Of a stretch of DNA of 64,000 bases, positions 1 through 64,000 are shown one piece after another. The notes below the pieces were generated by a model that saw only the letters and a list, made by a program, of their open reading frames with translations, was not told where the DNA came from and made no database searches. Source of the DNA: Arenimonas terrae. Lineage in GTDB: Bacteria > Pseudomonadota > Gammaproteobacteria > Xanthomonadales > Xanthomonadaceae. A program made the translations under genes and the position numbers. Within the stretch, counting starts at the first letter, position 1; every line of letters starts with the position of its first letter. The DNA lies in NCBI RefSeq assembly GCF_006265115.1, contig NZ_SMDR01000005.1:62001-126000 (forward strand), written 5' to 3'.

Positions 1-1
1 G

Positions 2-1765
2 GCGGCGGCCGCGGCGTTTGTCGGGTGGCGCTGGCCGTCGCCGCCGCCGCCGGACGGGCGCGCCGCGCCGCACGCCGCCGCCGCCGCGCCGGCGGCCGAA
101 AGCACGGTCATCGCCGCCAGTCCCGATTCCGAAGTCATGCCGCGGCTGTCGCCGGACGGTTCGCAGGTCGTCTACGCGCGTGCGCCGACCGACAGCAACC
201 GGAGCCGGCTGTACGTGCAGTCGGCGATGTATGTCGAGCCCAAGGCCCTCACCACGCCCGGCCCCGAGGAGTTCGACGCGGTGCCGGTCTGGTCGCCCGA
301 CGGCCGCCAGATCGCTTTCCAGCGCCGCGACGCCAAGGAATGCCGGACGATGGTGATGCCGGCCTCCGGCGGCGAACCGCGGCGCGTCGGCCGCTGCTCG
401 CTCAACGTCATCCTCTTCCACGACTGGCTGCCAGACGGCAGCGGCCTGATCACGGGCGGGCTGCGCGTGGCCAAGGTGCCCGGCAACCTGTTCGTGCTGC
501 CGCTGGATACCGGCGAATGGCGCCCGCTCGACTACGTCGTCGACGGCAGGCAGATGGACATCGAACCTCGCGTCTCCCCCGACGGCCAGTGGATCGCCTT
601 CCGGCGCGGCCTGGGCCCGGCCGACCTGTGGCGGGTGCCGATGGCCGGCGGCACGCCCGAGCGCCTGACCCGCATCAACCGCGAGATCTGGGGCCTGGAC
701 TGGACGCCCGACGGCCGCGCCCTGATCTTCGCCAGCGCCGACGGTTCGCAGCCGGGCCTTTACCGGCTCGAGCTCGACACCCGCACCGTCACCCGGCTCG
801 GCGTCGCGCCCGCGGCCTTCCCGGACGTCGCCGCGCGCGCCGGCGTCGTCGCCTACGAGATCCCGCGCGTGCGCCGGAACCTCGCCGAGTTCGACCTGGC
901 GCATCCCGAAGGGCCGGAAACCGTGCAACTGGCCTCCAGCGGCAACGAATGGGCCGCGGCCAGCGACGCCGAAGGGCGTCAGCTCGCCTTCTATTCCGAC
1001 CGCTCGGGCCGCGACGCCGTCTGGCTGGCGACGCGCGACCCGCAGACCGGCGCCTTCGGCGAACCGCAGCAGGTGGACGGCCTGGTGCCGGCCGACCGGT
1101 TCCCGCCCGGCTGGTCGCCGGACGGCAGTCACCTGGTGGTTGCCGGCGAGGGTCGCGGCGGGGCCGGGCTGCACGAGATCGAGCGCAGTTCGCGGCGCAG
1201 CCACCGACTGGTCCTGAGCCACGATCCCGAGCCCGACTACGGCAGCTACCTCGGGCCCGACCGCCTGCTGGTGGGCAGCCGCGACGGCGACGCCCGCGAT
1301 CGCCTGAGCCTGTACACGCGCCGTGGTCCGGACGCGCCCTGGACCTTCGCGCACAGCCGCGACCAGATCGGTTTCGCGCGCGCCGACCCGCGCCGCAACC
1401 GGGTGCTGGTCACCGACACCCAGCGCAACGGCCTGTTCGCCCTGGCGCCGGACCTGTCCGGCGAGCTGGTGACGGTCGTGCCGGAACTACCGACCGCCCT
1501 GGGCTACCGGGGCTGGGACCTGCGGGGCGACCGGCTGTGGGTGCTGGTGATCCGCAACGCCACGCAGATGGAGGCGATGCCGGTCGACCTGGGGACGGTG
1601 CCGGCGCCGGACGGGAAGCCGCCGATGCACCGTTACGTGCCGCTCGACGCCAACGGTCTGTCCTTCCTGATGGCCATCGGCCGCGACGAAGACCATCTGC
1701 TGCTGGGCCAGAGCACCGATGCCGGCCACGACATCGGCCTGCTGCCGCTGGAGCCAAGTCGCTGA
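2..1765 (+). CDS. TolB-like beta-propeller protein, probably a winged-helix membrane regulator (5' end missing)
   Basis: The reading frame is open to the left edge, so only about 587 C-terminal residues are present. The first visible residues (AAAAFVGWRW) look like the end of a membrane helix, followed by a Pro/Ala-rich linker to about residue 45. The rest carries repeated PD40/TolB-type blades, seen as RLSPDGSQVVYAR, VWSPDGRQIAF, RVSPDGQWIAF, DWTPDGRALIF and GWSPDGSHLVV. Known families of this build in Lysobacterales have an N-terminal OmpR/CadC-type winged helix, one membrane helix and a periplasmic propeller that senses ligand or partner proteins. The helix-turn-helix part would lie outside the window, so that role is inferred from the visible half only. 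A plain TolB-like periplasmic protein is the alternative. It ends 135 bp before the AraC-type gene. Confidence 0.7.
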   Translation, partial: AAAAAFVGWRWPSPPPPDGRAAPHAAAAAPAAESTVIAASPDSEVMPRLSPDGSQVVYARAPTDSNRSRLYVQSAMYVEPKALTTPGPEEFDAVPVWSPDGRQIAFQRRDAKECRTMVMPASGGEPRRVGRCSLNVILFHDWLPDGSGLITGGLRVAKVPGNLFVLPLDTGEWRPLDYVVDGRQMDIEPRVSPDGQWIAFRRGLGPADLWRVPMAGGTPERLTRINREIWGLDWTPDGRALIFASADGSQPGLYRLELDTRTVTRLGVAPAAFPDVAARAGVVAYEIPRVRRNLAEFDLAHPEGPETVQLASSGNEWAAASDAEGRQLAFYSDRSGRDAVWLATRDPQTGAFGEPQQVDGLVPADRFPPGWSPDGSHLVVAGEGRGGAGLHEIERSSRRSHRLVLSHDPEPDYGSYLGPDRLLVGSRDGDARDRLSLYTRRGPDAPWTFAHSRDQIGFARADPRRNRVLVTDTQRNGLFALAPDLSGELVTVVPELPTALGYRGWDLRGDRLWVLVIRNATQMEAMPVDLGTVPAPDGKPPMHRYVPLDANGLSFLMAIGRDEDHLLLGQSTDAGHDIGLLPLEPSR

Positions 1766-1900
1766 TCTGAAAGGCGGCCGCCGACGAAACGGCGGTCTCG
1801 GCAGGAATTCGGAAAAGATTCCGGAAAGCTTCGGCCAAATTTCCTTACCCGAACCGGCCGCCCCGGTGCACTGGCCGCTCCCCCACCGAAGGAGCGTGCC

Positions 1901-2770
1901 ATGTGGCTTCAGGAACATCACATCCGTTTCGGCCGCGCCGGCCAGCTGGGCGAGTCGCCGACCCCGCGCCTGGCCCTGTGCGACATCGCCCTGGTCGAGC
2001 CGGCATCGGGGCTGCAGGTGGCCGCGGGCACCGCCGCCATCTTCCTGGTGCTGGCCGGTCGGGCCGAGGTGCGCTCGCTCGAAGGGAGGTTCGAACTCGG
2101 GGCGCGCCGCTGGCTCGTGCTTGATCGCGACTCCGCGCCCACGCTGCGCATGGGTCCGGGCGGCATCGCGGTAGCGATCACGCTCAACGGCGCCGCGCTG
2201 CGCAATCCCGCCGGTCTGGCCGCCGCGGCCCTGATGCCCGGCAGCGGCCCGCTCGACCGCCTCACCTACCGGCTGGTACGCCAGGCGCTGCGGGCGCAGG
2301 ACGCGCCGATGACCCACTTCTGGATGCGCGAGCCTTCGCTCAATGCGCTGATCGAGCGCCTGGCCGCCTGCCAGCGCGCCCTGCTGCCGAGGGCCGACAG
2401 CTGCCCGGGCCGCAGCTACCTGCGCAAATGCCAGGTGCTGGCGCGGCTGCAGCGGGCACGCCTGTACGTCGAGGGCCACGCCGACCGCGTGGTGCACATC
2501 CCCGAACTCGCCGCGCTGACCAATTTCTCGCCCTGGTACTTCACCAAGACCTTCCACCGCGTCTACGGCGACAGCCCGCAGAGCTACGCCTGCCGGGTGC
2601 GGCTCGACCGCGCCCGCTCGCTGCTGGCGGCGACGCCGTACTCGGTGAGCGAGATCGCCGAGGCCTGCGGATTCGAGAACCAGAGCTCGTTCGCGCGCGC
2701 GTTCCGGCGCAGCTTCGGCCGCTCCGCCAAGGAGTTCCGGGCCGCGGCGCCGCAGTTCGCGCACGCCTGA
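1901..2770 (+). CDS. AraC/XylS-family transcriptional regulator
   Basis: A 289-residue DNA-binding regulator. The C-terminal third has the two helix-turn-helix units of the AraC family: LAALTNFSPWYFTKTFHRVYG around residues 198-220 and a second unit, SVSEIAEACGFENQSSFARA, around 248-267, followed by FRRSFGRSAKEFR. The N-terminal 160 residues form a cupin-like sensing region with no residues that name a ligand. The start follows a good ribosome site (GAAGGAG, seven bases before ATG). It sits 117 bp upstream of a TonB-dependent receptor on the same strand, so it may control that receptor; this is inference from position. The gap between them holds an inverted repeat that could be its operator. 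Confidence 0.88.
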   Translation: MWLQEHHIRFGRAGQLGESPTPRLALCDIALVEPASGLQVAAGTAAIFLVLAGRAEVRSLEGRFELGARRWLVLDRDSAPTLRMGPGGIAVAITLNGAALRNPAGLAAAALMPGSGPLDRLTYRLVRQALRAQDAPMTHFWMREPSLNALIERLAACQRALLPRADSCPGRSYLRKCQVLARLQRARLYVEGHADRVVHIPELAALTNFSPWYFTKTFHRVYGDSPQSYACRVRLDRARSLLAATPYSVSEIAEACGFENQSSFARAFRRSFGRSAKEFRAAAPQFAHA

Positions 2771-2840
2771 GTGTGCCGGCAGCCACGGTGCGCCAACGGA
2801 CAGGAACGGCAAAGAAAAGCCGGGCGGCAAGACCTACCGT

Positions 2841-2868
2841 CGTTGCGTGCTTTAACGCACGCATAACG
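2841..2868. promoter_or_regulatory. Inverted repeat in the AraC-receptor gap, candidate operator
   Basis: GCGTGC and GCACGC flank the loop TTTAAC (2845-2862), extended outward by CGTT and AACG with a two-base slip on the right side. It lies 20 bp before the receptor start codon, where a repressor or activator site or a 5' UTR hairpin would act. The function is not shown by the sequence. Confidence 0.35.
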
Positions 2869-2887
2869 AAACCATCGGAGAACTGAA

Positions 2888-5542
2888 ATGACCCATTCCA
2901 AACTGCGGGACGCCATTCGTCTCGCGCTGCTGCCCACGGCCTTCGCCGGCCTGGCCGCACCGGGGCTGGTGTCCGCCCAGGAAGCGGACGCGGAGGAAAC
3001 GACCACGCTCGACCAGATCGAGGTCACCGGCTCGCGCATCAAGCGCGCCGACATCGAGGGCGCGCTGCCGGTCACCGTCATCACCCGCCAGCAGCTCGAC
3101 GTCAGCGGCGACATCTCGGTCTCCGAGTACCTGCGCGACACCACTTTCAACAGCTTCGGCTCGTTCCGCCCGCAGTCGGGCAGCGCGGCCCAGGCTGCGG
3201 CGCAGGTGAGCCTGCGCGGCCTCGGCGCCAGCCGCACCCTGGTGCTGATCGACGGCCGGCGCGCGCCGGTGAGCCCGGCGACGGGCTCGGGCCAGGACCT
3301 GAACTCGATCCCGCTGGCGGCGGTCGAGCGCATCGAGATCCTGTCCGACGGCGCTTCGGCCATCTACGGTTCCGACGCGATCGCTGGCGTGATCAATGTC
3401 ATCACCCGCAAGGACTTCAACGGCGTGCAGCTCAGCGTCGGCTCCTCCAATCCCAAGCGTGACGGCGGCGAGACCGAAGAAGGCTCGGTCATCTTCGGCA
3501 TCTCGGGCGAGCGCGGCAGCCTGCTGGCCGGCGCGTCCTTCAGCAACCGCGGCATCGTGTTCGCGCGCGATCGCGAATGGTCGCGCACCGGCGCCTCGAC
3601 CTACTCCAACAACTTCACCAACCCCGACGGCACGTTCTTCACCGCGCCGTCTGGCCCGACCGCAGGCACCTCGGTGGTGCCCGGCGGCTGCGCCGAGCCG
3701 GCCTTCAGCGTGGTCGGCAACCGCTGCTTCTACGACTTCGGCCTGGTCGCGGCCGACGAGGCCGAGATCCGCCAGGACGGCTTCTTCGCCCGCGGCAGCT
3801 ACGACATCAGCGACAACTGGACGATGTACATGAACACCTCGGTGAACCGGGTGTTCTCGTTCGGCCGCTACGCGCCCAGCCTGGCGGAAGCCTTCGTACC
3901 GGCGGCCTCGCCCAACAACCCGTTCGGCCAGGACCTGTTCGTGCGCCATCGCTTCGCCTCGCTCGGCACCCGCGACGACACCGTCGATTCCAACGCCTAC
4001 GACCTGCTGCTGGGCCTGCAGGGCCGCATGGGCGTGGTGGACCTCGACGTCGGCATGCGCCGCAACGAATTCAAGGCCTTCACCACCGGCCGCAACTACG
4101 TCGTCATTCCGATCGCCGAGCAGTACATCGCCGACGGCACCTACGACATCTTCAACCCCAGCGGCAACTCCGCCACCACGCTCAACGCGATGAAGGCCAC
4201 CATCGGTCGCGAGTCGGCGACGCTGAACGAGGAGATCTTCGCGGTCGCCAGCATGGACATGTTCGAGCTGCCCGGCGGCACCTCCAGCATCGCCGTCGGC
4301 GCCGAGTACCGCAGCGAGGACTACTACGACCAGTACGACTCGCTGTCGGAGGCGGGTGTGATCGGCGGCTCGGCCGGCAATTCCGCCGCCGGCGGCCGCA
4401 AGATCCGCGCCGCTTACTTCGAGGCCCTGTTCCCGATCTGGAGCAGCTTCGAAGCGACCCTGGCGGGCCGCTACGACAAATACAGCGACTACGGCGCCGA
4501 CTTCTCGCCCAAGGTTGCCTTCCGTTGGCAGCCGCTGGACAGCCTGACCATCCGCGGCTCCTACGGCGAGGGCTTCGCGGCGCCGCCGATTCCCATCCTC
4601 AGCGCCCAGCCCTCGTCGAGCGCCGACTTCGTCACCGACCCGCAGACCTGCGTGGCCTTCGGCCTGACCTCGCAGTGCACCGACCCGGTCACCGGCGACA
4701 CCGTGACGCCGCAGGTCACCGCATGGACGATCGCCAACCCGAGCCTGGAATCGGAAACCTCCAAGCAGCTCAGCCTCGGCGTGGCCTGGGATGCGACCGA
4801 GTGGCTGAACCTGAGCCTGGACTACTACCGCATCGAGATCGACAACCTGATCGCCGCCATCAGCACCGACACGATCATCGCCTGCCTCGACGACCCGACC
4901 CTGGGCGGCTGCCCTCCGGGCCTGAGCACCCTGCCGACCACCACCAGCACCGGCCTGCCGGTGAGCCAGGCGGTGCCGAATCCGCAGCTGGGCCTGGGCC
5001 TGGCCCGCGACCCGGCCACCGGCCTGATCCTGTACGTGCAGCGCGGCTTCGCCAACCAGGGCGACCTGGAGACCTCGGGTTACGACCTGAACGTGCGCAC
5101 CAACTTCGAGCTGGGCAATGCCGGCACGCTGCGCAACCAGCTGCAGGTCAGCTGGGTGAAGGAGTACAGCTTCAACGGCGGCGACAACCTGGTCGGCATC
5201 GAGCGCACGCCGGAGTTCCGCGCCTCGCTGCAGAACATCTACAGCGTCGGCGACTTCAGCTTCGCCTGGAACATCAACCACATCGATTCCACCGGTTCGC
5301 GCAATGCGCTGCGCGCGACGCCGGATCCGGCGCTTTCGCTGACCCTGCCGTCGTGGACCACCCACGACCTGCAGATCAGCTGGAACGCGCCCTGGAACGG
5401 CATCTTCGTGGTGGGCGTGAACAACATCGCCGACAAGGATCCGGTGCTGGACCCGCTGGACCCGACCGGCCGCGGTTACGACTTCAACCTCTACGACGGC
5501 TACGGTCGCGTGCCCTACGTGCGCTACACGCAGTCGTTCTGA
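2888..5542 (+). CDS. TonB-dependent outer-membrane receptor
   Basis: An 884-residue outer-membrane transporter that would take up a substrate using TonB-ExbBD energy. The first about 31 residues are a signal peptide (cleavage near VSAQ-EADAEE). A plug domain follows, with a TonB-box-like start (TLDQIEVTGSRIKR, about residue 40) and the typical plug end GSDAIAGVINVITRKDF (about 160-176). The remainder is a beta-barrel ending in aromatic Phe (VRYTQSF), the usual outer-membrane insertion signal. The length fits the large Xanthomonadales receptors whose plugs begin VTGSRIKR. Substrates of that group are mostly unknown, so none is named here. No Fur box was seen upstream. It is followed by a strong intrinsic terminator, so it is probably a single-gene unit, with the AraC gene as the nearest candidate regulator. 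Confidence 0.9.
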   Translation: MTHSKLRDAIRLALLPTAFAGLAAPGLVSAQEADAEETTTLDQIEVTGSRIKRADIEGALPVTVITRQQLDVSGDISVSEYLRDTTFNSFGSFRPQSGSAAQAAAQVSLRGLGASRTLVLIDGRRAPVSPATGSGQDLNSIPLAAVERIEILSDGASAIYGSDAIAGVINVITRKDFNGVQLSVGSSNPKRDGGETEEGSVIFGISGERGSLLAGASFSNRGIVFARDREWSRTGASTYSNNFTNPDGTFFTAPSGPTAGTSVVPGGCAEPAFSVVGNRCFYDFGLVAADEAEIRQDGFFARGSYDISDNWTMYMNTSVNRVFSFGRYAPSLAEAFVPAASPNNPFGQDLFVRHRFASLGTRDDTVDSNAYDLLLGLQGRMGVVDLDVGMRRNEFKAFTTGRNYVVIPIAEQYIADGTYDIFNPSGNSATTLNAMKATIGRESATLNEEIFAVASMDMFELPGGTSSIAVGAEYRSEDYYDQYDSLSEAGVIGGSAGNSAAGGRKIRAAYFEALFPIWSSFEATLAGRYDKYSDYGADFSPKVAFRWQPLDSLTIRGSYGEGFAAPPIPILSAQPSSSADFVTDPQTCVAFGLTSQCTDPVTGDTVTPQVTAWTIANPSLESETSKQLSLGVAWDATEWLNLSLDYYRIEIDNLIAAISTDTIIACLDDPTLGGCPPGLSTLPTTTSTGLPVSQAVPNPQLGLGLARDPATGLILYVQRGFANQGDLETSGYDLNVRTNFELGNAGTLRNQLQVSWVKEYSFNGGDNLVGIERTPEFRASLQNIYSVGDFSFAWNINHIDSTGSRNALRATPDPALSLTLPSWTTHDLQISWNAPWNGIFVVGVNNIADKDPVLDPLDPTGRGYDFNLYDGYGRVPYVRYTQSF

Positions 5543-5589
5543 GAAACGCGGGCGGCCCCAGCGCCGCCCGCTCCACCGCTTGTCCCCTG

Positions 5590-5621
5590 GCCGCCGCGTT
5601 CACCCGCGGCGGCTTTTTTTT
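5590..5621 (+). terminator. Rho-independent terminator after the TonB-dependent receptor
   Basis: A nine-base-pair GC stem (GCCGCCGCG with CGCGGCGGC, loop TTCACC) is followed directly by eight T. It starts 48 bp after the receptor stop and ends two bases before the stop of the convergent barrel gene. Confidence 0.9.
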
Positions 5622-5623
5622 GC

Positions 5624-6382
5624 TCAGAAGCGGTAGCTGAGGCCGACGCGGAAGGTGTCGAAGTCCACGTCCTGGCGGAACGACTCGGTATAGGCCGGCG
5701 AGACGAAGGTGCTTCCGGGCAGGTAGGCGGTGTCGAAGCGCAGCTCGTCCAGGTCGGTGGCCAGGTATTCGGCGCGCAGCGACCAGCGGTTGCCGAAGTC
5801 GTATTCGTAGCCCGCGCCCCAGACGCTGCCGTCGAGCGTGTCGGAACGGCGCCCCGCCTTGAGGTAGCCGCCGTTGCTGGCGACCGTGGCCACCGCTTCG
5901 GCGTCCACCTGGGTCCAGCCGCCGGTGACGAAGAACAGGTGCCGGCCGCTGGCGTAGCCGAAGCGGGCGCGCAGCGAGGCCTGGTCCTCGAGCTCGATGC
6001 GGTTGCCGAAGTCGTAGGCCAGGGACGGGATCGCCGGCACCGGCACCGAGCCGGTGGCACGCGCGTCGTCGATGTTGAGCTGGTTGTAGTCGAGTTCGGC
6101 GCCCAGCACGAAGCCGTTGCCGAACTGGTGGTTGTAGCCGAACTGCAGGCCGTAGGCGCTGCCGCTCGGGTCGAGGTCGTTGGACCAGTTGCCGGTGACG
6201 TGGTCGCGCAGGGCCTGCGATTCGATGCTCCATTGGCCGCCGAGGCTGACGCGCGCGTCGGAGCTGCCGCTGCCGTGGCCGGCGTGGGCGCCGAGGTACC
6301 AGCCGGTCCAGTCGTCGCCGGCGGCCAGGGCGGGCGCGCTGAGCAGGCAGCAGGCGGCAAGGAGCGAAATGCGCTTGAACAT
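5624..6382 (-). CDS. Outer-membrane beta-barrel (porin/Omp25-like) protein
   Basis: 252 residues. A signal peptide (MFKRISLLAACCLLSAPALAA) is followed by GDDWTGWYLGAHAGHGSG, the standard opening of small eight-stranded outer-membrane proteins of the Omp25/RopB/OmpA-barrel type. The end, DFDTFRVGLSYRF, has the terminal Phe that marks barrel insertion. There is no OmpA peptidoglycan domain. The start at 6382 was chosen because the signal peptide begins there and AAAAGG lies just upstream; the same frame is open for over 1 kb further upstream, but that extension overlaps the response regulator in another frame. It lies 191 bp downstream of the LytTR regulator gene on the same strand, perhaps with its own promoter. 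Likely structural or adhesion-related; no specific role is visible. Confidence 0.82.
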   Translation of the reverse strand: MFKRISLLAACCLLSAPALAAGDDWTGWYLGAHAGHGSGSSDARVSLGGQWSIESQALRDHVTGNWSNDLDPSGSAYGLQFGYNHQFGNGFVLGAELDYNQLNIDDARATGSVPVPAIPSLAYDFGNRIELEDQASLRARFGYASGRHLFFVTGGWTQVDAEAVATVASNGGYLKAGRRSDTLDGSVWGAGYEYDFGNRWSLRAEYLATDLDELRFDTAYLPGSTFVSPAYTESFRQDVDFDTFRVGLSYRF

Positions 6383-6573
6383 GTGGGTAGCCTTTTTCGA
6401 TGGGGGGGAATGCGCCGCCGGGCGCGGCCGGGCGCAATCACTTCCATCGGAATCCGGCGGCCGGAGTGGACATGCGGCGCCCCGCAACGGGGCAGGGCGG
6501 CGTCCATCCATGCGCCGATGCGGCCGCGCCGCCGCGCGCGCCGTGGCCTCGAATGCCGCGTGCCGGCGCCGCG

Positions 6574-7320
6574 TTACGAGGGCGACTTCTGACGCCCGAC
6601 CAGGGCCAGCACCCGGTCGCGGAAGTTGCGACCGCTCTGCACGCGGCCGCCGCCATGCAGTTCGATGCGGAAGCGCCCCGAACCCACGGGACGGATCTCG
6701 CGGATGGCGCCGATGCGCACGATCAGCGAGCGGTGCAGGCGCATGAATCGTGCGGGGTCGAGCTCGGCCTCGAACGAGGCCAGGGTGCGCCGGACGACGT
6801 AGCAGCGTTCGGCGGCGCGGATTTCCAGATAGTTGCCCTGCGCCTCGACGGTGTCGATCTGGTCCACGGGCACCAGCTGGATGCGGCGCCCGACCGGCAG
6901 CGGCAGCGTGTCGGAGGGGCGCGGCATCGGTGCGCCCGCCGCATCCGCGCCGGCGAGGGACTGGCGCAGGCGGTCGATCGTCTCGCGAAGGCGGTCGGCC
7001 GACACCGGCTTGAGCAGATAGTCGACCGCGTGCACGTCGAAGGCGCGCGCCGCGTGCTCCTGGTAGCCGGTGACGAAGACCACGCGCGGACGCGGCGCCG
7101 GCCAGCGCTCCAGCGCCGAAAAACCGTCGCCGCCGGGCATCCGGATGTCGAGGAAGAGAACGTCCAGCGGCCCCAGCGGCGCGGCGGCCAGCAGTTCGTC
7201 GACGTTGGCGCAGTCCAGCGCGACCACCACCGAATCGCCGGCGACCTGGGCGAGCAGGCGCTGCAGGCGCGCGCGCGCCAGCGGCTCGTCGTCGACGATG
7301 GCGACCTGCAGCGGCTTCAT
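6574..7320 (-). CDS. LytTR-family response regulator
   Basis: 248 residues. An N-terminal receiver domain (VAIVDDEPLARARL, acidic pocket; phosphoacceptor Asp at about residue 58 in FLDIRMPGGDGF; switch Thr/Tyr in VFVTGYQEHAARAF) is followed by a LytTR DNA-binding domain at about 140-245 (NYLEIRAAERCYVVRRTL, FMRLHRSLIVRIGAIREI). Members bind pairs of direct repeats. Its ATG overlaps the stop of the kinase gene by four bases (ATGA), so the two are translationally coupled. A candidate direct-repeat binding site lies upstream of the kinase gene. Target genes are unknown; the nearby barrel gene is a possible one, though no second repeat pair was found in front of it. Confidence 0.92.
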   Translation of the reverse strand: MKPLQVAIVDDEPLARARLQRLLAQVAGDSVVVALDCANVDELLAAAPLGPLDVLFLDIRMPGGDGFSALERWPAPRPRVVFVTGYQEHAARAFDVHAVDYLLKPVSADRLRETIDRLRQSLAGADAAGAPMPRPSDTLPLPVGRRIQLVPVDQIDTVEAQGNYLEIRAAERCYVVRRTLASFEAELDPARFMRLHRSLIVRIGAIREIRPVGSGRFRIELHGGGRVQSGRNFRDRVLALVGRQKSPS

Positions 7321-8429
7321 GCCGCCGTCTCCGGTGTGCGCGGCGCGGGCCTGGCGTGGCCCTCGGGCAGCGGCAGCGCGAGCTCGACACGGTACAGGCC
7401 GTCCTGCTGAACCTGCCGCAATCGCGCCTGGTCGCCGTGCAGCATCTGCAGCCGTTCGCGCGTGGCGCCCAGGCCGGTGCCGGAACCGGGCGCAGCCGGG
7501 CCATCGGGTCCGGCGGTGTTCTCGATCTCGATCTGCAGTTCATCGGCGTGCAGCCGCGCCCGCAGGTCCAGCCGGCCCGGTTCGCGGCGGCGCGCGATGG
7601 CGTGCACGATCGCGTTCTCCACCAGCGGCTGCAGGATCAGGGTCGGCACCGGCACGGGCAGGCAGGACGGGTCGATCGCCCAGCCGACCTGCAGGCGTTC
7701 GCCGAGGCGGATCTTCTCGATCTGCAGGTAGTGTTCGACCAGAGCGACCTCGTCGCGCAGCGGGCGCTGCTGCGGCATGTCGGGGCGCAGGCTCACGCGC
7801 AGCAGTTCGGCCAGCGAGACCAGCATGCGGTCGGCCACGTCCGGGTCGCGGTGCACCATTTCGGCCACCGAGTTGAGCGCGTTGAACAGGAAGTGCGGAT
7901 CCAGGCGCGCGCGCAGGGCTTCGAGCCGCGCCAGCGCGAGTTTGGTCTCGAGCTCGGCGATTCGGCTGGCATCGGCACGCACCCGCCGCGACTGCACGAT
8001 CGCCTGCGCCACGCCCACCAGCAGCCAGGTGGTGACCGAGTTGTAGGCGGCGCTGGTCATCAGCAGCAGGCGCACCGACGGCGGCGACGGATACCAGCCC
8101 AGCACCGGGTCGGTGGCCCAGACGAACAGCGCACGGCCCAGCACCACCGCGGTCACCACCGCGCAGTGCACCAGGACCCAGCGCAGCAGCGAAGCCTGTC
8201 GGCGGTGCAGGCGTTCGGCCAGCCAGACCAGGAACAGCGTGATGCCGATCCAGACCAGTGCGCTGGCGGTTTCCTGCGCCAGGCGCAGCATCACGCCGCG
8301 GTCCTGGTCGGGCGGGCCCCAGTACTGGGTGGCGCGGAACACCGCGTTGGCCAGCCACGCCATCGCCACCCAGGCCCAGAGCGGCAGGGAGAGGCCGGGC
8401 GATGGAGCGGGAGCCGGGGCGGCGTTCAT
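7317..8429 (-). CDS. LytS/YehU-type sensor histidine kinase
   Basis: 370 residues. Four hydrophobic segments (about 15-33, 51-69, 82-102, 122-145) form the membrane part, with no periplasmic sensor domain of note. A short coiled segment leads into the His_kinase motif LDPHFLFNALNSVAEMV (phospho-His near residue 180). The ATPase part has the N box LILQPLVENAIVHAI and G box GSGTGLGATRERLQML. The start at 8429 was chosen because the signal-anchor begins there; an upstream extension in the same frame runs back through the neighbouring gene and is not credible. It forms an operon with the LytTR regulator. The pair resembles the YehU/YehT and AlgZ/AlgR systems. The signal is unknown. Confidence 0.9.
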   Translation of the reverse strand: MNAAPAPAPSPGLSLPLWAWVAMAWLANAVFRATQYWGPPDQDRGVMLRLAQETASALVWIGITLFLVWLAERLHRRQASLLRWVLVHCAVVTAVVLGRALFVWATDPVLGWYPSPPSVRLLLMTSAAYNSVTTWLLVGVAQAIVQSRRVRADASRIAELETKLALARLEALRARLDPHFLFNALNSVAEMVHRDPDVADRMLVSLAELLRVSLRPDMPQQRPLRDEVALVEHYLQIEKIRLGERLQVGWAIDPSCLPVPVPTLILQPLVENAIVHAIARRREPGRLDLRARLHADELQIEIENTAGPDGPAAPGSGTGLGATRERLQMLHGDQARLRQVQQDGLYRVELALPLPEGHARPAPRTPETAA

Positions 8430-8493
8430 GGGCAGGGACGGCGGAAGGACGCCGCCAGTGTCGCATGGGCTCCGGGGCTGGTCGCTCGCGGGG

Positions 8494-8523
8494 GCCAACG
8501 GCACCCATGCGTATGCGAACGGC
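8494..8523 (-). promoter_or_regulatory. Candidate LytTR-regulator binding site (direct repeat, 21-bp period)
   Basis: On the minus strand two nine-base half-sites, GCCGTTCGC and GCCGTTGGC, start exactly 21 bases apart (12-base spacer), 65 bp before the kinase start codon. The LytTR consensus is two copies of [TA][AC][CA]GTTN[AG][TG] with that spacing; each half here fits seven of nine positions. Autoregulation of the two-component operon is inferred. Confidence 0.5.
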
Positions 8524-8554
8524 ATCGCACCGGACGCGCGGCGCTGTCCGCCGC

Positions 8555-9028
8555 TCAGTCGGCCGCCTCCTCCGGCAGGCGCGTGTTCTGGTCGAACACC
8601 AGTCGCCATTGCCCCGCTTCGCAGCCGAAGCCCATCGAAAGCCAGGACGAGCGCGGTGCCGAGGACGGCGTCGCCCGGAAGCTGGACTTCAGTGCCACCA
8701 GGGTCATCGACGGGGTCGAGATTCGCGACACTTCCTCGAAGCGCATGCGCCACGACCGGTCGCGGAAGAACGCGCGGTGGAAACGCAGGTAGGCTTCGCG
8801 GGTGTCGGTCCGCACGCCGTCGGGAAGGATGAGCACCAGCGCCGCGCCGCGCGTGACGGTGGCTTCGATGCCCGGCAGGTCCCGCGCCTGGATCGCGGCC
8901 AGGTGCCGCGAGATGGTTTCGTCGGGCGAGCCGCAGGGGCCTGGCGCGGCGTGCGCCAGGCCGAGCGGCAGAAATCCGGTCAGCATCAGTCCGAGCAACC
9001 CTGCACCCGGTGTCGTTCGTCCATCCAT
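8555..9028 (-). CDS. Secreted NTF2-like (SnoaL/DUF4440-type) protein
   Basis: 157 residues. A signal peptide (about residues 1-28, ending GLAHA) is followed by an NTF2-like cone fold: the helix DETISRHLAAIQARDLPGIE, then strands that end in WRLVFDQNTRLPE. Families with this fold bind small ligands or act as isomerases, and no catalytic Asp-Tyr pair can be assigned here. The start at 9028 was chosen over an in-frame ATG 54 bases upstream because the signal peptide begins at this Met and GGAG sits seven bases before it. It is divergent from the XRE regulator across a 173-bp gap that contains a perfect palindrome, so that regulator may control it. Function unknown. Confidence 0.7.
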   Translation of the reverse strand: MDGRTTPGAGLLGLMLTGFLPLGLAHAAPGPCGSPDETISRHLAAIQARDLPGIEATVTRGAALVLILPDGVRTDTREAYLRFHRAFFRDRSWRMRFEEVSRISTPSMTLVALKSSFRATPSSAPRSSWLSMGFGCEAGQWRLVFDQNTRLPEEAAD

Positions 9029-9100
9029 CGGCGGTCTCCGTTGTTCGTGGCCATGGCAGCAGCCGGGGGCCCGCGCGAACAACTACCTCGTGGGTAATTG

Positions 9101-9117
9101 GCGGCGCAGTGCGCCGC
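9101..9117. promoter_or_regulatory. Perfect 17-bp palindrome in the NTF2/XRE divergent gap
   Basis: GCGGCGCA-G-TGCGCCGC is a perfect odd palindrome midway between the two divergent genes. It lies 38 bp before a good -10-like box (TAGAAT, 9155-9160) for the XRE gene. A dimeric helix-turn-helix regulator could bind it. Its GC richness means a chance palindrome cannot be excluded. Confidence 0.4.
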
Positions 9118-9201
9118 ATCGAGTCTTGACGCCCGCCTGCCCGCGCCCGATGGGTAGAATCGTGCCCAGTGCCGGCGTCCGAAGGCCGCGGGTGATCCGA
9201 C

Positions 9202-10014
9202 ATGAACGACAAGACCAGCCCCGCCGGGCTTCCCTCACACCTGCGGACGATGCGGACAACGCTCGGGGTATCGCAGATGGAGCTGGCGTTCCGTCTCGGC
9301 ATTTCGCAGCGCCACCTGAGCTTCGTCGAGCGCGGCCGCGCCAAGCCCAGCCGCGATCTGGTGCTGCGCTGGGCGCGCGAGACGGGCGCATCCACGGAAG
9401 ACCGCAACGCGGCGCTGCTCAGCGCCGGCTTCGCGCCCGCCTTCCGCGAGTTCGGTGCCGGGCACGTGCGCGAAACGCCGGGCTTCAAGGCGCTGTCGGA
9501 GATGCTGGTCGCGCACGAACCGCATCCGGGCATCGTGTTCAACGCCGACTGGATGATCGTCGCGATGACCGAGGGTGGGCAGTGGCTTTGCCGGGTCGGC
9601 ATGGCCGACTTCCTGGCGTCGATGTCCGGCCCGCTGTCGCAGATGGACATGATCGCCGCGCTGACGCATCCGGGCGGCATGCTCAGCTGCGTGCGCAACG
9701 CGCCGGAAGTGGGGTTTGCGCTGCTGCGCCAGCTCCGCTCCGAGCAGCTGGCGCGGCCGTCGCTGGGGCCGCGGGTCGATGCCCTGGAGGAATCGCTGCT
9801 GCGGCGCTACGGCGACGACTGCGCCGAACGGCCCCGTTCCGCGGGCGATCCGTATCTTCGCGTGGTCATGGACACCGCCTGGGGGCCGCTGTCTTTCCTG
9901 CTGGTGCAGACCGTGTTCGGTCTTCCACACAGCATCTCCCCGGCATCGCTGCGCACCGAGCTCTGGTTCCCGACCGATCCGCATACCCGGCGGGTGATGG
10001 CGGCCAGCGGCTGA
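9202..10014 (+). CDS. XRE-family regulator with MmyB-like ligand-binding domain
   Basis: 270 residues. The N-terminal helix-turn-helix (about 10-65: RTMRTTLGVSQMELAFRLGISQ, then RHLSFVERGRAKPSRDLVLRWA) is of the Cro/CI-XRE type. The following about 190 residues match the MmyB-like domain layout, with HPGIVFNADWMIVAMTEG near residue 111 and a hydrophobic pocket thought in this family to bind fatty acids or related small molecules. Family members act mostly as local repressors or activators of short-chain dehydrogenase or hydrolase genes, and no such gene lies immediately beside this one. A -10-like TAGAAT sits 41 bp upstream. The neighbours are the divergent NTF2-like gene and an amidohydrolase 113 bp downstream on the same strand. 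Confidence 0.85.
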   Translation: MNDKTSPAGLPSHLRTMRTTLGVSQMELAFRLGISQRHLSFVERGRAKPSRDLVLRWARETGASTEDRNAALLSAGFAPAFREFGAGHVRETPGFKALSEMLVAHEPHPGIVFNADWMIVAMTEGGQWLCRVGMADFLASMSGPLSQMDMIAALTHPGGMLSCVRNAPEVGFALLRQLRSEQLARPSLGPRVDALEESLLRRYGDDCAERPRSAGDPYLRVVMDTAWGPLSFLLVQTVFGLPHSISPASLRTELWFPTDPHTRRVMAASG

Positions 10015-10127
10015 TCCGGACTGCCGCCGTCATGCCGGCGGTTACCTGGAACGGAATTGAGGCGGCGGCGACGCGCGGCTAGTCTGCCCGCATCGCGCCG
10101 CCGCACGGCGCCCGGACGGGAGCAGCC

Positions 10128-10979
10128 ATGAATCTTCGCGCCCATGCCCTGTGGATGGGGGCCTGCATGCTGGCGCCAGGGATCGCCTGCGCCGGTGAAC
10201 CGGTGTTCGACGTCCATGTGCACCTGCGCGACGGCGAGGCCTCGCTTCAGCGCTACCGCGACGAGGCGGCCGCCGCCGGGAGGCCGCTCGATGGCCTGGC
10301 CGCGATGTGGTTCGGCGGACCGAACCAGGCGCGTGCGGGCGACCCGGCGGCGATACGCGCCGGCAATGACGGCGTCCTCGACCTCGCGTCGGAGCATCGC
10401 GACGTGCTGCCCGTGGTGACCGTGCATCCCTACGACGGACCGGCGGCGCTGGACGAACTGGCGCGGGTGGCGGCGCGCGGCGCGCGGCTGCTGAAGCTGC
10501 ATCCGCACACCCAGGGTTTCGATCTGGACGATCCGCGCGTGCTGCCGGTGGTGCGGCGCGCGGGCGAGCTGGGGCTGCGCGTGCTGCTGGACAACGCGGG
10601 TATCGTGCCGGGCGACAACGAGCGGTTGTTCAACCTGGCGGCACAGGTGCCGGGCACGACCTTCATCTTCGCGCACATCGGCGGCCTGAACTTCCGCTAC
10701 TGGAACCTGCTGGCGCTGGCCCGCACCGCCGACGGCTTCGCGCTGGACAACGTCTGGTTCGACCTTTCCGCCACGGTGCTGCTGGCGGCCGATTCGCCGG
10801 TCGAGGCGGAGTTCGTATGGACGCTGCGCAACGTCGGCATCGACCGCGTGCTGGTCGGGTCGGACTATCCGCAGATCGGCCTGGACCGGACCCTGGACGC
10901 GCTGGAGCGGCTGGACCTGGACGACGAAGAAAAGGCGAAGCTGCGCTCGGGGAACGCGCGGCGCCTGTTCGGGCGCTAG
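10128..10979 (+). CDS. Exported amidohydrolase-family metal hydrolase
   Basis: 283 residues. A signal peptide (MNLRAHALWMGACMLAPGIACA) is followed by a TIM-barrel of the amidohydrolase-2 group. The first metal-binding pair is in FDVHVHLRDG (H-x-H near residue 28); later come LLKLHPHTQGF, the conserved IFAHIGG and the metal Asp region VGSDYPQIG near the end. Members hydrolyse or decarboxylate cyclic or lactone-like substrates, and the substrate here cannot be deduced. A TAGTCT box about 42 bp upstream is a possible -10. The gene ends just where the first copy of the tRNA-linked repeat begins. Confidence is high for the superfamily and low for the reaction. Confidence 0.82.
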   Translation: MNLRAHALWMGACMLAPGIACAGEPVFDVHVHLRDGEASLQRYRDEAAAAGRPLDGLAAMWFGGPNQARAGDPAAIRAGNDGVLDLASEHRDVLPVVTVHPYDGPAALDELARVAARGARLLKLHPHTQGFDLDDPRVLPVVRRAGELGLRVLLDNAGIVPGDNERLFNLAAQVPGTTFIFAHIGGLNFRYWNLLALARTADGFALDNVWFDLSATVLLAADSPVEAEFVWTLRNVGIDRVLVGSDYPQIGLDRTLDALERLDLDDEEKAKLRSGNARRLFGR

Positions 10980-11036
10980 GCCGACCGGGAATCCCGAACC
11001 CGGACTCCCGTTGGGAAGGATGGCGCGCCTGGAGGG
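10978..11036. repeat. 59-bp direct repeat, copy 1 (contains tRNA-Arg 3' end sequence)
   Basis: Base-for-base identical to copy 2, 115 bp away. Its last 16 bases equal the 3' end of the adjacent tRNA-Arg gene, including the CCA. It overlaps the final bases of the amidohydrolase gene. Confidence 0.9.
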
Positions 11037-11041
11037 TCGAG

Positions 11042-11076
11042 CGTTCGACGCTGTGGACCGCAGGTCCAGTCGAACG
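11042..11076. other. Hairpin between the two direct repeats
   Basis: CGTTCGAC pairs with GTCGAACG around an inner stem TGGACC-GCA-GGTCCA, with a four-base bulge (GCTG) on one side. It fills most of the 56-bp spacer between the repeats. There is no T tract on either side, so it is not a standard intrinsic terminator. It could be a remnant of a tRNA-targeting element or a processing signal in the tRNA trailer. Confidence 0.6.
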
Positions 11077-11092
11077 TGAGGGGGAGGCCGTC

Positions 11093-11151
11093 AGGCCGAC
11101 CGGGAATCCCGAACCCGGACTCCCGTTGGGAAGGATGGCGCGCCTGGAGGG
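11093..11151. repeat. 59-bp direct repeat, copy 2 (overlaps tRNA-Arg 3' end)
   Basis: Second copy of the repeat. It overlaps the last 16 bases of tRNA-Arg, the usual position of an integrase attachment site. No integrase gene lies nearby. Confidence 0.9.
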
Positions 11152-11212
11152 ATTCGAACCCCCGACCAATGGCTTCGGAAGCCACTACTCTATCCGGCTG
11201 AGCTACAGGCGC
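11136..11212 (-). tRNA. tRNA-Arg (anticodon CCG)
   Basis: A full cloverleaf on the minus strand: acceptor GCGCCTG with CAGGCGC, discriminator G and encoded CCA; D arm GCTC..GAGT; anticodon stem GTGGC with GCCAT around loop TTCCGAA, so the anticodon is CCG, reading CGG codons (frequent in this genome); T arm GGGGG-TTCGAAT-CCCTC. It is 77 nt with CCA. The 3' end lies inside a 59-bp direct repeat. Confidence 0.96.
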
Positions 11213-11222
11213 GCGGCCCGGC

Positions 11223-11251
11223 ATTATGTCATTGAAGTCCGTCACGGTCTA
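11223..11251 (-). promoter_or_regulatory. Promoter of tRNA-Arg
   Basis: On the minus strand TAGACC (-35, 11251-11246), a 17-bp spacer and CATAAT (-10, 11228-11223) predict a start about four bases before the mature tRNA 5' end. Confidence 0.55.
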
Positions 11252-11363
11252 AGCCCGCGCACCGTGCGGGACTGTGGGCAGGCTCACAGGCCGGGCCTTC
11301 CAGGGTTTTCGGTACAGGTTCCGGGGCGTAAGGTCGGGTCGTCTCCCGTGGTGAAGGAGAGGG

Positions 11364-14141
11364 ATGGACGCCGCCTTCCTGACCAGCCTGCTGCAACACC
11401 CGTCCCGGCACGCCCTGCTGGCGCTGGATGCCGCCGGCCGGCTGCTGGCCGCCAACGACCGGGCCCGCGAACTGGTCACCCCGAGCCTGGAGGCGGAGCT
11501 GCGCCAGGTGCTGGCCGGCGCCATGGCCCAGCTGGCCGCCAATCCCGACCGGCAGGTCCAGCACCGCCACCGCAGCGAGGGCGTCGAGATCGACTGCGTG
11601 CTGTTGGCCGCCCGCGACGCCGAGGGCGACCTGCAGGGCTACACCGTCAGCCTGCTGGCGGTGGACGAGGCCCCGGACCTGGCCGAATCGCCCGACCGCG
11701 CCCGCTGGCGTTTCGCGCTGGAGAACGCACAGGACGGCCTGTGGGACTGGAGCGCCGATACCGGCAAGGTCTACCGGTCCAGCCGCTGCATGAGCATGCT
11801 TGGTTACCCGCGCGACCACCTGAGCGATGAACTCGACAGCTGGCGCAGCATGGTGCACCCCGACGACCAGGCCCGCGTCGCCGAGGCGCTCGAGAACCAC
11901 ATCGCCGGCCGCCACCCCAAGTACCAGTCCGAATACCGGGTGCGCGACGCGCGCGGCCGCTGGCGCTGGATCCTCGACCGCGGCCGGGTGATCGCCTGGA
12001 CCCTGGAGGGCCGGCCGCGCCGCGTCATCGGCACCCATACCGACATCACCGGCTACAAGCAGATCGAGGCGCAGCTGCGCGAGCGCGAAGTGCTGCTCAA
12101 CCAGGCCCAGCACGTCGCCCGCATCGGCAGCTGGAGCTGGGACCCGGAGACCGACAGCCTGTGGTGGTCGGACGAACTGTTCCTGATCGCCGGGCTGCCG
12201 GCGGGCGCGCCCCCGCCGCCGTTCCGGCGCCAGCGCGCGCTGTTCGAACCGGCCTCGTACGAGCGCCTGCAGGACGCGTCGCGGCGCATGCTCGAGGACG
12301 GCTCGCCCTACGACATGGAGCTGGTGATGCTGCGCCCGGACGGCGAACGCCGGACCGTGGCGGCGCGCGGCGAGGGCATCTTCGGCGCCGACGGCCGCGT
12401 CACCCGGCTGGTCGGCGTGATCCACGACGTCACCGAGCGCAACCGCGCCGAGGAAACCTCGCGCTGGCGCAACGACCTGCTCAACCGCATCGCCGCGGTC
12501 GGCCGCATCGGCGGCTTCGAGCTGCTGGTCGAAACCGGCGAGCTGCAGTGGACCGACGAGAACTACCGCATCCACGGCATCGAGCCGGGCACGCCGCTGA
12601 CGGTGGCCAGCTCGATGCAGCACTACGAAGAGGAGTCGCGGCCGCGGCTGCTCGAGGCGATGCGCCGCATGATCGAGGACGGCGTCGCCGAGCAGACGCT
12701 GGAGGTGGGCTACATCACGCCGGACGAGCGCCGGCTGTGGCTGCGCATCATGGCCCGGCTGGAGCTGCGCGACGGCCGGCCCTACCGCATCACCGGCCTC
12801 ACCCAGGACATCACCGAGGAACACGAGGCCGACGAACGCATCGAGCAGCTGGCGCACTACGACACCCTCACCGGCCTGCCCAACCGTTTCCTGTTCCGCC
12901 TGCGCGCCGAGGATGCCATCGGCCAGGTGCGCAACGGCGAGCCGCCGCTGGCCCTGCTGTTCCTGGACCTGGACCGCTTCAAGCTGGTCAACGACACGCT
13001 CGGCCACGCCGCCGGCGACCAGCTGCTGCAGGAAGTGGCGGGGCGCATCAAGAGCTGCGTGCGCGGCAGCGACCTGGTCGGCCGGCTCGGCGGCGACGAG
13101 TTCCTGGTGCTGTTGCGGGAAGTGGGCCGGCCGGAGGACGCGTCGGTGGTGGCGCGCAAGATCATCGCCGCGCTCGGCCTGCCGGTGGACCTGGCCGGCA
13201 CCGAGGTGCAGGTCGGCTGCAGCATCGGCATCGCACTGCTGGGCGACGGCAACCCGGACCTGGACGCGCTGCTGCGTGCCGCCGACACCGCGATGTACGC
13301 GGCCAAGGAAGGCGGCCGCAACAGCTTCCAGTTCTACAACGACAGCTTCTTCGAGAAGGTGCAGCGGCGCGTGACGCTGGAGCAGGAGCTGCGCCAGGCG
13401 CTGCCACGCGGCGAGCTGAGCCTGGTCTACCAGCCGACCGTCTGCCTGCGCCACGGCAACGTCACCGGCATCGAGGCCCTGCTGCGCTGGCAGGGGCCGG
13501 ACGGCAGCCTGCGCTCGCCGGTGGAGTTCATCCCGATCGCCGAGGACAGCGGCGAGATCCTGGCGATCGGCCGCTGGGTGCTGGCCGAAGCCTGCCGGCA
13601 GGCCGGCGCCTGGCACGAGGCCGGCCTGCAGTTCGGGCGGATCGCGGTGAACGTGTCGGCGGTGCAGCTGCGCGACCCGCAGTTCGCCGACGACGTGCTG
13701 GCGATCTGCCAGCGTTACCGCTGGCCTACCGACCGGCTGGAGCTGGAGCTGACGGAGTCCGCGCTGATGCGCGACACCGAGGTGCTGCGGCGCGCGTTCG
13801 ACCTGTTCGCCGCCAACGGCATCACGCTGGCGGTGGACGACTTCGGCACCGGCTTCTCCAACCTCGCTTACCTGCACCGCTTCCCGGTGCGGCACCTGAA
13901 GATCGACCGCAGCTTCGTGCAGCAGCTCTCGGGCGACGGCGAGCGCATGCGCGGCCTGACCCAGGCGGTGGTGACCCTGGGGCACGCGCTGGGCATGGCC
14001 GTGGTCGCCGAGGGCGTGGAGACGGAAATCACGTTGGACCTGCTGCGCCAGCAGGGCTGCGACGAGGCGCAGGGATACCTGTTCACCCGGCCGCTCGCGC
14101 CGGAGCAGCTGGAAACCTGGCTGCGGGTGCAGCCAGGTTGA
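11364..14141 (+). CDS. PAS-GGDEF-EAL protein (cyclic-di-GMP synthesis/breakdown)
   Basis: 925 residues, cytosolic. After a short divergent N-terminal PAS-like part come three PAS/PAC units (about 110-235, 240-360, 375-495). A GGDEF domain follows, with an intact active site GRLGGDEFLVLL near residue 576 and an RxxD inhibitory site (RGSD) five residues before it. An EAL domain comes last, with EALLRW near 702, NVSAVQL, ELTES, DDFGTG, KIDRSFV and EGVET all present. Both enzymatic activities are therefore possible, one making and the other degrading cyclic-di-GMP under PAS control. Which dominates cannot be read from sequence. The start has AAGGAG five bases upstream. It stands alone, 151 bp after tRNA-Arg. 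Likely targets are motility, biofilm or exopolysaccharide. Confidence 0.95.
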   Translation: MDAAFLTSLLQHPSRHALLALDAAGRLLAANDRARELVTPSLEAELRQVLAGAMAQLAANPDRQVQHRHRSEGVEIDCVLLAARDAEGDLQGYTVSLLAVDEAPDLAESPDRARWRFALENAQDGLWDWSADTGKVYRSSRCMSMLGYPRDHLSDELDSWRSMVHPDDQARVAEALENHIAGRHPKYQSEYRVRDARGRWRWILDRGRVIAWTLEGRPRRVIGTHTDITGYKQIEAQLREREVLLNQAQHVARIGSWSWDPETDSLWWSDELFLIAGLPAGAPPPPFRRQRALFEPASYERLQDASRRMLEDGSPYDMELVMLRPDGERRTVAARGEGIFGADGRVTRLVGVIHDVTERNRAEETSRWRNDLLNRIAAVGRIGGFELLVETGELQWTDENYRIHGIEPGTPLTVASSMQHYEEESRPRLLEAMRRMIEDGVAEQTLEVGYITPDERRLWLRIMARLELRDGRPYRITGLTQDITEEHEADERIEQLAHYDTLTGLPNRFLFRLRAEDAIGQVRNGEPPLALLFLDLDRFKLVNDTLGHAAGDQLLQEVAGRIKSCVRGSDLVGRLGGDEFLVLLREVGRPEDASVVARKIIAALGLPVDLAGTEVQVGCSIGIALLGDGNPDLDALLRAADTAMYAAKEGGRNSFQFYNDSFFEKVQRRVTLEQELRQALPRGELSLVYQPTVCLRHGNVTGIEALLRWQGPDGSLRSPVEFIPIAEDSGEILAIGRWVLAEACRQAGAWHEAGLQFGRIAVNVSAVQLRDPQFADDVLAICQRYRWPTDRLELELTESALMRDTEVLRRAFDLFAANGITLAVDDFGTGFSNLAYLHRFPVRHLKIDRSFVQQLSGDGERMRGLTQAVVTLGHALGMAVVAEGVETEITLDLLRQQGCDEAQGYLFTRPLAPEQLETWLRVQPG

Positions 14142-14147
14142 GTCCGG

Positions 14148-14363
14148 TCAGCTGCGGCGCGTGTACAGCGCCGCGTGGATGCACGAGAGGATGTTGGCGA
14201 TCCAGCCGCCGAGCGTGAAGGTGACGACCCAAAGCACGCCGGCGAGGATCAGCCAGAAGATCGCCCAGAGGATGCGCCCCTGGACCAGCTGGCCGAGGCC
14301 GGGAATGAAGAAGCTGCACAGCGCGGCGATGACGTTGCCGGTGGAACCCTGGCCTGCACTCAT
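14148..14363 (-). CDS. Small TM2-like membrane protein
   Basis: 71 residues with two or three hydrophobic stretches (VIAALCSFFIPGLGQL, ILWAIFWLILAGVLWVV, IANILSCIHAALY). The PGLGQL turn followed by a membrane hairpin is typical of TM2-domain proteins. The start at 14363 was picked over an in-frame ATG 63 bases upstream because it has a near-perfect AGGAGGA ribosome site. It is convergent with the GGDEF/EAL gene, six bases from its stop. Function unknown in bacteria. Confidence 0.7.
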   Translation of the reverse strand: MSAGQGSTGNVIAALCSFFIPGLGQLVQGRILWAIFWLILAGVLWVVTFTLGGWIANILSCIHAALYTRRS

Positions 14364-14462
14364 GGTCCTGCTTCCTCCTGCGGGGTTGGACGTCCCTTGA
14401 ATGGGGACGGCCCATCCTAGGGGCAAGGGTGCGGGAAGTCATGGTCGCCGTCGGGGCTCTGC

Positions 14463-14468
14463 TAGGCT
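14463..14468 (+). promoter_or_regulatory. -10-like box directly before ubiA (possible leaderless start)
   Basis: TAGGCT is followed by six bases and then the ubiA ATG, so transcription would begin at or next to the start codon. No ribosome site is present. The -35 region is poor. Confidence 0.4.
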
Positions 14469-14474
14469 TTGCGG

Positions 14475-15383
14475 ATGCCGTACGAACGTTATTCGCCCCC
14501 CGTCCCCGACCCGCGGCCGCCGGCCTGGCGCCAGCGATTGCCGCACTACTGGCAGCTGATCCGCGGCGACCGCCCGGTGGGCACCCTGCTGCTGCTGTGG
14601 CCGACCTGGTGGGCGCTGTGGCTGGCGTCCGGCGGTTTCCCGCCGCTGGGCACGCTGCTGATCTTCAGCCTCGGCGTCTGGCTGACGCGCTCGGCTGGCT
14701 GCGTGATCAACGACTACGCCGACCGCTGGCTCGACCCGCAGGTCGAGCGCACGAAGTCGCGGCCGCTGGCGACCGGCGCGGTGTCTCCGCGCGAGGCGCT
14801 GCTGCTGTTCGCCGGGCTGATGGCGGTGGCGTTCGGACTGGTGCTGCTGACCAACCGGCTGACGGTCTATCTCAGCATCGCGGCGGTGTTCCTCGCCGCG
14901 ACCTATCCCTTCCTCAAGCGCTACACCTACCTGCCGCAGGTCTACCTGGGCATCGCCTTCGGATGGAGCATCCCGATGGCGTTCGCGGCGGTGCAGGGCA
15001 CGGTGCCGCCGATCGCGTGGCTGCTGTTCCTGGGCAACCTGCTGTGGACCACCGCCTACGACACCTGGTACGCGATGGTGGACCGCGAGGACGACCTGCG
15101 CGCCGGGTCGAAATCCACCGCCATCCTGTTCGGCGACGCCGACCTGGTCGCCCAGGGCGTGCTCTTCGCCGGGTTCTTCTGGGCGATGTGGCTGGTCGGG
15201 GCACGCGCGGAGCTGGGCGTTTATTACCAGGCGGGCCTGCTGCTGGCCGGGCTGCTGGTGCTGGCGCAGTTCTGGGTCGCGCGCCACCGCGGCCGCGACG
15301 AGTGTTTCATCGCCTTCCGCGCCAACCAGTGGGTCGGCCTGGCGGTGTTCGCCGGACTCGCGGCCCACTACGCGCTGGCCTGA
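14475..15383 (+). CDS. ubiA: 4-hydroxybenzoate polyprenyltransferase
   Basis: 302-residue integral membrane prenyltransferase that joins 4-hydroxybenzoate to a polyprenyl diphosphate tail, the membrane-committing step of ubiquinone synthesis. The first Asp-rich motif is in [23 protein letters not shown] (about residues 77-100) and the second in [15 protein letters not shown] (about 200-214); both bind Mg-diphosphate. Eight to nine hydrophobic segments are visible. The N-terminal [19 protein letters not shown] is characteristic of UbiA proper. ATG 14475 was chosen; a TTG two codons earlier is in frame but lies inside the likely promoter. No ribosome site is seen and a -10-like box abuts the start, so the mRNA may be leaderless. 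No other ubi gene is adjacent. Confidence 0.93.
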
Positions 15384-15386
15384 CGG

Positions 15387-15413
15387 ACGTCCGCAGGCCG
15401 CATCGGCGGACGT
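15387..15413. other. Hairpin downstream of ubiA
   Basis: ACGTCCGC and GCGGACGT pair around an 11-base loop, just after the ubiA stop. There is no T tract, so it is at most a weak terminator or an RNA-stabilising stem. Confidence 0.35.
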
Positions 15414-15483
15414 GACCTGTGGGCGATGCCGCGGCTGCCGCGGCCCCGGACACTGGCCGTCCCTCCGCTTCCGGGAAGCCCCG

Positions 15484-16017
15484 ATGTCCCTGCGCCGACT
15501 CCGCCCCGCCGTCCTGGCCGTCTTCGTGCTGGCCGTGCCCGCCTTCGCCGCCGAAACGACCGAAGCGCCGACCCGCGAACATTTCGCCCCCCGCGGCATG
15601 GAGCGTTCGTACCACGACTACCACTACACGCCGGTGGTGAAAGTAGGCGACATGGTGATCGTGTCGGGCATTCCGTCCGGCCCCGGCGAAACCTACGAAG
15701 CGCAGATCCGCGGCCTGTTCGAGCGCCTGAAGGCGCACCTGGAGACGGCCGGCGCGACGATGGCCGACGTGGTCGAGCTGACCAGCTTCCACGCCACCGC
15801 CACCGACAGCGAAAGCTTCGGTGCCGAGTTCGCGCGCTTCGCGCCGATCCACGCCGAATATTTCCCCGACCACTACCCGGCCTGGACCGCCGTCGGCACC
15901 ACCGCCCTGCTGCAGCCGGGGGCCGCGGTGGAGCTGCGCGCGGTGGCGGTGATCGGCTCGGGCAAGCGGCCGCGCGCCGACATCCCGAAGCCGGCGCCGC
16001 GACCGGCCGGAAACTAG
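15484..16017 (+). CDS. Exported RidA/YjgF-family protein lacking the catalytic arginine
   Basis: 177 residues. A signal peptide (MSLRRLRPAVLAVFVLAVPAFAAE) is followed by a YjgF/YER057c/UK114 domain (GDMVIVSGIPSGPGETYEAQ, then VVELTSFHATATDSESF, then YPAWTAVGTTALLQPGAAVE). RidA proper is a cytosolic imine deaminase whose key Arg lies in RSCVEVA; the same place here reads WTAVGTT, so that activity is unlikely. Many Rid subgroups lack this Arg and have unknown roles. Start 15484 was chosen for the signal peptide. The gene overlaps the stop of the convergent comF gene by four bases. The C-terminal tail is Pro/Arg-rich. Confidence 0.82.
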   Translation: MSLRRLRPAVLAVFVLAVPAFAAETTEAPTREHFAPRGMERSYHDYHYTPVVKVGDMVIVSGIPSGPGETYEAQIRGLFERLKAHLETAGATMADVVELTSFHATATDSESFGAEFARFAPIHAEYFPDHYPAWTAVGTTALLQPGAAVELRAVAVIGSGKRPRADIPKPAPRPAGN

Positions 16018-16727
16018 CCCGCACCCGGCGCCGGCGCGCGTGCGACCGCCCAGGCGTCCACCCGGACCACGCCGGCGCGCTTGAGCAGGCGGCAGCATTC
16101 GGACAGGGTCGCGCCGGTCGTCATCACGTCGTCGAAGACCGCGACATGGGCGGGCAGGGTGCCCGGACGCAGGGCGAAGGCGTCGCGCACGTTGCGCCGG
16201 CGCGCGGGCGCGCCGAGTTCGGACTGCGCGGCGGTGGCGCGCTGCCGGCGCAGGTGATCGGCGCATAGGGGCAGGTCCAGCGCCCGCGCCAGCGGCCGCG
16301 CCAGCTCCAGCGCCTGGTCGTAACCGCGCTGCCGCAGCCGCGCCGGATGCAGGGGCACGGGCAGCAGGAGCTGAGGGCGCGATGCCTCGGCCAGGGCTTC
16401 GGCGGCCAGTTCGGCCAGCAGGCGGCCGGCCGCGAGGTCGCCGTGGAACTTCAGGCGCGGCAGCAGGCGGTCGAGCGGAAAGCCGTAGCGGAAAGCGGCG
16501 CAACTGCCGTCGAACGGAGGCGGCGCGCGCCGGCAGCGGCCGCACAGCGGCGCCGGCACGGGCAATGGGAGGGCGCAGCGGGCGCAGGCGCTGCGGTTCC
16601 AGGGCAGGGCGGCGCGGCAGTCGTCGCAGAGGTCCTGGCCGCCGACGCCGCGTTCGCCGCAGACCAGGCAGCGGGCGGGCAGAAGGGCCAGGCCCAGGTC
16701 CTGCGCCCAGGCGCGCCATCGGCTCAT
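16014..16727 (-). CDS. comF: ComF-family phosphoribosyltransferase-like protein
   Basis: 237 residues. The N-terminal region holds zinc-ribbon-type cysteine pairs (CLVCGERG, LCDDCRA, CARCALP, CGRCRR; about residues 20-70). The C-terminal half is a type I phosphoribosyltransferase fold with the PRPP loop VAVFDDVMTTGATLSECCRLL (about 196-216) and the upstream PVPLHPARLRQRGYDQALELA. ComF proteins take part in DNA uptake during natural transformation; the enzymatic substrate is not established. In this order the gene is often placed next to the biotin operon, as here (divergent, 178 bp from bioB). The usual family length is about 230-240, so it looks intact. Confidence 0.92.
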   Translation of the reverse strand: MSRWRAWAQDLGLALLPARCLVCGERGVGGQDLCDDCRAALPWNRSACARCALPLPVPAPLCGRCRRAPPPFDGSCAAFRYGFPLDRLLPRLKFHGDLAAGRLLAELAAEALAEASRPQLLLPVPLHPARLRQRGYDQALELARPLARALDLPLCADHLRRQRATAAQSELGAPARRRNVRDAFALRPGTLPAHVAVFDDVMTTGATLSECCRLLKRAGVVRVDAWAVARAPAPGAG

Positions 16728-16811
16728 GGCGGACTGTGCAGCGGATCACGGAAAGGCGGCGGCGCGACGGCATAGGCTGCGGATCCTGGTTGGCCCGCCC
16801 ACAGGGACATG

Positions 16812-16845
16812 CTGTCAACTTCCGGCCCTCGGGTTCGGTTGACAG
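16812..16845 (+). promoter_or_regulatory. BirA-like operator and -35 of the biotin operon
   Basis: CTGTCAACT and GGTTGACAG form an inverted repeat with a 16-bp spacer, 60 bp before bioB. The known BirA operator is TTGTAAACC-N14-16-GGTTTACAA; half-site layout and spacing match with small base changes. The right half also contains a perfect -35, TTGACA (16839-16844), so repressor binding would block the promoter; the -10 is weak (around 16862-16868). Confidence 0.6.
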
Positions 16846-16905
16846 GGTGGGGCATGCTCACCAGACTGCCGCTCTCCGCCGCCCCCGCGCCGTCAGGGTT
16901 TTGCC

Positions 16906-17922
16906 ATGCCTGCTGTGATCCGCCACGACTGGAAGCGCGAGGAAGTCCTCGCCCTGTTCGACCTGCCCTTCCCGGAGCTGCTGTTCCGGGCCGCCGGCGT
17001 GCACCGCGAACGTTTCGACCCGGCCGAAGTCCAGGTCTCGACCCTGCTGTCGGTCAAGACCGGCGGCTGCCCCGAGGACTGCGCCTACTGCCCGCAGGCC
17101 GCGCGCTACAACACCGGCGTGGATGCCACCAAGCTGATGAGCACCGAGGCGGTGCTCGAGAAGGCCCGCGCCGCCAAGGCCGCCGGTGCCTCGCGCTTCT
17201 GCATGGGCGCCGCCTGGCGCAGCCCGAAGGACCGCGACATCCCGAAGGTGGCCGAAATGATCCGCGAGGTGAAGGCCCTGGGCCTGGAAACCTGCGCGAC
17301 GCTCGGCATGCTCAAGGAGCAGCAGGCCAGGGACCTGCGCGCCGCCGGCCTGGACTACTACAACCACAATCTCGACACCGCGCCGGACTTCTACGGCGAG
17401 ATCATCCACACCCGCGAATACCAGGACCGCCTGGACACGCTCGAACACGTGCGCGACGCCGGCATGAAGACCTGCTGCGGCGGCATCGTCGGCATGGGCG
17501 AGTCGCGCGCGCAGCGCGCCGGCCTGCTGCAGGCGCTGGCGAACCTGCCGGCGCACCCGGATTCGGTGCCGATCAACCGCCTGGTGCAGGTCGAAGGCAC
17601 GCCGCTGGCCGGCACCGCCCTGCTCGATCCCTTCGAGTTCGTGCGCACGATCGCCGTCGCCCGCCTGATGATGCCGGCCTCGATGGTGCGCCTGAGCGCC
17701 GGCCGCGCCGAGATGAGCGAAGAGCTGCAGGCGATGTGTTTCGTCGCCGGCGCCAACTCGATCTTCTACGGCGAGAAGCTGCTGACCACCGGCAACCCGG
17801 ACGTCGAGGCCGACCAGGCCCTGTTCGCGCGCCTGGGCCTGCGCCCGATGACCATCGTCCAGGAATCGAACACCGTGCACGCCGACATCGTCGAAACCGC
17901 CTCGCCGGCCTGCGCCGCCTGA
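16906..17922 (+). CDS. bioB: Biotin synthase
   Basis: 338 residues. A radical-SAM enzyme that inserts sulfur into dethiobiotin, the last step of biotin synthesis. The radical-SAM cluster ligands are Cys55, Cys59 and Cys62 in [12 protein letters not shown]; the auxiliary cluster ligand region is TCATLGM and the later [10 protein letters not shown]. SxxKTGG and the C-terminal [14 protein letters not shown] are also typical. Length matches the family. It is the first gene of a four-gene operon, with one base between its stop and bioF. The upstream region carries the BirA-like operator, so repression when biotin is plentiful is expected. Confidence 0.98.
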
Positions 17923-17923
17923 C

Positions 17924-19117
17924 ATGGCCCGCATCCGCCTCGCCGACCGGCTGGCCGCCGCGCGCGCCGAACGCGTGGCCAAGGCCGCGCTGCGCACGCG
18001 CCGCGAGATCCAGGCGCGCGAAGGTGCCAAGGTGCTGGTGGACGGCCGCCAGCTGGTCAGCTTCTGCGGCAACGACTACCTGGGGCTGAGCCAGCACCTG
18101 GACGTGGTCAGCGCGCTGCAGGAAGCCGCGGCCTGGCACGGCGTCGGCAGCACCGGCTCGGCCGGCGTCAGCGGCCACCATTCCGAACACGCGGCCTTCG
18201 AGCGCGAGATGGCGCAGTGGCTGGGCTACGAGCGTGGCCTGCTGTTCGGCAGCGGCTACCAGGCCAACCTGGCCGTGCTGCAGTCGCTGCTGGAGGAAGG
18301 CGACGTCTGCGTGCAGGACAAGCTCAACCACGCCTGCCTGATCGACGGCGCGCGGCTTTCGGGCTGCGAGCTCAAGCGCTATCCGCACGCCGACGTGGAA
18401 GCGGCGATGCGCCAGCTGATGTCGCGCCGCGACGGTGCCGCCCTCCTGGCCACCGACGGCGTCTTCAGCATGGACGGCGACCAGGCCCCGCTTGCCGACC
18501 TGGCCCTGGTCGCGCGCGCGCAGGACGCCACCCTGTACGTGGACGACGCGCACGGCATCGGCGTGCTCGGTCCGGAAGGCCGCGGCAGCCTCGCGGTCGC
18601 CGGCCTGACCTCGCGGGAAGTGCCGCTGCTGCTGGTGCCGCTGGGCAAGGCCTTCGGCGGCCAGGGCGCGGTGCTGCTGGGCAGCGCCGCGCTGGTCTCG
18701 CACGTGGCCGAAACCGCGCGGCCCTACCTGTTCTCGACCGCGCCGGCGCCGGCGATGGCGGCGGCGATGCGCGCCAGCCTGCGCCTGATCCGCACCCAGC
18801 CCTGGCGCCGCGCCAAGCTGGCGTCGCTGGTGGCGCGCTTCCGCCGCGGCGCCTCGGCGCGCGGCCTGCCGCTGCAGGAATCCTTCACCCCGATCCAGCC
18901 GATCGTGCTGGGCGACAACACCCGCGCGCTGGCGGCTTCCAAGTCGCTCGAGACCCAGGGTTACCTGGTGTCGGCGATCCGGCCGCCCACCGTTCCCGAG
19001 GGCCAGGCGCGCCTGCGCGTGACGCTGAGCTGCGACCACAGCGAAGCCGATGTCGACGGCCTGTTGAACGCGCTGGCCGAAGCGGTGAAGTCGCGGCCCG
19101 ATCCGGTCACCGCATGA
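17924..19117 (+). CDS. bioF: 8-amino-7-oxononanoate synthase
   Basis: 397 residues. A PLP enzyme that condenses pimeloyl-ACP with alanine to give 8-amino-7-oxononanoate. The GSTGSAGVSGHHSEHAAFE region (about 70-88), the substrate/PLP-ring part VDDAHGIGVLG (about 205-215) and the PLP-lysine segment PLGKAFGGQGAV (about 240-252) are all present. It begins one base after bioB and its stop overlaps the bioH start by four bases (ATGA), so translation is coupled. No bioA or bioD lies in this cluster; those steps must be encoded elsewhere. Confidence 0.97.
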   Translation: MARIRLADRLAAARAERVAKAALRTRREIQAREGAKVLVDGRQLVSFCGNDYLGLSQHLDVVSALQEAAAWHGVGSTGSAGVSGHHSEHAAFEREMAQWLGYERGLLFGSGYQANLAVLQSLLEEGDVCVQDKLNHACLIDGARLSGCELKRYPHADVEAAMRQLMSRRDGAALLATDGVFSMDGDQAPLADLALVARAQDATLYVDDAHGIGVLGPEGRGSLAVAGLTSREVPLLLVPLGKAFGGQGAVLLGSAALVSHVAETARPYLFSTAPAPAMAAAMRASLRLIRTQPWRRAKLASLVARFRRGASARGLPLQESFTPIQPIVLGDNTRALAASKSLETQGYLVSAIRPPTVPEGQARLRVTLSCDHSEADVDGLLNALAEAVKSRPDPVTA

Positions 19118-19887
19118 CCCTGTTCCATGAGATCCGCGGCCAGGGCCCGGCCCTGGTGCTGCTGCATGGCTGGGCCATGCACGCCGGCATCTTCGCGCCG
19201 CTGGTGCAGCGACTGCAGGACCACTTCACCCTGCACCTGGTCGACCTTCCGGGCCACGGCCGCAGCCGCGATGCCGGCCTGCCGCTCACGCTGGACCATG
19301 CCGCGACGGCCGTCGCCGAGGTGGTGCCTGAGCGGGCGCTGTGGCTGGGTTGGTCGCTGGGCGGCCTGGTGGCGCTGCGGGCCGCGGCCGCCCTTCCCTC
19401 GCGCCTGCGCGGCCTGGTGATGGTCGCGGCCAGCCCGCGCTTCGTGCGCACGGGCGACTGGCCGCAGGGCATGGAGAACGCGGTGTTCCGCACCTTCGCC
19501 AGCGAACTGCAGCGCGATTACCGCGGCACGCTCGACCGCTTCCTGATGCTCGAGGCGCAGGGTTCGGAAAAGATGCGTGACGAGCTGCGCCTGCTGCGCG
19601 CCGAGGCCTTCGCCCACGGCGAGCCGCACACCGACGTGCTCTGCGACGGCCTGGAGCTGCTGGAGGAAACGGACCTGCGCGCGGCGCTGCCCACCCTGGC
19701 CATGCCCAGCCTCTGGATCGCCGGCCGGCGCGACCGGCTGGTGTCGCCGGCGGCGATGCAGTCGGCCGCCGCTGCGGCGCCCGGCGCGTCTTTCCACCAG
19801 GTCTCCAGCGGCGGCCACGCGCCCTTCCTCACCCAGGCGGACGAGGTCGCGCAGGCCGTGCGCGGATTCGCGGCGGGCTTGCCATGA
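19114..19887 (+). CDS. bioH: Pimeloyl-ACP methyl ester carboxylesterase
   Basis: 257 residues, alpha/beta hydrolase. It removes the methyl group from pimeloyl-ACP methyl ester, closing the BioC-BioH route to pimelate. The triad is readable as Ser81 (GWSLGG), Asp207 (GRRDRLV) and His235 (SGGHAPF), practically the same numbering as in the well-studied BioH. The oxyanion strand LLHGWAMHAG is at residues 17-26. The start overlaps the bioF stop by four bases and its own stop overlaps bioC, so bioH is embedded in the operon between bioF and bioC; in enterobacteria bioH is unlinked. Confidence 0.95.
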   Translation: MTLFHEIRGQGPALVLLHGWAMHAGIFAPLVQRLQDHFTLHLVDLPGHGRSRDAGLPLTLDHAATAVAEVVPERALWLGWSLGGLVALRAAAALPSRLRGLVMVAASPRFVRTGDWPQGMENAVFRTFASELQRDYRGTLDRFLMLEAQGSEKMRDELRLLRAEAFAHGEPHTDVLCDGLELLEETDLRAALPTLAMPSLWIAGRRDRLVSPAAMQSAAAAAPGASFHQVSSGGHAPFLTQADEVAQAVRGFAAGLP

Positions 19888-20756
19888 GCGTGTTCGACCG
19901 TCGCCAGCTGCGCCGCTCCTTCGGCCGCGCCGCGTCGCGCTACACCGAAGTGGCCGCGCTGCAGCGCGAGGTCGAGGCGCGCCTGCTCGAGCAGCTCGGT
20001 TATCTCGACGACCGCCAGCCGTCGCGCGTGCTCGACCTGGGCAGCGGCCCGGGGCGCGCCGCCGGCGCGATGAAGAAGCGCTGGCCCAAGGCCGAGGTCA
20101 TCGCCGTGGACGCCGCGCTGCCGATGCTGCGCGAGGTGCCGAAGCACACGCGCTTCTGGCGCCCGGTGCGGCGCGTGAACGCCGACGTGTCGAAGCTGCC
20201 CTTCGCCGAGCAGTGCGTGGACGTGATCTTCTCCAGCCTCTGCCTGCAGTGGCTGGACGACCTGCCGGCGGTGCTGTCGGAGTTCCGCCGCGTGCTGCGG
20301 CCGGACGGCCTGCTGCTGTTCTCGACCTTCGGCCCGGAGACGCTGTCGGAGTTGCGCGACGCCTACCTGCAGGCCGGCGAGACGCCGCCGCTGTCACCGT
20401 TCGCGGCGATCCAGCAGGTCGGCGACGCGATGCTCGCCGCCGGCTTCAAGGATCCGGTGCTCGACCGCGACCGCTATACGCTGACCTATCCCGACCTGCG
20501 CGGCCTGATGCGCGAACTGCGCGCGATCGGCGCCGGCGACGCCCGCCACGACCGGCCGCGCGGGCTCGGCGGGCGCGGCCGCCTGCAGCGGGTGACCGCA
20601 CACTACGAGGCGCTGCGCCGCGACGGCGTGCTGCCCAGCACCTGGGAAGTGATCACCGCCCAGACCTGGGGCCCGGCGCCCGGCGCGCCGCGCCGCGACG
20701 GCGGCGCCGACCTCGCCAGTTTCCCCGCCGACCGCATTCCCACGCGCCGCCGCTGA
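19884..20756 (+). CDS. bioC: Malonyl-ACP O-methyltransferase
   Basis: 290 residues, SAM-dependent methyltransferase. It methylates malonyl-ACP so that the fatty-acid system can build pimelate. The SAM-binding loop is RVLDLGSGPGRAAGAM (about 48-63), with the acidic strand VIAVDAALPM (about 72-81) and the C-terminal motif region DVIFSSLCLQWLDDLPAVL typical of BioC (the QW pair). RRSFGRAASRYTEVAALQREV is the usual N-terminus. It is the last gene of the operon, coupled to bioH by an ATGA overlap. The C-terminal tail from about residue 260 is low-complexity and may be lineage-specific. Confidence 0.95.
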   Translation: MSVFDRRQLRRSFGRAASRYTEVAALQREVEARLLEQLGYLDDRQPSRVLDLGSGPGRAAGAMKKRWPKAEVIAVDAALPMLREVPKHTRFWRPVRRVNADVSKLPFAEQCVDVIFSSLCLQWLDDLPAVLSEFRRVLRPDGLLLFSTFGPETLSELRDAYLQAGETPPLSPFAAIQQVGDAMLAAGFKDPVLDRDRYTLTYPDLRGLMRELRAIGAGDARHDRPRGLGGRGRLQRVTAHYEALRRDGVLPSTWEVITAQTWGPAPGAPRRDGGADLASFPADRIPTRRR

Positions 20757-20832
20757 CGCCGGGGTCGGGCCTGGCGCCAAGCGCACCGCCCGGCGCTAGA
20801 CTCCGGCCATCCCCCCGCGCCCGGAGTCACCC

Positions 20833-21555
20833 ATGATCGTTCGTCGAATCCGCCCGGCCCTTTGCCTGGGCATCGCGCTGGCCCTCGCCGGCTGTGCCAC
20901 CACGTCTTCCGAGCCTTCGCCCGCGGCCGGTGGGCAGGGAGCGATCGAAGGCGTCGACTGGCGCCTGGTGTCGGTGCCGGGCGGCAAGCCCGGCGCGTCG
21001 CTGTCGGGCGCCGGCGCGGCGACGCTGCGCTTCGACGGCGATCGTTTCTCGATGCGCGGGCCCTGCAACCGCCACACCGGCGCCTGGACGCGCAGCGGCG
21101 ACACGCTGGCCTTCGGCAAGGACGGCGGCGCCGTCGCCAGCACGAAGATGATGTGCCCGCCGGAAATCATGCAGCGCGAAGCCGCCCTGCTGGCGGCGAT
21201 GGCCCAGCCGCTCGCGCTGCGCGTCGAAGATCCCTTCCTCAGCCTCACCGCCGCCGACGGTTCGGCCTGGCGTTTCGACCGTCGCGACCTGGCGCCGGCC
21301 GAAGGCCGCGAGCGCATCGTCATGGTCGCCGGGCAGCGCGCGCCCTGCACCGGCGTGGCGCCGACGTTGTGCCTTCAGGTGCGCACCCAGCCGGGCGCGG
21401 CCTGGCAGCTGCACTACGGCGAAATCGAGGGGTTCGACTGGCAGGTCGGCGTCGAATACGTCATCCGCGTGCGCGAAGTCGCCGTGGCCAATCCGCCGGC
21501 CGACGGCAGCCGCGTGCGCTGGGTGCTCGAGGAAGTGCTCGAGCGCAGCCCCTGA
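20833..21555 (+). CDS. META/HslJ-domain lipoprotein with DUF4377-like C-terminus
   Basis: 240 residues. A lipoprotein signal (ALALAGC, lipid Cys near residue 21) anchors it to a membrane facing the periplasm. An HslJ/META domain (about 40-155: WRLVSVPGG, FDGDRFSMRGPCNRHTGAW, MMCPPEIMQREAALLAAM) is followed by a DUF4377-type tail (about 160-237: CLQVRTQPGAAWQLHYGEIEGF, then the Tyr-Val-Ile-Arg-Val strand). META proteins are linked to envelope or heat stress and antibiotic tolerance, with no known biochemical activity. A TAGACT box about 36 bp upstream is a likely -10. It is a single gene, convergent with the PH-domain operon. Confidence 0.82.
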   Translation: MIVRRIRPALCLGIALALAGCATTSSEPSPAAGGQGAIEGVDWRLVSVPGGKPGASLSGAGAATLRFDGDRFSMRGPCNRHTGAWTRSGDTLAFGKDGGAVASTKMMCPPEIMQREAALLAAMAQPLALRVEDPFLSLTAADGSAWRFDRRDLAPAEGRERIVMVAGQRAPCTGVAPTLCLQVRTQPGAAWQLHYGEIEGFDWQVGVEYVIRVREVAVANPPADGSRVRWVLEEVLERSP

Positions 21556-21558
21556 GGA

Positions 21559-22011
21559 TCAGTCCAGCGCGTCGTGGCCGCCCACGTCCGGATGGCCACC
21601 GCCGCCGGACTCCAGCGTGCGCACGCGTTTTGCGTCGCGGCGCGCTTCCGACAGCCTGCGCACGGTCTCGCGCAGCGCCTCGGCGTCCTTGAGCCAGGGC
21701 AGGTGCACTTCCGGGGTCGAGGCGTCGGAGGTGAACAGGATCACTTCGCCGAGGCCGAACAAACGCTCGAAGAAGGTCTGCTCCAGGCGCGTGTCGCGCA
21801 CGCGGTAGAGTTCGAGGTCTTCGGTGATGCGGGTGAACACGCCGCGACGGATGCTCAGCCGCTGGTCGGTGAGGGTGAACACGGTGTTCTTCACCACCAG
21901 CCAGCGCCAGATCGCCCAGGGGATCGGGATCAGCAGCAGGCAGCTGATGAACCAGCCCAGGTTCTGCATCTGCGAGGGCGTGCCGGTCCATTCGACGCGT
22001 TCGTTGCTCAT
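21559..22011 (-). CDS. Membrane PH-domain (bPH_2/YdbT-like) protein
   Basis: 150 residues. One or two hydrophobic segments (GWFISCLLLIPIPWAIWRWLVV, about 19-40) are followed by a bacterial pleckstrin-homology domain (NTVFTLTDQRLSIRRGVFTR, DLELYRVRDTRLEQTFFERL, GLGEVILFTSD). The tail is charged. Such proteins are common, small and uncharacterised membrane proteins. It is the last gene of a minus-strand run, 17 bp after the NTF2-like gene. Confidence 0.8.
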   Translation of the reverse strand: MSNERVEWTGTPSQMQNLGWFISCLLLIPIPWAIWRWLVVKNTVFTLTDQRLSIRRGVFTRITEDLELYRVRDTRLEQTFFERLFGLGEVILFTSDASTPEVHLPWLKDAEALRETVRRLSEARRDAKRVRTLESGGGGHPDVGGHDALD

Positions 22012-22028
22012 GGGGTGCTCCGTGGTGT

Positions 22029-22463
22029 TCAGGCGCTGGCCGAAACCTGGGCGATCCAGTCTTCGAGGTTGTAGTAGTTGGTGACGCGGGCGATGCGGCC
22101 GTCGCGGATGTCGAAGAAGGCGCCGCCGGGCAGCACGTACTTCTGGCCGCGGGCGGGCGGCAGGCCGGTGTCGTCGGCGAGGTATTCGCCGTGCACGACG
22201 TATTCGGCGGCCACGCGCGCGCCGCCGACGTTGGCCAGCACCACGATGTCCCTGAGCTGTTCGCGGTAGCAGCGGTTCATGCGCTGCAGGAAGGCGGCGA
22301 AGGCGTCGCGGCCGGTTTCGCGCGCGCCCTGGTTGATGTCGTGGGCGACGTCGTCGGTGACCCGGGCCAGCATGCCGTCCCAGTCGCCGCGGTTGAAGGC
22401 GGCGTAGTAGTCCAGCACCAGCTCGATGGCGCGGTCGGCCGCGCGGTTGCCGTCGATGATCAC
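22029..22463 (-). CDS. NTF2-like (ketosteroid-isomerase-related) protein
   Basis: 144 residues, cytosolic, with the SnoaL/NTF2 pattern: LVLDYYAAFNRGDWDGMLARV, GRDAFAAFLQRM, AAEYVVHGEY, FFDIRDGRIARVTNYYNLEDWI. The start codon is GTG at 22463, supported by GAGGAAG upstream; no earlier start is available before the dehydratase stop 14 bases away. It is probably co-transcribed with the dehydratase and the PH-domain gene. The substrate is unknown. Confidence 0.8.
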   Translation of the reverse strand: MIIDGNRAADRAIELVLDYYAAFNRGDWDGMLARVTDDVAHDINQGARETGRDAFAAFLQRMNRCYREQLRDIVVLANVGGARVAAEYVVHGEYLADDTGLPPARGQKYVLPGGAFFDIRDGRIARVTNYYNLEDWIAQVSASA

Positions 22464-22477
22464 TCGGTCTTCCTCGG

Positions 22478-23428
22478 TTACCAGGGCAGGGCGGCCAGGT
22501 CCACGTTGCCGCCGGACAGGATAAGCCCGATCCGCTGGCCGGCGAAGTGATCCGGATAGCGCAGCACGGCCGCCAGCACCGTGGCGCAGGACGGCTCGAC
22601 GATGACCTTCAGGCGTTCCCAGACCAGGCGCATCGCCGCCACCGTCTCGGCATCGCTCACCCGCAGGATCCGGACGCCGTGCGCGCGCATCAGCGCCAGA
22701 TTGACTTCGCCGACGGTGCCGCGCAGGCCGTCGCAGATCGTATCGGGCACGAACTCGGTCACGCGCCGGCCCAGGCGCAGGGATTCGAAGGTTTCCGCCG
22801 CGCCCTCGGGCTCGGCGCCGAACACGGGCAGCCGCGGGTCCCGGCCGTGCGCAGCCAGAGCGGCGCCGCAGACCAGGCCGCCGCCCCCGACAGGCGTGAT
22901 CACCGCGTCCAGCGGGCCGGCCTCGGCCAGCAGCTCGAGCGTCGCCGTGCCCTGGCCGGCGATCACGGCCGGATCGGCATAGGGATGCACCAGGGTTGCG
23001 CCGGTCAGGGCCTGCACCTCCGCAGCCTTGGCCTCACGGGCAGCGATCGTCGTGGCGCAGCGGTGCAGGGTGGCGCCGTAGGCCTGGATCGCCGCGAGCT
23101 TGCTGGCCACCGCGCCTTCGGGCACGACCACATGCGCCGGGATGCCTCGGTCGCCCGCCGCCAGCGCCAGCGCCGCGCCGTGGTTGCCCGAGGAGTGGGT
23201 GACCACGCCACGCGCCGCCGTTTCCGGATCCAGCGACCACACCGCGTTGCAGGCGCCGCGGAACTTGAAGGCGCCCATGCGCTGGAAGTTCTCGGCCTTG
23301 AAGTGAAGGCGCGCGCCGGCGAGCCCGTCGAGCGTGCGCGAGCGCAGCACCGGCGTGCGGGCGGCGTAGGGAGCGATGCGGGCGGCGGCGGCCAGCACGT
23401 CGGCGGCGGAGGGCAGGGGCTGGGTCAT
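22478..23428 (-). CDS. PLP-dependent threonine/serine dehydratase (or serine racemase)
   Basis: 316 residues, fold-type II PLP enzyme. The PLP-lysine is Lys55 in GAFKFRGACNAV, the substrate loop is SSGNHGAALALAA (about 80-92), and the phosphate-binding loop is PVGGGGLVCGAAL (about 175-187). There is no C-terminal ACT domain, so it is the short catabolic form rather than the isoleucine-regulated IlvA. Family members deaminate L-threonine or L-serine, or racemise serine; sequence alone does not decide. It is the first gene of the minus operon, divergent from pepN across 67 bp. Confidence 0.88.
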   Translation of the reverse strand: MTQPLPSAADVLAAAARIAPYAARTPVLRSRTLDGLAGARLHFKAENFQRMGAFKFRGACNAVWSLDPETAARGVVTHSSGNHGAALALAAGDRGIPAHVVVPEGAVASKLAAIQAYGATLHRCATTIAAREAKAAEVQALTGATLVHPYADPAVIAGQGTATLELLAEAGPLDAVITPVGGGGLVCGAALAAHGRDPRLPVFGAEPEGAAETFESLRLGRRVTEFVPDTICDGLRGTVGEVNLALMRAHGVRILRVSDAETVAAMRLVWERLKVIVEPSCATVLAAVLRYPDHFAGQRIGLILSGGNVDLAALPW

Positions 23429-23495
23429 GGGCGGTCCGGGAGGGCTGCGTGATAGCCTAACAAAGCCACGAACACCCCCCGGAAACCCGCAAAGA

Positions 23496-26108
23496 ATGAG
23501 CGTCCCCCGCGACGACGGCTTCGTCTACCTCGCCGACTACACCGCGCCCGCCTGGCGCATCCCGCAGGTCGAACTGCAATTCGAACTCGCCGCCGAGGCC
23601 ACCGAAGTGGTGTCGCGGCTGCAGCTGGTGCCCGATCCGGCGCAGGGCGGTGAGGCCCTGGTGCTCGACGGCGTGGACCTGGAACTGCTGGCGATCGCCG
23701 TCGATGGCGTGGCGCTGGCGGCCGACCGTTACCGCTACGACGGCCGCCAGCTGCAGGTGCCGGGCCTGGACCGCGCCTGCGTGCTGGAAACGCGGGTGCG
23801 CATCCGTCCCGCCGCCAACACCCGGCTCGAAGGCCTGTACCGCAGCGGCCGCCTGCTGCTGACCCAGTGCGAGGCCGAGGGCTTCCGCCGCATCAGCTTC
23901 ATGGCCGACCGTCCCGACGTGATGCCGCGCTGGCGCATCGTGCTGCGGGCTGCGCGCACCGACTATCCGGTGCTGCTGGCCAACGGCAATCCGCTGGGCA
24001 CCGCCGACCTGGGCGGCGGCCAGCACGAGGCGACCTGGGAGAACCCGCATCCGACCCCGGCCTACCTGTTCGCGATCGCCGCCGGCCCGCTCGAGCGCGT
24101 CACGCAGACGCTCGACACCGCCGAAGGCCGCCGCGTCGAACTCAACATCTGGGCCGAAGCCGCCGACGTCGCGCGCTGCGCCTACGCGCTGGGCGCGGTC
24201 GAACGCGCGCTGCGCTGGGACGAGCGGCGTTTCGGCCGCGGTTATGACCTGGACGTATTCAACGTCGTCGCCGCCCAGGACTTCACCATGGGCGCGATGG
24301 AAAACAAGGGCCTGAACATCTTCAACGCCCGCTACATCCTCGCCGACGAGGCCACGGCAACCGACGCCGACTTCCTGGCGATCGAGTCGGTGGTCGCGCA
24401 CGAATACCTGCACAACTGGTCCGGCAACCGCGTCACGCTGCGCGACTGGTTCCAGCTTTCGCTCAAGGAAGGGCTGACGGTGTTCCGCGACACCGAGTTC
24501 AGCTCCGACCTGCATTCGCGCGCGCTCAAGCGCATCGAGGTGGTGCGCCTGCTGCGCGGCCGGCAGTTCGCGGAGGACGCCGGCGCGCTCGCGCACGCGG
24601 TGCGGCCGGACCGCTACCGCGAGATCAGCAACTTCTACACGCTGACGATCTACGAGAAGGGCGCCGAGATCGTCCGCGTGCTGCACACCCTGGTGGGCGA
24701 CACGGCATTCCGCGCCGGCATGGACCGCTATTTCGCCGACAACGACGGCCGCGCCGCCACGCTCGAGGAGTTCCTGGCCGCGCACCAGGCCGCCAGCGGC
24801 CGCGACCTGTCGCAGTTCGCGCGCTGGTACTCGCAGGCGGGCACGCCGGAGCTGCGCATCCGCGAACACTACGACGCCGCCAGCGGCGACTACACCCTCA
24901 CCGTCGACCAGCACACGCCGCCGACGCCGGGGCAGGCGCAGAAACAGCCGCTGCTCATCCCGCTGCGTTTCGCGCTCTACGGTGCCGACGGCGCGCCGGT
25001 CACGACGCCGCCCGACACCGGCGCCGCGCAGGCCCCGGGCCTGGTCGAACTGACGCGGGCCCGCCACGTGCTGCGCTGGACCGGTCTCACCGACCGGCCG
25101 CTGCCGGCTTTCAACCAGGCTTTCGCCGCGCCGGTGAAACTCGACCTCGACTATGCCGCCGACGACCTCGCGCGGCTGGCGCGGCTCGAGCGCGATCCCT
25201 TCAATCGCTGGGACCTGCTGCAGCGCCTGGCCACCGGCGCCCTGCTGGGCACGCTCGACGCGGAGTCGGCGACGTCGGCGCTCAGCGATGCGCTGGCCGA
25301 CCTGCTCGACGACGACGCGGCCGATCCGGCCTTCGTCGCCGAATGCCTGGCGCTGCCGGACTTCGACACCCTGGCCGAGGCCGTGGACGTGGTCGAGGTC
25401 GAATCGCTGGTCGCGCGCCGCGAGTCCCTGGTCGAACGCCTGGCCGAAGACCACGTCGAGCGCCTGGAGCGCCGCTACCACGCGCTTGCCGCCACGGCGC
25501 GCCAGGGCCTCTCGGGCGCGGCGATGTCGGCGCGCGCGCTGCGCAACGCCTGCCTGGCCTGGCTGACCCGGCTCGACCCGCAGGCGGCCCTGGCGCAGGC
25601 GCAGTTCGCGGCGGGCGGCATGATGACCGAACGCCTCGCGGCGCTGCGCTGCCTGCTGCATTTCGACGCGCCGGACGCCGCCGCGGCGCTGCAGTCCTTC
25701 CGCGACGCCTTCGCGCACGACCCGCTGGTGACCGACAAGTGGATCGGCCTGGTCGCCACGCGCCCGCATCCCGACAGCCGCGACGCGGTGCTCGCGCTGC
25801 TGGCGTCGCCCTGGTGGAAGGCGACGAACCCGAACCGGGTGCGGGCGCTGCTGGGCAGTTTCGCCCGCGGCAATGCCCTGGGCTTCCATCGTCGCGACGG
25901 CGGGGGTTACCGCCTGCTGGCCGAACAGATCCTCGGGCTGGACGCGCTCAATCCGCAGGTCGCGGCGCGACTGCTCGGCAGTTTCGAGAGCTGGCGCCGC
26001 CTGGCGCAGCCGCAGCGTGGCGCCGCCCGCGCCGCGCTGGAGTCGCTGCAGGGTGGCCTGGTGTCGCCCGACAGCCGCGACCTGCTGCAGCGCCTGCTCG
26101 AAGACTAA
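23496..26108 (+). CDS. pepN: Aminopeptidase N
   Basis: 870 residues, zinc M1-family aminopeptidase that trims N-terminal residues from peptides in the cytosol. The exopeptidase motif GAMENKGLNIF is near residue 266 and the zinc site HEYLHNW begins at His302, with the third ligand Glu about 20 residues later in KEGLTVF. The DUF3458 Ig-like and C-terminal alpha-helical domains follow, giving the usual PepN length of about 870-880. The start at 23496 was chosen by family start and because the in-frame extension overlaps the divergent dehydratase start. A TAGCCT box lies about 40 bp upstream. Confidence 0.96.
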   Translation: MSVPRDDGFVYLADYTAPAWRIPQVELQFELAAEATEVVSRLQLVPDPAQGGEALVLDGVDLELLAIAVDGVALAADRYRYDGRQLQVPGLDRACVLETRVRIRPAANTRLEGLYRSGRLLLTQCEAEGFRRISFMADRPDVMPRWRIVLRAARTDYPVLLANGNPLGTADLGGGQHEATWENPHPTPAYLFAIAAGPLERVTQTLDTAEGRRVELNIWAEAADVARCAYALGAVERALRWDERRFGRGYDLDVFNVVAAQDFTMGAMENKGLNIFNARYILADEATATDADFLAIESVVAHEYLHNWSGNRVTLRDWFQLSLKEGLTVFRDTEFSSDLHSRALKRIEVVRLLRGRQFAEDAGALAHAVRPDRYREISNFYTLTIYEKGAEIVRVLHTLVGDTAFRAGMDRYFADNDGRAATLEEFLAAHQAASGRDLSQFARWYSQAGTPELRIREHYDAASGDYTLTVDQHTPPTPGQAQKQPLLIPLRFALYGADGAPVTTPPDTGAAQAPGLVELTRARHVLRWTGLTDRPLPAFNQAFAAPVKLDLDYAADDLARLARLERDPFNRWDLLQRLATGALLGTLDAESATSALSDALADLLDDDAADPAFVAECLALPDFDTLAEAVDVVEVESLVARRESLVERLAEDHVERLERRYHALAATARQGLSGAAMSARALRNACLAWLTRLDPQAALAQAQFAAGGMMTERLAALRCLLHFDAPDAAAALQSFRDAFAHDPLVTDKWIGLVATRPHPDSRDAVLALLASPWWKATNPNRVRALLGSFARGNALGFHRRDGGGYRLLAEQILGLDALNPQVAARLLGSFESWRRLAQPQRGAARAALESLQGGLVSPDSRDLLQRLLED

Positions 26109-26156
26109 AGCCCTGCCTGGCGTCCGCACCAGGCTGGGCAGGAACAGCGCATGGGC

Positions 26157-27074
26157 TCAGCGTTTGCTGCCCATCAGGCTGGTCAGCGCCGAGCCCAGCA
26201 CCACCAGCGCCGCGCCGGCGTAACCCAGCCAGCCGATGCGCTCGGGTGCGATGCTCGCCGGCCACAGCGTGTGCACTCCGGCCACGGCGGCGACGCACAG
26301 CAGCGGCGTGGTCGCCAGGATCGCCGACACCCGCGAAGCCTCCCAGTGCGCCAGCGCCTCGGCGAAGGCGCCGTAGGCCACCAGCGTATTGACCGCGCAG
26401 AACATCAGCAGGCCCCAGTGCAGGCCGTCGAGCTGCAGCAGCGCCGCCGGCCGCGCCAGCGGCAGCAGCACCACGCTCGCGCAAAGGTAGATCGCCAGCA
26501 GGATGGCCGGTGACGACAGCCGCAGCAGCAGCTGCTTCTGCAGCAGCGCATAAGCCGCCCAGACCACCGCCGCGAACACCACCAGGCCCGAACCGAAGGC
26601 ATAACCCCGGCCGCCGACGCCGAGCTGTTCGCGGAAGAACAGCGCCAGGCCGCCGAACAGGATCGCCAGCCCGGCCCACTGCCAGCCGTTGAAGCGTTCG
26701 CGGAACACGAAGATGCCGCCCAGGGCCATCAGCAGCGGCGCCAGCTGGATCAGCAGCTGCGCGTTGGCCGGCGACGTCCACTGCACGCCCAGCAGATAGA
26801 AGACGTAGTTGCCGATCAGGCACAGGGCCGCGGCCAGCAGCAGGCCCCAGCGCCGACCGTCGAGCGAGGCGAACCCGCCCAGGCCGTCGCGCGCTGCCAG
26901 CCAGGCCAGCATCACGCCGGCCGCGAGCAGGAAACGGAACCAGGTCAGGGTGTAGGGATCGAGCTGCTGCAGGGTGAGCTTTAGCGCCACCGGCAGGGTC
27001 GCCCAGCAGGCGGCGGTGACGAGGGCCAGCGTCAGGCCGAGTTTCCAGCGGCCGGAGGCCTGGTGCAGCGGCAT
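26157..27074 (-). CDS. EamA/DMT-family membrane transporter
   Basis: 305 residues with ten predicted membrane helices in two five-helix EamA repeats (first from LGLTLALVTAACWATLPVALKL, with PYTLTWFRFLLAAG; second from GLVVFAAVVWAAYALLQKQLL). It ends in SLMGSKR. Members export amino acids, metabolites or nucleobases; the substrate cannot be told. It is convergent with pepN, 48 bp apart. Confidence 0.88.
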   Translation of the reverse strand: MPLHQASGRWKLGLTLALVTAACWATLPVALKLTLQQLDPYTLTWFRFLLAAGVMLAWLAARDGLGGFASLDGRRWGLLLAAALCLIGNYVFYLLGVQWTSPANAQLLIQLAPLLMALGGIFVFRERFNGWQWAGLAILFGGLALFFREQLGVGGRGYAFGSGLVVFAAVVWAAYALLQKQLLLRLSSPAILLAIYLCASVVLLPLARPAALLQLDGLHWGLLMFCAVNTLVAYGAFAEALAHWEASRVSAILATTPLLCVAAVAGVHTLWPASIAPERIGWLGYAGAALVVLGSALTSLMGSKR

Positions 27075-27182
27075 CGGAACCCCCCGTGAAGGTCGCGCAC
27101 AGTAGCATGGGCGGGGGCGGGAGGATTAAGCACGGATTCACCGCCTCACGCCGAGACTGCCGTCGCCACCGGGGGAACTCCC

Positions 27183-28334
27183 ATGACTCGCCGCCTCGCC
27201 CGTTTCGCCCCGCTCCTGCTGCTTCTGCTCGCGGGCTGCGTCACCTATACCGACGGTTACTACCGTGGCGGCTATTACAGCGACGGTGGCTACTACTATC
27301 CGGCCGAGGATGGCTACGGCGACTACTACGCCGGTCCGGATTACGACGACTACGACTATTACGACGACTACGGCTATTCGTCGTACACGCCGTTCTGGGG
27401 CCTGGACCGCTACGGCTGCGGCGCCTGGTCGAGCTGCTCGCCGTACTGGAACAGCTACTACCGCCGACCCTACAGCGGCTGGAGCCTGTCCTTCGGCAGC
27501 CACTGGAACTGGGGCCACTGGGGCTGGTACGGCCATCACTGGTCGCCCTGGTACGACTACGGCTACTACAACCCACGTCCGCGTCCACGTCCGCCGCACC
27601 ACGGCCCGGGCCCGATCCCGGGCGGGCCGGGCGGCACGATCCGGCCGCCCTATACCGGCCCGATCGCGACCAATCCACCGCGCACGGACCCCGGCGAGAA
27701 TCCGCGCGGCCCCTTCCGCCCGCGTCCGCGTCCGGTCGAAGGCGGCACCTCGCCCGATGGCATGGGCGCCGTGACGCCGCGTCCGATGCCGCGCAGCGAT
27801 TTCCGCGACGGTCCCCGCAACCCGGGCGGCAAGCCCTACGGTCCGGGCGATGGTCGCGTGGCGCCGCAGCCGCGGCTCGATCCGCAGGCGCAGCCCGCCC
27901 CCGCGCCGCGCTACGAGCGGCCGGCGCCGCGCAGCGACTTCCGCAACCCGGGCGGCAAGCCCTATGGCCCGGGCGACGGCCGCGTGGCGCCGCAGCCGCG
28001 GCTCGAGCCGGATTCGCGCTACCCGCGCCCGACGGTGCGTGAACCGTCTCCGCCGCCGCGCTACGAACGCCCAATGGTGCGTGAAGCCGCGCGTCCCTCG
28101 CCGCCACCGCGTTACGAGCGCCCGGCCATGCGTGAAGCCGCGCCGCCGCCGCGCTACGAGCGCCCGGCGATGCGCGAGCCGGCGCCCTCGCCCTCGCCGC
28201 GTTACGAGCGGCCGATGGTGCGTGAGGCCGCCCGGCCGGCCCCATCGTCGTCCCCGCGCTACGAGCGCCCCGCGGCGCCGGTGCGCGAAACGAGACCTGC
28301 GTCACAGAACGAAACACGCGACGACGAACCCTGA
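27183..28334 (+). CDS. Tyr/Gly-rich lipoprotein with Pro/Arg repeat tail
   Basis: 383 residues, no recognised family. A lipoprotein signal (MTRRLARFAPLLLLLLAGC, lipid Cys at 19) is followed by a strongly Tyr/Gly/Asp-rich stretch (about 20-75), a Trp/His/Tyr segment (about 95-135) and a Pro-rich basic tail from about 140. The tail holds two copies of a unit starting RSDFR...NPGGKPYGPGDGRV (DNA about 27790-27885 and 27928-28010). Six further short units follow, of the form RYERP(A/M)(M/V)REA with PPP linkers (about 28050-28290). Such tails are usually disordered and may bind nucleic acid, peptidoglycan or polyanions; that is inference. It is preceded by a purine-rich ribosome site and followed by a GC hairpin. 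Confidence 0.7.
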   Translation: MTRRLARFAPLLLLLLAGCVTYTDGYYRGGYYSDGGYYYPAEDGYGDYYAGPDYDDYDYYDDYGYSSYTPFWGLDRYGCGAWSSCSPYWNSYYRRPYSGWSLSFGSHWNWGHWGWYGHHWSPWYDYGYYNPRPRPRPPHHGPGPIPGGPGGTIRPPYTGPIATNPPRTDPGENPRGPFRPRPRPVEGGTSPDGMGAVTPRPMPRSDFRDGPRNPGGKPYGPGDGRVAPQPRLDPQAQPAPAPRYERPAPRSDFRNPGGKPYGPGDGRVAPQPRLEPDSRYPRPTVREPSPPPRYERPMVREAARPSPPPRYERPAMREAAPPPRYERPAMREPAPSPSPRYERPMVREAARPAPSSSPRYERPAAPVRETRPASQNETRDDEP

Positions 28335-28356
28335 GCGCGGCGGCCCCTGATCCCGT

Positions 28357-28380
28357 TGCGCCGGCCCCCGGGCCGGCGCA
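28357..28380 (+). other. Strong GC hairpin after the repeat lipoprotein
   Basis: TGCGCCGGCCC pairs with GGGCCGGCGCA around two C. It starts 23 bp after the stop codon and lacks a T tract, so it may act in Rho-dependent termination or mRNA 3' stability. The remaining gap to about 28550 shows no trustworthy coding frame; only a small stem (CGCGTC with GACGCG, 28404-28422) was noticed there. Confidence 0.5.
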
Positions 28381-28553
28381 TCCTACGGCCCTGACTGACA
28401 CAGCGCGTCGCTTTATGACGCGAGCGTTGCCCCCGCATCGCCTGTTCGGCGCCCGGCACCAGGTCCCCTGGATTCCCCCTGTTCCAAGACCCGCCGGGCG
28501 CCGACTTTTCTTCCGATCCGCCGCGCAAAGCCGCGGATCCCTGCATCGGACGC

Positions 28554-28596
28554 AAAAAAAAGGGCTGGTAGCTCCCCCCCGGGAGCTACCAGCCCT
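28554..28596 (-). terminator. Very strong Rho-independent terminator facing left
   Basis: A perfect 16-bp stem (AGGGCTGGTAGCTCCC with its complement, loop GGGG on the minus strand) is followed on the minus strand by an uninterrupted run of T (plus-strand A at 28554-28561). No annotated minus gene lies upstream, so it must end some other transcript; it is assigned to the candidate small RNA. Confidence 0.9.
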
Positions 28597-28673
28597 GGCA
28601 TCCCTGTCACGCGCCTGACCAGCCCCTGTTCAGTCTGGTCGACGCCCCCCGGCGTTTGGCCGTGGCAGGTGCC
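28554..28673 (-). ncRNA. Candidate sigma-54-dependent small RNA (about 120 nt)
   Basis: The transcript is inferred from a -24/-12 promoter at 28683-28699 and a strong terminator ending at 28554. Between them the minus strand can form a stem GACCAG...CTGGTC (12-base loop) before the terminator hairpin. A 22-codon frame (28675-28607, starting MAPATAKRRG) exists, but it would start at or before the predicted transcription start without a ribosome site, so a non-coding product is favoured. No similarity to a named RNA family was recognised. It lies divergent from mnmG in a 458-bp gap. Confidence 0.6.
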
Positions 28674-28682
28674 ATTGAGTAA

Positions 28683-28699
28683 AAGCAGGAACCGTGCCA
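28683..28699 (-). promoter_or_regulatory. Sigma-54 (-24/-12) promoter
   Basis: The minus strand reads TGGCACGGTTCCTGCTT. The consensus is TGGCACGNNNNTTGCW; only one conserved base differs, and the invariant GG and GC pairs are exactly 12 bases apart. The predicted start is near 28673. Activation would need an NtrC-type enhancer-binding protein; none is encoded in the window. Confidence 0.7.
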
Positions 28700-28792
28700 A
28701 CCCGGCCAAGTGCGGCCGGACCGGCGGCGCGCAATAATCAGCGCCCCATCCGCGCCCCCTCCGCGCCCGGCGCGAACCAGGAACCCGGTCAC

Positions 28793-30670
28793 ATGTTGAG
28801 CTACGACGTCATCGTCATCGGCGGCGGCCACGCCGGCACCGAGGCCGCGCTGGCGGCCGCGCGTGCGGGTGCACGCACGCTGCTGCTCACGCACAGCCTC
28901 GAGACGGTCGGACAGATGAGCTGCAACCCGGCCATCGGCGGCATCGGCAAGGGCCACCTGGTGCGCGAGATCGACGCCCTGGGCGGCGCCATGGCGCGCG
29001 CCGCCGACGCCGCCGGCATCCAGTGGCGCACCCTCAACGCCAGCAAGGGCCCGGCCGTGCGCGCCACCCGCGCCCAGGCCGACCGCGTGCTGTACAAGCA
29101 GGCGATCCGGCGCATCGTCGAGAACCAGCCAAACCTGGATCTGTTCCAGCAGGCGGTGGACGACCTGGTGATCGAAGGCGATACCGTCACCGGCGTGATC
29201 ACCCAGAGCGGCCTGCGCTTCGGCGCGCGCGCGGTGGTGCTGACCGCAGGCACCTTCCTCGCCGGCCGCATCCACGTCGGCCTGGTGAACTATCCCGGCG
29301 GCCGCGCCGGCGATCCGCCCGCGACGACGCTGGCGCAGCGCCTGCGCGAACGGCCGTTCGTCGTGGACCGGCTCAAGACCGGCACGCCGCCGCGCATCGA
29401 CGGCCGCAGCATCGATTACGAGGGACTGGCCGAACAGCCGGGCGACACGCCGGTGCCGGTGTTCTCCTTCCTGGGCAGCGCCGCCGACCATCCGCGCCAG
29501 GTCAGCTGCTGGATCACGCATACCTCCGAGCGCACGCACGAGATCATCCGCGGCGGCCTGGACCGCTCGCCGATGTATTCGGGCGTGATCGAGGGCGTGG
29601 GTCCGCGCTACTGCCCCTCGATCGAGGACAAGGTGGTGCGTTTCGCCGACAAGGCCTCGCACCAGGTGTTCATCGAGCCCGAGGGCCTGGACACGCACGA
29701 GATCTATCCCAACGGCATCTCCACCTCGTTGCCCTATGAAGTGCAGTTCGAGCTGGTGCGTTCGATCAGGGGCTTCGAAAACGCGCACATCACCCGGCCG
29801 GGTTACGCCATCGAATACGACTACTTCGATCCGCGCGGGCTGAAGGCCTCGCTGGAAACCAAGCTGGTCGCCGGGCTGTTCTTCGCCGGCCAGATCAACG
29901 GCACCACGGGCTACGAAGAGGCAGCGGCCCAGGGCTTGCTGGCCGGGCTCAACGCCGCCCGCCACGTGCTGCAGCGCGTGGCCTGGTCGCCGCGCCGCGA
30001 CGAGGCCTACCTGGGCGTGCTGGTGGATGACCTGGTCACGCACGGCACCACCGAGCCCTACCGCATGTTCACCAGCCGCGCCGAATACCGGCTGCAGCTG
30101 CGCGAGGACAATGCCGATGCGCGCCTGACGCCGGTCGGCCGCGAGCTGGGACTGGTCGACGAAACCCGCTGGGCGGCGTTCTCGCGCAAGGCCGAGGCCG
30201 TCGAGCGTGAACGCGCGCGCCTGCAGGCGATCTGGGCTGCGCCGGGCGGCACGCTCGCGCGCGAACTCGAAGCGGCGACCGGCATCGTGCTGGCCCGCGA
30301 GGCCACGGCGCTGGACCTGATGAAGCGCCCCGAGCTCGACTACGCGCAGCTGACCGCACTGCCTTCGCTGCAGCCTGCGGTCGACGATGCCGCCGTCGCC
30401 GAGCAGGTCGAGATCGGCGTGAAATATTCCGGCTACCTCGAGCGCCAGCGCGAAGAGATCGAACGCAGCCGCCGGAACGAGGACAGCCGCATTCCGGCCG
30501 ACTTCGACTACGCCGGCATTCCCGGCCTGTCTGCCGAACTGCAGGGCAAACTGGCCAAGGTGCGGCCGGAAACCATCGGCCAGGCGCAGCGTATTCCCGG
30601 CATGACGCCGGCGGCGATCTCGCTGCTGCTGGTGCGGCTGGCCAAACAGCGCGGCCGCCGCGTCGCCTGA
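28793..30670 (+). CDS. mnmG: tRNA uridine-5-carboxymethylaminomethyl modification enzyme, FAD subunit
   Basis: 625 residues. With MnmE it adds the cmnm5 group to the wobble uridine of several tRNAs, using FAD, NADH and methylene-tetrahydrofolate. The FAD-binding start is [21 protein letters not shown] (about 6-26), followed by the MnmG signatures [20 protein letters not shown] and [16 protein letters not shown], then [12 protein letters not shown] and the catalytic-region [20 protein letters not shown]. Length equals the family norm. Start 28793 was chosen because the family begins here ([11 protein letters not shown]); an upstream in-frame ATG adds 33 unrelated residues. DUF2062 follows 21 bp later. 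Confidence 0.97.
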
Positions 30671-30691
30671 GCGGCGCGCGCCGCACCCGCC

Positions 30692-31288
30692 ATGCCGGTC
30701 CGTTCGCATCCGCTGCACCGCCAATGGCTGGCGCGCCGGCGCCGGCTGCGGCGCTGGCTGCGGCCGCTGCCGCGGCGCGCGAACGTCGACCGCTACCCGG
30801 TGATCAAGTGGTTCGCCGATGCCGCGCGGCGTCGGCCCTACCTCTGGTCGTTCAAGCGGCCGCAGGTGCTGGCCTCGCTGTATGCCGGCGGGGTGCTGGC
30901 GCTGCTGCCGGTGTACGGACTGCAGGTCGTCATCGGACTGGCGCTGGCGATCCTCGTGCGCGGCAACCTGACGGTGATGATCGCGCTGCAGATGATCACC
31001 AACCCGCTGACGCTGGCGCCGATCTACGTCGGCACGCATGCACTCGGGCGCTGGCTGATCGGACTGGCCGGTTTCGGCGACCGCGCCACCCCGCTGGGTC
31101 CCTATGTCGATGCGCTGGTGGTCGGCGGCATCTTCGGCGGCCTGGCCTTGGCCCTGGTGCTGGACTTGTCGTGGCGCGCGCTGGCCTGGGAAGCGCGGCG
31201 CTTCCGCGGCCAACGGCAGGCCCTGCACGAGCGCTTCGACTACCGCCACCACCGCCGCGAAGATGACGGCTCAGCGCACGGGCGGTAG
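30692..31288 (+). CDS. DUF2062 membrane protein
   Basis: 198 residues. A basic N-terminus is followed by the DUF2062 core: WSFKRPQVLASLYAGGVLALLPVYGLQ, a helix, then MIALQMITNPLTLAPIYVGTHALGRWLIG and a final hydrophobic segment GGIFGGLALALVLDLSW. Two to three membrane helices are likely. DUF2062 proteins are of unknown function, often beside glycosyltransferases or lipid genes. Here it follows mnmG by 21 bp and could share its mRNA. Confidence 0.85.
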   Translation: MPVRSHPLHRQWLARRRRLRRWLRPLPRRANVDRYPVIKWFADAARRRPYLWSFKRPQVLASLYAGGVLALLPVYGLQVVIGLALAILVRGNLTVMIALQMITNPLTLAPIYVGTHALGRWLIGLAGFGDRATPLGPYVDALVVGGIFGGLALALVLDLSWRALAWEARRFRGQRQALHERFDYRHHRREDDGSAHGR

Positions 31289-31291
31289 ATT
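31286..31291 (+). promoter_or_regulatory. -10 box directly before the sialidase-like gene
   Basis: TAGATT lies six bases before the ATG at 31298, with ATGACG 17 bp upstream as a possible -35. Transcription would start at the start codon (leaderless), which fits the lack of a ribosome site. Confidence 0.45.
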
Positions 31292-31297
31292 GCGGCG

Positions 31298-32497
31298 ATG
31301 AAAACCCTGCTCGCGCTGCTGCTGGTTCCCACCCTGGCCCCGGCCGCCACCGTCGCCGATTGGGCCTTGCCCGCGCCGCCCGGATCGGCCCAGCCCAATC
31401 TTTCTGTCGCGCCCGACGGCGACCTGCTGCTGAGCTGGATCGAGCGCCGCAAGGACGGCGGCCATCGGCTGGCCTTCGCGCGGCACGATGCCGCGACCGG
31501 CTGGTCGGCGCCGCGCACGATCGCCCAGGGCGACGACTGGTTCGTGAACTGGGCGGACTTCCCCGCGCTTCAGGCGCTGCCCGACGGCAGCCTGTGGGCG
31601 CACACCCTGGTGAAAAACGGTGTCGCCACCTATGCCTACGACGTGCGCCTGCAGCGTTCGACCGACGGCGGCGCCACCTGGACCGCGGCGACGCCGGTGC
31701 ACGACGACGGCACACCGACCGAACACGGTTTCGCAAGCCTCTGGGCCCAGGACAAACACACCCTGGGCATCGCCTGGCTCGACGGCCGCCACACCGGCGG
31801 CGGCCACGACCACGGCGGCCACGGCGGCGGCGCGATGACGCTGCGCGCCGCCACCTTCGGCCGCGACGGCCGCAAGCGCAGCGACAGCGAACTCGACGCC
31901 AGCACCTGCGACTGCTGCCAGACCGACGCCGCCGCCGGCGCGGACGGCCTGCTGCTCGCCTACCGCGACCGCGCCGAAGGCGAAGTGCGCGACATCGCCG
32001 TCGCCCGCTTCGACGGCAAGGCCTGGTCGGCGCCGGTGATCGTGCACGCCGACCGCTGGGTGATGCCGGCCTGCCCGGTGAACGGTCCGGCCATCGCCGC
32101 ACGCGGCCGCCAGGCCTGGGTGGCCTGGTACACCGCCGCGGGCGGCGCGCCTTCGATCCGCCTCGCTGCGTCGACCGACGCGGGCCGCCGGTTCGGGCCC
32201 ATGAGGCTCGTCGCCCAAGGCCCGGCCCAGCACGGCCGCGTCGACCTGGCCGCCGACAGCACCGGGGTCTGGGTCGCGTGGCTGGAAGAGGACCGCGGCC
32301 GGCAGTCCCTGTGGCTGGCGCGCTACGGCCATGACCTCGCCGCAGAACACTTCCGCCGGAAGGTCGCCGACGTCACCGGCCGCGGCCGGGCCACCGGCTT
32401 TCCCCGCCTGCAGCTGCAGGACGGCGCGGCCTTGCTGGCCTGGACCGACATCGTGGCCGGCCGGCCCCGGCTGCGGGGCGTTTCGGTCCGGCCCTGA
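31298..32497 (+). CDS. Exported sialidase-like beta-propeller protein
   Basis: 399 residues. A signal peptide (MKTLLALLLVPTLAPAA) is followed by a six-bladed BNR/sialidase-type propeller. Asp-box-like turns are seen in STDGGATWTAA (about 127-137) and STDAGRRFGP (about 290). Two oddities stand out: a His/Gly-rich loop HTGGGHDHGGHGGG (about 166-179) and a CDCC cluster in DASTCDCCQTDAA (about 203-215), a motif seen in some uncharacterised members. These suggest metal binding. No sialidase Arg triad could be assigned, so glycosidase activity is uncertain. A possible leaderless mRNA is suggested by the adjacent -10 box. Confidence 0.78.
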   Translation: MKTLLALLLVPTLAPAATVADWALPAPPGSAQPNLSVAPDGDLLLSWIERRKDGGHRLAFARHDAATGWSAPRTIAQGDDWFVNWADFPALQALPDGSLWAHTLVKNGVATYAYDVRLQRSTDGGATWTAATPVHDDGTPTEHGFASLWAQDKHTLGIAWLDGRHTGGGHDHGGHGGGAMTLRAATFGRDGRKRSDSELDASTCDCCQTDAAAGADGLLLAYRDRAEGEVRDIAVARFDGKAWSAPVIVHADRWVMPACPVNGPAIAARGRQAWVAWYTAAGGAPSIRLAASTDAGRRFGPMRLVAQGPAQHGRVDLAADSTGVWVAWLEEDRGRQSLWLARYGHDLAAEHFRRKVADVTGRGRATGFPRLQLQDGAALLAWTDIVAGRPRLRGVSVRP

Positions 32498-32554
32498 GCG
32501 ATTTGCACTGTACCCGGTGGTATGGAATCGGCCTTTGGATTAAGGTGATGCGGC

Positions 32555-32580
32555 CTCCCCCGGACCGATGTCCGGAGGAG
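32555..32580 (+). other. Hairpin in the long leader of the autotransporter gene
   Basis: CTCC-C-CCGGAC pairs with GTCCGG-A-GGAG around CGAT. A second stem (CACCG with CGGTG) lies about 50 bases on, in a purine-rich leader that runs to the gene start at 32691. No riboswitch class was recognised. The GGAG in the first stem is not the gene's own ribosome site, which is at about 32679-32683. Confidence 0.45.
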
Positions 32581-32690
32581 ACAGGCAGCGGCTCAAGGGG
32601 AGGGAGCGGCACCGGCGCAAGCACGGTGGCGCCGAAGGAGACCCTGGGCTCGTGGTCGTACAACCCATAAGCCCCGACAGGAGTTTTCCC

Positions 32691-34514
32691 ATGCCCCGTT
32701 TCCATCGTTTGGCCGGCGCCGTTGCCTTGGCGCTCGGTTGCGCCGGCGCCGCCCAGGCGCAAGAGTTCAGCAGCTTCGTCGTGTTCGGTGACAGCCTCAG
32801 CGACTCGGGCAACATCGCCCAGTTCAGCGGCCTGCCGGCCGGCAACAGCTTCACCACCAATCCGGATCCGGTCGCGGCCGAAATCATCGCGGCGGCCTTC
32901 GGCCTGCCGGGCACCAACTCGCTTGCCGGCGGTTCCAACTACGCCTGGGGCGGCGCCTGCGTGAACGCGGCCGGTGCCTGCCTCAACCCGGTGCCGAACA
33001 TCCCGACCCAGATCACGCAGTACCTGGCGCCGCGCAGCAACGCCGCCGATCCGAACGCGCTTTACAGCGTCTGGGGCGGCGCGAACGACATCTTCGCCGC
33101 GCTCGGCAACCCGGCCACCGCGCAGGCGGCCACCGTCGCCGCCGCCACCGCCTACGTGCAGCAGATCGGCCGCCTGCAGGCCGCCGGCGCCAACTACATC
33201 ATCGTCTACAACCTGCCCGACCTCGGCGTGACGCCCCAGTTCGCCACCAACCCGGCGGCCGGCACGATCAGCCAGATCACCGTGGTGTACAACACCGCGT
33301 TCGCCACCGGCCTGGCCCAGCTCGGCGACGGCATCATCCCGATCAACACCTTCGGCCTGATCAACGAGATCCGCGCCAACCCGGGCCTGTACGGCTTCAC
33401 CAACATCACCGGCACCGCCTGCGCGCCGGCCAACTCCGTGGCCTGCGGCCCGGCCGGTTCCGGCCTGCCGGCGACCTACCAGCCGGGCACCAACGAGACT
33501 TTCCTGTTCGCCGACGGCGTGCACCCGACCGGCGCGGCCCACCGCATGCTGGCCAACGTGGTGCTGTCGACCCTATCGGCGCCGGTGCAGGTGTCGTACG
33601 CGGGCGAAGGCGGCATCCAGGCCGCCGAGAACCACAGCCGCTCGGTCACCGACGAACTGATGTCCGACTTCCAGCTCGACCGCGAAGTGGGCAGCGTGCG
33701 CGGTTACGCGACGGTGCAGTACGGCGAGCAGGACTTCGACGGCACCTCGGCGGTCACCGCCGGCAGCGCCGACGTGATGACCCTGACCCTGGGCGCCAAC
33801 CACCGCGCCAGCGACAACGCCTACTGGGGCGTCGCGGTCAGCCTGGGCAACCACGACAACGACGTCGCCGGCGCCAACCTCGACAGCCGTCCGGTGCTGG
33901 CCTCGCTGCACGGTGCCCTGCGCTTCGGCGGCGGCGGTTACCTGAGCGGTGCGATCAGCGGCGGCAGCACCAGCGTCGACATCGAGCGCTACATCGAGCT
34001 CGGCCCGACCACCCGCATCGAAACCGGCTCCACCAGCGCCCAGCAGCTCGGCGCCGAAGTCGGCTTCGGCTGGCTGTTCGGCCAGGCCGGCGGCGTCCAG
34101 CACGGCCCGTTCCTGGGCGCGCAGTGGATCAAGCAGGAAATCGACGGCTACAGCGAAGACAACGGCACCGCGACCTCGATGAACTTCCGCGGCTTCGACC
34201 GCGATTCGATGGTCAGCCGCGTCGGCTACCAGCTGATGGGCGGCACCGCCGACGGCTTCCGTCCGTACGCGCGCGTGGCCTACAACGAAGAGAGCGAGGA
34301 CGACCAGGTGGTGGTCAACGCCGGTTCGAACTCGATGCCGGGCCGCTTCACCCTGGGCGGCTACACCCCGTCGCAGGACTGGATCAGCGCCGACATCGGC
34401 TTCAACTGGGGCTTCAGCGAGAACGTGACCGGCTTCTTCGCCTACACCGGCCGCTTCAGCGACGACAGCCAGGAGCGCAACAGCATCAGCCTGGGCCTGC
34501 GCACCACCTTCTGA
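32691..34514 (+). CDS. Autotransporter GDSL esterase/lipase
   Basis: 607 residues. A signal peptide (about 1-23, ending AAQAQ) is followed by an SGNH/GDSL hydrolase passenger (about 25-295): block I FGDSLSDSGN with nucleophile Ser35, block III WGGANDIF, and block V with Asp275 and His278 in DGVHPTGAAHR. The C-terminal about 270 residues form an autotransporter beta-barrel ending in SLGLRTTF, with terminal Phe. The build matches EstA/ApeE-type enzymes that stay on the cell surface and cleave acyl esters. The start is supported by ACAGGAG seven bases upstream, and an earlier in-frame ATG would add 41 non-signal residues. A strong terminator follows. Confidence 0.93.
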   Translation: MPRFHRLAGAVALALGCAGAAQAQEFSSFVVFGDSLSDSGNIAQFSGLPAGNSFTTNPDPVAAEIIAAAFGLPGTNSLAGGSNYAWGGACVNAAGACLNPVPNIPTQITQYLAPRSNAADPNALYSVWGGANDIFAALGNPATAQAATVAAATAYVQQIGRLQAAGANYIIVYNLPDLGVTPQFATNPAAGTISQITVVYNTAFATGLAQLGDGIIPINTFGLINEIRANPGLYGFTNITGTACAPANSVACGPAGSGLPATYQPGTNETFLFADGVHPTGAAHRMLANVVLSTLSAPVQVSYAGEGGIQAAENHSRSVTDELMSDFQLDREVGSVRGYATVQYGEQDFDGTSAVTAGSADVMTLTLGANHRASDNAYWGVAVSLGNHDNDVAGANLDSRPVLASLHGALRFGGGGYLSGAISGGSTSVDIERYIELGPTTRIETGSTSAQQLGAEVGFGWLFGQAGGVQHGPFLGAQWIKQEIDGYSEDNGTATSMNFRGFDRDSMVSRVGYQLMGGTADGFRPYARVAYNEESEDDQVVVNAGSNSMPGRFTLGGYTPSQDWISADIGFNWGFSENVTGFFAYTGRFSDDSQERNSISLGLRTTF

Positions 34515-34538
34515 TCCATCGCGTCATCGTGTCGGGAA

Positions 34539-34564
34539 AGGCCGCCCTCCGGGGCGGCCTTTTT
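34539..34564 (+). terminator. Rho-independent terminator after the autotransporter gene
   Basis: AGGCCGCC pairs with GGCGGCCT around CTCCGG and runs into five T. It is 25 bp after the stop. Confidence 0.9.
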
Positions 34565-34678
34565 CTTTGCGTGGCCGAAGCGCGCAACACAGCATCCGCC
34601 GGCCATGACCTGGCAGGTCATTGCGGCGGCGCAGTTCGATCCCGATGATCGTTCCCGAACCCAGACACGGAAACGACC

Positions 34679-35443
34679 ATGACCCACGCCGATCACGCCG
34701 CCACCTTCCGCCGCCTGCATGTGCCGGGCCAGCCGCTGGTGCTGTTCAACGCCTGGGACGCCGGCACGGCGCGCGCGATCGCCAAGGCCGGCGCGGCGGC
34801 GATCGCCACCGGCAGCTGGTCGGTGGCCGCGGCCAATGGCTTTCCCGACGGCGAGAAGGTGCCGCTGGAGCTGGCCTTGGCCAATCTCGCGCGCATCGTC
34901 GGCGCGACCGCCCTGCCGGTGAGCGTCGATCTGGAAAGCGGCTACGGCGCGGACGCCGAGGCCGTCGGCCGCACGGTCGCGCTGGCCATCGCCGCCGGTG
35001 CGATCGGCGCGAACATCGAGGACAGTTTCCCGGCCGACGGCAAGCTGCGCCCGGTCGCCGAACAGGCCGCACGCCTGGCCGCCGCCCGCCGCGCCGCCGA
35101 AGCCGGCGGCCACGACTTCTTCCTCAACGCCCGCACCGACGTGTTCTTCCAGAAGCCGGCGGATGCGCACGACGAAGCGATGGTGGCGCAGGCGATCGAA
35201 CGCGCGCAGGCCTATGCCGCCGCCGGCGCCGACGGCCTGTTCGTGCCGGGCCTGGTGGACGAAGCGCTGATCGCCAGCGTGGTGCGCCAGAGCCCGCTGC
35301 CGGTGAACGTGATGGTCGGCGGCGGCACGCCCTCGAACGCGCGCCTGGCCGCCATCGGCGTCGCACGCATCAGCCACGGGCCGGGGCCGTACCTGGCGAT
35401 GATGGCGCAGCTCCAGGCGGCGGCCGAGGCGGCATTGCGTTAG
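34679..35443 (+). CDS. Isocitrate lyase/PEP-mutase superfamily enzyme
   Basis: 254 residues, TIM-barrel. LVLFNAWDAGTARAIAKAGAAAIATGSWSVAA is the standard N-terminal strand-loop; SVDLESGYG (about 81-89) carries the metal Asp, ANIEDSF the following acidic site, and FLNARTDVFF the conserved Arg-Thr-Asp. The small members of this family (about 250-290) include oxaloacetate decarboxylases, 2-methylisocitrate lyases and phosphonopyruvate hydrolases. The canonical lyase KKCGH motif is absent (the segment after ESGYG is short), so C-C lyase activity of the isocitrate type is less likely. No partner gene lies adjacent. Confidence 0.85.
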   Translation: MTHADHAATFRRLHVPGQPLVLFNAWDAGTARAIAKAGAAAIATGSWSVAAANGFPDGEKVPLELALANLARIVGATALPVSVDLESGYGADAEAVGRTVALAIAAGAIGANIEDSFPADGKLRPVAEQAARLAAARRAAEAGGHDFFLNARTDVFFQKPADAHDEAMVAQAIERAQAYAAAGADGLFVPGLVDEALIASVVRQSPLPVNVMVGGGTPSNARLAAIGVARISHGPGPYLAMMAQLQAAAEAALR

Positions 35444-35499
35444 ATTGCGTCCGAGCGCACTGAAGCTGACCCTCGGAACGGGTCCGCGGGAGCTAACGC

Positions 35500-35928
35500 A
35501 TGAGCGGTGGGTGGGACATGGCCGGTGTCCTGGTTCTTCTGGTGGCCGCGATGGGCGGCCCGGGCGTCGCGAACGGCGAGGCGGTGCAATCCGACGTGAC
35601 CGTGTCGAAGGGGCCAGCCGGCGATCCGGCAGGGCAAACCGTTCCCACGTATCCCGTTGGCCGCGAGCAAATGTTTGAGTTTCTTTCAGGGCGCATCCAG
35701 ATGTCGTGCAAACTGCCGGAGCTGCAGGCCGCGGCCCGGCTCTCGGAAAGGAAATGCGTGGAACGGGTCCGGGCGGCAGAAGCGCGCTGCAAGGCGGATG
35801 CCCGTGTCTTGATTCCGGAAAGCGAGATCGCGGCAAAAGAGCAATACGAGAAAGAGTTCAAGCGTTACCTTGACTGCCTGATTCCGCCGACGGATCGGGC
35901 GCGGCCTGGAGCGCAGGAAATTGCCTGA
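35500..35928 (+). CDS. Orphan exported protein with four cysteines
   Basis: 142 residues, no family recognised. The N-terminus (about 1-26) is hydrophobic and ends GVANG, consistent with a signal peptide. The mature part is helical and charged, with four Cys (SCKLPEL, RKCVERV, RCKADA, DCLIPP) that could form two disulfides. GGGAG lies seven bases before ATG 35500, and TAGATT about 50 bp upstream is a possible -10. Base composition is visibly less GC-rich than the flanking genes, as it is for the next gene, so a transferred pair is possible. Confidence 0.6.
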   Translation: MSGGWDMAGVLVLLVAAMGGPGVANGEAVQSDVTVSKGPAGDPAGQTVPTYPVGREQMFEFLSGRIQMSCKLPELQAAARLSERKCVERVRAAEARCKADARVLIPESEIAAKEQYEKEFKRYLDCLIPPTDRARPGAQEIA

Positions 35929-35930
35929 GG

Positions 35931-35952
35931 CGGCCGTCCGGAGGGCCGTTTT
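35931..35952 (+). terminator. Weak terminator-like hairpin between the two orphan genes
   Basis: CGGCC pairs with GGCCG around an eight-base loop, followed by four T. The stem is short, so read-through into the next gene is likely. Confidence 0.4.
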
Positions 35953-35976
35953 CGCCTCGTTGTCCAGGAGTCCCGA

Positions 35977-36387
35977 ATGAAGTCGATCCCCGCGGGAATT
36001 ATGGTCCTGCTCTTGGCCGCTTGCCACGCGAGCTCAGCCCGGAAAGCAGCCAATGAGATGACGATCTGCCAGATCAATGCCGCGGGAGACGCCGTGGTCG
36101 GTGCCCTAGTGCGGTCCTCGGGAATCTACAAGACGGACGGCGCCAACTTGTCGTTCTTCGTCGATGAGGCCTGCGGGGCTGAGGCGAACGGGATTGATCT
36201 TGGGCGTGCCTGGGGTGTTCCAAGCTATGACGCTCTTCGCGAGAAATGGACGCGTGACTGCGAGGCGGCAGGCAGAAGGATCGTCTGCGTGGTGGAGAGG
36301 AAAGTCTTCTTCACCGGGCGCGTCAGGAGATCGGAAGACGGCGGCCATCCGGTCATCGATCTCAAGAGCATCCACGAAAGCCGCTGA
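35977..36387 (+). CDS. Orphan lipoprotein
   Basis: 136 residues, no family recognised. A lipoprotein signal (MKSIPAGIMVLLLAAC, lipid Cys at 16) is followed by a compact beta-rich domain with strands GALVRSSGIYK, LSFFVDEACG and KVFFTGRVRR, and a C-terminal strand HPVIDLKSIHES. Four mature Cys (TICQI, EACGA, RDCEA, IVCVV) may form two disulfides. The pattern (short strands around a central Gly-rich turn) resembles OB-fold periplasmic proteins, but this is a shape impression only. It lies 48 bp after the preceding orphan gene on the same strand, with AGGAG upstream. Lower GC than its neighbours. Confidence 0.6.
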   Translation: MKSIPAGIMVLLLAACHASSARKAANEMTICQINAAGDAVVGALVRSSGIYKTDGANLSFFVDEACGAEANGIDLGRAWGVPSYDALREKWTRDCEAAGRRIVCVVERKVFFTGRVRRSEDGGHPVIDLKSIHESR

Positions 36388-36406
36388 GGCCAACGCTCTA
36401 TCCCGT

Positions 36407-39400
36407 CTACCGCTCCCGCCGCCAGTTCAACGACGCCGCGCTCTCGTTGCCCTGCTCGATGCTGATGTCGAAGCCGCGCGTCAGCAGGTACTTCAGCGTC
36501 ACCACCTGGCCGCTGCCGATCAGGGAGACGCCGTAGCTCAGGAACAGGCGCGGCGACACGTATTTGCCGATGGTGAAGGTGGCGCCGCCGAGGTTGCGCG
36601 AATCGGTGACGCCGGCTTCGTCCAGGCCCAGCTGGGCGCCGAGCTGCTGCGCGACCAGGTTGCCGCCGGCGCCCAGGGCCAGGGCGGTGGCGCTGAGCTG
36701 TTCGCTTTCGTTGCTGGTGGTGGTGCTGAGCGGACGGCCGAACACCAGCCAGGACAGCGCCTCGCTGGTTTCCATCGCCGGCGACGACACCACGGTGGTT
36801 TCCGGGCGGCGCGCGGTGCCGCGCACCTGCACGCCGACGGTGACCTCGTCGAACTCGCGTTCGGCGCGGATGTCGAGCGTGGGATTGTCGTAGGGCGAGT
36901 CGGCGAAGCCCAGGCGCGCGCGCTCGATGGTCAGCGCCTGGCCGTAGGCGCGGTACTTGCCGGTGACCTGCAGCGTGCCCGTGGCGACGGCGCGGCGGCC
37001 CGGCGCTTCGCGCAGGGCCAGGCGGCCGGTCATCGCGCCGTCCAGGCCGAAGCCCTTCAGCTTCACGTTCTCGCCCAGGGTCACCGCGAAGTCGAGGTCG
37101 AGCGGCGTCGCGCGTTCGCGCGGGCCGTCGAGGGGATCGACCACCACCACGTCGGGCGAAATCGTGACGTCGGAGTCCAGCGCCTCCAGGTCCACGCGCG
37201 CCTCGGGCACGTCGAGCGTGCCGCGCACTTCCAGGCCGCCGCCGAGCCAGCGCAGCGTCAGGTCGGGGTTGGCGATGACGTAGAGCTCGGGCGTGCTGGC
37301 CAGCGTCACCTTCTCGCCCACCAGCACCAGCTGCAGCGGCGCGGTGTCGTCGCGGAAGTTCAGGCTGCCGTCCAGGCGCAGCACGCCGTCGCCGGACGCG
37401 ACGCGTCCGTCCACGCGCACGGCGCCGTCGGCGGTGCCGGCGAGGTCGGCCTCGCCCTCGCGCAGCTTCAGGCCCAGCGCGGGCAGTTCGGCGGCGAACT
37501 GCTGCAGCCGCGCCTGGCCCGAAAACGCCGGTTCGGCGCGCGTGCCGGCGATCAGCAGCCGGCCCTGCAGGCGGCCGGTCGGGCCGGCGAGATCTTCAGA
37601 GAACAGCTCCAGCCAGGTCAGGTCGCGCACGTCGAGCTGCAGTTCGCCGTCCATCGTGGCGGTGTCGGCCAGGCCGGTGCGCAGGCGGGCGCGGACTGAA
37701 CCGTTGTCGGCGAGCGCGGCGCTGAGTTCGCCGTCCACCGCGTCGCCGTCCAGCTGCAGCTGCACGACCAGGTTCGTATACCCGAACACGTCGCGTTCGA
37801 GGTCTTCGTCCAGGCGCAGCGCACCTTCGGCGGACGTGAGCTGGCCCTCGCCGCGCCAGGCGCCGTCGCGGCCGCGGCGCAGGTCGGCGCGCAGGTCGAG
37901 CGTGCCGTCGACCTGCAGCACGAGGTCCTGGTCCGGCGTCAGCCAGGGCTGGGCGAGCGCCAGCGGCACGGATTCGCCTTCGATCGTCGCGCTGTCGCCC
38001 TGCGCGGCCAGACAGAGCCGGCCGCTCATCGCTTCGGCGACCAGGCAGCTGCGGTCGAGCTGCAGCACGTTGGGGCCGTAGCGGAAGCCGGCGCCGTTCT
38101 CCAGCGTCAGCACCGGCGCCTGCTTGGCGGCCAGGCGCAGCTGCTCGATCCGGCCGCGCCATTCGGCGCCGCTGCGCGCGACATTGCCGGCCAGCGACAG
38201 CTCGCCCAGCTCACCGGACGCCGCGCCCTGCAGCTGCATCGCCGCCAGGCTGCCGGTGCCGCGCGCGTCAAGGCGATCGAGCGCGAGGCCGGCGAGCTGC
38301 AGGCCTTCGCCCGATACTTCGAACGCGCCCGAGTCGCCGCGCGCGGGCAGGGTGCCCGACAGGCGCAGGCGATCAGCGCGCTGGCCGTTCCAGACCAGAC
38401 CGGCGCCCTGCAGTTCGGCGGCATAGTCGAGCGCGTCCGCGGGGCCGCGCAGCTGCAGGTTGCCGTCGAGCAGGCCGCTGGCGCCGGCGACCAGGTCGGA
38501 CAGGTCCAGCGGCGCGAACTGCGCCTGCAGGTCGTACACCGCGCCGAAGCCGCCGCGAACGCCGAGCACGCTGCCGCCGATGCGCAGGTCGGCTTCGCCG
38601 CTGCCGCGGTCGCCGTTCCAGTCGGCGAGCAGACGGCCGGACACCGCGCGGTCGCGCAGTTCGCCGGACAGATTCTCGACGCGCGCTTTGCCCGTCCACT
38701 GGCCGTCGTCGCGCTGCGTCGCGTCGGCGACCAGGTCGCCGCTGAGCGCGCCGGGATAGTCGGGCAGGAAATAGCCCGGGTCGAAGCCGGCGAGCGCGGC
38801 CTCGAGTTCGAAGGCCAGCGCCGGCGCCCAGCGCACGGTGCCGCGGCCGTCGAGCGAACCGGTGGGCGTGTCGGCGCGCAGCGTGCGCAGCGCCAGCTGC
38901 TCGCCGTCGCCGATGCCTTCGAGTTGCACCTGCGCTTCTTCGCCGGCGCGCGCGAGCGTGGCGTCGCCGGCCAGCGACCAGTGGTCGAAGGTGCCGGCCG
39001 CATGCAGTTCGCCGCGGGCCGTCACCGCGCTCGCGCCGGGCTCGGTGGTCGCCGGCTCCAGGCGCAGGCCCGGGCTGCGCAGCACGGTGTCGAAGGCGGC
39101 GTGGTCGCCGTCCACCAGCAGCTTGCCCTCGAGCTGCAGAGGCCCCTGGGGCAGCACAAGTTTCAGCGGCTCGGCGCGCAGCATCTGCGAGGCCAGCACC
39201 AGCCGGGAAGATTCGATGCCGATGCGCCAGTCGCCGCGGATGACTTCGCCCTGCAGCTGCGCTTCGCCGCCGCGGCCGTTCGCGTCGAGCTGCCAGGCCA
39301 GGATTTCGCCGGGCGCGGCGCCGAACAGCGCGGGGTCGAAACCTTCCGAGTGCGAGGCGAACGTCCACACCGGCACGGCTGCCGATTCGCGCAGGTCGAG

Positions 39401-40171
39401 GCTGAGCGAAAGCGGCTGCGGGGCGCGGCCGGCGAGGTCGAGTCTCATCTCGTCCAGGTCGCCCTTCGCGCTCAGCTGCAGGTTCGCGGCCGGTGCGGTA
39501 TCGGTGGCGGCGACCGCCCAGGTCGCGGCGAGGTCGGTGCGGAAGTTGCGGTCCGGGCGGTACTCGCCCTTGAGCGTGAGCCGGCCGCGGTTGCTGTCGA
39601 GCGCCAGCGCATCGGCCTCGAAACCATCGCCGACCAGGCGCAGGGCGCTGGCCTCGATCGTCGCGATGTCGATCAGCGTCGTGTCGTCGCGTTCGATGCG
39701 CAGACCGTCCACGTCCAGGCGTTCGCTGCGGATGCGCAGCGGCATCGGCAGGCGCGGCAGCACCTCGGGCCAGGTCGGCAGGGCGAAGGGCTCATCCACG
39801 CTCGGCGGCAGCACCAGCACGGCGCCGTCCACTTCCAGGCGGTCGAGCTGCAGGCGGCGGCCGAGCACCGGCAGCACGTCGGGATCGAGCAGCACGCGTT
39901 CGGCGGTGAAGGTGACGCCGTCGTGCGAATAGCGCACGCCGAACAGTTCCAGCGGCCCGCTGACCGTGCCTTCGGCGCGCTGCCAGCTCAGCGAATCCGG
40001 CGGCAGCAGGCCGAGCACGCGGCCGAGCAGGGTGTCGCGGCCGGCCGTGGTCTGCAGCAGCCAGAGCAGCAGGGCCAGCGTCGCCAGCGCCAGCAGGCCC
40101 GAGCCCAGGCCGAGGCGCCGCGACCAGCGGCGGGCGAAGCTGCGCGGCGGTTTCGCGGCGGGCGCGCTCAC
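36407..40171 (-). CDS. tamB: Translocation and assembly module subunit TamB
   Basis: 1254 residues. An inner-membrane-anchored protein whose long beta-rich hydrophobic groove spans the periplasm and works with TamA in outer-membrane protein assembly and phospholipid movement. A basic N-terminus and one membrane helix (about 22-41: LGSGLLALATLALLLWLL) are followed by repetitive AsmA/TamB strands and the conserved C-terminal DUF490/TamB domain (about 900-1254; WLVFGRPLSTTTSNES, LGLDEAGVTDS, GKYVSPRLFLSYGVSL). The start is GTG, overlapping the tamA stop by four bases (GTGA), which marks coupled translation. The length fits the family (about 1250). Confidence 0.95.
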   Translation of the reverse strand: MSAPAAKPPRSFARRWSRRLGLGSGLLALATLALLLWLLQTTAGRDTLLGRVLGLLPPDSLSWQRAEGTVSGPLELFGVRYSHDGVTFTAERVLLDPDVLPVLGRRLQLDRLEVDGAVLVLPPSVDEPFALPTWPEVLPRLPMPLRIRSERLDVDGLRIERDDTTLIDIATIEASALRLVGDGFEADALALDSNRGRLTLKGEYRPDRNFRTDLAATWAVAATDTAPAANLQLSAKGDLDEMRLDLAGRAPQPLSLSLDLRESAAVPVWTFASHSEGFDPALFGAAPGEILAWQLDANGRGGEAQLQGEVIRGDWRIGIESSRLVLASQMLRAEPLKLVLPQGPLQLEGKLLVDGDHAAFDTVLRSPGLRLEPATTEPGASAVTARGELHAAGTFDHWSLAGDATLARAGEEAQVQLEGIGDGEQLALRTLRADTPTGSLDGRGTVRWAPALAFELEAALAGFDPGYFLPDYPGALSGDLVADATQRDDGQWTGKARVENLSGELRDRAVSGRLLADWNGDRGSGEADLRIGGSVLGVRGGFGAVYDLQAQFAPLDLSDLVAGASGLLDGNLQLRGPADALDYAAELQGAGLVWNGQRADRLRLSGTLPARGDSGAFEVSGEGLQLAGLALDRLDARGTGSLAAMQLQGAASGELGELSLAGNVARSGAEWRGRIEQLRLAAKQAPVLTLENGAGFRYGPNVLQLDRSCLVAEAMSGRLCLAAQGDSATIEGESVPLALAQPWLTPDQDLVLQVDGTLDLRADLRRGRDGAWRGEGQLTSAEGALRLDEDLERDVFGYTNLVVQLQLDGDAVDGELSAALADNGSVRARLRTGLADTATMDGELQLDVRDLTWLELFSEDLAGPTGRLQGRLLIAGTRAEPAFSGQARLQQFAAELPALGLKLREGEADLAGTADGAVRVDGRVASGDGVLRLDGSLNFRDDTAPLQLVLVGEKVTLASTPELYVIANPDLTLRWLGGGLEVRGTLDVPEARVDLEALDSDVTISPDVVVVDPLDGPRERATPLDLDFAVTLGENVKLKGFGLDGAMTGRLALREAPGRRAVATGTLQVTGKYRAYGQALTIERARLGFADSPYDNPTLDIRAEREFDEVTVGVQVRGTARRPETTVVSSPAMETSEALSWLVFGRPLSTTTSNESEQLSATALALGAGGNLVAQQLGAQLGLDEAGVTDSRNLGGATFTIGKYVSPRLFLSYGVSLIGSGQVVTLKYLLTRGFDISIEQGNESAASLNWRRER

Positions 40172-41943
40172 AGGTCCGGCCCGATGTTGAGGTGCAGGCG
40201 CACGCTCTGCTGCGCCGCGTCGCCGAAGCCGTGCGCCACGTCCAGCCGCACCGGCCCCACCGGCGAACGCCAGCGCAGGCCGACGCCGACGCCGACTTCG
40301 GCCTCGAAGGTCTCGTCGAAGGCGTCACCCGCGTCCACGAACACGGCGCCGCCCCATTCGCGGGTGAACATGCGCTCGAACTCGGCGCTGAACACCGCCA
40401 GGTGCTTGCCGCCGAACACGTAGCGGCGGCCGGTCGGGTCTTCGATGTACTGGCCGATCTCCTTGTAGCCATAGCCGCGCACGCTGCGGTCGCCGCCGGC
40501 GTAGAAGCGCAGCGAGGGCGGGAAGTCGGGGAATTCGCCGCTGATCGTGGTGCCGGCCTCGGCGCGCAGCAGCAGCCGGTTGCGGCGGCCGAAGCCGCGG
40601 ATCCAGCGGCCTTCGGCGCGCATCTGCAGGAAGTCGATGTCCGAGCCCAGGGCGGTGTTGCCGCCGCGCAGCTCCAGCGTCAGCCCCAGCGCGCGGCGCG
40701 GGTAGAGCAGGTCGTCGGCCTCGCTCCACTGCGCCCACAGCGAGGGATAGACCAGCGTGCTGTAGGCGTAGTCGAAGCCGGTCTCGGCGTCCTCGAAGCG
40801 CTCGCGGCGGAAGTTCATCGCCGCGGTCAGGTTCCACTTGCCCAGGCGGCCGCTGCGGCTGCCCACGAGTTCGAACAGCTGGTTGTTGATGCCGTCGATC
40901 TCTTCCTCGCGCGCGCTGGCCGAAGCGGTGTACCAGCCGTCGAGCCAGGCGAAGGCCGGGATGCGGTACTGCACGGTGACGTCGCTGCGGCGCTGCGCCA
41001 GGCTGGCCAGGCTGCGCAGTTTGTGGCCGCGGTTGTTCACCCAGCGCCGCTCGAGGCCGAAGGTCAGGCCCAGGCCGGTGTCGGTGCCGTAGCGCACGCC
41101 GGCGGAGTAGATGCTGCGCTTGCCCGGGGCCAGCGCCACCTTCACTGGCATGCGGCGCTCGGCGTCGGCGGCCTTGGGGTCGGCGGTGATGTCGATGGCG
41201 CTGAAGTAGTCGAGCTCGGACAGCGACTTCTGCAGGGCCAGCAGTTCCTTCTGGTCGTAGGCCTGGCCGGGCGTCCAGGGCACCAGCTTCTCGAGCAGGC
41301 CGGGGCGGAACTGGTGGCCTTTGAAGCTCGCGTTGCCCAGGCGGTAGCGTTCGCCGCTGGTCCAGGCCAGTTCGATGTCGGCGGCGCGTTCGGCGCGGCT
41401 GACGGTGACGCGGTGCACGGCCTGCTCCGCGTCGAAGTAACCGCGCTCGGCCAGGGCGCGGTCCATCGCCGCCTTGCTGTCTTCGTAGGTGCCGTGGTGG
41501 AAGGGCTGCTCGGCGCGCGGACGGAAGCGCTCGAGCCGGCGCATCAGGGCGCTGTCGGCCTCGGCCGGGCCGGTGAGGCTGAGGTCGCGGCGGCGAACGC
41601 GCACCGGCTCGCCGGGCGCGATGGTCACCTGCACGGTGACCTGTTCGCCCTCGCGCTGCACCTCGGTGCGGATCTCCGGATCGTAATACCCGAACGGCTC
41701 CAACGCGGCGCGGGCCTCGCGCGGGGCGCGGCGCAGCAGGTAGGACAGGCGGCTTTCGCTCAGCGACTTGCGCCGGTTGGGATTGAGGCGCTGCAGCGAC
41801 AGCGCGTCGGAGACGTTGTCGCGCATCTCCTCGTCGTCCAGGCCGCGGATCTCCACCGCCTGCAGCTCCAGCGCCCAGGCCGCGGGTGCGGACAGCAGCA
41901 GGGCGGCGACGAGCAGCAGGCGGGCGGGGGGCGATATCGGCAT
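40168..41943 (-). CDS. tamA: Translocation and assembly module subunit TamA
   Basis: 591 residues, Omp85-family outer-membrane protein. A signal peptide (MPISPPARLLLVAALLLSAPAAWA) is followed by three POTRA domains (about 25-265; the first begins LQAVEIRGLDDEEMRDNV). A 16-stranded barrel from about 290 carries the family motifs FYAGGDRSVRGYGYKEIG (about 497-514, the VRGY loop) and RLDVAHGFGD. The end, HLNIGPDL, is not aromatic, which is tolerated in TamA. ATG 41943 was chosen over an in-frame TTG three codons earlier. It is first in a two-gene unit with tamB and divergent from the iron operon. Confidence 0.95.
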   Translation of the reverse strand: MPISPPARLLLVAALLLSAPAAWALELQAVEIRGLDDEEMRDNVSDALSLQRLNPNRRKSLSESRLSYLLRRAPREARAALEPFGYYDPEIRTEVQREGEQVTVQVTIAPGEPVRVRRRDLSLTGPAEADSALMRRLERFRPRAEQPFHHGTYEDSKAAMDRALAERGYFDAEQAVHRVTVSRAERAADIELAWTSGERYRLGNASFKGHQFRPGLLEKLVPWTPGQAYDQKELLALQKSLSELDYFSAIDITADPKAADAERRMPVKVALAPGKRSIYSAGVRYGTDTGLGLTFGLERRWVNNRGHKLRSLASLAQRRSDVTVQYRIPAFAWLDGWYTASASAREEEIDGINNQLFELVGSRSGRLGKWNLTAAMNFRRERFEDAETGFDYAYSTLVYPSLWAQWSEADDLLYPRRALGLTLELRGGNTALGSDIDFLQMRAEGRWIRGFGRRNRLLLRAEAGTTISGEFPDFPPSLRFYAGGDRSVRGYGYKEIGQYIEDPTGRRYVFGGKHLAVFSAEFERMFTREWGGAVFVDAGDAFDETFEAEVGVGVGLRWRSPVGPVRLDVAHGFGDAAQQSVRLHLNIGPDL

Positions 41944-42121
41944 GCGCGGCAAGGATAACCGCTGCGGATGTTCGGGCTTCGCGACGATGGTGTTGCCGAT
42001 CAGGCCGGCAGGCCGGCCCGGCCCGGCGTTGACCGCGGGCCGCGCCCCGGCGTGCGGGTGCGCCGACGCTCGACCCCAGGCCCGGGAATCCCGCCCCCTC
42101 TTGCGCCCGGAGGCTTGTGCA

Positions 42122-42140
42122 AATAAGATTGATTCGCATT
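42122..42140 (+). promoter_or_regulatory. Fur box before the iron-siderophore operon
   Basis: AATAAGATTGATTCGCATT matches 15 of 18 fixed positions of the 9-1-9 Fur site AATGAGAATNATTCTCATT. It is 47 bp before the receptor start. Iron-dependent repression by Fur is inferred and fits the gene content. Confidence 0.8.
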
Positions 42141-42187
42141 AGCTAGCCGGATCGGCCAAGCTACCGACCCTCAGGGAAGAACTCCGC

Positions 42188-44554
42188 ATGTCCATCGCCT
42201 CTCCGACGGCCCGCCGCCTGCCGGCGCCCCGCCTCGTTTCGCTTGCCATCGCCTCGGCCCTCGCCGCCGCCGTCCTGCCGGCCGCCGCCGCGCCCAGCGC
42301 GGACCTCTATGCCGAAGCCGGCATGGCGCCGGATGGCGCCGCCGACGCGACCCGCCTGGACGGCATCGAGGTCACCGGCGAGCGCGTGGACAAGCCGGCC
42401 TCGCCGAAATACACCGAGGCGCTGATCGACACGCCGCAGACGATCACCGTGGTGAACAAGGCCACGATGGACCAGCAGGGCCTGCTGAGCCTGCGCGACG
42501 TGCTGACCACCCTGCCGGGCATCACCTTCGGCGCGGGCGAGGGCGGTGGCGGTTACGGCGACAGCATCAACCTGCGCGGCTTCAGCGCCAACACCGACAT
42601 CACCGTGGACGGCGTGCGCGACAGCGCCCAGTACAGCCGCACCGACAACTTCAACCTCGAAGCGCTGGAGCTGGTGAACGGCGCCAACTCGGTGTATTCG
42701 GGCGCCGGTTCGGTCGGCGGCAACATCAACCTGGTCAGCAAGGCCGCGTCGCTGGAGGAGTTCAGCATGCTCACCGTCGGCGCCGGCACCGACGGCTATG
42801 GCCGCATCACCGCCGACAGCAGCCAGGTGATCGGCGAGCAGACCGCGCTGCGCCTGAACGCGATGGTGCACCAGAACGACGTGCCGGGCCGCGACTTCGA
42901 GAAGTTCGAACGCTGGGGCTTCGCGCCCTCGCTGGGCCTGGCCCTGGATTCGGATACCCGCTTCACGCTCAGCGCTTACATCCAGCGCGACGACAACGTG
43001 CCGCAGTACGGCGTGCCCTACTTCCCGGCCTACGGCGGCCTGCTGCCCGGCGCCGACGTCGAGGGCTACTACGGCTACCACAACCTCGACCGCCAGGAGA
43101 TCGAAAACGACACGATCACCGGCGTGTTCGAACACGACTTCAATCAAAACGTGAGCCTGCGCAGCCTGCTGCGCTACCAGCGCGTCGAGCAGACCACCGT
43201 GGTCGACGCCGTGCAGGGCACCTGGTGCCTGGACAGCGGCATCAACCCGGCCACGGGCGCCGCTTGCGCCGCGCCCGGTACCTACCAGCCCAGCGGCCCG
43301 CGCGGCCTGCAGCGCGACACCGAAAACGGCATGGCGACCAGCCAGACCGACCTCACCGCGCGCTTCGGCACCGGCGGCATCGAACACGCGATGGTGGTCG
43401 GCATGCAGTTCACCCGCGAGACCTTCGACCTCGACACCGGCAGCCTGCTGCGCAACCTCGACGGCACCCTGGTGCCGCTGCCGGTGATGGACCTGTCGGA
43501 CCCGGATTCGCTGTGGACCGGCCCGGTCAACTACACGCTCACCGGCCGCAGTGAGGGGGAGCTGAGCAACTCTGCAGTCTATGTGTTCGACACGCTGAAG
43601 TTCAGCGAACAGTGGATGCTGAACCTGGGCGCGCGCTACGAGCGCAACGAAGGCAGCAACGGCAGCTGGACCGTCGTGGCCGCACCGGCGCTGGGCCAGC
43701 CGGCCATCCCCGGCATCGGCACCATCACCGGCAAGGGCCCGACCTTCACCAACGATGAAAACCTGTTCTCCTACCGCGCCGGCGTGGTGTTCAAGCCGGC
43801 CGAGAACGGCAGCGTCTACCTGAGCTACGCCAACAGCAAGACGCCGTCCAAGACCTCGGTCAACGGCAGCTGCACCGCGCTCACCTGCAACGTCGAGCCC
43901 GAGTCGGCGGTCAACATCGAGCTGGGCACGAAGTGGGACCTGGTCGACCAGCGCCTCGCGCTGACCGCGGCGGTCTTCCGCAACGACCGCGAAAACTACA
44001 AGGTCGCCGACTTCGACCCGGTCTCGGGCGTGGCGATCGAACAGACCCTGGACGGCGAGGCGCGCGTTGACGGCATTTCGGTCGGCGTCGCCGGCAACCT
44101 CACCGACGCCTGGTCGATCTTCGCCAACGCGACCTTCCTCGACAGCGAAATCCTGCAGTCGGTATCCGACCATTGCCTGGCGAACCCGGGTGCGCCCGGC
44201 TGCACCAACACGCCCGCCAATCCGGACCCGGAGGCCGGCCGTCGCATCGTCAACACCCCCGAGAAGTCCGCCAACCTCTGGACCACCTATGCCTTCGCGC
44301 CGCAGTGGACCGTCGGTTACGGCATCACCTACCAGGGCAGCTTCGACGGCGGTCGCGTGGCCAACGTCCCGGATGTGAAGGGCTTCACCACCCACCGCGC
44401 GATGGTGGCCTGGAAGATCAACGAGCAGCTGGCGCTGCAGCTCAACGCCAACAACCTGTTCGACAAGCAGTACTTCACCCGCGTGCGCAACAACGGCTGG
44501 GCCACGCCGGGCGAGGCGCGTTCGCTGGTGCTCAGCGCCACCTACCAGTTCTGA
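42188..44554 (+). CDS. TonB-dependent catecholate-type siderophore receptor
   Basis: 788 residues. A signal peptide (to about residue 36, PAAAAPS) is followed by a TonB-box region (RLDGIEVTGERVDKP), a siderophore-receptor plug with IDTPQTITVVNKATMDQQG (about 80-98), LRGFSANTDITVDGVRDSAQY and NSVYSGAGSVGGNINLVSK, then a barrel ending VLSATYQF. TPQTITVV and the DGVRD segment are typical of ferric-catecholate receptors of the Fiu/PiuA group. The neighbour order (receptor then PiuC) equals the Fiu-YbiX order known elsewhere, which supports the iron role. Preceded by a Fur box. Confidence 0.93.
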   Translation: MSIASPTARRLPAPRLVSLAIASALAAAVLPAAAAPSADLYAEAGMAPDGAADATRLDGIEVTGERVDKPASPKYTEALIDTPQTITVVNKATMDQQGLLSLRDVLTTLPGITFGAGEGGGGYGDSINLRGFSANTDITVDGVRDSAQYSRTDNFNLEALELVNGANSVYSGAGSVGGNINLVSKAASLEEFSMLTVGAGTDGYGRITADSSQVIGEQTALRLNAMVHQNDVPGRDFEKFERWGFAPSLGLALDSDTRFTLSAYIQRDDNVPQYGVPYFPAYGGLLPGADVEGYYGYHNLDRQEIENDTITGVFEHDFNQNVSLRSLLRYQRVEQTTVVDAVQGTWCLDSGINPATGAACAAPGTYQPSGPRGLQRDTENGMATSQTDLTARFGTGGIEHAMVVGMQFTRETFDLDTGSLLRNLDGTLVPLPVMDLSDPDSLWTGPVNYTLTGRSEGELSNSAVYVFDTLKFSEQWMLNLGARYERNEGSNGSWTVVAAPALGQPAIPGIGTITGKGPTFTNDENLFSYRAGVVFKPAENGSVYLSYANSKTPSKTSVNGSCTALTCNVEPESAVNIELGTKWDLVDQRLALTAAVFRNDRENYKVADFDPVSGVAIEQTLDGEARVDGISVGVAGNLTDAWSIFANATFLDSEILQSVSDHCLANPGAPGCTNTPANPDPEAGRRIVNTPEKSANLWTTYAFAPQWTVGYGITYQGSFDGGRVANVPDVKGFTTHRAMVAWKINEQLALQLNANNLFDKQYFTRVRNNGWATPGEARSLVLSATYQF

Positions 44555-44602
44555 CCGATCCAAGGCACGCCCGCCGCGCGGCGGGCCCACCCGGAGCCGC
44601 CA

Positions 44603-45292
44603 ATGCTGCTGCACGTACCGAACGTCCTCAATGCGGAACAGGTGGCGGAGTTCCGGCAGCGGCTCGCCGGCGCCGGCTGGGCCGACGGCAAGCTGACCGC
44701 GGGCTACCAGTCGGCCCAGGCCAAGGACAACGCGCAGCTGCCGGACAACGACCCGGTGGCGCGCGAACTCGGCGGCCGGGTGCTCGATGCGCTCGGCCGC
44801 AGCCCGCTGTTCTTCAGCGCGGCGCTGCCGCGGCGAATTTATCCGCCGCTGTTCAACCGCTACGCCGGCGGGCAGTCCTTCGGTTTCCACGTCGACAACG
44901 CCATCCGCTACGAGCGCGGCGCCAACGGCGCCCAGGTGCCGGTGCGCACCGACGTCTCGTCCACGCTCTTCCTCAGCGCGCCCGAGGAATACGAGGGCGG
45001 CGAACTGGTCATCCAGGACACCTACGGCACCCAGCGCGTGAAATTGGCCGCCGGCGACCTGGTCCTGTACCCGGGCACCAGCCTGCACCAGGTGACGCCG
45101 GTGACCCGCGGCGAGCGCATCGCCTGCTTCTTCTGGACCCAGAGCCTGGTGCGCGACGCCGGCCAGCGCCGCGAACTGTTCGAACTCGACCTCGCCATCC
45201 AGCGCCTCACCGTCGCCGCGCCGGGCAATCCCGCGCTGGTGCAGCTGACCGGCGTCTACCACAACCTGCTGCGCCGCTGGTCGGACGCCTGA
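44603..45292 (+). CDS. piuC: PKHD-type Fe(II)/2-oxoglutarate dioxygenase PiuC
   Basis: 229 residues. The Fe(II) ligands are His96 and Asp98 ([10 protein letters not shown]) and His162 (SLHQVTPV), with the 2-oxoglutarate Arg in [19 protein letters not shown] and the C-terminal [13 protein letters not shown] are typical of the PiuC/YbiX family. These proteins accompany catecholate siderophore receptors; the substrate is unknown, with modification or breakdown of the ferric siderophore proposed. It starts 48 bp after the receptor and ends 10 bp before the reductase gene, so the three form one operon. Confidence 0.94.
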
Positions 45293-45302
45293 GCCCGGTC
45301 CC

Positions 45303-47912
45303 ATGTTCAAGAACCTGATCTTCCAGCTGCACTGGCTGCTGGGCATCACCGCGGGCGTGGTGCTGGCGGTGGTCGGCGTCACCGGCGCGATGCTGTCCTT
45401 CGAACACGACCTGCTCAAGGCGATGAACCCCGGCGTGATGACGGTGGCGCCGCAAGCGCAGGCGCTGACGCCGGCCGAACTGCTGGCGCGCATCGCCACC
45501 GCCGCGCCCGGCAAGACGATCCAGTCGCTCAGCCTCGCCGGCGATCCGGAAGAAAGCGCGCGCGTGGGTTTCGCCCCAGCCCCCGACGCCAAACCCGGCC
45601 CCGGCGGCCGCGTGCGCGGCGAAACCCGTTACGTGAACCCGTACACCGGCGAACTGCTCGGCCAGCCCGTGGGCGAAGACTTCTTCCGATTCACGATGCA
45701 GATCCACCGCTGGCTGGCGATGGATGCGGTGGGCAAGCAGATTGTCGGCGCGTCCACGCTGGCGCTGATCTATTTCTGCCTCTCCGGCCTCTACCTGCGC
45801 TGGCCGCGCAAGTGGCTGGACTGGCGCGCCTGGCTCCGCCTGGACTGGGCGCAGAAGGGCCGCAGTTTCCTGTGGCACCTGCATTCGGTGGTCGGCACCT
45901 GGGTGCTGGTGGCCTATCTGGTGATGGCGCTGACCGGCCTGTTCTGGTCCTACGACTGGTACCGCAACGGGCTGTACACGATCACCGGCACGCCGGTGCC
46001 GGCGCAGCGTGGTGGGCCGGGCGCGGGAGCGCCGCCGCGCGACGGCGGGCAGCGCGCGGGCATGGGGCGCGAGGCAGGCGGGCAGGGAGAGCGCCGCGCG
46101 GTGGAAGCGACGGCCACAGCGCTCGATGTCGCCGCGGCCTTCGCCGCTTTCGCGGCGGTGGTGCCGGAGTATTCGAGCCTCACCCTGCGCCTGCCGGGCG
46201 GGCCGGGGCAGCCGGTCGAATTCGTCTATCAGGATCCCGATCCCGCGCACGAGCGCGCGAACAACCGGCTGGTGCTCGAGCCGGGCACGTGGGCGATCAC
46301 CGCGCACGAACGCTATGACGGCAAACCCTTTGGCCAGAAGATCATGGCCAGCATCTTCCCGCTGCACAGCGGCGCCTTCTTCGGCCTGACGGGCCTGGTG
46401 CTGTTCATGCTCGCCAGCCTGGCGATGCCGCTGTTCGCGATCACCGGCTGGATGCTCTACCTCGACCGCCGCCGCAAGAAGCGCGCGGCGCGCGAAGCGG
46501 CCGCCGCGCTGGCGCCGGCCACCTCCGAGAAGGACCAGGTGCTGGTCGCCTTCGCCAGCCAGACCGGCACCGCCGAACGCCTGGCCTGGCAGACCGCCGC
46601 GAGCCTGCAGGCCGGCGGCCTGGGCGCGCGCGTGCTGCCGCTGGCCGCGCTGGATGCCGCGACGCTGGCGAAAACCCCGCGCCTGCTGGTCGTCGCCAGC
46701 ACCTTCGGCGAAGGCGAGCCGCCGGACGCGCTGCGCGGTTTCGCGCGCCGCGTGCTCGGCGCGCCCGCGACGCTGGGTGGCCTGCAGTACGGCCTGCTGG
46801 CCCTGGGCGACCGCAGCTACGAACACTACTGCGGCTTCGGCCACGCGCTCGAGCACTGGCTGCGGCACCACGGCGCCACGCCGCTGTTCGACACCGTCGA
46901 AGTGGACAACGGCGACGCCGGTGCGCTGCGCCACTGGCAGCACCATCTGTCCGTGCTCGCCGGCCACGCCGACCTTCCCGACTGGAGCGCGCCGCGCTAT
47001 CAGGCCTGGCCGCTGCTGGCGCGCGAGCACCTCAATCCGGGCAGCCCGGGCGGCGAGGTCTACCGGCTGGCGCTGCAGCCACCGGCGGATGCCGACTGGC
47101 GCGCCGGCGATATCGTCGAAGTCGGTCCGCGCAACGCCGAAACCGACGTCGCCGCGCTGCTGCTGGCCAGCGGCCACCTGGCCTCCGCCGCCGTGCAGTG
47201 GCAGGGCGACACCACCACGCTCGGCGCCGCCCTCGCCGCCTCGCGGCTGCCGGACGCCGGTGCCGCCCGCGCGCTCGACGCGCAGGCGCTGGCCGATACG
47301 CTGGAGCCGCTGCCGCATCGCGAATATTCGATCGCCTCGCTGCCCGCCGACGGCCGCCTGGAGCTGCTGGTGCGGCGCCTGTTCCGCCCCGACGGCCGCC
47401 TGGGCCTGGGTTCGGCCTGGCTGACCCGCGACGCCCGGCTCGGTGCGCCGGTCGCCGTGCGCGTGCGCAGCAATCCCGGGTTCCACGCGCCAGCCGATGC
47501 GCGCCCGCTGGTCCTGGTCGGCAACGGCACCGGCATCGCCGGCCTGCGCGCGCTGCTGCGCGCCCGCATCGCCGCCGGCCATCGCCGCAACTGGCTGCTG
47601 TTCGGCGAGCGCTGCCGCGACCACGATGCCTACTTCGGCGACGAGATCGCCTCGGCGCAGGCCCAGGGTTTCCTCGCGCACGTGGACTACGCGTTCTCGC
47701 GCGACCAGCCCGAGCGCATCTACGTGCAGCAGCGCCTGCGCGAACAGGCGGCGCGCCTGCGCGAGTGGATGCAGCAGGGCGCGGCGATCTACGTCTGCGG
47801 CAGCCTGCAGGGCATGGCGCCCGGGGTGGAGGCGGTGCTGGTCGAGGTGCTGGGTGCCGAAGCGGTGGAGCAGCTGGCTGAAAGCGGGCGGTACCGGCGC
47901 GACGTGTACTGA
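45303..47912 (+). CDS. PepSY-flavodoxin-ferredoxin reductase fusion (membrane ferric reductase)
   Basis: 869 residues. The N-terminal half is a PepSY_TM domain with four membrane helices (about 12-34, 145-165, 195-217, 358-385) and periplasmic PepSY parts; heme-ligand-type His are in QLHWLLG and IHRWLAM. The C-terminal half is cytosolic: a flavodoxin domain (LVAFASQTGTAERLAWQTA from about 413), an FAD-binding domain with HREYSIAS near 670, and an NADPH-binding domain with LVGNGTGIAGLRALL near 740. It would move electrons from NADPH to ferric siderophore in the periplasm. A long Gly/Arg-rich insertion (about 237-265) is low-complexity. Third gene of the Fur-controlled unit. Confidence 0.92.
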   Translation: MFKNLIFQLHWLLGITAGVVLAVVGVTGAMLSFEHDLLKAMNPGVMTVAPQAQALTPAELLARIATAAPGKTIQSLSLAGDPEESARVGFAPAPDAKPGPGGRVRGETRYVNPYTGELLGQPVGEDFFRFTMQIHRWLAMDAVGKQIVGASTLALIYFCLSGLYLRWPRKWLDWRAWLRLDWAQKGRSFLWHLHSVVGTWVLVAYLVMALTGLFWSYDWYRNGLYTITGTPVPAQRGGPGAGAPPRDGGQRAGMGREAGGQGERRAVEATATALDVAAAFAAFAAVVPEYSSLTLRLPGGPGQPVEFVYQDPDPAHERANNRLVLEPGTWAITAHERYDGKPFGQKIMASIFPLHSGAFFGLTGLVLFMLASLAMPLFAITGWMLYLDRRRKKRAAREAAAALAPATSEKDQVLVAFASQTGTAERLAWQTAASLQAGGLGARVLPLAALDAATLAKTPRLLVVASTFGEGEPPDALRGFARRVLGAPATLGGLQYGLLALGDRSYEHYCGFGHALEHWLRHHGATPLFDTVEVDNGDAGALRHWQHHLSVLAGHADLPDWSAPRYQAWPLLAREHLNPGSPGGEVYRLALQPPADADWRAGDIVEVGPRNAETDVAALLLASGHLASAAVQWQGDTTTLGAALAASRLPDAGAARALDAQALADTLEPLPHREYSIASLPADGRLELLVRRLFRPDGRLGLGSAWLTRDARLGAPVAVRVRSNPGFHAPADARPLVLVGNGTGIAGLRALLRARIAAGHRRNWLLFGERCRDHDAYFGDEIASAQAQGFLAHVDYAFSRDQPERIYVQQRLREQAARLREWMQQGAAIYVCGSLQGMAPGVEAVLVEVLGAEAVEQLAESGRYRRDVY

Positions 47913-47932
47913 GCGGAGAAAGTAGTGGGTGG

Positions 47933-47996
47933 AGCGAGGAAGTAGGAAGTAGAGAGAGGCGAAGTGCGGCTCTTCCCTACTTCCTACTTCCTCGCT
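47933..47996. repeat. Perfect 20-bp inverted repeat with GGAAGTAG/CTACTTCC tandem units
   Basis: AGCGAGGAAGTAGGAAGTAG is repeated inverted after 24 bases. The arms themselves are tandem copies of GGAAGTA, and more copies follow (CACTTCTACTTCC, 47999-48010) before a T run (48013-48018). It sits between two convergent genes and could terminate both, or it may be a dispersed intergenic repeat. Confidence 0.85.
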
Positions 47997-48034
47997 TCAC
48001 TTCTACTTCCTATTTTTTCCGTTTCCCACCCAAC

Positions 48035-50122
48035 TCAGCTGGCCGACAGCTGCTCCACCGCCGCCACCGCCGCGAACCGGTCCGCGACCTGCTTGAGCAG
48101 GGCCAGGCGGTTGTCGCGCAGGGCCGCGTCGTCGGCCATCACCATCGTGCGCTCGAAGAAGTTGTCGACCGGGCCCTGCAGCTGGGCCAGGCGCTTGAGC
48201 GTGCCGACGTAGTCGCGTTTGGCCAGCAGCGGGTCGGTGTCGACGAGCGCGGTCGCCAGCGCGCCGTGCAGCGACTGCTCGGCGGGTTCGACCAGCTTCG
48301 ACGCGTCGACCGAGGCCGGGATCGCCGTCTCGACCTTCTTGAGGATGTTGCGGATGCGCTTGTTGGCCGCGGCCAGCGAGCTGGCCTCGCGCAGTTTGGC
48401 GAACTCGGCGATCGCCTTCAGGCGGCGGTCGAAGTCGAGCAGCGAGGCCGGGCGCACGTCGGCGACGGCGTCGAACTGCACGGACGGCACCCCCTGGTCG
48501 GCGTAGTAGCCGCGCAGGCGGTCGAGGATGAATTCCTGCAGCTCGGCCGTATCCAGCGTCAGCCCGGCCGGCAGAGACTTGGCGGCGGCGTCGAGCAGCA
48601 CAACCAGGTCCAGGTCCAGCCCCGCCTCGATGATCGTGCGCGCCAGGCCCAGCGCATTGCGCCGCAGTGCGAACGGGTCCTTGTTGCCGGTCGGCTTGAG
48701 GCCCGCGGCGAAGCCGCCGGCCAGCGTGTCCAGGCGCTCGGCGATGGCCAGCACCTGGCCCAGCTTCGAGGGCGCGATCGCGTCGCCGGCGAAACGCGGC
48801 TGGTAGGCCTCGTCGATGGCGGCGGCGACGTCGGCCGGCTGCTTGGCGGCCGCGGCGTAGTAGCGCCCGGCGATGCCCTGCAGTTCCGGGAACTCGTTGA
48901 CCATGCGGCTCTGCAGGTCGGCCTTGCCCAGCAGCGCGGCAACCCGCGCATGGTCGGCGTTGGCGCCGGCCTTGAGCGCGACGATCTCGGCCAGGTGCGC
49001 CACGCGCGCGGCCTTGTCGGCGACGCTGCCCAGCTTGGCCTGGTAGGTCACCGTCTTCAGGCCCTCGGCCATCGAAGCCAGGCCCTGCTTGAGATCTTCG
49101 TCGAAGAAGAACTGCGCGTCGGCGAACCGCGGGCGGATGACCCGCTCGTAACCGAGGCGGATCTGCGCCGGGTCCTTGCTCTCGAGGTTGGCGATGCCGA
49201 TGAACTTCTCGCTGAGCTTGCCGTCGGTGTCGAGCACCGGGAAGAACTTCTGGTTGCTCTCCATGGTCGAGATCAGCGCTTCCTGCGGCACGCGCAGGAA
49301 ACCGGCCTCGAAGCTGCACAGGATGGCCTTGGGCCATTCGACCAGGCAGTTCACTTCCTCCAGCAGTTCGGGCAGTACCCGCGCGGTGCCGCCGGCCTCG
49401 CGCGCGGCGGCGGCGATCTCGGCGCGGACGCGCTCGCGGCGCTCGCGCGGGTCGGCCAGCACCTTGGCCTCGCGCAGCGCCTGCAGGTATTCGCCGGCCT
49501 CGTTGAGCCACACGCCCTTGTCGTGGTGGAAACGGTGGCCGCGGCTCATGCGGTCGGCCTTCAGGCCCAGCACTTCGGCCTTGGCGGCCTCGCGGCCGAA
49601 CAGGATCACCAGCCAGTGCGCCGGCCGCACGAAGGCGATGTCGCGATTGCCCCAGCGCATCGGCTTGGGAATCGGCAGGCCCTTGACCGCTTCGTTGACG
49701 ATCTCGCCCAGCAGGTCGATCGTGGCCGCGCCCGGCCGCGAGCTGCGCGCGACGAAGCGCATGCCCTTGGCGTCGGTGACGCGCTCGAGCTTCTGCCAGT
49801 CCAGGCCGCTCTTCTGCGCGAAGCCGAGCAGGGCCGGGGTCGGGTTGCCGCTCGCATCCAGGCCGATGTTGAGGTACGGCCCCAGCACTTCGCTGTGCTG
49901 CACGGGCTGTTGCACGGCCACAGCCGGCAGGAAGCTCGCCAGGCGGCGCGGCGTGTACAGCGCGCGTGCGGGCTGGTCGCCGGCGTCGGCCTTCACTTCG
50001 ATGCGGCGCGCGGCCAGGGCCTTGAGCACGCCGTCGTGGAAGGCCTGCGCGAGCTCGGGCAGGGCCTTGGGCGGCAGCTCCTCGGTGCCGAGCTCGATCA
50101 GCAGGGGCAGGAAATCAGCCAT
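48035..50122 (-). CDS. glyS: Glycyl-tRNA synthetase beta subunit
   Basis: 695 residues. With GlyQ it forms the alpha2beta2 bacterial glycyl-tRNA synthetase; the beta subunit binds tRNA and contributes editing-type and anticodon domains. The family start [15 protein letters not shown] (about 7-21) and the conserved [15 protein letters not shown] and [28 protein letters not shown] regions are present, with the HD-type and DALR-like C-terminal parts ([25 protein letters not shown]). The length of about 690 is standard. Its start overlaps the glyQ stop by eight bases. Confidence 0.97.
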
Positions 50123-51026
50123 TCGCGGCCTCCGTGGTCTTCTTCAGGCCCGGGAAACCGAGCTTCTCGCGCTGGGCGTAATAGGCTTCGGCGACCGCGC
50201 GCGAGAGGTTGCGCACGCGCAGGATGTAGCGCTGGCGTTCGGTCACGCTGATCGCGCGGCGGGCGTCGAGCAGGTTGAAGCTGTGGCTGGCCTTGCAGAC
50301 CTGGTCGTAGGCTGGCAGCGGCAGGCCGAGCTCGACGAGCTTGAGCGCTTCCTTCTCGCAGGCATCGAAGCGGTGGAAGAGTTCGGTCACGTCGGCGTGT
50401 TCGAAGTTGTAGGTGCTCTGCTCGACTTCGTTCTGGTGGTAGACGTCGCGGTAGGTCACGTCGCCGTGCGGGCCGCGGGTCCAGACCAGGTCGAAGACGT
50501 TGTCCACGTTCTGCAGGTACATGCAGAGACGTTCCAAACCATAGGTGATCTCGCCGGTCACCGGCCGGCACTCCAGGCCGCCGGCCTGCTGGAAATAGGT
50601 GAACTGGGTGACTTCCATGCCGTTGAGCCAGACTTCCCAGCCCAGGCCCCAGGCGCCCAGCGTCGGCGATTCCCAGTTGTCCTCGACGAAACGCAGGTCG
50701 TGCACCAGCGGGTCGATGCCCAGCGCCTTCAGCGAGCCGATGTAGAGCTCGAGGATGTTGTCGGGGTTGGGCTTGAGCACCACCTGGTACTGGTAGTAGC
50801 GCTGCAGGCGGTTCGGGTTTTCGCCGTAGCGGCCGTCGGTGGGGCGGCGGCAGGGCTGCACGTAGGCGGCGTTCCAGGGCTCGGGCCCGAGCGCGCGCAG
50901 GAAGGTGGCGGGGTGGAAGGTGCCGGCGCCGACCTCGAGGTCGAGCGGCTGGATCAGGACGCAGCCCTGGTCGGCCCAGTACTGGTTGAGCCGGAGGATC
51001 AGTTCCTGGAAGGTCGGTGCGGTCAT
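50115..51026 (-). CDS. glyQ: Glycyl-tRNA synthetase alpha subunit
   Basis: 303 residues. The catalytic class II subunit that makes glycyl-adenylate. Signature segments are [19 protein letters not shown] (about 5-23), [42 protein letters not shown] and [14 protein letters not shown]. Start 51026 was chosen as the family start; an in-frame ATG 48 bases upstream would extend through the promoter. First gene of glyQS, divergent from the amidotransferase gene; a shared palindromic -10 region lies between. Confidence 0.97.
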
Positions 51027-51050
51027 CGCCGTTTCGCCATGTCCAAAGCG

Positions 51051-51063
51051 GGCTAGTATAGCC
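51051..51063. promoter_or_regulatory. Overlapping divergent -10 region (glyQ and amidotransferase)
   Basis: GGCTAGTATAGCC is a palindrome. On the minus strand it gives TATACT (51060-51055), 29 bp before glyQ; on the plus strand it gives TAGTAT, 38 bp before the amidotransferase gene. The two promoters would compete for polymerase. Confidence 0.5.
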
Positions 51064-51094
51064 GCGGCCCGCATCCCCGCTGCTTCTGCACCCG

Positions 51095-51829
51095 ATGAAT
51101 CCCTTCCTGATCCTCGAGACCGGCACCCCCATCCCCAGCCTGCGCCGCCACGGCAGCTTCGGGCACTGGATCCGGGTCGCTGCCGGCCTGCACGGGCGCC
51201 AGGTGCGCCAGGTCTGGGTCGCCGACGGTGAGCCGCTGCCGGATGCGGGCGATTACGCCGGCGTGCTGGTCACCGGTTCGGGCGCCATGGTCACCGAGCG
51301 CGCCGACTGGAGCGAGCGTTGCGCCGACTGGCTGCGCGCCGCCGCCGAGGCCGGGCGCCCGCTGTTCGGCATCTGCTACGGCCACCAGCTGATCGCGCAC
51401 GCGCTCGGTGGCACCGTCGACTACAACCCGCGCGGCCGCGAGATGGGCACCGTGCCGGTGAAGCTGCGCGAACCGGCGGGCCAGGACCCGCTCTTCGCCG
51501 GCCTGCCCACGCAGATCTCCGCCCAGACCACGCACCTGCAGACCGTGCTGGCGCCGCCGCCGAAGGCGCAGGTGCTGGCGCATTCCGAGCGCGACGACTG
51601 CCAGGCCTTCCGCTGGGGCGAGGCGGTCTGGGGCGTGCAGTTCCACCCCGAATTCAGCACCGGCATGATGCGCGGCTACATCCAGGCGCGCTCCGACGCG
51701 CTGGCCAAAGAGGGCACCTGCCACCGCGGGCTGCTCGGCGCGGTGAAACCCGCACCCAGGGCGCGGCAGGTGCTGCGCCGTTTCATCCACCTGGCGCATC
51801 GACGCGCCCGTTCCGGGGACAAGGCATGA
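51095..51829 (+). CDS. Class I glutamine amidotransferase (GMP synthase-like)
   Basis: 244 residues. The nucleophile Cys is about residue 94 in [17 protein letters not shown], with His-Glu in [12 protein letters not shown] (about 185-196). [10 protein letters not shown] and QTTHLQTVL are also typical of the GATase1_GMPS-like group. No synthetase domain is fused; stand-alone members include gamma-glutamyl-polyamine or GMP-synthase-like hydrolases. The substrate cannot be told. Its stop overlaps the next start by four bases (ATGA). Confidence 0.87.
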
Positions 51830-52731
51830 CCGCAAAGACCGTAAGCATGGGCGCACCCTTCCGCTGGCTGATGAAGTCGCTCGACATCGGCCGCCGCCAG
51901 CCGGGGGCGCTGTTCGGCGGTTTCCTGCTGCTGCTCCTGGTCGGGCTGATCCCGTCCCTGGTGCAGATGGGCGTGCAGCTGGGCCTGAACCCGTCGCCGC
52001 CGGTGATGCTGGCCGTCTACGCCGTGGTGATGCTGGCCGGCCTGGTGCTGATGCCGCCGCTGATGGCCGGCGGCCTGCGCCTGATCCACGCCTGTGAAAC
52101 CGGCCAGCCGGCCCGCGCCACCGACGTGTTCGCCGTGTTCGGCGACCGCCCGGCCGCGCTGCGCGTGATCCTGACCGCGGTGCTGCTGATGGTGATCTAC
52201 CTCGCCGTCTTCGTCGGCCTGATCCTGATGCCGGGCGGCAACTATTTCGGCGAGCTTATGCAGGTGGCGATGACCACGCCGCCGGGCGAGCAGCCGGACA
52301 TGTCGGCGCTGCCGCCGGTGCCTTCGGGCCTGCTGCTGTGGCTGCTGCTGGCGATGTTCGCGGTCGTGGTGGTCGGCAACGGCTACATGCTCGCCATGGT
52401 CCAGGCCGCGCTCGGCGGCCGCGGCCCGGTCGGCGCGACCGGCGACGGCTTCCTGGCGACCTTCAAGAACCTGCTGCCGCTGCTGGGCTTCGTGATCGTG
52501 GCGACCATCGTCGGCTTCGTGGTGATGATGATCGTGGCCGTGGTGCTGGTGCTGGTGGTCGGCCTGCTGGCGGCGCTCAGCCCGGTGCTGGGCGTGGCGA
52601 TCGCGATCCCGGTCTACCTGGCCATCGTGCTGGTGTTCTACGTGGTCTCGTTCGCGTTCTACTACCACGCGTGGCGCGAGATCTTCGGGGAACCGGTGGC
52701 GCCGCAGAGCGCCGACGCGATCGCGGCCTGA
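51826..52731 (+). CDS. BPSS1780-family membrane protein
   Basis: 301 residues with six hydrophobic segments (GALFGGFLLLLLVGLIPSLV, MLAVYAVVMLAGLVLMPPLM, AALRVILTAVLLMVIYLAVFV, LLLWLLLAMFAVVVVG, LGFVIVATIVGFVVMMIV plus the following Val/Leu-rich stretch, and AIPVYLAIVLVFYVVSFAFYYH). WREIFGEP at the end is typical of this DUF2189/YciC-like family of unknown function. It is translationally coupled to the amidotransferase by an ATGA overlap. Its stop abuts the stop of the convergent RDD gene. Confidence 0.82.
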   Translation: MTAKTVSMGAPFRWLMKSLDIGRRQPGALFGGFLLLLLVGLIPSLVQMGVQLGLNPSPPVMLAVYAVVMLAGLVLMPPLMAGGLRLIHACETGQPARATDVFAVFGDRPAALRVILTAVLLMVIYLAVFVGLILMPGGNYFGELMQVAMTTPPGEQPDMSALPPVPSGLLLWLLLAMFAVVVVGNGYMLAMVQAALGGRGPVGATGDGFLATFKNLLPLLGFVIVATIVGFVVMMIVAVVLVLVVGLLAALSPVLGVAIAIPVYLAIVLVFYVVSFAFYYHAWREIFGEPVAPQSADAIAA

Positions 52732-53427
52732 TCAGGGCAGGCCGCCCTCCGCGACTTCCCAGAGCAGCTGCGCGTAGCGCAGCCCGATGAAGCCCACCGT
52801 GGCCGCGAAGGCGGCGGCCTGGGCGTACAGCCACCGCCGCGCCCCGCGCGGCATCGCCGGCGCCGCTCCCGGGGCGAGTTCGACCCGGGTGCCGGCGAGG
52901 TAGTCGTGCAGGGCGCGCTTGCCCGGCGTCCAGGCCGCCATCGCGTGGCCCAGGTTGAGCAGCAACCAGGACGGCGCGCCCGCGAGGAAACGCAGCATCA
53001 CGCGGCCCAGGCCCGGCCGCACGCCGTCCCGGTCGGTCACGCGCAGGCCAAAGGCGCGCTTGCCGGGGCTGGCCTGCCAGGGCGAGGCTTCGCCCGCGAT
53101 GAACCAGACCGCCGCGAGGCCGCAGAACACGGCCAGCGTCTGCAGCGTCAGCACGGTGCCGGAAAGCACCAGGGACTCCATGCCGGCGCGCAGCACCGGA
53201 TCGGCCGCCCATTGGTTCGCCAGCGCCAGCGGACTGGTGTCGGGATGCGCCAGGCTCGCATCGAACATCTCCCACAGCCGCCACTGCAGCCGCTCCAGGC
53301 CGGCGTCGAGTTCATCGGCGCCGGCGGCCAGTCGCGACCACAGCAGGGGCAGGGCGAGCAGGGCCAGCAGGGCGATGTCCAGGCTGTAGGCCGCGTAGCG
53401 GCGCCAGAAGCCGGCCGGCGGATTCAT
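52732..53427 (-). CDS. RDD-family membrane protein
   Basis: 231 residues. The RDD pattern is present: FWRRYAAYSLDIALLALLALPLLW (Arg and Asp in the first helix, about 8-31), a second membrane segment VLTLQTLAVFCGLAAVWFI, then ASPGKRAFGLRVTDRDG, PSWLLLNLGHAMAAWTPGKRALHDYLAGT, and a final helix. The family is linked to transport or Na+/H+ exchange in a few species, otherwise unknown. It starts four bases after tatC and probably belongs to the tat operon mRNA. Stop codons of this and the convergent gene abut. Confidence 0.88.
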   Translation of the reverse strand: MNPPAGFWRRYAAYSLDIALLALLALPLLWSRLAAGADELDAGLERLQWRLWEMFDASLAHPDTSPLALANQWAADPVLRAGMESLVLSGTVLTLQTLAVFCGLAAVWFIAGEASPWQASPGKRAFGLRVTDRDGVRPGLGRVMLRFLAGAPSWLLLNLGHAMAAWTPGKRALHDYLAGTRVELAPGAAPAMPRGARRWLYAQAAAFAATVGFIGLRYAQLLWEVAEGGLP

Positions 53428-53431
53428 GCGC

Positions 53432-54172
53432 TCAGTCGGCGGCGGGTTTGGGCCGCAGCAGCGAGCCGGCGAGGATGCCCAGCTCGTAGAGCAGGCACAT
53501 CGGGATCGCCAGCAGCAGCTGCGAGACCACGTCGGGCGGCGTGATGATGGCCGCCAGGATGAACACGCCGACGACGACGTAACCGCGCGCCTCGCGCAGC
53601 TGGGCCGGCGTCACCACGCCCAGCAGCACCAGCACGACCACCGCGACCGGCAGCTCGAAGCTCAGGCCGAAGGCCAGGAAGATCACCAGCACGAAGTCCA
53701 GGTACTTGGTGATGTCGGTCATCATCGCCACGCCCTCGGGGGTCACCGCGGCGAGGAAGCCGAACACGGTCGGCAGCACCAGGAACCAGGCGAAGGCGCA
53801 GCCGATGTAGAACAGCGCCACCGCCGCCACCAGCAGCGGCTTGGCCAGGCGCTTCTCGTGCTGGTACAGGCCCGGCGCGACGAAGGCCCAGGCCTGGTAC
53901 AGCAGCACCGGCATCGCCAGCAGCACGGCGGCGAAGAAGGCCAGCTTGACCGGGGTGAAGAAGGGCGAGGCGACGTCGATGGCGACCAGCTGGCCGCCGG
54001 CCGGCAGCTTCGACAGCAGCGGCGCGGCGAACTGCGCGTACAGGCGGTTGGCGAAGGGCAGCATCGCGACGAAGACGACCAGCACCGCGATCACCGCCTT
54101 GAGCAGGCGCGAGCGCAGCTCCAGCAGGTGGCCCATCAGCGATTCTTCGGGCTGGCCGGGGCGGGTACTCAC
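53432..54172 (-). CDS. tatC: Twin-arginine translocase subunit TatC
   Basis: 246 residues, six membrane helices. TatC recognises the twin-arginine signal peptide of folded proteins and forms the core of the export channel with TatB. SLMGHLLELRSRLLKAV (about 11-27) with the conserved Glu, FVAPGLYQHEKR (about 109-120) and FGLSFELPV (about 169-177, conserved Phe-Glu) are the usual motifs. The start codon is GTG, overlapping the tatB stop by four bases. It is third in tatA-tatB-tatC. Confidence 0.97.
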   Translation of the reverse strand: MSTRPGQPEESLMGHLLELRSRLLKAVIAVLVVFVAMLPFANRLYAQFAAPLLSKLPAGGQLVAIDVASPFFTPVKLAFFAAVLLAMPVLLYQAWAFVAPGLYQHEKRLAKPLLVAAVALFYIGCAFAWFLVLPTVFGFLAAVTPEGVAMMTDITKYLDFVLVIFLAFGLSFELPVAVVVLVLLGVVTPAQLREARGYVVVGVFILAAIITPPDVVSQLLLAIPMCLLYELGILAGSLLRPKPAAD

Positions 54173-54612
54173 GGCGGCGTCGTGCCCTGGGGCGGGCGCG
54201 GGTCGGCGGGGGCGTCCGGCGCCGCGTCATCGGGCGTCAGTTCGAACGGCGGCGGGGTGTCCGGCGCGGCGGCCGGCGCATCCTGCGCCGCGGGCGGCAG
54301 GTCCTGCACGGCGGTGGCGGCGTCGTGGTCGGCGCGCACGCGGGTTTCGACGTCGCGCATCGAATCGCCGAAGTCCCGGCCGACGCCCTCGACTTCCCGG
54401 CGCAGGTCCTGCACCGGATTGCCGAGGCTGCGCTTCATCTCGTCGGCGGCCATCTCGCGCTCGAACTCGGACTTCACCGAATACCACTGCGCGCGCGCCT
54501 TGCGCACCCACAGCCCGGCGAAACGCGCGGCCTTGGGCAGGCGCTCGGGGCCGAGCACCAGCAGGGCGACCACCGCGATCACCAGCAGTTCGCTGAATCC
54601 GATGTCGAACAT
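54169..54612 (-). CDS. tatB: Twin-arginine translocase subunit TatB
   Basis: 147 residues. An N-terminal membrane helix with the family start MFDIGFSELLVIAVVALLVLGPERLP (Glu8, Gly-Pro hinge about 21-22) and an amphipathic helix AARFAGLWVRKARAQWYSVKSEFERE. The acidic/Pro/Ala-rich C-terminal tail (about 95-147) is disordered. It binds TatC and holds the signal peptide. It lies 30 bp after tatA. Confidence 0.96.
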   Translation of the reverse strand: MFDIGFSELLVIAVVALLVLGPERLPKAARFAGLWVRKARAQWYSVKSEFEREMAADEMKRSLGNPVQDLRREVEGVGRDFGDSMRDVETRVRADHDAATAVQDLPPAAQDAPAAAPDTPPPFELTPDDAAPDAPADPRPPQGTTPP

Positions 54613-54642
54613 GGGGACTGCCGCTCCCGGCCGGGGCCGGGC

Positions 54643-54870
54643 TCAGGAATCCTTACGCTGGCTGTCCTGGCTCTTGTCGCCGGCGCCGGTCTCGTCACGG
54701 CGCTCGCTGCCGATCTGCGACGGCGGCTCGTCCTTGCCCTTGAGGCCTTCCTTGAAGCCCTGGATGCCTTCGCCCAGGTCCTTGCCCACGCCCTTGAGCT
54801 TCTTGGTGCCGAAGATCAACACCACCACCACCAGGACGATGAGCCAATGCCAGATGCTGAAACTGCCCAT
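54643..54870 (-). CDS. tatA: Twin-arginine translocase subunit TatA
   Basis: 75 residues. One membrane helix, [23 protein letters not shown] (about 3-25), with the FGTKKL hinge, then the amphipathic [19 protein letters not shown] and a polar tail. It polymerises to let the folded substrate cross. First gene of the tat operon. Confidence 0.97.
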
Positions 54871-54938
54871 GTGCGCGCTTCCCGCTCAGGTTTGAATGGG
54901 CGAAGGATAGCGCAGCCGGACCCCGGCCGCCCTGGCCA

Positions 54939-55622
54939 TCAGTCCTGGGGAACGGTGTTCTCTTCCAGGCGGTCGCGGAAGTCCACCACCGGGCTGGAGG
55001 GCGGGTCCACGCGGCCCTCGAAGATCTGCCGGGGCGTGGTGTTGCGGCCGTAAACGGCGGCATTGGCCTTGTGGTTGATGCGCAGGACCGTGCCGTCCAG
55101 GGCGACGCCGGCGAACAGGCCGCGGGCGCGGGAATAGCTGTAGATCTCGGCCTTGAGCTGCTCGTCGGTGCTGGCCTGGGCGCTGCGGCCGACCGGGCCG
55201 GCGGCGACGCTGGCGTCGGCGCCCAGGGTGAACTTGCCGTTGACGATGTTCTCGACGCCGCGCGGGCTGCGGAACACCAGGATGATGTCGGCCGACTGCA
55301 CGCCGGCCTGGAAGCCGATGCTGCCGCCGCCGAGCTTGACGAAGCTGGGGTTGGACCAGGTGCCGTCCGGGCTGCGCACCGAGATCAGGCCCGTGCCGCC
55401 GCGGCCGCCGAGCACCAGGCCGGCCTTGACCACGTCCGGGAACACGGCGATGGCGTGGGCCTCGGAGAACATCTTTTCCGGCACCGCGGTTTCCGGGATG
55501 CGCATGATCTCGCCCAGCACGCGGGCGGCGTCGGCGGCCTTGGCGTCTTCCTTCTCGCCGGCGAGGGCGGACAGGGGCAGGACGAGCAGCAGGGCCAGGG
55601 CGGCGGCGAAATGACGGGTCAT
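54939..55622 (-). CDS. Secreted SYLF-domain (YSC84-like) protein
   Basis: 227 residues. A signal peptide (MTRHFAAALALLLVLPLSALA) is followed by a SYLF domain, seen as AIAVFPDVVKAGLVLGGRGGTGLIS, PSFVKLGGGSIGFQAGVQSADIILVF, GKFTLGADASVAAGPVGR and YSYSRARGLFAGVALDGTVL. SYLF domains bind phosphoinositides in eukaryotes; bacterial members are exported and of unknown role, possibly lipid-binding. Start 55622 was chosen for the signal peptide and GGAG six bases upstream; an upstream in-frame ATG adds 34 non-signal residues. It is divergent from hemH by 116 bp and 68 bp upstream of tatA on the same strand. Confidence 0.9.
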   Translation of the reverse strand: MTRHFAAALALLLVLPLSALAGEKEDAKAADAARVLGEIMRIPETAVPEKMFSEAHAIAVFPDVVKAGLVLGGRGGTGLISVRSPDGTWSNPSFVKLGGGSIGFQAGVQSADIILVFRSPRGVENIVNGKFTLGADASVAAGPVGRSAQASTDEQLKAEIYSYSRARGLFAGVALDGTVLRINHKANAAVYGRNTTPRQIFEGRVDPPSSPVVDFRDRLEENTVPQD

Positions 55623-55738
55623 GGAAGTCTCCGGGTGGCGCGACGGGTCGAGTATGGTCGCCGGGCATGAACCGGGCGTGAGCCGCGCCTTCATTCCGGC
55701 GATGATAGTTTGAGCCCAGCACACATGGACAGTTCCGC

Positions 55739-56749
55739 ATGAGCCCGACCTTCCGCGATGCCCCCGTCCACGCCGGACCCGGCCACACCGCCGTGCTGCT
55801 GGTCAACCTGGGCACGCCCGACGAAGCGACCCCGGCGGCGGTGCGGCGCTACCTGGGCGAGTTCCTGCACGACCACCGCGTGGTCGAACTGTCGCGCTGG
55901 CTGTGGTGCCCGATCCTGCACGGCGTGATCCTGCCGCTGCGTTCGGGCAAGGTCGCGCGCAACTACGCCTCGATCTGGACGCCGGAAGGTTCGCCGCTGC
56001 TGGCGTATTCGAAGAAACTGGCCGCGGCGATGCAGCACGCGCTGCCGGACCTGCCGGTGCGGCTGGCCATGCGCTATGGCAACCCGTCGGTGCCGTCGGT
56101 GCTGCGCGCGCTGGAGGCCGAGGGAATGACCCGGCTGCTGGTGCTGCCGCTGTACCCGCAGTATTCGGCCAGCACCAGCGCTTCGGTGCTGGACGCGGTG
56201 GCGCAGGAGATCGCCACCTGGCGGCGCGTGCCCGATCTGCGTTTCGTCGCCGACTACCACGACGACGCCGGCTGGCTGGACGCGGTCGAAGCGCGCATCC
56301 GTGCGCACTGGGACCTGCATGGCCGCGGCGACCGGCTGCTGTTTTCCTTCCACGGCCTGCCGCAGCGTTTCGAGAGAGCCGGTGATCCCTATCCGCGCCA
56401 GTGCGAGGCCGGCGCGCGCGCCCTGGCCGCGCGCCTGGGCCTGGCCGACGGCGAATGGCTGCTGACCTACCAGTCGCGCTTCGGCCGGGAGAAGTGGCTG
56501 GAGCCCGCGACCGACAAGACGCTGGAACAGCTGGCCCGCGAGGGCGTGAAAACCGTGGACGTGGTCTGCCCCGGCTTCGCGGTGGACTGCCTGGAGACGC
56601 TGGAGGAGATCGCCGTGCAGAACGCCGAGATCTTCCGCCACGCCGGCGGCGGCGAGCTGCGCTACATCGGCGCGCTCAACCACGAGCCCGGCCACGTCGC
56701 CGCCCTGGCTGCGCTGGCGCGCCGGCACCTCCAGGGCTGGCCGCACTGA
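55739..56749 (+). CDS. hemH: Ferrochelatase
   Basis: 336 residues. It inserts Fe2+ into protoporphyrin IX, the last step of heme synthesis. VLLVNLGTPDEATPAAVRRYLGEFL (about 19-43) is the family start and LLFSFHGLPQRF (about 200-211) carries the metal-site His; TYQSRFGREKWLEPATD and VVCPGFAVDCLETLEEI follow. A GATAGT box lies about 30 bp upstream. It shares one base with the downstream hydrolase start (TGATG), so translation is coupled. Confidence 0.96.
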   Translation: MSPTFRDAPVHAGPGHTAVLLVNLGTPDEATPAAVRRYLGEFLHDHRVVELSRWLWCPILHGVILPLRSGKVARNYASIWTPEGSPLLAYSKKLAAAMQHALPDLPVRLAMRYGNPSVPSVLRALEAEGMTRLLVLPLYPQYSASTSASVLDAVAQEIATWRRVPDLRFVADYHDDAGWLDAVEARIRAHWDLHGRGDRLLFSFHGLPQRFERAGDPYPRQCEAGARALAARLGLADGEWLLTYQSRFGREKWLEPATDKTLEQLAREGVKTVDVVCPGFAVDCLETLEEIAVQNAEIFRHAGGGELRYIGALNHEPGHVAALAALARRHLQGWPH

Positions 56750-57597
56750 TGCCGCTGCGCGAGGTCCGCCTGGGCACCGCCCGCGGCGAACTGGCGGCGC
56801 TGCGCGGCGGCACGCCCGGCGGGCCGAAGCTGCTCTGCCTGCACGGCTGGCTCGACAACGCCGCGAGTTTCCTGCCGCTGGCGCCGCACCTGGCCGGGTT
56901 CGACCTGGTGGCCCTGGACCTGCCCGGCCACGGCGCCTCGGAACACCGCGCGCCCGGCTACGACTACGCCTTCGTCGACTGGGTGCACGACGCGCTGGAC
57001 GCGATGGACGCGCTGGGCTGGGACCGCGCCGACTGGCTGGGGCATTCGATGGGCGGCGCGATCGCGTCCTCGGTCGCGGCCGCGGCGCCCGCGCGGGTGC
57101 GGCGCCTGGCCCTGATCGAAGCGCTCGGGCCGGTGGCTGCCGATGCGCAGGGCGCGGGCTCCCGCCTGCGCGACGCCGTCGCGGCACGGCGCGCGCTCGC
57201 CGCCCGGCCGCCGCGCGTGATTCCGGACCTCGATACCGCGGTGGCGGCGCGCCTGGCCGCCAGCCGCATGACGCCGGAGGCCGCGCGCCTGATCGTCGAG
57301 CGCAACCTTCGGCGCGTCGAGGGCGGTTACGCCTGGCGCAGCGATCCGCGCCTGACCCTGCCCAGCCACCTGCGCCTGACCGAAGACACCGTGCAGGCGA
57401 TCCTGCGTGGCATCGAGGCGCCGGTGCTGGTGATCGCCGCCGATCCGTCGCCGCCATATTTCACGCCCGCGGTGCGCGCGGCCCGCCTGGCCTGCCTGGC
57501 CGATGCCCGGGTCGAGGTGATCGCCGGCGGCCATCACCTGCACATGGAGCAGGCCGGACGCGTGGCGGCGCCGCTGCTGGATTTCCTGCGCGGCTGA
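56749..57597 (+). CDS. Alpha/beta-fold hydrolase
   Basis: 282 residues. The oxyanion strand LLCLHGWLDNAASF (about 25-38), nucleophile elbow LGHSMGGAIA (Ser about 102), acidic residue region VIAADPSPP and catalytic His in GGHHLHMEQ (about 263) make a complete serine-hydrolase triad. HGWLDN is typical of the serine hydrolase-like (MEST/SERHL) group. The start overlaps hemH by one base (TGATG). Esterase activity is likely; a link to heme synthesis is not implied. Confidence 0.88.
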   Translation: MPLREVRLGTARGELAALRGGTPGGPKLLCLHGWLDNAASFLPLAPHLAGFDLVALDLPGHGASEHRAPGYDYAFVDWVHDALDAMDALGWDRADWLGHSMGGAIASSVAAAAPARVRRLALIEALGPVAADAQGAGSRLRDAVAARRALAARPPRVIPDLDTAVAARLAASRMTPEAARLIVERNLRRVEGGYAWRSDPRLTLPSHLRLTEDTVQAILRGIEAPVLVIAADPSPPYFTPAVRAARLACLADARVEVIAGGHHLHMEQAGRVAAPLLDFLRG

Positions 57598-57606
57598 AAC
57601 CGCCGC

Positions 57607-58122
57607 TCAGGGCGCCTGCAGGCTCAGCGACACCGTGGTCTGGCCCTCAGGGTCGGGGCGCAGGTTCACCAGCATGCCGCGCCGGGCCTTCTCGAAGCCC
57701 AGGGCGGCGCCTTCCGGGCCCTGCATGGACATGGTCTCGCGCCAGCCATGCTGCGACTGGCCGGCCTTGTAGTGTTCGACCAGGTCGGCCACCGGCTCCG
57801 GGCTGCGCAGCACCAGGGACTGCGACGGGCCCATGCGCATCACCGAGACCACGGTGTAGTCCCCGGGCAGCACCACGTCCGGCGGGAAGTCCGCCGGCAA
57901 CGGCACGTTTTCGCCGGTGGTGTGCTGCAGGCGGCCTTCGTCGGTGCGCATTTCCAGCGTGTGCTTGCCGTCGGTGCTCTGGACCTCGGCCCTGGCGGCA
58001 TCGGCCTGGGCCTCGAGGGCCTGTTCGGCCAGGGCCTCGGCGGCCGAATCCTGGGCCTTGCCGCAGGCGCACAGCGCCGCGGACAGCAGCGCGGCAACCA
58101 GCAGGAAGCGGGGGAAGGACAT
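57607..58122 (-). CDS. Small lipoprotein of unknown function
   Basis: 171 residues, family not recognised. A lipoprotein signal (LLVAALLSAALCAC, two candidate lipid Cys at about 18 and 20) is followed by an Ala/Glu-rich helix (about 25-48) and a beta-rich domain with YTVVSVMRMG, SLVLRSPEPV and FEKARRGMLVNL. It resembles the uncharacterised small periplasmic proteins found near hemH in this order; that is an impression, not a match. It is 10 bp from the convergent hydrolase stop and 39 bp after the protease gene on the same strand. Confidence 0.7.
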   Translation of the reverse strand: MSFPRFLLVAALLSAALCACGKAQDSAAEALAEQALEAQADAARAEVQSTDGKHTLEMRTDEGRLQHTTGENVPLPADFPPDVVLPGDYTVVSVMRMGPSQSLVLRSPEPVADLVEHYKAGQSQHGWRETMSMQGPEGAALGFEKARRGMLVNLRPDPEGQTTVSLSLQAP

Positions 58123-58161
58123 GGGGGACTCCGGAGCGGACGGGCCCCGGTCGCGGACCCT

Positions 58162-58926
58162 TCAGCCAATCAAACGGGACAGCCGGGCCTTCAAGGCCAG
58201 CCCTTCGCCGCGCAGATAGTCCCGTTCGTCGCGCCAGTCCGGCCAGCGCGCCTCGACCTCGCGCCAGAAGCGGCGCGAGTGGTCGGCATGGATCAGGTGG
58301 CAGAGCTCGTGCACCAGCACATATTCGAAGGCGCTGGGCCGGCCCAGCACCAGGGACAGGTCCAGGGACAGCGCGTCGCCGGGGCTCAGCGACCCCCAGA
58401 GCGAGGACAGCGGCCGCAGCTTGAAGGTGCTGGGCGGCCGCGGCAGGCCCGGAAGGTATTTCGGCATCCACGCGCCCAGGTCCTGGCGTGCCTGGCCGAG
58501 GTAGAACTCGCGCAGCGCGGCGCGGGCCTGGGCGTCGCCGGCGCGTTCGGGCAGCTGCAGCACCACGCCGCCGTCGCCGAGTTCGGCGCGGGCGTAGCGG
58601 CCGTCGCGCCAGTGCACCGGCAGTTCGGCGCCGCGCAGCGGCAGGGTCTCGGTGCTGCCGCGTGCGAACGGCGGGATCGTCGCGGCCGGTTGTTTTGCCA
58701 GCTGTCCGGCCAACCAGTCGCGGTGTTCGTCCAGGAAGGCCAGGGCCAGCTTCTGCGAGGCGGCGCGCGGCAGGGTCAGGCGCGCGCCCTTCTCCGACAC
58801 GATCAGGCGCAGGCGGCGGGCGCGCGGGTCGCGCACCCAGCGCACCGGCACCTCGCTGCCGTCGGCCAGCACCAGCGGCCGGATCTCGGACGCGGGTGGT
58901 GCGGGGCGGAGGAGGCGCAGGAACAT
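58162..58926 (-). CDS. YgjP-type (DUF45) M48-like metallopeptidase
   Basis: 254 residues. The zinc motif is HELCHLIHADHSRRFW (about 208-223: His-Glu-x-x-His plus the later His) with VLVHELC. The N-terminal VSEKGARLTLPRAASQ and the central PLSSLWGSLS are characteristic of the YgjP/DUF45 family, which acts as SprT-like metallohydrolase; some members cleave UTP. The substrate is unproven. It shares its mRNA with the lipoprotein gene, or not; the gap is 39 bp. Confidence 0.87.
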   Translation of the reverse strand: MFLRLLRPAPPASEIRPLVLADGSEVPVRWVRDPRARRLRLIVSEKGARLTLPRAASQKLALAFLDEHRDWLAGQLAKQPAATIPPFARGSTETLPLRGAELPVHWRDGRYARAELGDGGVVLQLPERAGDAQARAALREFYLGQARQDLGAWMPKYLPGLPRPPSTFKLRPLSSLWGSLSPGDALSLDLSLVLGRPSAFEYVLVHELCHLIHADHSRRFWREVEARWPDWRDERDYLRGEGLALKARLSRLIG

Positions 58927-59008
58927 GGCGTGACTCTAGCGCGAGTGCGCGCGCCGCCCCAGTGGACCAAGGTCGGAACCGGCCGGGGCCGCGCGTCCCG
59001 GGGTCGCC

Positions 59009-59920
59009 TCAGGCCTCGGCGGCGCTGAACTTCAGGACCGGCTCAAGCACCGCGAACAGGCGCTTGAGTTCGCCGGCCATCAGCGCGTAGCGGGCGTCGA
59101 GTTCGGCGTGCAGGCCGTCCTGGTCGGTGTTCTCGAGCTGGTCGACGGCGCCGTCGAGGAACTTGAGCTTGCGCACCACCAGGTCCTCGCCGAGCACGAA
59201 GCTGACGTGGTCGTCCAGGATCAGGGCGAGCTTGCTGACCTGCTTGCCGGATTCCAGGTGCTTCTTGATCTCGTCGCAGAGCAGCTCCTGGCGCTGGCAC
59301 TTCACCACCGCGCCGCCGTCGATCGGGTCCTTGAGCTCGCATTCGTCGCCCAGCACCAGGCCTGAAGGCAGCGGTTCGCCGGCGATCCAGCCGGTGAGCA
59401 CGCCGCGCGCCGAGGTTTCGGCGTTCAGCGGCAGCGCCGGGAAACTGCCCAGGGCGTGGCGCAGTTCGGAGACGACGTTTTCGGCCGACTTGCGCGAGCT
59501 GGCGTCCACGGCGATGAAGCCATGCTGCAGGTCGAGCGTGGCGCCGGTGCGCGTGGGCCGCACGAAGGCGCGCGGCAGCAGCTCCATCACCAGGTCTTCC
59601 TTCAGGCGCTTGCGGGCGCGGCCGCCGAGCTTGCGGCCTTCCTTCTCCTCGAGCGCGGCGATGCGCTTGCCCAGCTCCTCGTTGACCACGGCGCCGGGCA
59701 GCAGGCGGTCTTCGCCGCCCAGCACGACCCAGATGGCGTCGCCGACGCGGTGGCTCATCGTGGCGTCGTCGCGGCCGAAGGGCGAGATGAAGCCGCGCGA
59801 CATCAGCTCGGACGGACCGACCGGCTTGAGCTTGCACTCTTCCAGGCGGGCGTCGAGTTCATCGAAGGCTTTGGCGAGGGACGTGGGAAAGCGGAAAAAC
59901 GTCAGGTTGCGAAAGAACAT
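59009..59920 (-). CDS. rdgC: Recombination-associated protein RdgC
   Basis: 303 residues. It forms ring-shaped dimers on DNA and restrains RecA. MFFRNLTFFRFP, the GFISPFGRD segment (about 43-51), REDLVME-like core KRLKEDLVMELLPRAFVRP (about 104-122) and LPSGLVLGDECELKDP (about 184-199) are the typical RdgC segments; length equals the family. ATG 59920 was taken; TTG one codon earlier is in frame but unneeded. The region upstream holds a 75-bp inverted-repeat element ending next to ttcA. Confidence 0.95.
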   Translation of the reverse strand: MFFRNLTFFRFPTSLAKAFDELDARLEECKLKPVGPSELMSRGFISPFGRDDATMSHRVGDAIWVVLGGEDRLLPGAVVNEELGKRIAALEEKEGRKLGGRARKRLKEDLVMELLPRAFVRPTRTGATLDLQHGFIAVDASSRKSAENVVSELRHALGSFPALPLNAETSARGVLTGWIAGEPLPSGLVLGDECELKDPIDGGAVVKCQRQELLCDEIKKHLESGKQVSKLALILDDHVSFVLGEDLVVRKLKFLDGAVDQLENTDQDGLHAELDARYALMAGELKRLFAVLEPVLKFSAAEA

Positions 59921-59950
59921 CAAGTTTCCAGAAAAAGGTGAAGATCGAAT

Positions 59951-60025
59951 CCGGGGTCAGAGTGCATTTATCTTCTTTCCGGCCCCGGCCAAAGAGCGCG
60001 GAAGATAAACGCACTCTGACCCCGG
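59951..60025. repeat. 25-bp near-perfect inverted repeat element
   Basis: The left arm starts CCGGGGTCAGAGTGC and the right arm is its complement with one mismatch (24 of 25 pairs); the spacer is 25 bp. The arm resembles the GGGGTCAGAGTGC palindromic units often seen between genes in this order, which are thought to be REP-like or MITE-like elements; that recollection was not checked. It lies between rdgC and ttcA, with the right end three bases before the ttcA stop. Confidence 0.9.
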
Positions 60026-60028
60026 AGT

Positions 60029-60895
60029 TCAGTCGGTGGGGTCGCCGGCGAGCCAGGCGTGGGCGTCGGGCAGCGGCGCATCGCCGCGGCGGCCGAGGGC
60101 GGCGAAGTCGAACAGCGAGGCGTCGGCCAGCTGCGAGGGTCGCACATCGGCCAGGGATTTGGCGATGGTGTCGATGCGGCCCGGGTGGTCCTTCTCCCAT
60201 TGCGCCATCATTTTTCCGACCTGCTTGCGCTGCAGGTTCTCCTGCGAGCCGCAGAGCGTGCAGGGGATGATCGGGAACCGTTTCCACTCGGCGTATTCGG
60301 CGATGTCGGCCTCGCGCACGGTGGCCAGCGGGCGGATCACCAGGTGCTCGCCGTCGTCGCTGAGCAGCTTGGGCGGCATGGTCGCGAGTTTGGCGTGGAA
60401 GAACAGGTTCATGAAGAAGGTCGCCACCAGGTCGTCGCGGTGGTGGCCGAGCGCGATCTTGGTGAAGCCGTGGTCCTTGGCGTGCTGGTACAGCGCGCCG
60501 CGGCGCAGGCGCGAGCACAGCGAGCACATGGTCTTGCCCTCGGGCACCACGCGCTTGACCACCGAATAGGTGTCCTGCTCGAGGATCGTGTACGGCACGC
60601 CGAGCGAGGCCAGGTAGTCGGGCAGCACGTGTTCGGGGAAGCCCGGCTGCTTCTGATCCAGGTTCACCGCCACCAGCTCGAAGCGCACCGGCGCCTTCTT
60701 CTGCAGTTGCAGCAGGATGTCGAGCAGGGTGTAGCTGTCCTTGCCGCCGGACAGGCAGACCATCACCTTGTCGCCGTCCTCGATCATCCCGTAGTCGGCG
60801 ATCGCCTGGCCGACCTGGCGGCGCAGCCGCTTGGCCAGCTTGTGGCGTTCGTGCGCCTGTTTGCGCGGGACGGGGTCTTGCAGCAGCAGGGTCAT
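60029..60895 (-). CDS. ttcA: tRNA 2-thiocytidine biosynthesis protein TtcA
   Basis: 288 residues. It makes 2-thiocytidine at position 32 of some tRNAs, using ATP and an iron-sulfur cluster. The PP-loop is [18 protein letters not shown] (about 43-60); the cluster Cys pairs are [12 protein letters not shown] (about 121-132) and [15 protein letters not shown] (about 211-225); [15 protein letters not shown] is also typical. Two in-frame ATG exist; the inner one (60895) gives an N-terminus of the usual length before KLAKRLRR, while the outer (60925) adds ten residues. Neither has a good ribosome site. It is next to the inverted-repeat element and convergent with nothing. Confidence 0.95.
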
Positions 60896-61041
60896 CACGG
60901 GGTGCGGCGGGACAAGGGCCCCCATTTTAGGCGCATTGCCGCTCCGCTGCCGGAAGGCCGCCCCGCCCGGAACCGGCCGGACCGCAGGGCCCTCCTCCCG
61001 GGAAGGGCGTAGGCGTAAGCTTCGGACATCCGGAGGACACG

Positions 61042-61248
61042 ATGGCCGACGAGGATCCCGCCAAGATCGCCGCCCAGCTGGTCGAGCTCAAGGTCGAACA
61101 CCGCGACCTGGACGAGGCCATCAACCGCCTCGCCGCCACCATCGCGTCCGACGAGCTGGCGATCAAGCGCCTGAAGAAGCGCAAGCTCAAGATCAAGGAC
61201 ATGATCTCGTCGCTGGAAAGCCGCCTGATCCCCGACCTGGACGCCTGA
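61042..61248 (+). CDS. YdcH-like DUF465 small protein
   Basis: 68 residues, a helical hairpin: about 1-40 [20 protein letters not shown], then [20 protein letters not shown], which matches the DUF465/YdcH pattern (DLD..I, LKK.KL.LKD). Such proteins are tiny, coiled and abundant; the role is unknown. It has a GGAGGA ribosome site. It lies in the gap between ttcA and plsB. Confidence 0.85.
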
Positions 61249-61271
61249 GCGCCCAGGCCGGTCCATCCGCC

Positions 61272-63848
61272 TCAGTCCTTGGCCGCTTCGCGCGCCGGCG
61301 CCGCGCCGGCCCGCATCGCGGGCTGGCTGCCGGTCATTCGGCTCATCGCCTCGGGCGAGAGCTTGGCGATGGTGTGGCGCAGCTCGCGGCCCAGAACCAC
61401 CTTGGCGTCCTTCTCCCAGGTGGTCAGCTGCTCGTCGAAGTCGAGCTTGCCGTCCGGGCAGATCCACACCAGCTTCATCTCGCGCAGCTTCATGATGAAG
61501 CCGCGGAACAGCGACTTGTCGAAGAACTCCGGTGCCGCCGGCGCGTACAGCAGGCTCAGGCGCTGGGCGGTGAGCTGGCACAGGGTCTCGAGCTCGCCCG
61601 AGCTGAGCGTGCGCGGGCCGTTCTTGACCAGGGTGGTGATGGCGATGAAATAGCGCTCGAAGGCCTGCTGCAGGCTGTGCGAGATCGCACGCAGGCGGTA
61701 GACCTCGTCGGTCTGGCCCGGGCCGCGCGAGATGATGCCGCCTTCTTCGTCGCTGGCGACGCTGAGCAGGCCCTCGGCCACGAACAGGTCCACAGTGGCG
61801 CCCAGGCGGTCGGCGAAACCGTCCTGGTCCCAGGGCAGGAACAGCTCTTCCTGCACGAACGGGTAGATGGTGCGGCCCAACCGCAGCAGGCCGGCGCGGC
61901 TCATGCGCCGGTTGTTCTGGAAGCACAGGGCCACCCAGCTCGCCGCCGCGAACAGGTGCAGCACGTTGTTGCGGAAGTAGCTCTGCAGCACCGCTGTCTC
62001 GCCCTCGACGCTGATCACGTCGCCCAGCGGGTGCACGGTGCGGGTCAGCACGCCGATCTTCTCGCCGTAGGCGACGATCTCGGCCGGCTCCATCGGCGTC
62101 ACGGTGACGCGATCGGAATAGGGCAGGGCCGCCAGCAGCTTCTTGCTCAGCGCCAGCTGGGCCAGCAGGTCGGCCTCGGACATGGCGTGCTTGGGCGTGG
62201 ACAGCAGGGCCAGGGCCAGCAGGTTCACCGGGTTCACGTCGGCGGCGCGGTTGATGTTGACCTGGATCTGCTGGGCGATGTCTTCCACCGCCGGGTTGAT
62301 CCAGGTCGGCTTGTCGTCCGGGTCGGCGTTGCGCTCGCGCCAGTCCGGCGCGTGTTTCTCCAGCACCTTGTCCAGGAAGATCGGCTCGCCGAAGTTCACC
62401 GCCACCTTGCCGTAGTGCTGGCGCAGGATGCCGGCGCCGGCCTTGATCAGGGCCCAGATGGTTTCCTTTTCCTTGGGCTGGCCGGTCAGTTCGTCGAGGT
62501 AGCTCTTGCCCTCGATCAGCTTCTCGTAGCCGATGTAGACCGGCTGGAACACCACCGGCCGGCGCGGTGCGCGCAGGAAGGCCTTGATGGTCATCACGAT
62601 CATGCCGCCCTTGGGCGCCAGCAGGCGGCCCGTGCGCGAGCGGCCGCCCTCGATGAAGTACTCCAGCGAAAAACCTTCGCCGACCAGCTGCGCCACGTAT
62701 TCGCCCAGCACCGCGGCGTACAGCGCATTGCCCTTGATCGAGCGGCGGATGAAGAAGGCGCCGCCGCGGCGCAGGATCGGCCCGATCACCGGCATGTTGA
62801 GGTTGATGCCGGCGACGATGTGCGGCGGCACGATGCCGCGGCTGTAGAGCAGGTAGCTCAGCAGCAGGTAGTCCATGTGGCTGCGGTGGCTGGGCACGTA
62901 GATGACCTCGTGCCCGGGCGCGACCTGCTTGAGCGCGTCGAGGTGGTTGACGTCCACGCCGCCGTAGATGCGGTTCCAGAAACCGGTGAGCGCGAACGAG
63001 GCCGAGCGCACCACCGGGTTGGAATAGTCGGCGGCGATCTCCCAGGCGAAGCCGTGCGCCTTCTTCCAGGCCTCCAGGTATTCGGTGCTGTCCCGGCGTG
63101 CCTGGTCGGTGATGGCCTTGCGCACCGGCTCGGCGTCGAGCACGCGATCCACCAGCAGGCGGCGGGTCGACAGGTCGGGGCCGATCACCGCGGTCTTGAT
63201 GCGGCGGAAGTGCCCGCGCAGCACGCGGCTGACCTTGCGCACCTGGCGTTCGTGCGGCAGGTCCTCGCCCAGGATCTCCCACACGCGCACGCCCGGGGAG
63301 AACTGCACCAGGGTGTCGCGGCCGTTGAGCAGGATCGCCAGCAGGCGGCGGAAGCGGCCGACCAGGGCCCAGTTTTCGGAGAACAGCACCGAGAACCAGC
63401 CCGACTGCCGGGTCGGCGCCCGGCCGACGAAGATCGACACCGGCACCAGCTGCACGTCCTGGTCCGGATACAGGCGGTGCGCCATCAGCAGGCGCGACAG
63501 GGCGTCGGAATGGTTGCGGTTCTTGGGCCGGCCGATCAGGCCGGCACGGCGCCGCGACAGCGCAACATAGGCGCGCTTGCGGCCCAGCGGATCGCCCGGC
63601 AGCGCCGCCAGCGGCGAGGGCAGGCCGGCTTCGCGGCAGGCGCGGTCGAGGATCAGCGCATTCGACAGGCCGTAGTTCTCGATCACGTAGCAGACCGGCC
63701 GGTCGAGGTTGAAGGGCGGCACCACCGGCTCGCGCTTGATCTCGATCCAGGGCTGCAGCAGTTTTTCGATGAAGCGCGCCCACAGCGGCGGGCGGTTCTT
63801 CTTGCTCGGCAGGCGGGGCGCCGGCGGCGGGGTGGCAGCGTCGTCCAT
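61272..63848 (-). CDS. plsB: Glycerol-3-phosphate acyltransferase
   Basis: 858 residues, membrane-associated. It adds the first acyl chain to sn-glycerol-3-phosphate in phospholipid synthesis, from acyl-CoA or acyl-ACP. The four acyltransferase blocks are present: HRSHMD (about 320), GGAFFIRRS (about 360), FIEGGRSRTGR (about 396-406) and VVFQPVYIGYEKL (about 432-444). The N- and C-terminal helical regions are as in the proteobacterial PlsB, about 800-850 residues. The start at 63848 was taken because the charged N-terminus and the gap to the next gene (eight bases) fit. It is likely co-transcribed with the gene upstream on the minus strand. Confidence 0.96.
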   Translation of the reverse strand: MDDAATPPPAPRLPSKKNRPPLWARFIEKLLQPWIEIKREPVVPPFNLDRPVCYVIENYGLSNALILDRACREAGLPSPLAALPGDPLGRKRAYVALSRRRAGLIGRPKNRNHSDALSRLLMAHRLYPDQDVQLVPVSIFVGRAPTRQSGWFSVLFSENWALVGRFRRLLAILLNGRDTLVQFSPGVRVWEILGEDLPHERQVRKVSRVLRGHFRRIKTAVIGPDLSTRRLLVDRVLDAEPVRKAITDQARRDSTEYLEAWKKAHGFAWEIAADYSNPVVRSASFALTGFWNRIYGGVDVNHLDALKQVAPGHEVIYVPSHRSHMDYLLLSYLLYSRGIVPPHIVAGINLNMPVIGPILRRGGAFFIRRSIKGNALYAAVLGEYVAQLVGEGFSLEYFIEGGRSRTGRLLAPKGGMIVMTIKAFLRAPRRPVVFQPVYIGYEKLIEGKSYLDELTGQPKEKETIWALIKAGAGILRQHYGKVAVNFGEPIFLDKVLEKHAPDWRERNADPDDKPTWINPAVEDIAQQIQVNINRAADVNPVNLLALALLSTPKHAMSEADLLAQLALSKKLLAALPYSDRVTVTPMEPAEIVAYGEKIGVLTRTVHPLGDVISVEGETAVLQSYFRNNVLHLFAAASWVALCFQNNRRMSRAGLLRLGRTIYPFVQEELFLPWDQDGFADRLGATVDLFVAEGLLSVASDEEGGIISRGPGQTDEVYRLRAISHSLQQAFERYFIAITTLVKNGPRTLSSGELETLCQLTAQRLSLLYAPAAPEFFDKSLFRGFIMKLREMKLVWICPDGKLDFDEQLTTWEKDAKVVLGRELRHTIAKLSPEAMSRMTGSQPAMRAGAAPAREAAKD

Positions 63849-63856
63849 GGCGGGGC

Positions 63857-64000
63857 TCAGCCGGCGCTGGCGGCGGTGTCGGCCGTGCCGGCGGCCGGGG
63901 CGCGGTCATCGGGTGCGGCGTCGGGGGTGGCATCGGCTTCGGCCAGCTCGGCTTCGGCCTGGCGCACGGCTTCGGCGCTGTACCAGGCGCCGTCGCGGCG
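63857..64000 (-). CDS. Hypothetical protein, C-terminal end only
   Basis: 47 C-terminal residues are visible, beginning RRDGAWYSAEAVRQAE and turning into an Ala/Glu/Asp/Pro-rich tail ending TAASAG. Strong third-position GC and the eight-base gap to plsB suggest a genuine gene running off the right edge. No family is recognised from so short a piece. Confidence 0.5.
   Translation of the reverse strand, partial: RRDGAWYSAEAVRQAEAELAEADATPDAAPDDRAPAAGTADTAASAG

Follow-up and report, generated by a model that had tools for sequence, protein, structure and literature searches.

The closest described counterpart of the locus analysed here is the RtT RNA (RF00391; rttR) of the Escherichia coli K-12 tyrT-tyrV locus, which served as our control and whose role, to our knowledge, is still unsettled. 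Knowledge of this RNA in E. coli goes back to 1991 (Bosl and Kersten, as cited in PMC4986893), and RtT RNAs have been detected on published Northern blots. PMC7657543 mentions a tandem GA motif in RtT, and a paper on Salmonella Paratyphi A and Typhi lists a 175-bp VNTR in the rtT RNA among insertions and deletions (PMC2658671). In a limited search, the available parts of these three sources (PMC4986893, PMC7657543, PMC2658671) held no statement that such units, at different tRNAs, carry their own tRNA's tail together with a pairing anti-tail.

At tyrTV we find four copies of a 203-nt repeat, with two steps of 178 nt and one, across tyrV, of 297. RF00391 matches the locus four times, each match ending at the CCA of a tail copy (a copy of the 3' end of the tRNA), and rttR as annotated also stops at such a CCA, that of the next tail copy (record position 1287066; tyrV ends at 1287244, a difference of 178). 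One and the same tail scan, applied to both loci, gives a repeat from -19 to +23 with a step of 178 in E. coli and from -16 to +43 with a step of 115 behind a tRNA-Arg(CCG) of Arenimonas terrae.

How general is this arrangement? Of 297 family genomes, 86 have an RF00391 match at E<=1, 11 of them over the cut-off; of 369 class genomes, 65 have one at E<=1e-3, 23 of them over the cut-off. We examined 99 of these loci, 59 returned with the searches and 40 taken from the remaining matches, 10 of them without a tRNA in the stretch. A copy of the last 18 nt of an upstream tRNA (<=3 mismatches) lies within 400 nt in 77 of the 99, against 1 of 1430 trials with shuffled downstream DNA, in which a copy at any place in the 400 nt was counted. 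In 76 of the 99 loci the 3' end of the copy lies no more than 5 nt from that of the RF00391 match, and in 73 the two coincide, figures to be read with the caution that the model itself ends in a tRNA-tail-like consensus, so that ending at some tail is partly built in. The identity of the tail with that of its own tRNA across hosts is not built into the model. The 76 tail-bearing loci, with steps of 117-203, stand behind tRNAs for Tyr (20), Ser(GGA) (20), Ser(CGA) (12), Gln(TTG) (10), Gln(CTG) (6), Ser(GCT) (5), Ser(TGA) (2) and Arg(CCG) (1).

Moreover, the segment before the GTTCGAC core of RtT units pairs with the tail copy. RNAalifold on a MAFFT alignment returned 13 pairs only, and we therefore tested this anti-tail by duplex energies, in 52 distinct units that were left of 64 loci after removal of 8 lacking a tail copy at 4 mismatches or a suitable tRNA, 1 without the motif and 3 duplicates. 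For 45 of the 52 (Tyr 17/17, Gln 12/13, Ser 16/22), pairing is stronger with the unit's own tail than, on average, with tails belonging to the other two amino acids, and none of 10000 permutations of the tails reached the observed sum, a count that is not an exact probability, the sequences being related. In a stricter version, where the own tail type has to be the best of five, it was so for Tyr 10/10, Gln 2/2, E. coli 1/1 and Ser 5/18, two of the Ser units being cut at the wrong place. Predicted folds close through the tail/anti-tail stem in several of the ten units that we folded.

The single Arg(CCG) host belongs to another gammaproteobacterium (genome G475, locus L317), where RtT units form a tandem array behind the tRNA in the order terminator hairpin, inverted copy of the tRNA T arm, GGTTCGAC, hairpins, tail copy, next unit. 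In locus L321, a tail-bearing unit with a step of 143 and a long inverted copy of the tRNA end stands behind tRNA-Arg(ACG); the RF00391 matches lie elsewhere in this locus, the Arg(ACG) unit itself not being reported at E<=1e-3. More units with inverted and direct copies of their own tRNA's end, as in L317 and L321, may thus escape the Rfam RtT model. We also observed that sX4 (RF02223) spans a tRNA-Ser and the first part of an RtT unit (L221 1360-1526, L206 1355-1526), so that RF02223 and RF00391 describe overlapping parts of a single type of locus.

The A. terrae locus was analysed within a window, the whole 64-kb stretch of DNA under study, that had previously been read from its letters alone. 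That sequence-only reading described two identical 59-bp copies 115 bp apart, both with the last 16 nt of tRNA-Arg(CCG), CCA included, and a bulged hairpin in the 56-bp spacer between them. Our analysis confirms the exact direct repeat, its coordinates and its start-to-start step of 115 (Table), as well as the tRNA, found by ARAGORN on the minus strand with its last 16 nt in both copies, and the hairpin, which spans 35 of the 56 bp of the spacer as 8+6 bp (14 bp) with a 3-nt loop and a 4-nt bulge. The tRNA part of the repeat is nt 62-77, that is, the 3' strand of the T-stem, the 3' strand of the acceptor, the discriminator and CCA. On the tRNA strand the order is tRNA, hairpin trailer, spacer hairpin, tail copy, trailer copy and the end of the amidohydrolase gene, whose stop codon (10977-10979) overlaps the far copy by two bases. 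The array thus amounts to 1.5 units in tandem, a second unit beginning after the tail copy.

Table. Features at the tRNA-Arg(CCG) locus of A. terrae, in window positions and listed in the reading direction of the tRNA.
Feature	Position	Strand	Remark
PAS-GGDEF-EAL gene	11364..14141	+	conserved upstream neighbour of the tRNA in 9 Arenimonas-type loci
promoter-like site of the tRNA, TAGACC-17-CATAAT	11223..11251	-	consensus scan 9/12, a likeness and not proof
tRNA-Arg(CCG), CCA encoded	11136..11212	-	ARAGORN; Rfam RF00005, 67 bits
gene-side 59-bp copy	11093..11151	-	last 16 nt of the tRNA (11136-11151) and 43 nt of trailer (11093-11135)
trailer hairpin, 9 bp, 7-nt loop	11101..11125	-	without T-run
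predicted unit or RNA of 115 nt, beginning behind the CCA of the tRNA and ending with that of the tail copy	11021..11135	-	putative, from comparison with E. coli rttR
spacer, 56 bp	11037..11092	-	not elsewhere in the genome; next best match E = 0.62, 15 nt
RtT-like core: CGTTCGAC and directly following bulged hairpin	11042..11076	-	
far 59-bp copy	10978..11036	-	tail copy (11021-11036) and trailer copy (10978-11020)
second copy of the 9-bp trailer hairpin, 7-nt loop	10986..11010	-	
amidohydrolase gene (PF04909), convergent	10128..10979	+	stop codon overlaps the far copy

The 59-bp repeat is not due to chance: its 25-bp hairpin core, with <=3 mismatches, occurs twice in the 64-kb window and not at all in 100 shuffles. 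The segment 11037-11080 (44 nt) folds with a z of -2.8, none of 200 shuffles being as stable; the spacer folded as a whole stands out less (z -1.8; 11/200 shuffles as stable), and the trailer hairpins are ordinary for their G+C content (z -0.8 and -0.4). The genome search for the 59-bp unit at other tRNA genes, proposed along with the first description, placed the locus once in the genome: the 174-bp stretch has one match in the 3.31 Mb, the 25-bp core with <=3 mismatches has the two copies only, and the exact 16-nt tail stands only at the two copies, with a one-mismatch form at four more places. We also considered the repeat as a dispersed family within this genome and, from these searches, rejected the idea.

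When we scanned the 45 tRNAs of A. terrae for copies of their last 18 nt (<=3 mismatches, <=400 nt downstream, outside tRNA genes), copies were found at Gln(CTG) and Arg(CCG), while tRNA-Val(TAC) has a chance-level match with 4/18 mismatches (shuffles 3/900). The same kind of copy occurred at none of 47 tRNAs in a relative (G003, a single contig, 86% complete) and at none of 20 other tRNA-Arg(CCG) loci of the genus, 3 of these 20 ending at or near a contig edge. The Gln(CTG) unit came to light in this mismatch-tolerant scan; it had escaped scans for exact tail matches from seeds of 11-12 nt, in one of which the match was too short.

This unit behind tRNA-Gln(CTG) (G000:C1:1566881-1567012; L053 1782-1913 minus; step 168) has a terminator hairpin with a T-run first, a tail copy with 2/18 mismatches, and a visible anti-tail and hairpins. 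Its match, with E 0.026 in 137.5 kb, is little better than those to plain tRNA ends (0.068 and above), and we call it RtT-like on the strength of this match taken together with the position behind a tRNA and the tail copy, anti-tail and hairpins just named. In the genome-wide searches with RF00391 and with R1, an RtT model that we built for this analysis (R1 at E<=1), the A. terrae genome was not among the matches. With these elements, the Gln(CTG) unit is a fuller RtT-like unit than the Arg(CCG) unit of the same genome.

How far does the Arg(CCG) unit itself resemble RtT? It follows a tRNA directly and finishes with a copy of the tail of this tRNA, and GTTCGAC, directly followed by a hairpin, stands at its centre. 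The combination GTTCG[AG]C plus a direct hairpin of at least 6 bp is present in 38 of 56 RtT units, as against 2 of 80 places of the motif on both strands of the window, one of the two being the Arg(CCG) spacer; by our arithmetic about 0.001 such GTTCGAC-plus-hairpin cores are expected in 115 nt, for a motif chosen after the sequences had been seen. RF00391 has no match to the Arg(CCG) unit, either at the gathering cut-off or at E<=5. The best score of R1 within the unit, in a run without filters, is 4.3 bits and lies on the strand opposite to the tRNA, where the tRNA strand has 0 bits; it is not significant. An anti-tail was not found in the unit, the shuffled segment pairing as well in 526 of 2000 trials (in 12 RtT units taken as controls, 0 to 156 of 500 shuffles were as good), nor were further hairpins between core and tail, for which there is no room, the tail copy following the core hairpin after 5 nt. 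Aligned to the Arg(CCG) RtT of L317, the unit gives no significant score (242/1000 shuffles as good), and 904/1000 are as good against the Arg(ACG) unit of L321; its mean alignment over the 56 RtT units is borderline (11/200). Against the E. coli unit 12/500 shuffles are as good, and a 10-nt identity with the E. coli unit, near the start of that unit, is equalled in length by 35/2000. We conclude that the Arenimonas Arg(CCG) unit is built like RtT and is probably a shortened relative; we do not claim membership in the family.

The genes around the repeat were compared among relatives. The PAS-GGDEF-EAL gene is followed by ubiA in 9/9 Arenimonas-type loci and by comF in 8/9, and the contig JAIBEO010000080.1 (L075), from a metagenome-assembled genome that bears the name 'Rhizobium sp.', shows at this place the tRNA and gene order of Arenimonas and is probably misnamed. 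On the other side of the tRNA, an outer-membrane-protein gene adjoins it downstream in L076 and in A. malthae (L077), whereas in the window five genes (6574-10979) lie between the two: a LytTR response regulator, a histidine kinase, a DUF4440-like gene, an MmyB-type regulator and the amidohydrolase. The amidohydrolase has no match at E<=1e-20 in 8 other listed members of the genus and is present in 19 other family genomes of 198 searched. As a source of the repeat this gene was rejected, a search with the repeat region in the 19 other family loci giving at best one 29-nt match with E 0.10. At the far junction of the gene block, between the outer-membrane-protein and response-regulator genes, no spacer or repeat score rises above the 95% shuffle level; among 28 comparisons, one beat all its 100 shuffles, that of the repeat with the stretch from the tRNA to the GGDEF gene.

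As the sequence-only reading had proposed, we looked for islands at tRNA-Arg(CCG) in relatives. Across species the search succeeded: a 94-bp probe for a conserved island end is found in 5 of 27 genus genomes (G001, G018, G010, G015, G008) and is absent from the A. terrae genome. In all five the ancestral gene position retains a 5' fragment of the tRNA (40-58 nt aligned), the intact tRNA beginning ~90 bp after the 42-nt form of this fragment, while 3' fragments of 46-48 nt lie elsewhere in G001 and G018, and G015 has a 3' fragment of 94% identity ~67 kb away on the same contig. The 42-nt 5' and the 48-nt 3' fragments overlap at tRNA positions 30-42, in the 13-nt GGCTTCCGAAGCC of the anticodon arm, and from these fragments we take the relatives' islands to cross over in that arm. 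In these five Arenimonas genomes the island seems to arrive with a complete tRNA gene in its conserved end that replaces the old one, which is split in the anticodon arm with its 5' part ~90 bp upstream and with displaced 3' parts in three of the genomes. Near the fragments are encoded, among others, a tyrosine recombinase (PF00589; in one genome), AbiEi/AbiEii, HipA and PRiA4_ORF3. Two side observations concern single islands. L030 1381-1760 (G010:C16) holds a decayed island tRNA, whose nt 1-42 are fused directly to its last 11 nt, CAGGCGCGCCA, behind the same conserved island-end sequence, and in L067 (G018:C32) two 46-nt 3' fragments of tRNA-Arg (6106-6151 and 8573-8618), 2.47 kb apart, enclose ORFs resembling the PRiA4_ORF3 and AbiEi/AbiEii of L066, a small toxin-antitoxin module.

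With this background we can weigh the possible origins of the repeat. We favour, with moderate confidence, the explanation that the locus is an RtT-like tRNA-trailer unit, in which the tRNA is followed by a hairpin-rich stretch and a copy of its own tail (115 nt) and then by the start of a second unit; this confidence covers the layout and the processing reading, not a regulatory function. The layout, which is that of RtT units, agrees best with one of the three guesses in the sequence-only reading, a processing unit in the trailer. With no T-run terminator behind the tRNA, a transcript from its promoter would read on through the unit. Cuts by the tRNA 3'-trimming nucleases, one at the true CCA and one at the copied tail, would by analogy with rttR free a structured RNA of <=115 nt (11135-11021, minus) ending in CCA. 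The array would probably have grown by tandem duplication, helped by the hairpins, and the Arg(CCG) unit itself may be a shortened and diverged RtT. Could the duplication be all there is? A purely local tandem duplication of tRNA end and trailer, by replication slippage or template switching between hairpins, with neither RtT ancestry nor function, would account for the exact identity that includes 43 bp of trailer and suggests a recent local event, for the hairpins in both copies and in the spacer, and for a unit that is unique in the genome and unmatched by RtT models. We nevertheless regard it as rather unlikely, for it leaves unexplained both the ending in a tRNA tail, in which 76 of the 99 RtT loci are alike, and the GTTCGAC-plus-hairpin core. 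A terminator unit, as had also been suggested, might be read from the three hairpins, one in duplicate, that lie where the tRNA-Arg and amidohydrolase genes converge; it would be a doubled terminator working both ways. The scan, however, found no terminator-like site, and no G+C-rich hairpin followed by a T-run, as an intrinsic terminator would have, is seen at the locus, the longest T-run in the first 90 nt being 2, while many other tRNAs of this genome have both hairpin and T-run; such a two-way terminator we consider highly improbable.

The remaining alternative is a mobile element. The tRNA gene is an island site in 5/27 genus genomes, one with a tyrosine recombinase, the copied tail starts exactly at the border of T-loop and T-stem, and Islander has 1836 islands with a site in the T region (PMC4383910). 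The two copies might thus be attL and attR of an integrative element at the tRNA 3' end, whose island has been lost except for 56 bp. Yet these 56 bp are all that lies between the copies, with no integrase and no island, and Islander itself discards candidates of <2 kb (PMC4383910). Nor is the repeat the crossover core of the relatives' islands, which use the anticodon arm and leave a 5' fragment; there is none at the A. terrae locus, where the search covered the 1.5 kb upstream, and the relatives' island-end sequence is likewise absent. Since there is no 5' fragment, the tail copy has 16 nt as against the 46-48 nt of the islands' 3' fragments, and identity runs 43 bp past the gene, the repeat is not a scar of the relatives' island type. 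More generally, the idea of an excised-element scar is not supported, in that excision would leave one copy, in addition to the identity beyond the gene and the missing island fragments and conserved end. The far gene-block junction shows no trace above the shuffle level given above, and an extension into the T-loop upstream of the tail copy is not significant (170/2000 shuffles as good). Phage or plasmid origin was considered and rejected, the best 20 of 66 phage records and the best 20 of 179 plasmid records covering <=33% of the query; the matches in these 20 listed records of each kind fall over the tRNA and a few adjoining bases, with <=9 bases of the trailer, and a 22-mer of the repeat is absent from viral contigs. 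We regard an element remnant as improbable; a mobile-element scar is a less likely reading than an odd RtT-like trailer. The case also cautions against taking every direct repeat at a tRNA 3' end for an attachment site.

The comparison shows that most of the examined RtT units finish with their own tRNA's tail, with a pairing segment that varies along with it (Tyr, Gln, Ser and one Arg). This own-tail rule offers a way to find units that sequence models miss, such as the Arg(CCG) unit of Arenimonas, and it provides a direct test of the part played by the copied tail in tRNA 3' processing. The further suggestion of a mini-element that targets tRNA ends survives in changed form: RtT units do stand behind several tRNAs, each with that tRNA's tail, while movement is hypothetical. 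We would tentatively propose, as an idea more doubtful than probable, that RtT units, the Arenimonas one included, are portable modules of tRNA 3' ends with inverted and direct copies of the host tRNA's end, re-tailored at each tRNA. Either selection acting on the closing stem or a copying process (duplication or transfer directed by the tRNA end) would fit them to their host. On this view the Arenimonas Arg(CCG) unit would be reduced to a minimum, its inverted copy lost.

Among known systems, the sX4 sRNA (RF02223) in L221 covers tRNA-Ser(CGA) and the start of an RtT unit; the tRNA is a different one, and sX4 has no match in the A. terrae window. With tRNA-targeting islands at Islander type J and A sites the locus shares a 3' fragment of the tRNA repeated downstream of the intact gene in direct orientation, but the A. 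terrae repeat comes without an integrase, measures 115 bp, is identical beyond the gene and has no fragment pair. The Arg(CCG) array of L317 has a step of 177, starts with a T-run terminator hairpin and has three more hairpins after the core; on the other hand, it involves the same isoacceptor in the same orientation, with tail plus trailer in tandem, and likewise GTTCGAC and a hairpin closed by an inverted copy of the motif. From the RtT RNA (rttR) of E. coli tyrT-tyrV and its kin, the Arg(CCG) unit differs in its step of 115, against 117-203, in having neither anti-tail nor hairpins after the core, and in being unmatched by the Rfam model or by R1. What it has in common with them is the position immediately after a tRNA whose tail is copied at the end of the unit, the tandem arrangement, a repeat identity that includes the trailer, and a central GTTCGAC followed by a hairpin.
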